Of a stretch of 20,841 nt of DNA, positions 1-20,841 are shown one piece after another. How positions within the stretch are numbered: position 1 is the stretch's first letter; each line of letters opens with the position of its first letter. The notes under the pieces were generated by a model. It was not told the origin of the DNA. It made no database searches and worked only from the letters and a program-made list of their open reading frames with translations. The stretch is from IMG/VR virus record IMGVR_UViG_3300035162_001401, positions 1-20,841 of that record; one strand, given 5' to 3'. The position numbers and the translations under genes were made by a program. This DNA comes from a virus.

Positions 1-1894
1 CTTGCTGTAATGAAACCTGAATGTTTTGTTCTAATTGTTGTTTTTGTTCTTCATCTGGTTCAAGTTCTAAAAATATTCCAAAATCATGCATTGCTACTTT
101 TTCCATTTCGTCTAAAGTAGATACATTAAAAGTGTTAATACTATTTAATAATGCTTCTTTAGTTAAAGGAAATTGTAATGCATCATTTACTCTTAAACTT
201 ATATTTTCAGCTGTTTTAATAGTAATGTACATTAAAGATTTTAATACGTGCCTTGTGGCTGTGTTTGAATTTGCGGCTGCCATTTTTTGTAAACCTACTA
301 AAGCATTCTTATCTGGCATACTACCATCAACTGCTTCATTCAATCCAGTCGTATCTCTTATCATTTGTAAGTAGTATTGATAAGTTTGTATTAGAGATTG
401 TATTTTAGCAAGCCCACTAGAGGATTGTAATTCTTGTATAGGAACTTTACCTCTATTTAATTCTCCATCTTGCGTTAAAGATCTTCCAACAATACTACCT
501 GTTTGAAAATACATATTTAATGCTTCTGCTGGATTATAATTTGTTCCATTGCCAAGGTCAACTTCCGCAAGCCCGTCCATATCTAAATATACTCCATCTG
601 GAACCACACGAGATAATACTTGCTGTAGCTTTAAATGAGTTAATTGAATCATATCCGCAAAGCTTGTAACTCTACTTACTAATGAATCTATTCTACCTTT
701 GTACATTCTAGGTGCTGAAATAGAATAGCTCATATTAACTTTTGTAGTATCAGCATATGGCCTAGTCATGTTTTCAGCAAACTTCCACTCTAAAATTTTA
801 CCCATCCCAAGAACCTTAGCCCCTGTATATAATACTTCTATACTTCTAAACACTCTTTCAAAGTTGTCGTTTTTAGGTGGGTCAAAAGAATCATCTTTTT
901 CAATTGTTTTTTCTAAACCTTGATCGGTTTTTTTAATTTTAAAAACTTGATTAGTATATGTTTTATATTCAAAATATAATATAGAAACAAGATTATTATC
1001 ATCTTGTCCTCCATAATTTCTTACATAATTACTATATTGGGAAGGTCCTTTGTATTTTTGTATTTCTTCTAATTCACTATCTGTTAAAGCCGGAAATTGT
1101 CTTTTAACTTCTGATAAGCTTAAGTTTTTGACCTCTCCAACATAATATATGTCTTCAAAATTAGGATCTTCTGTATAAGAATAAACTATTGCGGCGGGAT
1201 CTACATAATCAACTGTAACACCTTCAGATAGATTAAAACTTGTTTTTGAAACACCAATTCCTAATACTGCTAAATCATATGCAATTCTTCTTTGATCTTC
1301 TTCAAACTTGTTAGCTTCAAAAACATTTTTTATTAATTCTTCTTCGGCAATTTCTACGCTTTGCTTGTAATTTAATTGTAAAAATAAATCTAATTCATCT
1401 TGATTTGCAGGTAGTTTTGATGGATCTGGAGAAGAATATAAATTGTCTCCAGTAACAGCATTTAATTGATCAATATATTCTTTATTTATAATATCATTTA
1501 AAGCATTAAAAGCATAATCAGTTCTTTCTTTTAAAGCAAAAGGATCAGTTGCAAAAGATTTTATTTCATATCCTTTATCTGTCATTCCGTTTACTACAAT
1601 GTCTACAAACTTCGGAATTACTGGTACAATTTTCCAATCTAAATTTAAATAAGACAAATCACCATTAATAGATAATTCATCTTTATATTTTGAAACGGGT
1701 TGTTCCCCTCTAGCATATAATCTTAAGCTATGATAGTTTTGAAAATTCTGTAAATATCTATCACCGCCTATATCTTGTCTGAACCATTCGTTTTCAATGG
1801 CTTGAGCCACTTGTAACCCATAGTCATAACTATTCTTTACTGAATCTGGTACTACCTGATCTGGGAATGAACTGTTATAATTTGTGTAAACCAT
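1..1894 (-). CDS. Phage portal protein, C-terminus beyond window
   Basis: I translated this frame by hand: it opens with ATG at 1894 and stays open to base 1, giving 631 residues with the stop outside the window. It starts MVYTNYNSSFPDQVVPDSVK. Near bases 230-350 it carries a conserved segment containing TGLNEAVDGSMPDKNALVG followed by LQKMAAANSNTATRHVL. This type of segment (TGLN, DGS-PD, ALVG, N-NTATRH) is what I recall from portal proteins of crAss-like and related Bacteroidota phages. Portals form the dodecameric ring at the capsid vertex through which DNA is packaged and ejected. Its ATG directly follows the TAA of the large terminase with no gap, and the terminase-portal order is the usual phage arrangement. 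The upstream bases are A-rich with no Shine-Dalgarno sequence. Function is assigned by remembered family resemblance plus context; the crAss-like link is less certain than the portal call. Confidence 0.85.
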   Translation of the reverse strand, partial: MVYTNYNSSFPDQVVPDSVKNSYDYGLQVAQAIENEWFRQDIGGDRYLQNFQNYHSLRLYARGEQPVSKYKDELSINGDLSYLNLDWKIVPVIPKFVDIVVNGMTDKGYEIKSFATDPFALKERTDYAFNALNDIINKEYIDQLNAVTGDNLYSSPDPSKLPANQDELDLFLQLNYKQSVEIAEEELIKNVFEANKFEEDQRRIAYDLAVLGIGVSKTSFNLSEGVTVDYVDPAAIVYSYTEDPNFEDIYYVGEVKNLSLSEVKRQFPALTDSELEEIQKYKGPSQYSNYVRNYGGQDDNNLVSILYFEYKTYTNQVFKIKKTDQGLEKTIEKDDSFDPPKNDNFERVFRSIEVLYTGAKVLGMGKILEWKFAENMTRPYADTTKVNMSYSISAPRMYKGRIDSLVSRVTSFADMIQLTHLKLQQVLSRVVPDGVYLDMDGLAEVDLGNGTNYNPAEALNMYFQTGSIVGRSLTQDGELNRGKVPIQELQSSSGLAKIQSLIQTYQYYLQMIRDTTGLNEAVDGSMPDKNALVGLQKMAAANSNTATRHVLKSLMYITIKTAENISLRVNDALQFPLTKEALLNSINTFNVSTLDEMEKVAMHDFGIFLELEPDEEQKQQLEQNIQVSLQQ

Positions 1895-4120
1895 TTATTT
1901 TTGAATTATTTTTGATGTAAAGCCATCATTGTTATATTTTTTTATTCCTAAACTCATAGGTTTTAAAACCCTTTTAGCTACGGGAGCATACTTATTTTTA
2001 TTACATGCCATTATAGCTAAGCCTGAGCTAATTGATGCATCAAATTTTGTTCTGTTATTTAAATTAAATTTAGACCAATCATTGAGTGTTCTTATAAAAT
2101 ACATATCTCCATATGTATCATTATTAAATCCAATATAAGAATCTATGTAGCTTTCTATTGCGGCTGCGTGTGCTTGCTTCATATCTTCACTGGAGTTTGG
2201 TACACCACCAATTTCTCTTTCAGTAACAGATAATTTATTATAGGTTTTGTCCGGTCTGTTTATTGAATAGCCTCTATAACCTCTTCTTTTTAAATAATAT
2301 AATAACCTAGGTTTGTTATTCTCTGCTAAGATAGGCATCCCATAGAACACTAAAGCCATTAATACATCCTCAAAAAAGGTTTCTGCATTATCAGGTCTTG
2401 CAACGTATTCTAAAAAAAACATATTAGGTGGTACATCTTCCATAGAAAACTTAGTTAATCCGTGTAAAGATCCTTTAGACCCTCTACCATCAACTGTACC
2501 AGATATATCGTAACTATCACATCCAAATGCGCCACAGTGTTCATTGCCTGGATATTTAGCTCCATTCTTTAAAATCATTCTGTTTTGCATATTGCTATCT
2601 GGAACCCAAGAAACAAAAAATCTACCTTTATTATTTGGTACAAACATTACTTTTGTATCTCTAACACCACCTAACCATTGAAAGTTTCCTTGTGTTATTA
2701 AGCTAGAGTGTTTAATGTCTTCATTATAATCTATTTGTTCGTAAATCTTAGTTAGATTAAATAAAGATTGTTTTGTTTCATCCCTAAATGCATGCTGTAT
2801 AGTTCTTGGGAACTGTCTATAAAATTCATTTAAAGCATCTTGATCTGTTTTTAAACCTTCAACTTCGTTTTGCCAATAATCTATTACGCCTATATCTACT
2901 TCACTTTTATCTATACCAATTATTGGTTTTTCTGGCGTATCGAATATAGGTACTCCATATTTATCAATGAATCCTTCGTAGTTCCATTCCATAGGTATGA
3001 ACAAAGAATATAATCCTGAACTAGTCTGTCCGTTGCGGTTTCTTTTAGTAACGTTTGAATTTTCATATAATCTTTTAAAGTTTTCCCCTCCTTTATCTAA
3101 TGCATTTGATGTTGATCCCATCATACACTTACCTACTATTCTGCTACCTAATCTTAACGTGGTTTTAGTTACTCGCCAGTTGTTTAATATATTATCTGGT
3201 CTTTCCCATTTACCAGATTCATCATGTACTAGCAGTTTTAGTTTTTCTCCGTCATAACTGTTATCCCCTGTGTTCTTCCAGTCAATAGTAGTGTCTAATC
3301 CTTCAATATCTTTTAGCTGCTCGTTTAATTCTATTTTTCGTCTAGTTAGTTTCGACGCCGGGACCCTGTACGCAAGCTCTGTCTTCGGCCTGTCCATCCC
3401 GTCCTGTACCGGCTTGAAGAAGAACGGATAGTTCGTGGATATGGGTACAACCTTGTCGGTGAACATCTTTTTTGCATCAGCACCCGTCTTCGATAAAATT
3501 CCAAATCTAGCATCGCTTGATATCGTTGCCTGGCTAACAGTCTCTGATGATGCCATGAAGCTAAACCCAGACCGTCTATTCTTGAGGTAGCATATACCGT
3601 AACATCTACTGTCGGCCTTACAGGCCTCCCAAAAAATGTAGAATAGTCTGTTAGATTCCCTGAACTCTGCGGCCCCAACATCAATCTTGGTCCACTGCAA
3701 GTACATGTAGTGAGAACCAGTAACGTAAGTAGGGGTACCATTATTATAGAACGAAAACCCTTCTTCTCTAGCTTTAAATTCATTCTCTATATAGTTATAC
3801 CATTGTTCTTTAAAATTGTCTGGATAAGCATCCCAATCAAAAACGCTTTTAATTTTACTAAGCGCTTTGGGATATTCAAATTTTTCCCAATATTGTTCGA
3901 CTTTTACATTGCTTCTTTTGTAAGCTTTGTTTATTATTGGTAACCCAATCCTAAAGCCTTGTATATCATATATTGCACCTACTGTACCGTTTTTACTTAT
4001 AACTACTAAATCATATTCTTTGTTATAACCGTACTTAAAGCTTTTTAATCTATTTAACCTTTTTAAAGTATTAGGTCTTATGTGATCATCTACAATTGAA
4101 TATAGCGTTTGTTGATACAT
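1895..4120 (-). CDS. terL: Terminase large subunit (packaging ATPase and nuclease)
   Basis: This 741-residue protein is the motor that pumps DNA through the portal and cuts the concatemer. The ATPase half shows a deviant Walker A at residues 180-188 (KNRRSGFSF; R-x-x-G-x-S rather than GK[ST]), a Walker B at about 294-302 (LKLLVHDES, Asp300-Glu301) and a coupling-motif candidate at 333-339 (MMGSTSN). The nuclease half has candidate acidic metal ligands at Asp535 (FGCDSYD), Glu600 (ILAENNKP) and Asp694 (KFDASISSG). It is long for a TerL, as I recall is common in this Bacteroidota phage type. Its ATG overlaps the stop of the upstream 94-codon gene by one base (TAATG), and its own TAA touches the portal ATG. 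Residues about 132-257 are encoded by DNA of clearly higher GC than the rest of the gene. Confidence 0.9.
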   Translation of the reverse strand: MYQQTLYSIVDDHIRPNTLKRLNRLKSFKYGYNKEYDLVVISKNGTVGAIYDIQGFRIGLPIINKAYKRSNVKVEQYWEKFEYPKALSKIKSVFDWDAYPDNFKEQWYNYIENEFKAREEGFSFYNNGTPTYVTGSHYMYLQWTKIDVGAAEFRESNRLFYIFWEACKADSRCYGICYLKNRRSGFSFMASSETVSQATISSDARFGILSKTGADAKKMFTDKVVPISTNYPFFFKPVQDGMDRPKTELAYRVPASKLTRRKIELNEQLKDIEGLDTTIDWKNTGDNSYDGEKLKLLVHDESGKWERPDNILNNWRVTKTTLRLGSRIVGKCMMGSTSNALDKGGENFKRLYENSNVTKRNRNGQTSSGLYSLFIPMEWNYEGFIDKYGVPIFDTPEKPIIGIDKSEVDIGVIDYWQNEVEGLKTDQDALNEFYRQFPRTIQHAFRDETKQSLFNLTKIYEQIDYNEDIKHSSLITQGNFQWLGGVRDTKVMFVPNNKGRFFVSWVPDSNMQNRMILKNGAKYPGNEHCGAFGCDSYDISGTVDGRGSKGSLHGLTKFSMEDVPPNMFFLEYVARPDNAETFFEDVLMALVFYGMPILAENNKPRLLYYLKRRGYRGYSINRPDKTYNKLSVTEREIGGVPNSSEDMKQAHAAAIESYIDSYIGFNNDTYGDMYFIRTLNDWSKFNLNNRTKFDASISSGLAIMACNKNKYAPVAKRVLKPMSLGIKKYNNDGFTSKIIQK
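3351..3720. other. GC-rich patch inside terL
   Basis: By hand count this stretch is about 48% G+C, while the 120 bases at 3721-3840 are about 32% and 3241-3350 is about 37%. The edges are sharp, near 3350 and 3725. It encodes TerL residues about 132-257, including Walker A, and the terL frame is uninterrupted across it. Codons inside often end in G or C, unlike the flanks. Candidate explanations are a homologous import from a higher-GC relative, an extra constraint on the DNA, or a chimeric assembly. Confidence 0.7.
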
Positions 4121-4386
4121 TATTTAGATCTGCTTTCAGCAAAACCACCAAACTTTTTAGCTTGCTTTGTATTATCTTCTAACATTTTTTCTTCTTGCTC
4201 TATTCGGCTTAGTATTTCAAATGCATCAAATATTGCTAATTTTTTAGTTGCAGCAGCATTTTTAAGTCTGTCCGCAGATATGTCATCACCTGAATCTACA
4301 ATTGCTTCTTTAGCCACTTTAATTAACTCCTCAACTGCTAACTGCCCAGCCTGGATTATATTCAACTTCGTTTCCTTTGTGTTCAT
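4120..4386 (-). CDS. Small helical protein, candidate terminase small subunit
   Basis: The preferred product has 88 residues and starts MNTKETKLNIIQAGQLAVEE. An upstream in-frame ATG at 4404 would add six residues (MILLLN), but the ATG at 4386 is preceded by an A-rich leader (TTATTAAAT) like its neighbours and gives a more typical hydrophilic start. The protein is predicted helical, with a charged segment ending in GGFAESRSK. It lies immediately upstream of terL and overlaps it by one base, the usual place for a small terminase subunit, which recognises DNA and recruits TerL. I see no clear helix-turn-helix, so the assignment rests on position, size and helical character. The first 56 bases overlap the end of the 201-codon gene in another frame. 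It could instead be an unrelated packaging or head protein. Confidence 0.6.
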   Translation of the reverse strand: MNTKETKLNIIQAGQLAVEELIKVAKEAIVDSGDDISADRLKNAAATKKLAIFDAFEILSRIEQEEKMLEDNTKQAKKFGGFAESRSK

Positions 4387-4936
4387 ATTTAATAACAATA
4401 TCATTTGATTTCATACAGTATAAACGCTCATTGTCTATTATAAATTCCCATTCACCATTAGGCGTGTAGCCTACTAGGTCACCAGAGCTAATATCGAGCT
4501 CGTTTAAAGAGCTATTGTCATATTTTAATATACCAATAAGGGCTTGTTCTTTTTCTTGCTTTAAATAGTCATTATTTAAAATAGGCTTAACAAAGCATCT
4601 GTCTCCAAAAGACTTCCACTTCCCTTCTGTTCTATATAAATAAATTTGATCTATCTGACAAAAATATAAATTATCTTTAAAATATTTACTACCGTTTTTT
4701 TCTTTACCTCTTATATCATAATATCTTCTAAAAATATTATGATGTATTATTATTTCATCACCTACTTTAATAGGTGTTTTGTATGCTAAGGGTATTGAAA
4801 TTACTTTAGCTTTTTTATTTATAAACTTAAAAGATTCTATATTACAATTTAATATTAAATTTTTATCGTTTACTTTTAAATTATTATCATATCTTTCTCC
4901 TATTGGTTCAACAATAAAATCGTATATGCTATTCAT
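4331..4936 (-). CDS. Tandem GroES-like (double Cpn10) protein
   Basis: This 201-residue protein reads as two GroES-type beta barrels. The first half (about 5-102) has KVGDEIIIHHN (57-67) and a closing IDQIYLYR, matching the GroES pattern VKVGD-x-V followed by ESDILA. The second half (about 106-187) begins GDRCFVKPI, like the opening strand of Cpn10, then SGDLVGYTPNGEWEFIID (151-168) and ERLYCMKSNDIVIKYE, again the GroES C-terminal pattern. I do not see a typical GGIVL mobile loop in either half, so binding to a chaperonin is not assured. It could be a structural protein that reuses the fold. It overlaps the upstream 76-codon gene by 8 bases and the downstream candidate TerS by 56. The fold call is my own pattern reading, not a database result. 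Confidence 0.55.
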   Translation of the reverse strand: MNSIYDFIVEPIGERYDNNLKVNDKNLILNCNIESFKFINKKAKVISIPLAYKTPIKVGDEIIIHHNIFRRYYDIRGKEKNGSKYFKDNLYFCQIDQIYLYRTEGKWKSFGDRCFVKPILNNDYLKQEKEQALIGILKYDNSSLNELDISSGDLVGYTPNGEWEFIIDNERLYCMKSNDIVIKYEHKGNEVEYNPGWAVSS

Positions 4937-5159
4937 ATTCTAAATTATATTCAACGGACACCGGCATGTTATAGTTAAACTTTTTCCATGGCAACACCTC
5001 ATTATTTTTTTTAATAAATATATTATAAGAATGGTCAGTTTCGTCCAACACGATATAAGCTATTTTATGTCCCCCATAGACCTCTTGCCCAACAGAGTAG
5101 TGCATAGCATCGCTTTTATATTCAGATCCAATACTGATCTTCCTTATAATACTAGACAT
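4929..5159 (-). CDS. Conserved small hypothetical phage protein
   Basis: This 76-residue protein begins MSSIIRKISIGSEY and contains GGHKIAYIVLDE and the phrase LPWKKFNYNMPVSVEYN. I recall similar small proteins in Bacteroidota phages, always uncharacterised. The composition suggests a small beta-rich domain with no signal peptide, membrane segment or catalytic motif. Its ATG follows the stop of the 90-codon gene by one base, and its TAG overlaps the start of the tandem GroES-like gene by 8 bases, so the three are probably translationally coupled. Function unknown. Confidence 0.75.
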   Translation of the reverse strand: MSSIIRKISIGSEYKSDAMHYSVGQEVYGGHKIAYIVLDETDHSYNIFIKKNNEVLPWKKFNYNMPVSVEYNLEYE

Positions 5160-5160
5160 C

Positions 5161-5433
5161 TTATTGTTTTACTTCTTCAGAAGATTCGATTTCAGTATAC
5201 TCACCTGTTTCCAAGTCAATGCTAATTGCACCGTATTCTTTTTCTAACTCCTTTTTATATTCTTCCATTTGTTGGCTTATGCCGGCATATTCGTGTAACA
5301 GTACATGCTTTTGGTTTTCAACAAATCCAACGTCTCTTAAAAGATTAGCCATTGATGTTTGCTGTTCTTTAACTTTAGCAAGTTGTTCTTCTGTTACTTT
5401 GTTTTTTACTTCTTTTGTTTTTACTTTTTTCAT
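5161..5433 (-). CDS. Coiled-coil hypothetical phage protein
   Basis: The product is 90 residues. A Lys-rich N-terminus (MKKVKTKEVKNKVTEEQLAK) is followed by a long helical, heptad-like stretch (about 15-68) and an acidic C-terminus (EYGAISIDLETGEYTEIESS). This layout, a short coiled coil ending in a small acidic beta strand, is one I recognise from uncharacterised proteins common in Bacteroidota phages. It starts after an AT-rich leader without a Shine-Dalgarno sequence, 25 bases beyond the holin stop, and is the first gene of a tight run leading to the terminase. It may be a scaffold or adaptor; function unknown. Confidence 0.72.
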   Translation of the reverse strand: MKKVKTKEVKNKVTEEQLAKVKEQQTSMANLLRDVGFVENQKHVLLHEYAGISQQMEEYKKELEKEYGAISIDLETGEYTEIESSEEVKQ

Positions 5434-5458
5434 TTGATTAAATTTAATTGATTATAAA

Positions 5459-5839
5459 TTATTTTGTTTTGTCTTTTATTTTTTCAAAAGTACGTAAACC
5501 CCCAAGGCCTAACATACCTAATAGTACAGTCATTAAATGCTCCATTTGTAATGCTGGAGGAGCGTCAGTTGTTTTTGTAATCCAAATAAATAAATCTCTT
5601 ATAACAAAATTGTAAGCTAATGCAACTCCGCAAACCCATCCTATAAATGGACGCCAACCTGCAACAAATACTGTTCTATGGCCAGCTTCGATTTCATTTA
5701 TTTTAGTTTGTAATTCAATAATTTCATTAGGGTCTAATTCTTTACCCTTAATAGCTTCTCGAATTTCCCATGCTAAATTACCCGCAACAGATTTTCTACT
5801 GTCACCACCTTTTAAAAGGCCTAATAATAATTTCCACAT
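5459..5839 (-). CDS. Three-helix-type phage holin
   Basis: This 126-residue protein matches the layout of the holin family called 3TM or GTA_holin_3TM. An N-terminal amphipathic region (MWKLLLGLLKGG) is followed by a charged helix with ELQTKINEIEAGHRTVFVAG. A membrane segment covers about 63-88, with the typical phrase GWRPFIGWVCGVALAYNFVI. A final hydrophobic helix at about 100-117 contains the characteristic TVLLGMLGLGGLRTFEKI. Holins open the inner membrane at the end of infection so that the lytic enzyme can reach peptidoglycan. The gene lies two bases after the HExxH peptidase-like gene, consistent with a lysis cluster. No classical endolysin is visible in the window. Strong family resemblance. 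Confidence 0.85.
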   Translation of the reverse strand: MWKLLLGLLKGGDSRKSVAGNLAWEIREAIKGKELDPNEIIELQTKINEIEAGHRTVFVAGWRPFIGWVCGVALAYNFVIRDLFIWITKTTDAPPALQMEHLMTVLLGMLGLGGLRTFEKIKDKTK

Positions 5840-5841
5840 AA

Positions 5842-6150
5842 TTAAGCTTTATCGTAAGCTTCTTTTTCCCAAGGAAGATTTTTTGCCCCTTCTTGCATTT
5901 TGCTTCTTGAATACGTTTTACCTTTCCAGTAAACGTTTTTATCGTCGTAATCTAAATCACCTCTTTTAAATTGATCTATATGAACCATCTCGTGATCTAT
6001 AACTTTTTCTTTATCTTTTGGGTTTACATTAATATCAACTAATATAGAACCGTTATTATTAGCTTTACCTAAAACCATGCCTCCTAAGTCTACACTATAT
6101 ATAGGTGTGTTATCGCAACTGTAAGGTGGTGTGTTTAGTTTAAACGCCAT
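5842..6150 (-). CDS. HExxH metallopeptidase-like small protein
   Basis: The product is 102 residues. HEMVH at 53-57 is a canonical HExxH zinc site, and WEKEA at 94-98 supplies a plausible third glutamate ligand, as in gluzincin-type folds. The preceding GSILVDINVNPKD resembles an edge strand before an active-site helix. No signal peptide or membrane helix is visible. It starts inside the end of the 51-codon gene (11-base overlap) and ends two bases before the holin, so a role in lysis or virion maturation is possible. Reduced peptidase-like domains of this kind occur in Bacteroidota phages to my recollection, but I know of no proven substrate. The metal site is seen in the sequence; the activity is inferred. 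Confidence 0.7.
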   Translation of the reverse strand: MAFKLNTPPYSCDNTPIYSVDLGGMVLGKANNNGSILVDINVNPKDKEKVIDHEMVHIDQFKRGDLDYDDKNVYWKGKTYSRSKMQEGAKNLPWEKEAYDKA

Positions 6151-6295
6151 AAGGGAATTTTTTATTTAAAGCTTCTTTTCTTTTTTGACAACCACAAGGT
6201 TTCTTTAAACTTTTAGAAATTGAATCTACAACAGTTTTTACACCTGTTACAGTGGTTATTTTTTCAATAGTATCTCCTAGTCCTGTTGCTTTCAT
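6140..6295 (-). CDS. 51-residue Cys-containing phage mini-protein
   Basis: I found this small gene by hand. ATG at 6295 opens MKATGLGDTIEKITTVTGVK and the frame ends KFPYGV at a TAA at 6142-6140. An amphipathic helix (7-30) is followed by a CGC motif (Cys34, Cys36) and a basic stretch with LNKKFPY. I recognise this layout (GLGDTIEK..., CGC-x-x-R, LN-x-x-FPY) as a recurring tiny protein in marine phages of unknown function. The two cysteines could bind metal with a partner or form a dimer. It follows the terminator-like hairpin by 15 bases and overlaps the metallopeptidase-like gene by 11 bases. Starting at 6295 is supported by the conserved N-terminus and the AT-rich leader. Confidence 0.72.
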   Translation of the reverse strand: MKATGLGDTIEKITTVTGVKTVVDSISKSLKKPCGCQKRKEALNKKFPYGV

Positions 6296-6309
6296 ATGAT
6301 TAAAATTAT

Positions 6310-6335
6310 ATACCCCCTGCCTAAACAGGAGGCAT
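6310..6335 (-). terminator. Terminator-like hairpin after the 126-residue virion protein gene
   Basis: On minus-strand RNA, AUGCCUCCUG pairs with CAGGGGGUAU over ten base pairs (eight Watson-Crick, two G-U wobbles) around a six-base loop. On plus-strand RNA the two wobbles become A-C mismatches, so the structure fits the direction of transcription. It is followed by AUAUAAUUUUAAU rather than a clean U run. It lies between the 126-codon and 51-codon genes and may be a partial terminator, a processing site or a transcript-stabilising hairpin. Confidence 0.5.
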
Positions 6336-6347
6336 ATTAGTTAATAA

Positions 6348-6728
6348 TTAAGGAGTATAAGTAACTGTGTTTGCGTAAAGTTGCAAGTTAGTATACAAAG
6401 GAGCTTGTCCTGGGGTTGGTACACCACCGGTTTGATCTTTTCCTAAGCTTACGGATGCTTTAACTCCACCTGGATTAGCAGTAAGTGCTCTGTTTACAAA
6501 TGCAATTGGTGATCCTGAGGTGTAATCAGGTATCCCAGCACCTCCTGCAGAATCTGTTGAAATTAGAAAGTCAATTTTAGTTAGTGATGATGTAGTTAAA
6601 GCTACAGTTAATACTCCTGTTGCGTCTACGTAACTAATGTTACTGATTTGATCTACGTTTACTAGTACTTCTCCTTCTGTTAGTGGAGCACCAGTATTAA
6701 CGATACTGAATGATAAAAATTTAGCCAT
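6348..6728 (-). CDS. Probable small virion protein
   Basis: This 126-residue, beta-rich acidic protein starts MAKFLSFSIVNTGAPLTEGE. Later it contains the phrase FVNRALTANPGGVKASVSL, which I recall from small structural-type proteins of marine phages. There is no signal peptide, membrane helix or catalytic motif. It has an isolated expression unit: a 63-base intergenic region upstream with a CA-rich, G-free leader, and a stable hairpin just after its stop. That suggests it is made in quantity, as expected of a virion component such as a decoration or head-fibre protein. The assignment is inference from composition, context and weak recollection. Confidence 0.6.
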   Translation of the reverse strand: MAKFLSFSIVNTGAPLTEGEVLVNVDQISNISYVDATGVLTVALTTSSLTKIDFLISTDSAGGAGIPDYTSGSPIAFVNRALTANPGGVKASVSLGKDQTGGVPTPGQAPLYTNLQLYANTVTYTP

Positions 6729-6764
6729 TGTGTTTGTGTTTGTAATTGTGATTGTTTTTGTTTG
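6729..6764 (-). promoter_or_regulatory. CA-rich, G-free leader before the 126-codon gene
   Basis: The 36 bases before the ATG contain no G on the transcribed strand and consist of repeated ACA and AAC units, ending AATTACAAACACAAACACA. There is no Shine-Dalgarno sequence. Such a leader cannot fold and probably acts as an open ribosome landing site, in keeping with A-rich, Shine-Dalgarno-independent initiation known in Bacteroidota. The remaining intergenic bases up to 6791 show only a weak 4-bp hairpin possibility. Confidence 0.5.
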
Positions 6765-6791
6765 CTAGGGTTTATACAGTCCTATCTGTTA

Positions 6792-7271
6792 TTATTTTTT
6801 TTTACCGTACATGGTTGCTACAGAGGGTTTACCTAATTGTTGGCCATAGCCCTTGTTCGCGTTTTGAAAAGGTGAATTACCTTTCATTGCCATTGGTGCA
6901 GTTGTACCTTCAGTACCTTGCCCAGAAATATCATCTACTGGGTTGTAAGCTAAATCAGCTTGTGCTTGTCCCATTGGCCCCTGCCCCATTACTGAATCTG
7001 CTTGTCTCATAACAGGTTGGCTCATCATATTTATACCTGATTTTGAACAACTAGGATTATTTCCAGTATACTGACCTGCATAGCCTTTTCTTAATGAAGC
7101 CATAGATCCTTTACTAACTTGACCCATCATAGACGGTCCTTCTCCAGCAGATTCTTTTACAGCTTGACTAGCTTCATAAGCAGCTGCTTTTTTATCGCCG
7201 CTTTTTTTGTCAGCTATTGCATTTCTTGAATAATCTTGCGCAATTTTTTTTCTTGATTTGTCGTAACCCAT
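6792..7271 (-). CDS. Low-complexity Met/Gln/Gly-rich hypothetical protein
   Basis: The product is 159 residues. The N-terminal 45 residues are charged and helical (MGYDKSRKKIAQDYSRNAIA, then ADKKSGDKKAAAYEASQ). The rest is disordered, rich in Gly, Met, Gln and Ser, with repeated short phrases such as MMGQ, VMGQ and PMGQ. It ends in a Lys cluster (MYGKKK). A SPFQ motif near residues 133-136 is shared with the neighbouring 101-codon gene. No enzyme motif is visible. The gene has its own CA-rich leader with AACAAT repeats. Context (between structural-type genes) suggests a virion-associated or DNA-associated protein, but the function is unknown. Confidence 0.68.
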   Translation of the reverse strand: MGYDKSRKKIAQDYSRNAIADKKSGDKKAAAYEASQAVKESAGEGPSMMGQVSKGSMASLRKGYAGQYTGNNPSCSKSGINMMSQPVMRQADSVMGQGPMGQAQADLAYNPVDDISGQGTEGTTAPMAMKGNSPFQNANKGYGQQLGKPSVATMYGKKK

Positions 7272-7322
7272 AATTTCTGTGTTTTTGTTTGTGTAATTGT
7301 TATTGTTATTGTTATTGTTTTA
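7272..7322 (-). promoter_or_regulatory. CA-rich leader with AACAAT repeats before the 159-codon gene
   Basis: On the transcribed strand this 51-base gap begins AACAATAACAATAACAAT, with about four copies of the AACAAT hexamer at roughly 7296-7319. It continues through ACACAAACAAAAACACA to GAAATT and the ATG. Apart from one G at 7277 it has none. There is no Shine-Dalgarno sequence. It probably keeps the start codon unstructured. The repeat number could vary by replication slippage. Confidence 0.5.
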
Positions 7323-7628
7323 TTAGCAGTTCCATTTTTTTAAAGCTAAAGCTTTTCGAGTTGGCTCTCCATTGGGCTTTTTCATTGGTCCTTTTACACC
7401 ACTCATCCTTGCACAAAATGACTTACGTCTTTTAGCCGCCTTACTACCTTTCTTTAATTTAGAAGGTTTTGTTGTTACAGCAGTTTGAAGTTTACTTCCA
7501 GGGTTTTCTTTCTTGTAAGATTCAACCCCTTTTTTGTTTAATCCTCCTTTAGGATCTTTTCCTTCTTTTCGAGTCCATGCTGCCGTTTTCTTTTTTTGAA
7601 AAGGTGAGTCGTTTTGTATATAAGCCAT
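7323..7628 (-). CDS. Small basic marine-phage protein (DUF6321-like)
   Basis: The product is 101 residues, very basic, with a pattern I recognise from a widespread uncharacterised marine-phage and cyanophage family: WTRKEGKDPKGGLNKKGVES, then YKKENPGSKL, then RKSFCARMSGVKGPMKKPNG, and a terminal PTRKALALKKWNC. The family name DUF6321 is from memory. Conserved Cys72 and the C-terminal Cys, set among Lys/Arg, suggest nucleic-acid binding or metal binding with a partner, which is inference. Its ATG overlaps the stop of the 48-codon membrane protein gene by one base (TAATG). SPFQ near its N-terminus is shared with the next gene downstream. Confidence 0.78.
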   Translation of the reverse strand: MAYIQNDSPFQKKKTAAWTRKEGKDPKGGLNKKGVESYKKENPGSKLQTAVTTKPSKLKKGSKAAKRRKSFCARMSGVKGPMKKPNGEPTRKALALKKWNC

Positions 7629-7774
7629 TACTTTTTTATTTTAATCCACTTACTTAATGTATAACCGATTGTAACAATTAAAAGAATTACTTTTAACCAA
7701 ACTTCTAAGTTTGTCATAGTTACAACGCCTACAGCCCCATTTAGCACTATAAGCTTAATATCATTTATTTCCAT
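7628..7774 (-). CDS. 48-residue membrane mini-protein
   Basis: I found this small gene by hand. ATG at 7774 opens MEINDIKLIVLNGAVGVVTM and the TAA at 7630-7628 overlaps the ATG of the next gene. Residues 5-20 are moderately hydrophobic and 24-43 form a clear membrane helix (VWLKVILLIVTIGYTLSKWI), followed by a Lys-rich tail (KIKK), which suggests an N-out or hairpin topology with a cytoplasmic tail. An internal ATG at 7717 would give a 29-residue single-helix form, a dual-start pattern seen in some holins. It fills the space between two supported genes and is translationally coupled. It may assist lysis; function not established. Confidence 0.65.
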   Translation of the reverse strand: MEINDIKLIVLNGAVGVVTMTNLEVWLKVILLIVTIGYTLSKWIKIKK

Positions 7775-7777
7775 ATC

Positions 7778-7978
7778 TTACATGGAACCTTTTGCAAGTT
7801 GTGTAATAGGACCTGCTTTATAAAAAGGCTTGTCTTTTTTAAGTTCCATACCTGTGATCCCTGAGCTAGATCCTGTTCCCATTGGAAAACCCATTGTATT
7901 TAATGGACCATCCCAAAGAGCATTAGCACCTACTACGCCTTCTGCTGCTTTTAATACTGCTGGTGATTGTTTTTTCAT
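7778..7978 (-). CDS. 66-residue hypothetical protein
   Basis: The protein starts MKKQSPAVLKAAEGVVGANA, has a Gly/Ser-rich centre (GFPMGTGSSSGITGMELKK) and ends in QLAKGSM. It is low in complexity, with a short N-terminal helix and a basic C-terminal half. It resembles the Gly/Met-rich neighbour at 6792-7271 in composition and shares its KGSM phrase. I recall small proteins of this style in marine phages with no known function. It has a CA-rich leader that overlaps the end of the winged-helix gene, supporting real expression. Confidence 0.62.
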   Translation of the reverse strand: MKKQSPAVLKAAEGVVGANALWDGPLNTMGFPMGTGSSSGITGMELKKDKPFYKAGPITQLAKGSM

Positions 7979-8011
7979 GTTGTGTGTGTTATCTGTGTTT
8001 GTCTTTGTTTA
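7979..8011 (-). promoter_or_regulatory. CA-rich leader overlapping the 3' end of the winged-helix gene
   Basis: Before the ATG at 7978 the transcribed strand reads GTAAACAAAGACAAACACAG and then ATAACACACACAAC. The last 10 bases are intergenic; the rest encodes the C-terminal residues VNKDKHR and stop of the upstream gene. It resembles the two leaders at 6729 and 7272 and has no Shine-Dalgarno sequence, so the codons there may be under a second, leader-type constraint. Confidence 0.4.
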
Positions 8012-8435
8012 CGTTATTGATTGATGTTTTTAATACGGTATCGGTATATGTTCTACCTAGCATTATAACATTTCTTCTTTCACTGGTTGGTATATCTTCT
8101 TGACCAAGCATTATTCTGTATATTCTATTTATAAGTTGCTTACCTTTAAAAGACATTTTATATAGATGGTATTTTTGAGTGGTATGATTTCTTTTACGCC
8201 AGACTTTAATCCAGTCTTCTTGTAATAATCTATTCCATCTTCTATTATCCCAGCTATAGGAATAAGCCCCCATTTTAAAATCTATTTTGCTAAATATATC
8301 TATACAATCTAAATATATAAGAAGTTCTATATCTGCACTGGTTAAATTATTGTTCTTAGCTGCCCATTGTCGTATTATTCGATAATGTTTAATTAAGTTC
8401 ATTTCTTTTAAATCCTTTGCCTCTAATCTTCTCAT
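7989..8435 (-). CDS. Winged-helix (MarR-like) DNA-binding protein candidate
   Basis: The product is 148 residues. The order of elements suits a winged helix: a helix at about 8-27, LTSADIELLIYLDCIDIFSK (31-50) as a helix-turn entry, WDNRRWNRLLQEDWIKVWRK (62-81) as the recognition helix and first wing strand, and TQKYHLYKMSFKGKQLINRI (86-105) as the second wing strand and following helix. I recall related MarR-like proteins in Bacteroidota phages. It overlaps groES by four bases (ATGA), so it is co-translated with the chaperonin genes. It may regulate late genes or act in the virion or in replication; I cannot tell which. The fold is inferred from pattern only. Confidence 0.65.
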   Translation of the reverse strand: MRRLEAKDLKEMNLIKHYRIIRQWAAKNNNLTSADIELLIYLDCIDIFSKIDFKMGAYSYSWDNRRWNRLLQEDWIKVWRKRNHTTQKYHLYKMSFKGKQLINRIYRIMLGQEDIPTSERRNVIMLGRTYTDTVLKTSINNVNKDKHR

Positions 8436-8692
8436 AAAACTATAACAACGTCTTGAAGCTTTATAACCTGATAAATATTTTTATCTATTTCTATATTGTG
8501 TCCTGCAGAACCATCATAATAAATATTATCAGATTCTTTAATACCTACTACTTCGGATCCTATTGATATTACTTCTGCTTTATTGTATCTTAAATCTTCT
8601 CGTTGATTTTCAGAAACCAATAAACCACCTTTAGTAGTTGAAGTACCTTGTTTTTCTTTACTTATAATTAAGTTTCTACCTATTGCCTTCAT
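8432..8692 (-). CDS. groES: Co-chaperonin GroES (Cpn10)
   Basis: This 86-residue protein is somewhat shorter than the usual ~97. It opens with the typical barrel strand MKAIGRNLIISKE. A mobile loop follows at about 15-30 with TTKGGLLVSEN, where GGLLV stands in for the GGIVL tripeptide region that docks to GroEL. Then come AEVISIGSEV and a C-terminal IDKNIYQVIKLQDVVIVL, matching the Cpn10 pattern. It would cap the GroEL ring as a heptamer and enclose the folding substrate. The start codon lies 17 bases inside groEL, so the two are coupled. The order is groEL then groES, opposite to the usual bacterial groES-groEL order. Confidence 0.85.
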   Translation of the reverse strand: MKAIGRNLIISKEKQGTSTTKGGLLVSENQREDLRYNKAEVISIGSEVVGIKESDNIYYDGSAGHNIEIDKNIYQVIKLQDVVIVL

Positions 8693-10229
8693 TAATTCTT
8701 AAATTATTAATTATACAATCAGTAGATAAAATAGTTGTTGCAACAGATGCCGCATTTCTAAGTGCTGCTTTTGTTACTAGTAAAGGATCGATTATTCCGG
8801 CTTTAACCATCTTAACCGATTTACCCGTTATCACATCTAGTCCCCATCCTTTCTTTTCAGGATGTGCTTCACTAATGTTAGCGTTGTCTAAGATAGTGTG
8901 ATAGGGAGCTTTAATGGCTTCCAGAAGGATGCTTTCAGCTTTATCTTTAGGTTTGATAAACATAGCAGCGTTTAAAAGTGCTACACCACCACCCGCTACA
9001 ATACCTTCTTTAATAGCGGCTTTAGTAGCACAGATAGCATCTTCTACTCTATCAGTTTTTTCTTTTAATTCTATACTTGAATCTGCACCTACTTTTACAG
9101 TGGCAATCTTAGCAGATAACCTAGCTAATCTTTTTTCTAGTCTTATAACCTCAGGAGCAGTATTGTTTTTGTTTAAATCTTTTTTAATTGTTTTAACAAT
9201 CTCTTTAACTTCATCACTAATACTTTCAACTTTAAGAATAGTTTCGGTGTCGTTAGTTATAGACTTAAGACATGTTCCTAAATATTCTGGAAGTATCATA
9301 TCCATATCATCGCCTAAATCCTCGTTAATAATTGTTGCTCCGGTGAGTAATGCTAAATCAGTTAACATATCTTTTTTAGTAACACCATAGGTAGGTGCAT
9401 TGATAACGTTTACTTTTACAACATTTTTTATTTTATTCATAGCTAAAGTAGAAATTACTTTAGGATCTAAATCAGCAATAATAAGTAATGATTTATTGCT
9501 TTTAATTGCATGCTCTAATATATTCTGTATTTTTCTTACATTCTCAACTGGTGATTCAATAAGTAAAACTAAAGGGTTATCTAATTCAGCAACTCTTGTT
9601 TCTGCTTTAGTAACAAAGTGAGAGTTTGTTAATCCTTTATTATATTGTATTCCTTCTACTAATTCAGAAGTTGTTTTAGATAGCTCTGTAGCTTCCATCA
9701 TTACAACACCAGTTTCGTCAACTGATCTAAATGCTTCAGCTATAACAGCACCTAGTACTTTATCATTGTTTGTAGAAATACTCGCAACTTGATCTATCAT
9801 TTGACCGGTTACTTTTATTGAGTTTTTTTCTAGATAATCTATTACTTTATTAACAGCATTATCAATACCCTTTTTTAAATCTCTAGCGCCAAGCTCTTCC
9901 AGTTGTGGATAAGCTTGCGTTAAGATTGAGTGTGCTAGCACTGTAGCAGTAGTGGTTCCATCACCTGCTTCTTTCACAGTTTTCCTAGCAGCTTCCTTTA
10001 GAAGCGTAGCACCCATATTTTCTATTGGATCTAATAATACTATTGAATCCGCTACAGTTACCCCATCTTTTGTTATAACAGGTTTACCTCCAGCATCTTC
10101 TAAAATTACACGTTTACCGCTAGCACCAAGTGTGGAACTAACGGCTTTCGTGAGTTTGTTTATACCTTCAAATAGTTGATCTTTTGCTTCGTAACCGAAA
10201 CTAAGATTCTTGACAATCGCGTCTGACAT
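8676..10229 (-). CDS. groEL: Chaperonin GroEL (Cpn60)
   Basis: This 517-residue protein aligns from end to end with bacterial GroEL (about 548). ATP-site signatures are intact: TKDGVTVAD with Asp55, EAGDGTTTATVLA with Asp90, and DRVEDAICATKAAIKEG with Asp397, followed by VAGGGVALL. These correspond to E. coli Asp52, Asp87 and Asp398. The apical domain is recognisable (VEGIQYNKGL at 191-200, NVRKIQNILEHAIKSNKSLL with hydrophobic substrate-binding positions, then VNVINAPTYGVTKKDML) but more divergent than the equatorial domain. The C-terminus ends CIINNLRINEGNR and lacks the flexible GGM tail that lines the bacterial cavity floor. It probably folds phage virion proteins together with the adjacent GroES. 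No frameshift or missing active-site residue is visible, so it should be functional. Confidence 0.95.
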   Translation of the reverse strand: MSDAIVKNLSFGYEAKDQLFEGINKLTKAVSSTLGASGKRVILEDAGGKPVITKDGVTVADSIVLLDPIENMGATLLKEAARKTVKEAGDGTTTATVLAHSILTQAYPQLEELGARDLKKGIDNAVNKVIDYLEKNSIKVTGQMIDQVASISTNNDKVLGAVIAEAFRSVDETGVVMMEATELSKTTSELVEGIQYNKGLTNSHFVTKAETRVAELDNPLVLLIESPVENVRKIQNILEHAIKSNKSLLIIADLDPKVISTLAMNKIKNVVKVNVINAPTYGVTKKDMLTDLALLTGATIINEDLGDDMDMILPEYLGTCLKSITNDTETILKVESISDEVKEIVKTIKKDLNKNNTAPEVIRLEKRLARLSAKIATVKVGADSSIELKEKTDRVEDAICATKAAIKEGIVAGGGVALLNAAMFIKPKDKAESILLEAIKAPYHTILDNANISEAHPEKKGWGLDVITGKSVKMVKAGIIDPLLVTKAALRNAASVATTILSTDCIINNLRINEGNR

Positions 10230-10264
10230 AATTTAATTTAATTTGATTTAATTTTAATTGATTG
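10230..10264 (-). promoter_or_regulatory. AT-repeat leader before groEL
   Basis: The transcribed strand between the 96-codon gene and groEL contains iterated AATTAAAT and AAATTAAATT units up to the ATG, with no Shine-Dalgarno sequence. It could be an unstructured ribosome landing site. I see no convincing promoter motif in it. Confidence 0.35.
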
Positions 10265-10555
10265 TTACTTAAAGGTTTTAACGACTTTAGGACCGTTTAT
10301 AAATTCTATTTTTTTAGAATAGTGGGCAACAGAAGCGTCAATCGCTGATTCAGCTCCTTCTAGTGTTTCCCTACGGGTAACGTCGTTCCAAGTTCCTTCT
10401 TTCTTAGGGTCTTGGTATTCGGTTTGATAAAAACCGTTTGGTAGTTGGGTGATTCGCCAGTTACCTTTATCAGCTATGTGCCTCCAAAGATCTATGGTTT
10501 CATCGGAAATTTGTGGTTGACTATTCCACGAATGAGTCTGGTAAAAAAGTGTCAT
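10265..10555 (-). CDS. Conserved small marine-phage protein
   Basis: The product is 96 residues: MTLFYQTHSWNSQPQISDET at the start, the phrase NWRITQLPNGFYQTEYQD (32-49) in the middle, VTRRETLEGAESAIDASVAHY (a helix with conserved RRETLE) and a final VVKTFK. I recognise this WRITQLPNG-YQTEYQD type from uncharacterised small proteins of marine phages and cyanophages. It suggests a three-stranded sheet packed on one helix. No catalytic motif is seen. It lies directly upstream of groEL, separated only by an AT-repeat leader, and follows AAACCAAAACCA before its ATG. Function unknown. Confidence 0.75.
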   Translation of the reverse strand: MTLFYQTHSWNSQPQISDETIDLWRHIADKGNWRITQLPNGFYQTEYQDPKKEGTWNDVTRRETLEGAESAIDASVAHYSKKIEFINGPKVVKTFK

Positions 10556-10606
10556 TGGTTTTGGTTTTAATTAATTATAAGGTTTACAGTTTATTATCAC
10601 TTAATT

Positions 10607-11020
10607 TTAAGCACCTTTACAAGTGCAGCTATTATTTCCGCAAGTACATTGTTTAGTCTTGTTATAAACAGTATCAAAAGCGCTTGCGCCTAGTATTGTT
10701 AGTTTATCTATTATATCACTTTGCATATCAATAATCATTTTTTCTAACTGATCATTTCTTTTTTCCATTTGGTCTGCAAGCGACTGTAATGATTCGTTTT
10801 TACTTTTTAAAGCATTTACTTCATCTGGATTCCTACCTATAATAGCATATATAACCACAGACAAAGAACCTACTATCATACCTACTATAGATACGAATAT
10901 ATCTTTATTATCTTTTGGTATTTGATAAAAGGAAAGAAAAAGTAATAATGCAATAACTAATGCAAATATACCTGCCGCTCCGGCGTAATGTCTTAAATCT
11001 CTAGAAGAATTTGTTGCCAT
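10607..11020 (-). CDS. Two-helix membrane protein with coiled coil and Cys tail
   Basis: The product is 137 residues. Two membrane helices (about 12-33 and 40-62) are joined by a short charged loop (PKDNKD). A heptad-like coiled coil follows at 65-105, and the C-terminus has paired cysteines, CTC (125-127) and CTC (132-134), separated by GNNS. The topology (two helices with a long soluble tail on one side) recalls phage holin-like or membrane-anchor proteins, and a second holin or antiholin is possible. The CxC pair could bind zinc or form disulfides if exported. It is placed between the tail-adhesin genes and the chaperonin group. Function unknown. Confidence 0.7.
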   Translation of the reverse strand: MATNSSRDLRHYAGAAGIFALVIALLLFLSFYQIPKDNKDIFVSIVGMIVGSLSVVIYAIIGRNPDEVNALKSKNESLQSLADQMEKRNDQLEKMIIDMQSDIIDKLTILGASAFDTVYNKTKQCTCGNNSCTCKGA

Positions 11021-11039
11021 ATTTATTTTTGTTTATTAA

Positions 11040-13607
11040 TTATGTTGGGTCTGCGGCAAATGCCATAAAGATGTAGGTTTGTCCGCTTTGGTTTACTGCG
11101 ATTCCTGCGCTGGAAGTTATTTCAAATCCATTTGACAAAAAATCTAAATAAACATTTCCACCACCTGAGTATTCCGAATCTAATTGATTAGGCATTAATA
11201 ACTTATTTGCAGGGTTACTTGGATTTCTTTTATTATCTACAATATACCAGTTTCTTGCAGCACTTGACTGTTTAATCATAACAAAAGCAGGTCTAAATCC
11301 TGTTACAATGGTATTACTACTTGCACCTGTTCCAGTATAAGAACCCATCTTAGAATATCCATCTACTTCTGCAAAACAATATGCAACGTAAGTTGAAAGA
11401 TTATTATTATTATGAGCCGTAGATGCTGAAGTTCTTGTAATAGGTATTACATCTGTTGTTATATTGTCATAAGCTCCAAAAGCAGTTAAATCCATCTCTG
11501 CGTTTGTACCAAAATATAAATTATAAGGATTGTCTCCACTTACATTTCCTGCTAAATCTTTATGGTAAATCATCCATTGAGATGTAGAAGATGCACCACC
11601 ACTTTGTTCAGACATTTTTGTTATAACCATTGCAGGCATTTTGCCTAAACCGTGACCAATTGTAGCGCTTGAACTATTATTTCCTGTATATTCAACAATA
11701 CTAAACCCTGCATCTACATTAGCAGATATAGTAGAAGTTAATGTACCATCTGTATTGCTTACTGCTGCACCTCCTGCTTTCCAACTCCAAGCTACGTATG
11801 TACCTCCATTTCTATTAATACCATTATTAACAACAGAAGGAGTTGTAAAACCAGTTGATGTTATTGAAGGTGCTAAATTTCCGTTTGGATGATTGCTATA
11901 ATCGTATTCAGCGGAAGTTGTATTTGAGTTTAATGCATAGTCACTACCTCTTACTGTGTCGTAAAGTTGATGGGAATTAGTTCCATTTCTTTCTTTAAAC
12001 CAAACTAAATCAGGTGCAAAGTCTATTGAACCCACTTGACTGCTTAAAGAGTTTGTAGATTGCGCTCCACCAGTTCCTGTATATGTAATAGGGGTAAAGT
12101 TTTCACTAGGCACTATAGTAGGCACACACTGTATTTCATTGTAAAGCTGTGTTACTTGAGAGGCGTTTAAAGCTGAGTCGAATATTCTTATTTGGTCTAT
12201 TGTGCCGTTGAAGTTTTGTTTACCACTTGCGGTGGTATATGCACCGATAGCGAAATCATTAGCACCTGACGCAAGACTATACAGTGAAGTGCCCGCCGTG
12301 CCTACTTGATTTCCATCGATATAAAGCTTTACAGAAGTGCCATCAACAGTAACCGCTATGTGTCTCCAAATATTATCTAACGAAACAGTTGGTGTAAATA
12401 CGATAAAACTCATATTAGCACCATTCCCAATACCAACACTTACATTACCAACAGCTGTTAATTGGACTCGAAACCTTCCCGAAACATCAGCAGCAGAAGA
12501 ATCAAAATCACCTATTAAATGATAATTTGCAGAAGAATTATTCTTATTAAACCAGCAAGAAAAGGTAAATGTTGTTGTAGAGGGCATTTGTAGATTACTA
12601 TCTATATAACTACTACTCCCATTAAACTCTCCCGCATTTCCAAACTCACCTGCTACGTTAAAGTTTACGTTTGAAGCTGTACCGTTGTAAGCATATTCAA
12701 CATTAGTTGCTGTACCATTGTATGTATTACCAGTGTCATTAGCGTTTCCACTAAGTTCATATAATGCTGTAGCTGCAACTGGATAATCTAATGTTGACGA
12801 AGTCGCAGATGTTTCAGCATATAGTAACGATACATTCGAGGAGCTTAAAGCTGTTGGGAATATTCTTACTTGGTCTATTGAGCCGTTAAAATGACTTCCA
12901 ATATTACCCCTACTGTTAAACGCTCCTAAAGGAACATTAGGTAAATTTATTGTACCAGTTATTGTTGCGCTACCTACTACATTTCCATCAACATATATAA
13001 TAAGTTGAGAAGTACTTAGTGTAAGTGAAACAAGATGCCAATTATTGTCAGCAAATACCCCAACAGAAGTGATGCTTACTGGAGCGTTTGAGTTATATGG
13101 CCTGTATGATGCTATAACTTTTCCGCTTGAATTTATACCACAACTAAGGTAATCGTCATAAGTAATAGGCTCATTATCTGTTTCTCCAAAAAGATATTCC
13201 GAGGAAGATGGGATTGAAGGTGATTTAAACCAAAGTGATATAGTAATGTTATTTGTTATAGTTGGAAATCCAGTCATATAACTACTACTCCCATTAAACA
13301 TACCCCCTTGTCCAATGTATCCCGACCCCTCTCCGCTATCGCTAGCATCTGACATCTTATAGTATGCTAAATTAGTTATAGGATAATTTGGATCATTTGT
13401 AGTACATAATTCTTCATAATCTATTTCCCACCACCGTGTATCAGTTGTATCGTAATACTCTACATAACCTGTAGTGGTATTAAAACGCATTTCTCCATTA
13501 GATGGAGATGTTGGCCTTTCTGCAGTTGTACCTGTAGGTAATTTAAATGCTGAATTGTCAGAACCGAAATCAAATAATTCTGGTACCTCTATTTTTGTTA
13601 TTGCCAT
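11040..13607 (-). CDS. LamG-domain tail adhesin
   Basis: The product has 855 residues and four parts. The N-terminal adaptor (about 20-62) has LPTGTTAERPTSPSNGEMRF and GYVEYYDTTDTRWWEI. LamG-like domain 1 (about 100-265) contains GGMFNGSSSYM, NNWHLVSLTL and FNGSIDQVRIF. LamG-like domain 2 (about 320-490) contains GEFNGSSSYID, IWRHIAVTVDG, KLYIDGNQVG and FNGTIDQIRIF. A C-terminal phage module (500-855) has two copies of a YTGTG opening, FAPDLVWFKERNGTNSH, TYVAWSWKAGG and RPAFVMIKQSSAARNWYI; I recall it as DUF7483. LamG jelly rolls commonly bind sugars, so a role in adsorption to surface glycans is likely. The adaptor is shared with the two glycine-rich neighbours. Start at 13607 lies one base after the preceding stop. 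Confidence 0.88.
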   Translation of the reverse strand: MAITKIEVPELFDFGSDNSAFKLPTGTTAERPTSPSNGEMRFNTTTGYVEYYDTTDTRWWEIDYEELCTTNDPNYPITNLAYYKMSDASDSGEGSGYIGQGGMFNGSSSYMTGFPTITNNITISLWFKSPSIPSSSEYLFGETDNEPITYDDYLSCGINSSGKVIASYRPYNSNAPVSITSVGVFADNNWHLVSLTLSTSQLIIYVDGNVVGSATITGTINLPNVPLGAFNSRGNIGSHFNGSIDQVRIFPTALSSSNVSLLYAETSATSSTLDYPVAATALYELSGNANDTGNTYNGTATNVEYAYNGTASNVNFNVAGEFGNAGEFNGSSSYIDSNLQMPSTTTFTFSCWFNKNNSSANYHLIGDFDSSAADVSGRFRVQLTAVGNVSVGIGNGANMSFIVFTPTVSLDNIWRHIAVTVDGTSVKLYIDGNQVGTAGTSLYSLASGANDFAIGAYTTASGKQNFNGTIDQIRIFDSALNASQVTQLYNEIQCVPTIVPSENFTPITYTGTGGAQSTNSLSSQVGSIDFAPDLVWFKERNGTNSHQLYDTVRGSDYALNSNTTSAEYDYSNHPNGNLAPSITSTGFTTPSVVNNGINRNGGTYVAWSWKAGGAAVSNTDGTLTSTISANVDAGFSIVEYTGNNSSSATIGHGLGKMPAMVITKMSEQSGGASSTSQWMIYHKDLAGNVSGDNPYNLYFGTNAEMDLTAFGAYDNITTDVIPITRTSASTAHNNNNLSTYVAYCFAEVDGYSKMGSYTGTGASSNTIVTGFRPAFVMIKQSSAARNWYIVDNKRNPSNPANKLLMPNQLDSEYSGGGNVYLDFLSNGFEITSSAGIAVNQSGQTYIFMAFAADPT

Positions 13608-13608
13608 A

Positions 13609-14703
13609 TTAAAATGTTATTGTTCCTGTGCCCCCTGTTATAACTGTTATCTTATCACTTCCTTCTATAAAAGGCGAACCTGCTGCTTGTGTTACCCCAC
13701 TCAGCGTAGGAGAAACTGTATTTGGATACCTTAATATTACAATTCCGGATCCGCCATCGCCTCCAGACATAGTGCTAGGCCTATTAGAACCCCCACCTCC
13801 ACCACCACCAGTATTAGAACTTCCACTGGTTCCATCGCTATTGTAGCCACCTGCACCACCACCACCAATACCTCCAGCTCCAGCAGGCGACGAGCGATAA
13901 GCATCTGATCCACCTCCACCTCCTCCAGCATAGTATACATCAGACCCTGAAACTTGCCCCACAGACGCAGCTGCTGCATTTGTAGCGTTTAGTATATTAA
14001 CAGCTAAACCTGGCCCACCCGATCCAGAATTTCCACTATAAGCGCTACCAGTGCCGTCAAGCCCAACGCCACCAGCACCCCCGGAACCCCCCGTTTTATA
14101 ATTAGGGGCCCCATTTATACTACCACCACGAAATCCTTGCCCCACTGTTCCTTGACCACCGATTTTTGAATTATAGGCTCCTCCAACGCCAGAACCTCCA
14201 TCCAAAAAGCTCACTACTCCAATTCCTCCTGCTAAAGAAGTTATAGCCCCAAACACACTGTTTCCACCTTTTGAAGGGTTAGAGCTATTTGAAGCATTTA
14301 TATTAGGTCCACCTGCGCCTACTGTAACTGTAAATGAATTACCAATTGTTACCTCTATAGAAGATTCTGAAGAAGTGCCTCCCCCCGATGTTGAACCATA
14401 CGAAGTTCTTAAACCACCTGCTCCTCCTCCTCGACCAGTAGAGTAAACACCTCCACCACCACCCGCAACTACAAGGTAGTCAACGGCTATTACAGGGGAT
14501 ATATTAACAAAATTTTTCCATGCAGTACCATTATAAAATTGCATAGTGCTTGAAGAAGTTTCGGAGCTTTGACTTTGATCATTTCTAATCATACCCTCTT
14601 CTGGTGTACCTGCAAACACACTACCTGTTGGAAATTTTAATCCATTAGTACTCTGTGGCTGGTTTAAATCCGTTACTCCTGTTATTACTTTTGTTAATGC
14701 CAT
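13609..14703 (-). CDS. Glycine-rich tail adhesin, copy 2
   Basis: The product is 364 residues. The N-terminal adaptor (about 20-65) has LKFPTGSVFAGTPEEGMIRN and FYNGTAWKNF. The glycine-rich domain (about 74-327) opens with VDYLVVAGGGGG, passes through repeated GGGG and GGAGG blocks with VTVGAGG at 126-132, and closes with GSGIVILRYPNT (318-329). A short C-terminal tail ends TGGTGTITF. This glycine-rich domain is widespread in phage tail fibres, and polyglycine helices packed side by side are known from adhesins such as phage S16 gp38; applying that structure here is inference. It is paralogous to the preceding gene, and its 3' end repeats the same TGTITF ending. Probably a receptor-binding tip. 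Confidence 0.85.
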   Translation of the reverse strand: MALTKVITGVTDLNQPQSTNGLKFPTGSVFAGTPEEGMIRNDQSQSSETSSSTMQFYNGTAWKNFVNISPVIAVDYLVVAGGGGGVYSTGRGGGAGGLRTSYGSTSGGGTSSESSIEVTIGNSFTVTVGAGGPNINASNSSNPSKGGNSVFGAITSLAGGIGVVSFLDGGSGVGGAYNSKIGGQGTVGQGFRGGSINGAPNYKTGGSGGAGGVGLDGTGSAYSGNSGSGGPGLAVNILNATNAAAASVGQVSGSDVYYAGGGGGGSDAYRSSPAGAGGIGGGGAGGYNSDGTSGSSNTGGGGGGGSNRPSTMSGGDGGSGIVILRYPNTVSPTLSGVTQAAGSPFIEGSDKITVITGGTGTITF

Positions 14704-14706
14704 AGT

Positions 14707-15741
14707 TTAACTAAATGTTATTGTTCCTGTACCAGCGGTGAATGTTGTTACACTATCTGTTCCAACTGCTGCAGTTGTTGCTGTTAATCCTGCACCTACG
14801 GTAATTGTTTTTGTATTGGGGTATCGTAGTATAACTACACCTGAACCACCGTTTCCGCCAGTACCTGTTCCTGGATAAGCACCACCACCACCTCCACCAC
14901 CAGTGTTTGGGGTTCCGCTATTCATTGTCGTAGAAGCTGCTCCGGCTCCGCCTCCTCCAGCTCCACCACCACCAGGGCTATTGTTTGCACCAGCTCCACC
15001 TCCACCTGCTCTTGTTACAGATGAACCTGTTATTGTAGACGCAACCCCAGCGCCTCCGGTTCCGCCACTTGCAGAAGATACACCTACAGCGCCGGCGCCA
15101 CCACCACCACCTCCTCTGTAATAGCCTAAATCAGCTCCAAGTCCACCGGCATAGCCTTGATTAGCAGTACCGCTACCAACAGCATTACCTCCAGAACTAA
15201 TAGAACCGCCACCACCACCAGATCCACCATCTGAACCTTTAGAGCAGGAAGGGGTATTTCTTGCTCCTCCAGAACCACCTCCTATTGATGTTATAGTTGA
15301 AAAAACAGAGTCACTACCATTTGTTCCTTTATAACAATTTGCACTAGTACCAATGTTACCCGCACCTCCCGCACCTACAGTTACAGTGTAATTTGTTGCC
15401 ACAACTAAAGATAGAGTGGTTTCAGAAGATCCACCACCGCCAGAATCTTCATTGTTATATGATGCTCTATAGCCACCAGCACCACCACCACCTCCATTAT
15501 ATATGGTACCGCCACCTCCACCAGCAACTACTAAATAGTCTACAGCAAAGCCAAGGTCAATTTCTTTTAATGTTTTCCACTGAGTACCATTATATACTAC
15601 AGTTGTATTAGTAGTAGTATCAACGCGCATCTCACCCGCTGTAGCAGAGGCTGGTTGCTCAGCAGTAGTACCTTTAGCCCAAACAAGGCCTCCAGTATTA
15701 CCACTTAAATCTATTAGGTCTGTAGATACTTTCGTACTCAT
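14707..15741 (-). CDS. Glycine-rich tail adhesin, copy 1
   Basis: The product is 344 residues. The N-terminal adaptor (about 20-62) has WAKGTTAEQPASATAGEMRV and VVYNGTQWKTL, close to that of the LamG protein. The glycine-rich domain (about 67-308) opens VDYLVVAGGGGG, has VTVGAGG at 120-126, long runs such as GGGGGGAG, and closes GGSGVVILRYPNT. The tail ends TAGTGTITFS. Cys136 and Cys166 could form a disulfide. Almost every glycine block is interrupted by small polar residues, as in other phage polyglycine adhesins. It starts one base after the stop of the long tail fibre and ends three bases before its paralogue. It probably contacts the host surface and shares the virion socket with the two following genes. 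Confidence 0.85.
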   Translation of the reverse strand: MSTKVSTDLIDLSGNTGGLVWAKGTTAEQPASATAGEMRVDTTTNTTVVYNGTQWKTLKEIDLGFAVDYLVVAGGGGGTIYNGGGGGAGGYRASYNNEDSGGGGSSETTLSLVVATNYTVTVGAGGAGNIGTSANCYKGTNGSDSVFSTITSIGGGSGGARNTPSCSKGSDGGSGGGGGSISSGGNAVGSGTANQGYAGGLGADLGYYRGGGGGGAGAVGVSSASGGTGGAGVASTITGSSVTRAGGGGAGANNSPGGGGAGGGGAGAASTTMNSGTPNTGGGGGGGAYPGTGTGGNGGSGVVILRYPNTKTITVGAGLTATTAAVGTDSVTTFTAGTGTITFS

Positions 15742-15742
15742 A

Positions 15743-18700
15743 TTATGTTGTTGTTACAAATTCAATTACTGAGTTATTTGGTGGAGCAACTCCAAATGTT
15801 AATACACTAGGGTTACCCGCTACAGTGTATGAAGACTTAGCTTGATATACACCGTTTATAAATACATTTACATAGTTTACAGATGAAACTTGAACAGAAA
15901 GCGTATATGCTGTTTGAGCACCAGTACCAGCGCCAGTATTTACACCTATAGTAGGTAAGCTACTTCCCCCTCCAGCTGCTTCTGTTATAATATCCCCATT
16001 ACTGTCCACTGCTAAATTAGCTACAGCAGTACCAGTAAATGCACTTGCTGAGGTGTAGGCATTAAATTTAATTTTGCCTGTAGAAAGTATTCTCATTCTT
16101 TCTCCGCTATTTACATCAAAACTCATTGACTCATCTGTCCTATTAAGTGCAATAAAATTTGATGTAGAACTTGAAAAATTATCGTGTGAAAAATATAAAA
16201 CAGGATTTGCATTAGCATTAGCAACATTAATCCTAATATTTTTAGCAGTTTCTAAATTAACATATCCAGCAGCACTAGGGCTCGTAGTCCCAATACCCAC
16301 ATTACCACTAGTATCAATTCGAAAAACTTCGGAAGTGTCCATCCTGACAGCTAATGGTGTGGAGCTGTTTGACCCTTGAGACTGCCTTGAATATATATTA
16401 TTTACACTTGTACTTGGTATAATTAGAATTGAAGATGTATCACTAGAATCTGTAATAGCAAAACTTCCTGCCGCTTGAAGGGTTCTATTCGGACTAGTAG
16501 TCCCGATTCCTACGTTGCCTGTAGAGGTGATGCGCATTGCTTCAGCAAGAGTTGTAGTATTACCTGTATGGAAAGCTAATTCGCCCTCTCCTGCAAAAGT
16601 ACTATCGTTTACTGCTCTAATTTTAGCAACTGTACCAACTCCTTGGTCTGAAGCATCTGATTGATAAAAGTCAATATCCCCAATTATTTGGTTTAAACCT
16701 AAAGAAGTATCAGTATTATAAAGCTGAATAGTAGGTGTTTGGTTTCGCACCTGTACAACACCACTCGAGTCTATGCGCAAACGTTCCTGTGGACCAGAAC
16801 TATCAGTTGTTGTTTTTAATATTAATGCAGCATCTCCCGCAGCGGTAGAGATGGAAGTTATTTCTGCTCTTGCGTAGCTTGTTCCTGTTAAAGAGCTTAA
16901 AGGTCTTAAAGTTAAACTTGCAGTTCCGCTCGTTACCCCCGCTAAACCTGCTCTAATCTCTAAATCATTTGTAGAAGATGTTGATTGAAAAATACCATCT
17001 CCACTTACATCTAATTTATTACTAGGGCTTGTGGTCCCTATTCCTACGTTGCCTGTTGCTTTAAATACCGCAACGGGAGTTGAATATGTAGCGCCTCCTA
17101 CTGTTGTTGATGGTGTTATTTCAAAACCGCCGTCTACATTTTCTTGAGCAGCTAACATCCACCTGTAATGTGCTGCACCTGTTTTTAAATATATTTCGGG
17201 CGAAGAATTATCTATAATAAAATCATTTTTTACATAAACTTCGCCTAAGGAGTCTATGCGCATTCTTTCGATTTGGTTTGTAGAAAACGTAAGGTTTCTT
17301 CCATTCCTTGCATTAAATCCCCAATCTAAATTTCCGTTTGTAGTAACTGCTAATCCGTCGGATATGCTACTATTACCAAAATGTGCTACATCTTCAGCGG
17401 TTGTGTTTGAAGTTTTAACGCTTAATTTAGCCCCAGGAGTAGTCGTCCCTATTCCTACGTTGCCTGCGGGGGTGATGCGCATTCTTTCGGCGGCATCGCC
17501 TCCTGTTGGGTTTGTAGCAAAGGCTAAATAATGGTCATTATTTCCTGTAGCTGTAGCTGCTTCAATATAAGCGTGTCTAATATCAGAATTAGCTTCAGAT
17601 ACACCTGACATATTGATTCTAACACCTGTACCTGCATAATTATCAGCATCTCCTGTTGTCAGCATTAAAGCATCTTTTATAACACCCTGACCACCTGTTT
17701 TAATAATTACTTTGTCAAGTAATCCACCACTTAAAGAACTCCCTATCCCTACGTTGCCACTAGAGTCTATGCGCATTCTCTCTGTGCCTGTTGAACCATA
17801 AAGGCCTAAAGCCCCAGAGGCTGGTGTACCTATAAATCCGCCAATTGTTCCTGAATTTGACAGTCTAACAGTAAACTCGTTTGTTGCATCAAGATATGTT
17901 CTACCGCCATATACATCTAACTTAGCAGCAGCCGCAGGACTAGTCGTCCCTATTCCTATATTAGTACCACTTTGTGCAATTGCGGAATCGCCTAAATTAG
18001 TTGAAGTTGTCCATAATGGAACTATATTAGCTGTACCAGTTCCTGAAATTGTACCAGCCGATCCGTTAGCTGCAGCTGTTATTCTACCCTGTGCATCTAC
18101 CGTTAAATTTGCATTAGTATAAGCACCTGCGGCAACAGTTGTGTTCGCTATAGACACTGCACCTGATGCAACCGAAAGCCCACCAGATGTTGGAAAGTTT
18201 GCAATACCTGGAACAGTATCAGTAGCTATATCAATATTAGCCTGCACTTCAGTCCACTCTGATACGCTAGTTGGGTTATTAATGTTTGCAATTACTAAAT
18301 CTCCTATATTTAAAGTAGGACTCCAAAAACCACTCGCATTACCCGCTACGGTAACAGCATATGTCCAACCTTGCTGTATACTGTTTGGACTGGTAGTTAA
18401 ATCTGGTGAATTTGTAGATGCATTATAGCCTCCTTGATATATTAATGCTCCAGTTAAAACATTATCAACATAAGATTTATTTGCCGCGTCGTTAGCTGCA
18501 GTTGGTGTAGTTACATCTATTATCTTATTGCTGTTCATGCTAAAATTAGCCGCTGGCACAGTAAGATCATTTATCGTTAATCCTGTAGTATATGTTACAA
18601 TTTGACCGCCTGTTGCAAGATTAGTACCTGAATTTACTATTGTAGCTGTATTTGCGTCTACCGTAGGATCAGCACTAGTGCCTCCGATTGTTATAACATT

Positions 18701-20260
18701 AGCATCAGCAGATGTAACGCTTTGTACATAACCACTTAAATTATCTGAATTTACTGTAAAATTTGGATAAGTGCCCGTAACAACGGTTCCTCCAGTACCA
18801 GCTATTGAAACTGTTTGATCAGGAGCAGTATTTGTTACAATGGGATTAGCAGGATCTGAAGCATCCACACTTATAGCAGTTCCGGCAACTACGCTGTCTA
18901 CCCCGGTTGCATCGGTTGTGTCTATATTAAAACTAGGATAGGTTCCAGTTATAGTAGCACCACCTGAACCAGTAATTACTACTGTTTGATCAGGAGCAGT
19001 ATTGTTAATAATAGGATCTGATGCAGTGCCTGTTACACTTATATTCGTACCTTGTGTTACTGTAACAACACCTGTTATTGGTGCATCTATCCAATTAACA
19101 ACAGAGCCTGTTGATGAAAGCAATTGTCCCGTCGCACCTTTGCTGTTAGCACTATCTAATAGCCAACCATTTATTTCTGCGTTTTGCGTAGATAATCCCC
19201 CTGCTCCTGAAATTTCTATATAAGAAGCAGTAAAATCTCCAGCTGCTGACTGTTCTGTTATTATAGAATCACCTAAAGTTGTTGATGCACCAGCTCCTGT
19301 CCATTTAGATATTTTTTCTCCAGTACCAGTTCCACTTATATTTCCATTAGTTGCCCACGTTAGCTGATCTGGTGTTCCCCCTGCGGATGTTAATACTTGG
19401 CCAGCTGTACCTGTTGTTTGCGGTAATATTAATGTATACGTTGCTGCTGCTGAATGCGGCGGGCTTTGAAGTGCAACACCGTGTGTACCTGCAGAACAAT
19501 TAAGCTGTAATCTACCATCAGTACTAGAACCATTAATAATTACTGTATCAGCGGCTTGGCTAATTAATGAATTACCTATAGCTGTAGCTCCCGTAAAAAT
19601 AGGTACTGTATTAATAGTACCTGTACCACTTACATTTCCATTGTCTGTCCACGTAGCTGATGCCCCCGCACCTCCACTTGTTAATACTTGCCCCGCTGTA
19701 CCTGTGCTTCCGCCTAAACTTAAATATGTATTAGTACCAGTTAATGCTATGTTTTCTGCATACAATGTTTGTGATAGCCAAAGATTTTGCCATTTTTTGG
19801 CACTACCACCTAAATCTTTTGAATCGTTTGCAGAAGGCCATACCTGTCTACTTGTAATTGTTAATGTTTCACCAGCTGTATCATCAAGAAGAGCTGAGTC
19901 TTCTATATCGGCTCCATTAACACTCCATTTTGTTAATGTATTAAATGTACCTGTACCTGAAACTGTGCCCGGGTGATTAGTAGTTACAAATGTATATATG
20001 TCTCCTCCTGTAGCAAGTGATAAACCATTTTGTACAATAGCAGCGGTGACACTACCAACTGTAGGCTGTTGCGTAGTACCTCCAATTACTATAGTATTGG
20101 CATTACCCGATGTTACAGATATTACACCCGCTACAACGGATTGCAAAGCAGATACCGTAAAACTTGCGGTTTGATTTCTCCCGTTGCTACCAGCTGAGGT
20201 GCCTAAAATTAAATCCGTTAATTTTGGGTCAACTAAAGGATAATTATTTATTATTGCCAT
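15743..20260 (-). CDS. Long repeat-rich tail fibre protein
   Basis: The product is 1505 residues. The N-terminus (1-95) has MAIINNYPLVDPKLTDLILG and TVSALQSVVAG, as in tail-fibre attachment regions. Residues 96-350 carry repeated SGTGT modules and two GTAGQVLTS units. Residues 421-497 hold a tandem TAPDQTV...TGTYP repeat of 57 residues. Residues 573-602 have MNSNKIIDVTTPTAANDAAN plus KSYVDN, a common fibre phrase. Residues 760-1400 contain seven E-x-x-R-I units (E827, 925, 998, 1159, 1240, 1311, 1387), several followed by GNVGIGTTSP. The C-terminal domain (1440-1505) has VNVFINGVYQAKSSYTV. There is no recognisable S74 intramolecular chaperone. This is probably an extended beta-structured trimeric fibre involved in host contact. 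It starts after a 27-base A-rich leader. Confidence 0.88.
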   Translation of the reverse strand: MAIINNYPLVDPKLTDLILGTSAGSNGRNQTASFTVSALQSVVAGVISVTSGNANTIVIGGTTQQPTVGSVTAAIVQNGLSLATGGDIYTFVTTNHPGTVSGTGTFNTLTKWSVNGADIEDSALLDDTAGETLTITSRQVWPSANDSKDLGGSAKKWQNLWLSQTLYAENIALTGTNTYLSLGGSTGTAGQVLTSGGAGASATWTDNGNVSGTGTINTVPIFTGATAIGNSLISQAADTVIINGSSTDGRLQLNCSAGTHGVALQSPPHSAAATYTLILPQTTGTAGQVLTSAGGTPDQLTWATNGNISGTGTGEKISKWTGAGASTTLGDSIITEQSAAGDFTASYIEISGAGGLSTQNAEINGWLLDSANSKGATGQLLSSTGSVVNWIDAPITGVVTVTQGTNISVTGTASDPIINNTAPDQTVVITGSGGATITGTYPSFNIDTTDATGVDSVVAGTAISVDASDPANPIVTNTAPDQTVSIAGTGGTVVTGTYPNFTVNSDNLSGYVQSVTSADANVITIGGTSADPTVDANTATIVNSGTNLATGGQIVTYTTGLTINDLTVPAANFSMNSNKIIDVTTPTAANDAANKSYVDNVLTGALIYQGGYNASTNSPDLTTSPNSIQQGWTYAVTVAGNASGFWSPTLNIGDLVIANINNPTSVSEWTEVQANIDIATDTVPGIANFPTSGGLSVASGAVSIANTTVAAGAYTNANLTVDAQGRITAAANGSAGTISGTGTANIVPLWTTSTNLGDSAIAQSGTNIGIGTTSPAAAAKLDVYGGRTYLDATNEFTVRLSNSGTIGGFIGTPASGALGLYGSTGTERMRIDSSGNVGIGSSLSGGLLDKVIIKTGGQGVIKDALMLTTGDADNYAGTGVRINMSGVSEANSDIRHAYIEAATATGNNDHYLAFATNPTGGDAAERMRITPAGNVGIGTTTPGAKLSVKTSNTTAEDVAHFGNSSISDGLAVTTNGNLDWGFNARNGRNLTFSTNQIERMRIDSLGEVYVKNDFIIDNSSPEIYLKTGAAHYRWMLAAQENVDGGFEITPSTTVGGATYSTPVAVFKATGNVGIGTTSPSNKLDVSGDGIFQSTSSTNDLEIRAGLAGVTSGTASLTLRPLSSLTGTSYARAEITSISTAAGDAALILKTTTDSSGPQERLRIDSSGVVQVRNQTPTIQLYNTDTSLGLNQIIGDIDFYQSDASDQGVGTVAKIRAVNDSTFAGEGELAFHTGNTTTLAEAMRITSTGNVGIGTTSPNRTLQAAGSFAITDSSDTSSILIIPSTSVNNIYSRQSQGSNSSTPLAVRMDTSEVFRIDTSGNVGIGTTSPSAAGYVNLETAKNIRINVANANANPVLYFSHDNFSSSTSNFIALNRTDESMSFDVNSGERMRILSTGKIKFNAYTSASAFTGTAVANLAVDSNGDIITEAAGGGSSLPTIGVNTGAGTGAQTAYTLSVQVSSVNYVNVFINGVYQAKSSYTVAGNPSVLTFGVAPPNNSVIEFVTTT
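16270..17970 (-). repeat. GNVGIGTTSP repeat array inside the tail fibre gene
   Basis: Imperfect DNA repeats encoding R-I-D-S-S-G-N-V-G-I-G-T-T-S-P lie near 17962, 17755, 17460, 17048, 16515 and 16303. The plus-strand phrase CCTATTCCTACGTTGCCTG recurs almost exactly near 17037 and 17448 and with small changes near 16505 and 17743. The neighbouring TCTATGCGCATTC or GTGATGCGCATTC phrases also recur. Similarity at the DNA level implies duplication or ongoing exchange between units. Confidence 0.7.
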
Positions 20261-20287
20261 TTTATATGTTTTTTGTTTTTTTATTTT

Positions 20288-20841
20288 TTAACAAGTACCA
20301 GAACTAGTAATAATCCCTGAGCCACCTGTATAAGCCCAGTTTACCCCATCTGAATAGTAATTGCTACCTGCACCATTACATGCTGTAGAATCATTCCAAA
20401 CGCCTTGTGCTGTTTGTAGCTGCCCTCCTGTAATATAAAAGAAATCATTTTGTGAATCAGTACATGCACTTGTTGAGGTGCCACCATTTCCTAAACCTAT
20501 ATAAGAAACAAATGATTGACACGAATTGCTAATTGATATAACACCTCCGTTATATAACAGTGCACTGCTGCCATTGTTATAATAACCATTTGATGGGTTA
20601 GATCCGCTTACTCCATCTGAATTTGACCATAGGGTAGCAGCTGATAAACTTCCAAAGTAATACCAATTTGTAGAGGGACTGGAGTTTATACATGCCGCAT
20701 TTGCGCAAGTACCTGTAGGCCCTAAAGAAATTGAGTTTGGAGATTCCACAGCAACAGTACCTGAGGCAGTAGTTTGATAGCTAGTTGCACCGGTTCCAAA
20801 AGTACCGTTAACCACTCCACCGCCACTTAATGAAAGTGCTG
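20288..20841 (-). CDS. Cys-bounded repeat protein, probable tail adhesin (5' partial)
   Basis: The frame is open to the window edge (183 residues visible), so the true start lies upstream; an internal GTG at 20815 is probably not the start. The region before it reads ALSLSGGGVVNGTFGTGATS. Two repeats follow, each opening near a Cys, then aromatic pair (WYYFGSL or FFYITGGQL), ATLWSNSDG or GVWNDSTAC, a YY or GYY turn, a YNGG or YTGG strand, and ending S-C. I recall this kind of repeat from tail-associated proteins of Bacteroidota phages. The conserved cysteines may pair. Gene order places it at the start of the host-recognition module. Function is inferred. Confidence 0.72.
   Translation of the reverse strand, partial: ALSLSGGGVVNGTFGTGATSYQTTASGTVAVESPNSISLGPTGTCANAACINSSPSTNWYYFGSLSAATLWSNSDGVSGSNPSNGYYNNGSSALLYNGGVISISNSCQSFVSYIGLGNGGTSTSACTDSQNDFFYITGGQLQTAQGVWNDSTACNGAGSNYYSDGVNWAYTGGSGIITSSGTC

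Follow-up and report, generated by a model that had tools for sequence, protein, structure and literature searches.

Three neighbouring phage genes each encode a homologous N-terminal head of about 60 residues joined to an exchangeable tip, and among close relatives every head keeps to its own gene position, or slot. The reading favored here, at a probability of roughly 80%, is that the three slot-specific heads with their exchangeable tips make up the receptor-binding set of a short-tailed phage infecting Flavobacteriia-type hosts. The three genes would thereby yield three receptor-binding proteins, in which each head docks at a constant site on the tail fibre, which may be the conserved C-terminus of the long fibre encoded upstream, and each tip, a variable string of Gly-rich, LamG and DUF7483 domains, binds cell-surface glycans. 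Recombination between co-infecting phages would replace everything between the head's end and the stop codon, and would occasionally shift tip pieces between slots, with selection holding each head in its own slot.

Three genes with a homologous head

The window, which is the whole stretch of 20,841 nucleotides that was analysed, comes from a marine bacterial virus. All features described below lie on its minus strand. The slot 1 protein (GlyB, 14707–15741, 344 aa) is composed of head B (15561–15741) and a Gly_rich_2 tip (14707–15560) with a fold like those of the cyanophage Pam3 fibre (Z 12.9) and the Bxb1 tail tip (Z 13.8). The slot 2 protein (GlyA, 13609–14703, 364 aa) is composed of head A, which has a longer loop (14502–14703), and a Gly-rich tip (13609–14501). 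The slot 3 protein (LamG protein, 11040–13607, 855 aa) combines head C (13415–13607) with a tip of two Laminin_G_3 domains (aa 103–264, 12816–13301; aa 327–490, 12138–12629) and a DUF7483 domain (PF24299; aa 500–854, 11046–12110) that scores 333.2 bits against a cut-off of 27 bits. Gly_rich_2 (PF21722) is found in both glycine-rich proteins (49.4 and 61.7 bits; cut-off 24.3), so the distal parts of these two and of the third protein are unrelated, as the sequence-only reading had stated. Directly upstream of slot 1 lies a long fibre of 1505 aa (15743–20260), the presumed trunk. Its last ~72 aa (15743–15958) are conserved, belonging to an 87% identical nucleotide block that continues into the slot 1 head, and its middle does not align to contig L171. 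PHROG neighbours belong to the tail fibre or structural virion proteins.

The same reading had proposed one short N-terminal module for all three proteins and had quoted literal motifs for it. These motifs are present in GlyB (KGTTAEQP..GEMR..TQWK) and in the LamG protein (TGTTAERP..GEMR..RWWE), but the middle protein, GlyA, contains neither TTAE nor GEMR and instead has GSVFAGTPEEGMIR..TAWK with a six-residue insertion. Homology nevertheless extends to all three. A head profile of 82 distinct rows, taken from other contigs only (two window heads served as initial seeds and were later removed; E-values at Z = 1000), scores 65.3 bits for GlyB (2.5e-19), 59.1 for the LamG protein (2.1e-17) and 37.3 for GlyA (1.4e-10), which rules out a chance motif. 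No other match was found among the 47 window ORFs scanned with this profile, and plain tblastn with GlyB also recovers the LamG head (E 4.8e-6). At the level of sequence, the head module is homologous across the three proteins.

Heads specific to their slots

A tree of 32 heads from 14 contigs resolves into three clades that follow gene position with zero exceptions, and the head-by-slot distribution requires the minimum of 2 changes, versus 14.5 in shuffles. The tree omits the slot 2 head of L251, which is split by an insert, and the slot 2 head of L238 and slot 1 heads of L248 and L249, which are cut by contig ends. The order head B, A, C is repeated wherever the set is present, and uncut loci carry three heads or none (anchor tallies of loci, 9 and 12; the slot 2 head of L298, missed by the profile, was counted by eye). 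In the flavophage contigs, heads of different slots have no cross-slot DNA match; consequently, the heads cannot serve as the route of exchange between slots. The sequence-only reading had envisaged a cassette system in which different tips share a single socket. Exchange of tips on kept heads, described below, bears out the cassette, but in these 14 contigs there are three slot-specific sockets instead of one common adaptor.

Alternatively, the head could serve only for trimerisation or as a spacer, as a generic module that many marine phage fibres share and that has no slot-specific docking, in which case the genes would be diverged duplicates of an ordinary side fibre. The module is indeed common, with 570 occurrences spread over 227 of the 50,697 phage records searched (E ≤ 0.01); it also lies inside long fibres and forms tandem copies in L022 and L080. 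This explanation is considered unlikely because the slot clades are kept in 14/14 contigs, unlike the Gly-rich and LamG tips, because tipless heads persist, and because uncut loci hold the full set or nothing. The profile also matches the C-terminus of PDB entry 9d83 (Gp49; E 5.5e-5), an entry for which the literature search found no paper. The slot 2 head had no match in the 50,697 phage records, so the search uncovered no cultured phage that carries it; genome_contigs yielded four weak partial matches and nothing else. Whole GlyB likewise gave no tblastn match in the phage records, probably owing to the low-complexity filter. No head was found in the annotated TerL relative MW202828, and a TerL-anchored scan, with a 10 kb flank that was too short, reached the cassette in L089 only.

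Some slots consist of a head without any tip. These naked sockets point to a structural role for the socket itself. An unrelated podovirus family has a head-only gene of 61–64 aa that stands first in the set and is under purifying selection. Together with the slot specificity and the three-or-none pattern, such proteins may be read as fillers of one obligate ordered assembly, for example a heterotrimeric beta-prism with one chain per slot, whose single fibre end would display three different tips side by side and whose triplet would be completed by a head-only protein when no tip is carried. This arrangement is regarded as a speculative one with a low probability.

Exchange of tips between close relatives

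The sequence-only reading had pointed to related phages as the place where swaps of distal domains should appear, and they do appear there. In contigs that are 97–98.8% identical to the window downstream of the locus, each head is kept at 96–98% DNA identity. The slot 1 head is a 181-nt block (96.7% versus L171), the slot 2 head a 202-nt block (96.0% versus L171) and the slot 3 head a 193-nt block (97.4–97.9% versus L169, L170 and L171). Within about 15 bases of the head end the sequence switches to a different tip, so that the boundaries at nt ~181, ~202 and ~195 are sharp; between the window and L171, the switches coincide with the end of the head and with, or lie close to, the stop/start codons. 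The replacement tips are Gly-rich, LamG or DUF7483 strings. Of the 893 nt of the window's slot 2 tip, 0 align to its counterparts in L171 and L170. Divergence of the tips by point mutation is ruled out, as different Pfam folds occupy the same slot. The view that heads are kept and tips exchanged between near-identical phages is thus well supported by the contig alignments.

Tip pieces are also common to different slots, some of them 93–94% identical. Gly-rich and LamG domains are spread across slots as randomly as shuffled labels (Gly-rich, 6 changes vs 6.4 shuffled; LamG, 7 vs 7.6; the trees omit L249, a near copy of L248). For DUF7483, mixing between slots is slight, and tip type is partly tied to slot, with a Gly-rich domain in 9/9 cases at slot 1 and DUF7483 in 11/14 at slot 3. 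Distant relatives show the same tip mixing.

All contigs are metagenome assemblies, the arrangements in the window and in L169 each come from a single assembly, and the tips contain repeated low-complexity segments, so chimeric joining at repetitive Gly-rich or DUF7483 segments might be suspected as the source of the tip differences. This is highly improbable given that L170 and L171, from different metagenomes, agree in their slot 3 tips (100% over 1017 nt) and in slot 2 (99.9% over 702 nt). Because two metagenomes carry the slot 3 arrangement, it is not an isolated artefact of assembly. Furthermore, the switch points lie at unique head ends and not within repeats, and the mixing recurs in distant relatives.

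Programmed switching within one phage, by shufflon-like inversion or by a diversity-generating retroelement, would likewise produce strong variation between near-identical genomes, and the head is structurally like Mtd, the retroelement target of phage BPP-1. However, no reverse transcriptase (RVT_1) match was found in 7/7 records, all of them fragments, and all three genes have the same orientation. Inverted repeats are short and imperfect (70–83% complementary), and on this ground inversion switching was rejected. Programmed switching as a whole is given a very low probability. An Rfam scan gave no match.

Exchange by recombination between phages is the preferred reading, although the route itself is a proposal. 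An 18-nt tip end, ACAGGAACAATAACATTT, which codes for TGTITF, occurs in slot 1 (14713–14730) and as an identical copy in slot 2 (13612–13629); within it, the 17-mer AATGTTATTGTTCCTGT is exact at 14714–14730 and 13613–13629. The two glycine-rich genes do share their ends at the DNA level, as previously claimed. The further claim that these ends favor recombination stands in part: DNA conservation exceeds chance, excess synonymous conservation being strongest at the Gly-rich tip ends, but zero observed breakpoints fall inside the shared end. The conservation fits a recombination seam without proving one. Given their place just before the start codon of the following gene, the conserved 18–24 nt might instead be a signal for its translation. 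This is a possible but less probable account, since the conserved nucleotides are present whichever gene comes next and genes downstream of a DUF7483 or LamG end do without them.

The near-identical contigs provide a natural experiment, in which phages ~98% identical around the locus differ in three putative receptor-binding tips at once and the joint between head and tip is located to within a few bases. Should the heads indeed act as slot-specific sockets, the sequences of uncultured marine phages would reveal which part is tip and which is socket, and host range might be inferred for each slot separately.

Head fold and comparison with known systems

Residues 19–60 of the GlyB head superpose on residues 5–49 of Mtd (Z 4.6, 2.1 Å, 42 residues, 36% identity), and the head also matches residues 583–625 (D4) of CBA120 TSP3 (Z 4.8); Z values of 4 to 5 are low. 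For the isolated slot 2 type head of L201, the model was poor (pLDDT 69) and a fold search returned no Mtd match. The best score to the Pfam family Mtd_N (PF18454), 17.3 bits for the GlyB head (E 0.0045), is below the curated cut-off of 26.3 bits, and 5/33 heads match at E ≤ 1. In the models, the head looks like the beta-prism of Mtd and TSP3 D4, and a beta-prism trimer is the most likely form of the ~60-residue module.

Mtd of Bordetella phage BPP-1 resembles the proteins of this locus in placing an N-terminal beta-prism before a binding domain. Mtd is a single gene whose C-type lectin is varied by a retroelement, whereas this locus has three genes, whole tips are replaced, and no reverse transcriptase is seen in the fragments. 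TSP3 D4 is described in PMC6517402 as a small three-stranded sheet that forms a trimeric beta-prism II. It caps the C-terminal end of the tailspike, in contrast to the N-terminal head at this locus.

The working principle is probably that of the modular receptor-binding proteins of the Ackermannviridae, built from different parts, with the proteins presumed to be present in the virion and to bind receptors. Similar to TSP1–TSP4 of S117 and CBA120, the locus has several adjacent putative receptor-binding genes with conserved N-termini, expected to dock, and C-terminal tips exchanged between close relatives. Recombination between the tsp genes has been demonstrated experimentally (PMC11414711). 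The Ackermannviridae tailspikes dock via Gp10-like XD and TD domains and have catalytic beta-helices as tips, whereas at this locus the head is a beta-prism-like module of ~60 residues and the tips are of Gly-rich, LamG and DUF7483 type. Among Pfam families, none for an XD domain or Gp10 was reported in a scan of the three proteins.

The Gly-rich tips share their fold with the Pam3 fibre and are presumably like the Gly-rich adhesins of the T-even gp38 type. No triple set of slot-specific heads is known in either, and the literature search returned no paper whose title or abstract describes a three-gene head/tip set. The fibre regions of cyanophages S-SSM5 and S-RIM2 are alike in that several genes with heads come after a long fibre; they differ in having five head genes and other tips and in belonging to T4-like phages. 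Three adjacent S-SSM5 genes whose N-termini differ all finish with the same GFREDSLGASNGYLW tip end.

Gene order and the shared head module

The large terminase of the 20.8 kb virus record shares 46% identity with those of Flavobacterium elemo phages, and the named isolates among the 87 records matching this terminase all have Flavobacterium, Cellulophaga, Tenacibaculum or Maribacter hosts. On the minus strand, a 1505-aa fibre is followed in transcription order by slot 1 (14707–15741; 344 aa, Gly-rich), slot 2 (13609–14703; 364 aa, Gly-rich), slot 3 (11040–13607; 855 aa, LamG-LamG-DUF7483), two small genes and GroEL. Slots 1 and 2 are separated by three bases and slots 2 and 3 by one. The regions 4331–4936 and 8432–10229 encode GroEL together with a small GroES and a larger GroES-like protein (phrog_13932, 201 aa).

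The N-terminal ~60 residues (the head) are homologous across the three slot proteins, confirming the shared module proposed in the sequence-only reading; a head profile built from 82 non-window rows matches slot 1 at 65.3, slot 3 at 59.1 and slot 2 at 37.3 bits. The letters by which the module had been recognized (T-G-T-T-A-E-x-P, G-E-M-R, and x-W-K or W-W-E) hold for two proteins and are missing from slot 2, whose head has diverged and has a longer loop. AlphaFold modelled the slot 1 protein with pLDDT 88 and pTM 0.81. In this model, residues 19–60 superpose on two structures: the N-terminal β-prism of Mtd (Z 4.6, 2.1 Å, 36% identity) and, with Z 4.8, the end of CBA120 tailspike 3. Residues 62–313 superpose on the Gly-rich Pam3 fibre (Z 12.9) and Bxb1 tail tip (Z 13.8). 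PMC6517402 describes domain D4 of TSP3 as a three-stranded sheet within a trimeric β-prism II. Since a slot 2 type head folded in isolation gave a weak model with no match to the Mtd β-prism, the models support a predicted β-prism fold for the slot 1 head, one that the slot 2 head may or may not share.

Replacement of tips between related contigs

Relatives were gathered by a GroEL anchor, and three contigs are near-identical to the window downstream of slot 3: L171 (98.8% DNA identity over 5582 and 2682 nt), L170 (98.8% and 98.6% over 5582 and 5465 nt) and L169 (97.0% over 11,051 nt). The distal-domain swaps anticipated from a cassette-like locus are found in all three, as the heads are kept at 96–98% DNA identity per slot (181 nt in slot 1, 202 in slot 2, 193–195 in slot 3) while the tips differ. 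In the window, slots 1 and 2 have Gly-rich tips and slot 3 has LamG-LamG-DUF7483. In L171, slot 1 combines a Gly-rich domain, two LamG domains and a DUF7483 domain. L171 and L170 both have DUF7483 in slot 2 and a Gly-rich tip in slot 3, and slot 3 of L169 has DUF7483 alone. Past the head end, identity in 15-nt steps drops from 12–15/15 to 1–7/15. None of the window's slot 2 tip (0/893 nt) or slot 3 tip (0/2373 nt) aligns to L171 or L170, with 328/2373 nt of the slot 3 tip aligning to L169 and 125/854 nt of the slot 1 tip to L171. In the more distant L201/L089, with flanks ~85% identical, DUF7483 immediately follows the slot 3 head. These alignments indicate that the sockets stay while the tips are exchanged.

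Each head would trimerise its own protein and dock at a set position on the tail fibre, which may be the conserved C-terminus of the upstream fibre; this C-terminus recurs in 15/15 aligned loci with differing fibre bodies. The fibre itself spans 1505 aa in the window (15743–20260) versus 640 aa in L171 (1641–3563); its ends are conserved, most of its middle is not alignable, and it contains repeated SGNVGIGTTSP-like motifs. The LamG and Gly-rich folds suggest that the tips bind cell-surface glycans. Co-infecting phages may recombine through homology in flanks and heads and so replace tips whole, islands within tips may let pieces move between slots, and selection would retain one head of each kind.

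The principle is already known, as Ackermannviridae tailspikes have an established conserved N-terminal docking region and exchangeable tips in adjacent genes (PMC11414711), although the window's set is built from different parts. A search by title or abstract, with most subscription journals outside its scope, found no description of the triple slot-specific set. Cyanophages S-SSM5 and S-RIM2 have a long fibre and then several head genes, as in the window group, and thus the layout extends beyond it. Three adjacent genes of S-SSM5 (L259, 9418–12070) have different N-termini and nearly the same tip end, the converse of the tip swaps.

Slot specificity and conserved tip ends

The 32 heads, drawn from 14 contigs that carry the set, split by slot into three clades (support 92/84, 100/99 and, for slot 3, only 81/61), with 2 slot changes, the minimum, versus 14.5 when shuffled (0/200 shuffles as low). 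In the tip trees, the slot label changes 7 times for 16 LamG domains (7.6 shuffled; 83/200 as low) and 6 times for 15 Gly-rich domains (6.4 shuffled; 101/200), so that both appear scattered over slots like shuffled labels. Slots mix little in the DUF7483 tree (15 domains, 12 from slot 3), where a single slot 1 copy sits within a group of slot 3 copies. Tip type does depend on slot: a Gly-rich domain is present in slot 1 in 9/9 and DUF7483 in slot 3 in 11/14. Tip DNA is shared across slots of different phages, between L171 slot 1 and L169 slot 3 (94.4% over 337 nt), L033 slot 1 and L238 slot 2 (94.0% over 149 nt), and L170 slot 2 and L171 slot 1 (93.3% over 90 nt). The opposite case, a common tip on different heads, is seen in slot 3 of L238 and L033: 696 nt of tip are 99.7% identical, but the L238 head has no DNA match to that of L033 and shares 91% identity with that of the window.

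The 17-mer reported to be shared by the two Gly-rich gene ends is exact; identical coding of two TGTITF ends by chance has a probability of 0.007 under window codon usage. When 31 Gly-rich tips from this phage group are compared, excess synonymous identity peaks over the final six codons, at 0.32, where 200 codon shuffles reach at most 0.12. A LamG island lies at SIDQVR (0.22 versus 0.117) and a weaker one in DUF7483 (0.20 versus 0.147); the DUF7483 terminal set does not exceed shuffles (0.21 versus 0.232). Common descent lifts every column a little (mean excess ~0.04). The suggestion that shared ends favour recombination is in line with this synonymous conservation, which fits short recombination seams, but no breakpoint was seen within the 18-mer that holds the 17-mer. 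As a rival explanation, the conserved tip ends may act in translation of the gene that follows. In L035 (3621–7250), L264 and L268, Gly-rich tips end in TYTGSGTY genome-wide in all three slots versus TGTITF in other phages (TYNGSGTY in L264 slot 3; L268 slot 3 departs from the pattern), a hint that the tips of one genome may change in concert.

Occurrence of the set and head-only genes

In a scan anchored on a downstream gene, and blind to heads, upstream sequence of 9 kb or more was available for 21 loci, of which 9 have three slot heads and 12 have none; the slot 2 head of L298, missed by the profile, was counted by eye. L306 has an extra fourth head within its upstream fibre. With 3–9 kb upstream, 7 of 16 loci have three heads, 4 none, and 5 one or two, these five with little sequence before the anchor. 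Independent loci are fewer than these counts because one set recurs in L279, L281 and L286 and because L261 and L307 duplicate L035 and L033. Among eight GroEL matches at 93–100% identity, heads occur in 3/3 with >1.9 kb upstream (L169, L170, L171); L172–L176 have none, but only 3–1847 nt upstream. Heads are also present in L201 (GroEL 90% identical). Remoter GroEL relatives differ in their fibres and have between zero and two heads.

Slot 2 of L201 is a 72-aa head followed by a stop. In another frame, the 53 bases past this stop encode AFKKAEQLYNNKIACS, by eye matching LamG tip ends such as ALNASQVTQLYNEIQC, which marks the gene as a socket left after tip deletion. In a different podovirus family, seven contigs (L024, L029, L066, L344, L347, L349 (= L071) and L354) have a 61–64 aa head-only gene ahead of two head-plus-Gly-rich genes, although that of L066 has no start codon and L347 has no third head gene before the contig end; L343 has the same arrangement, cut by the contig end. 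The dN/dS of the head-only genes is 0.17–0.64 in 21/21 pairs, which argues that this head is maintained as a stand-alone protein. A further scan found 14/19 loci without a head, a count that may include loci ending too early.

Several loci carry further elements. Genes of phrog_7759 (MAHYA/MAHFA start), possibly encoding tail fibre assembly helpers, lie between or behind slots (L070, 7408–7776; L085, 2136–3305; L035, 5737–6132) and are absent from the window's slot locus. The slot 2 head is split by a ~100–126-aa insert with CxxHxxM, which we take by eye to resemble a copper-binding cupredoxin, in L033 (3810–5042), L251 (5612–6856) and L298 (4862–6898). In L312 (2518–4437), L316 and L320, a second Gly-rich domain precedes the head of the slot 1 protein, as a fusion with a Gly-rich gene would produce.
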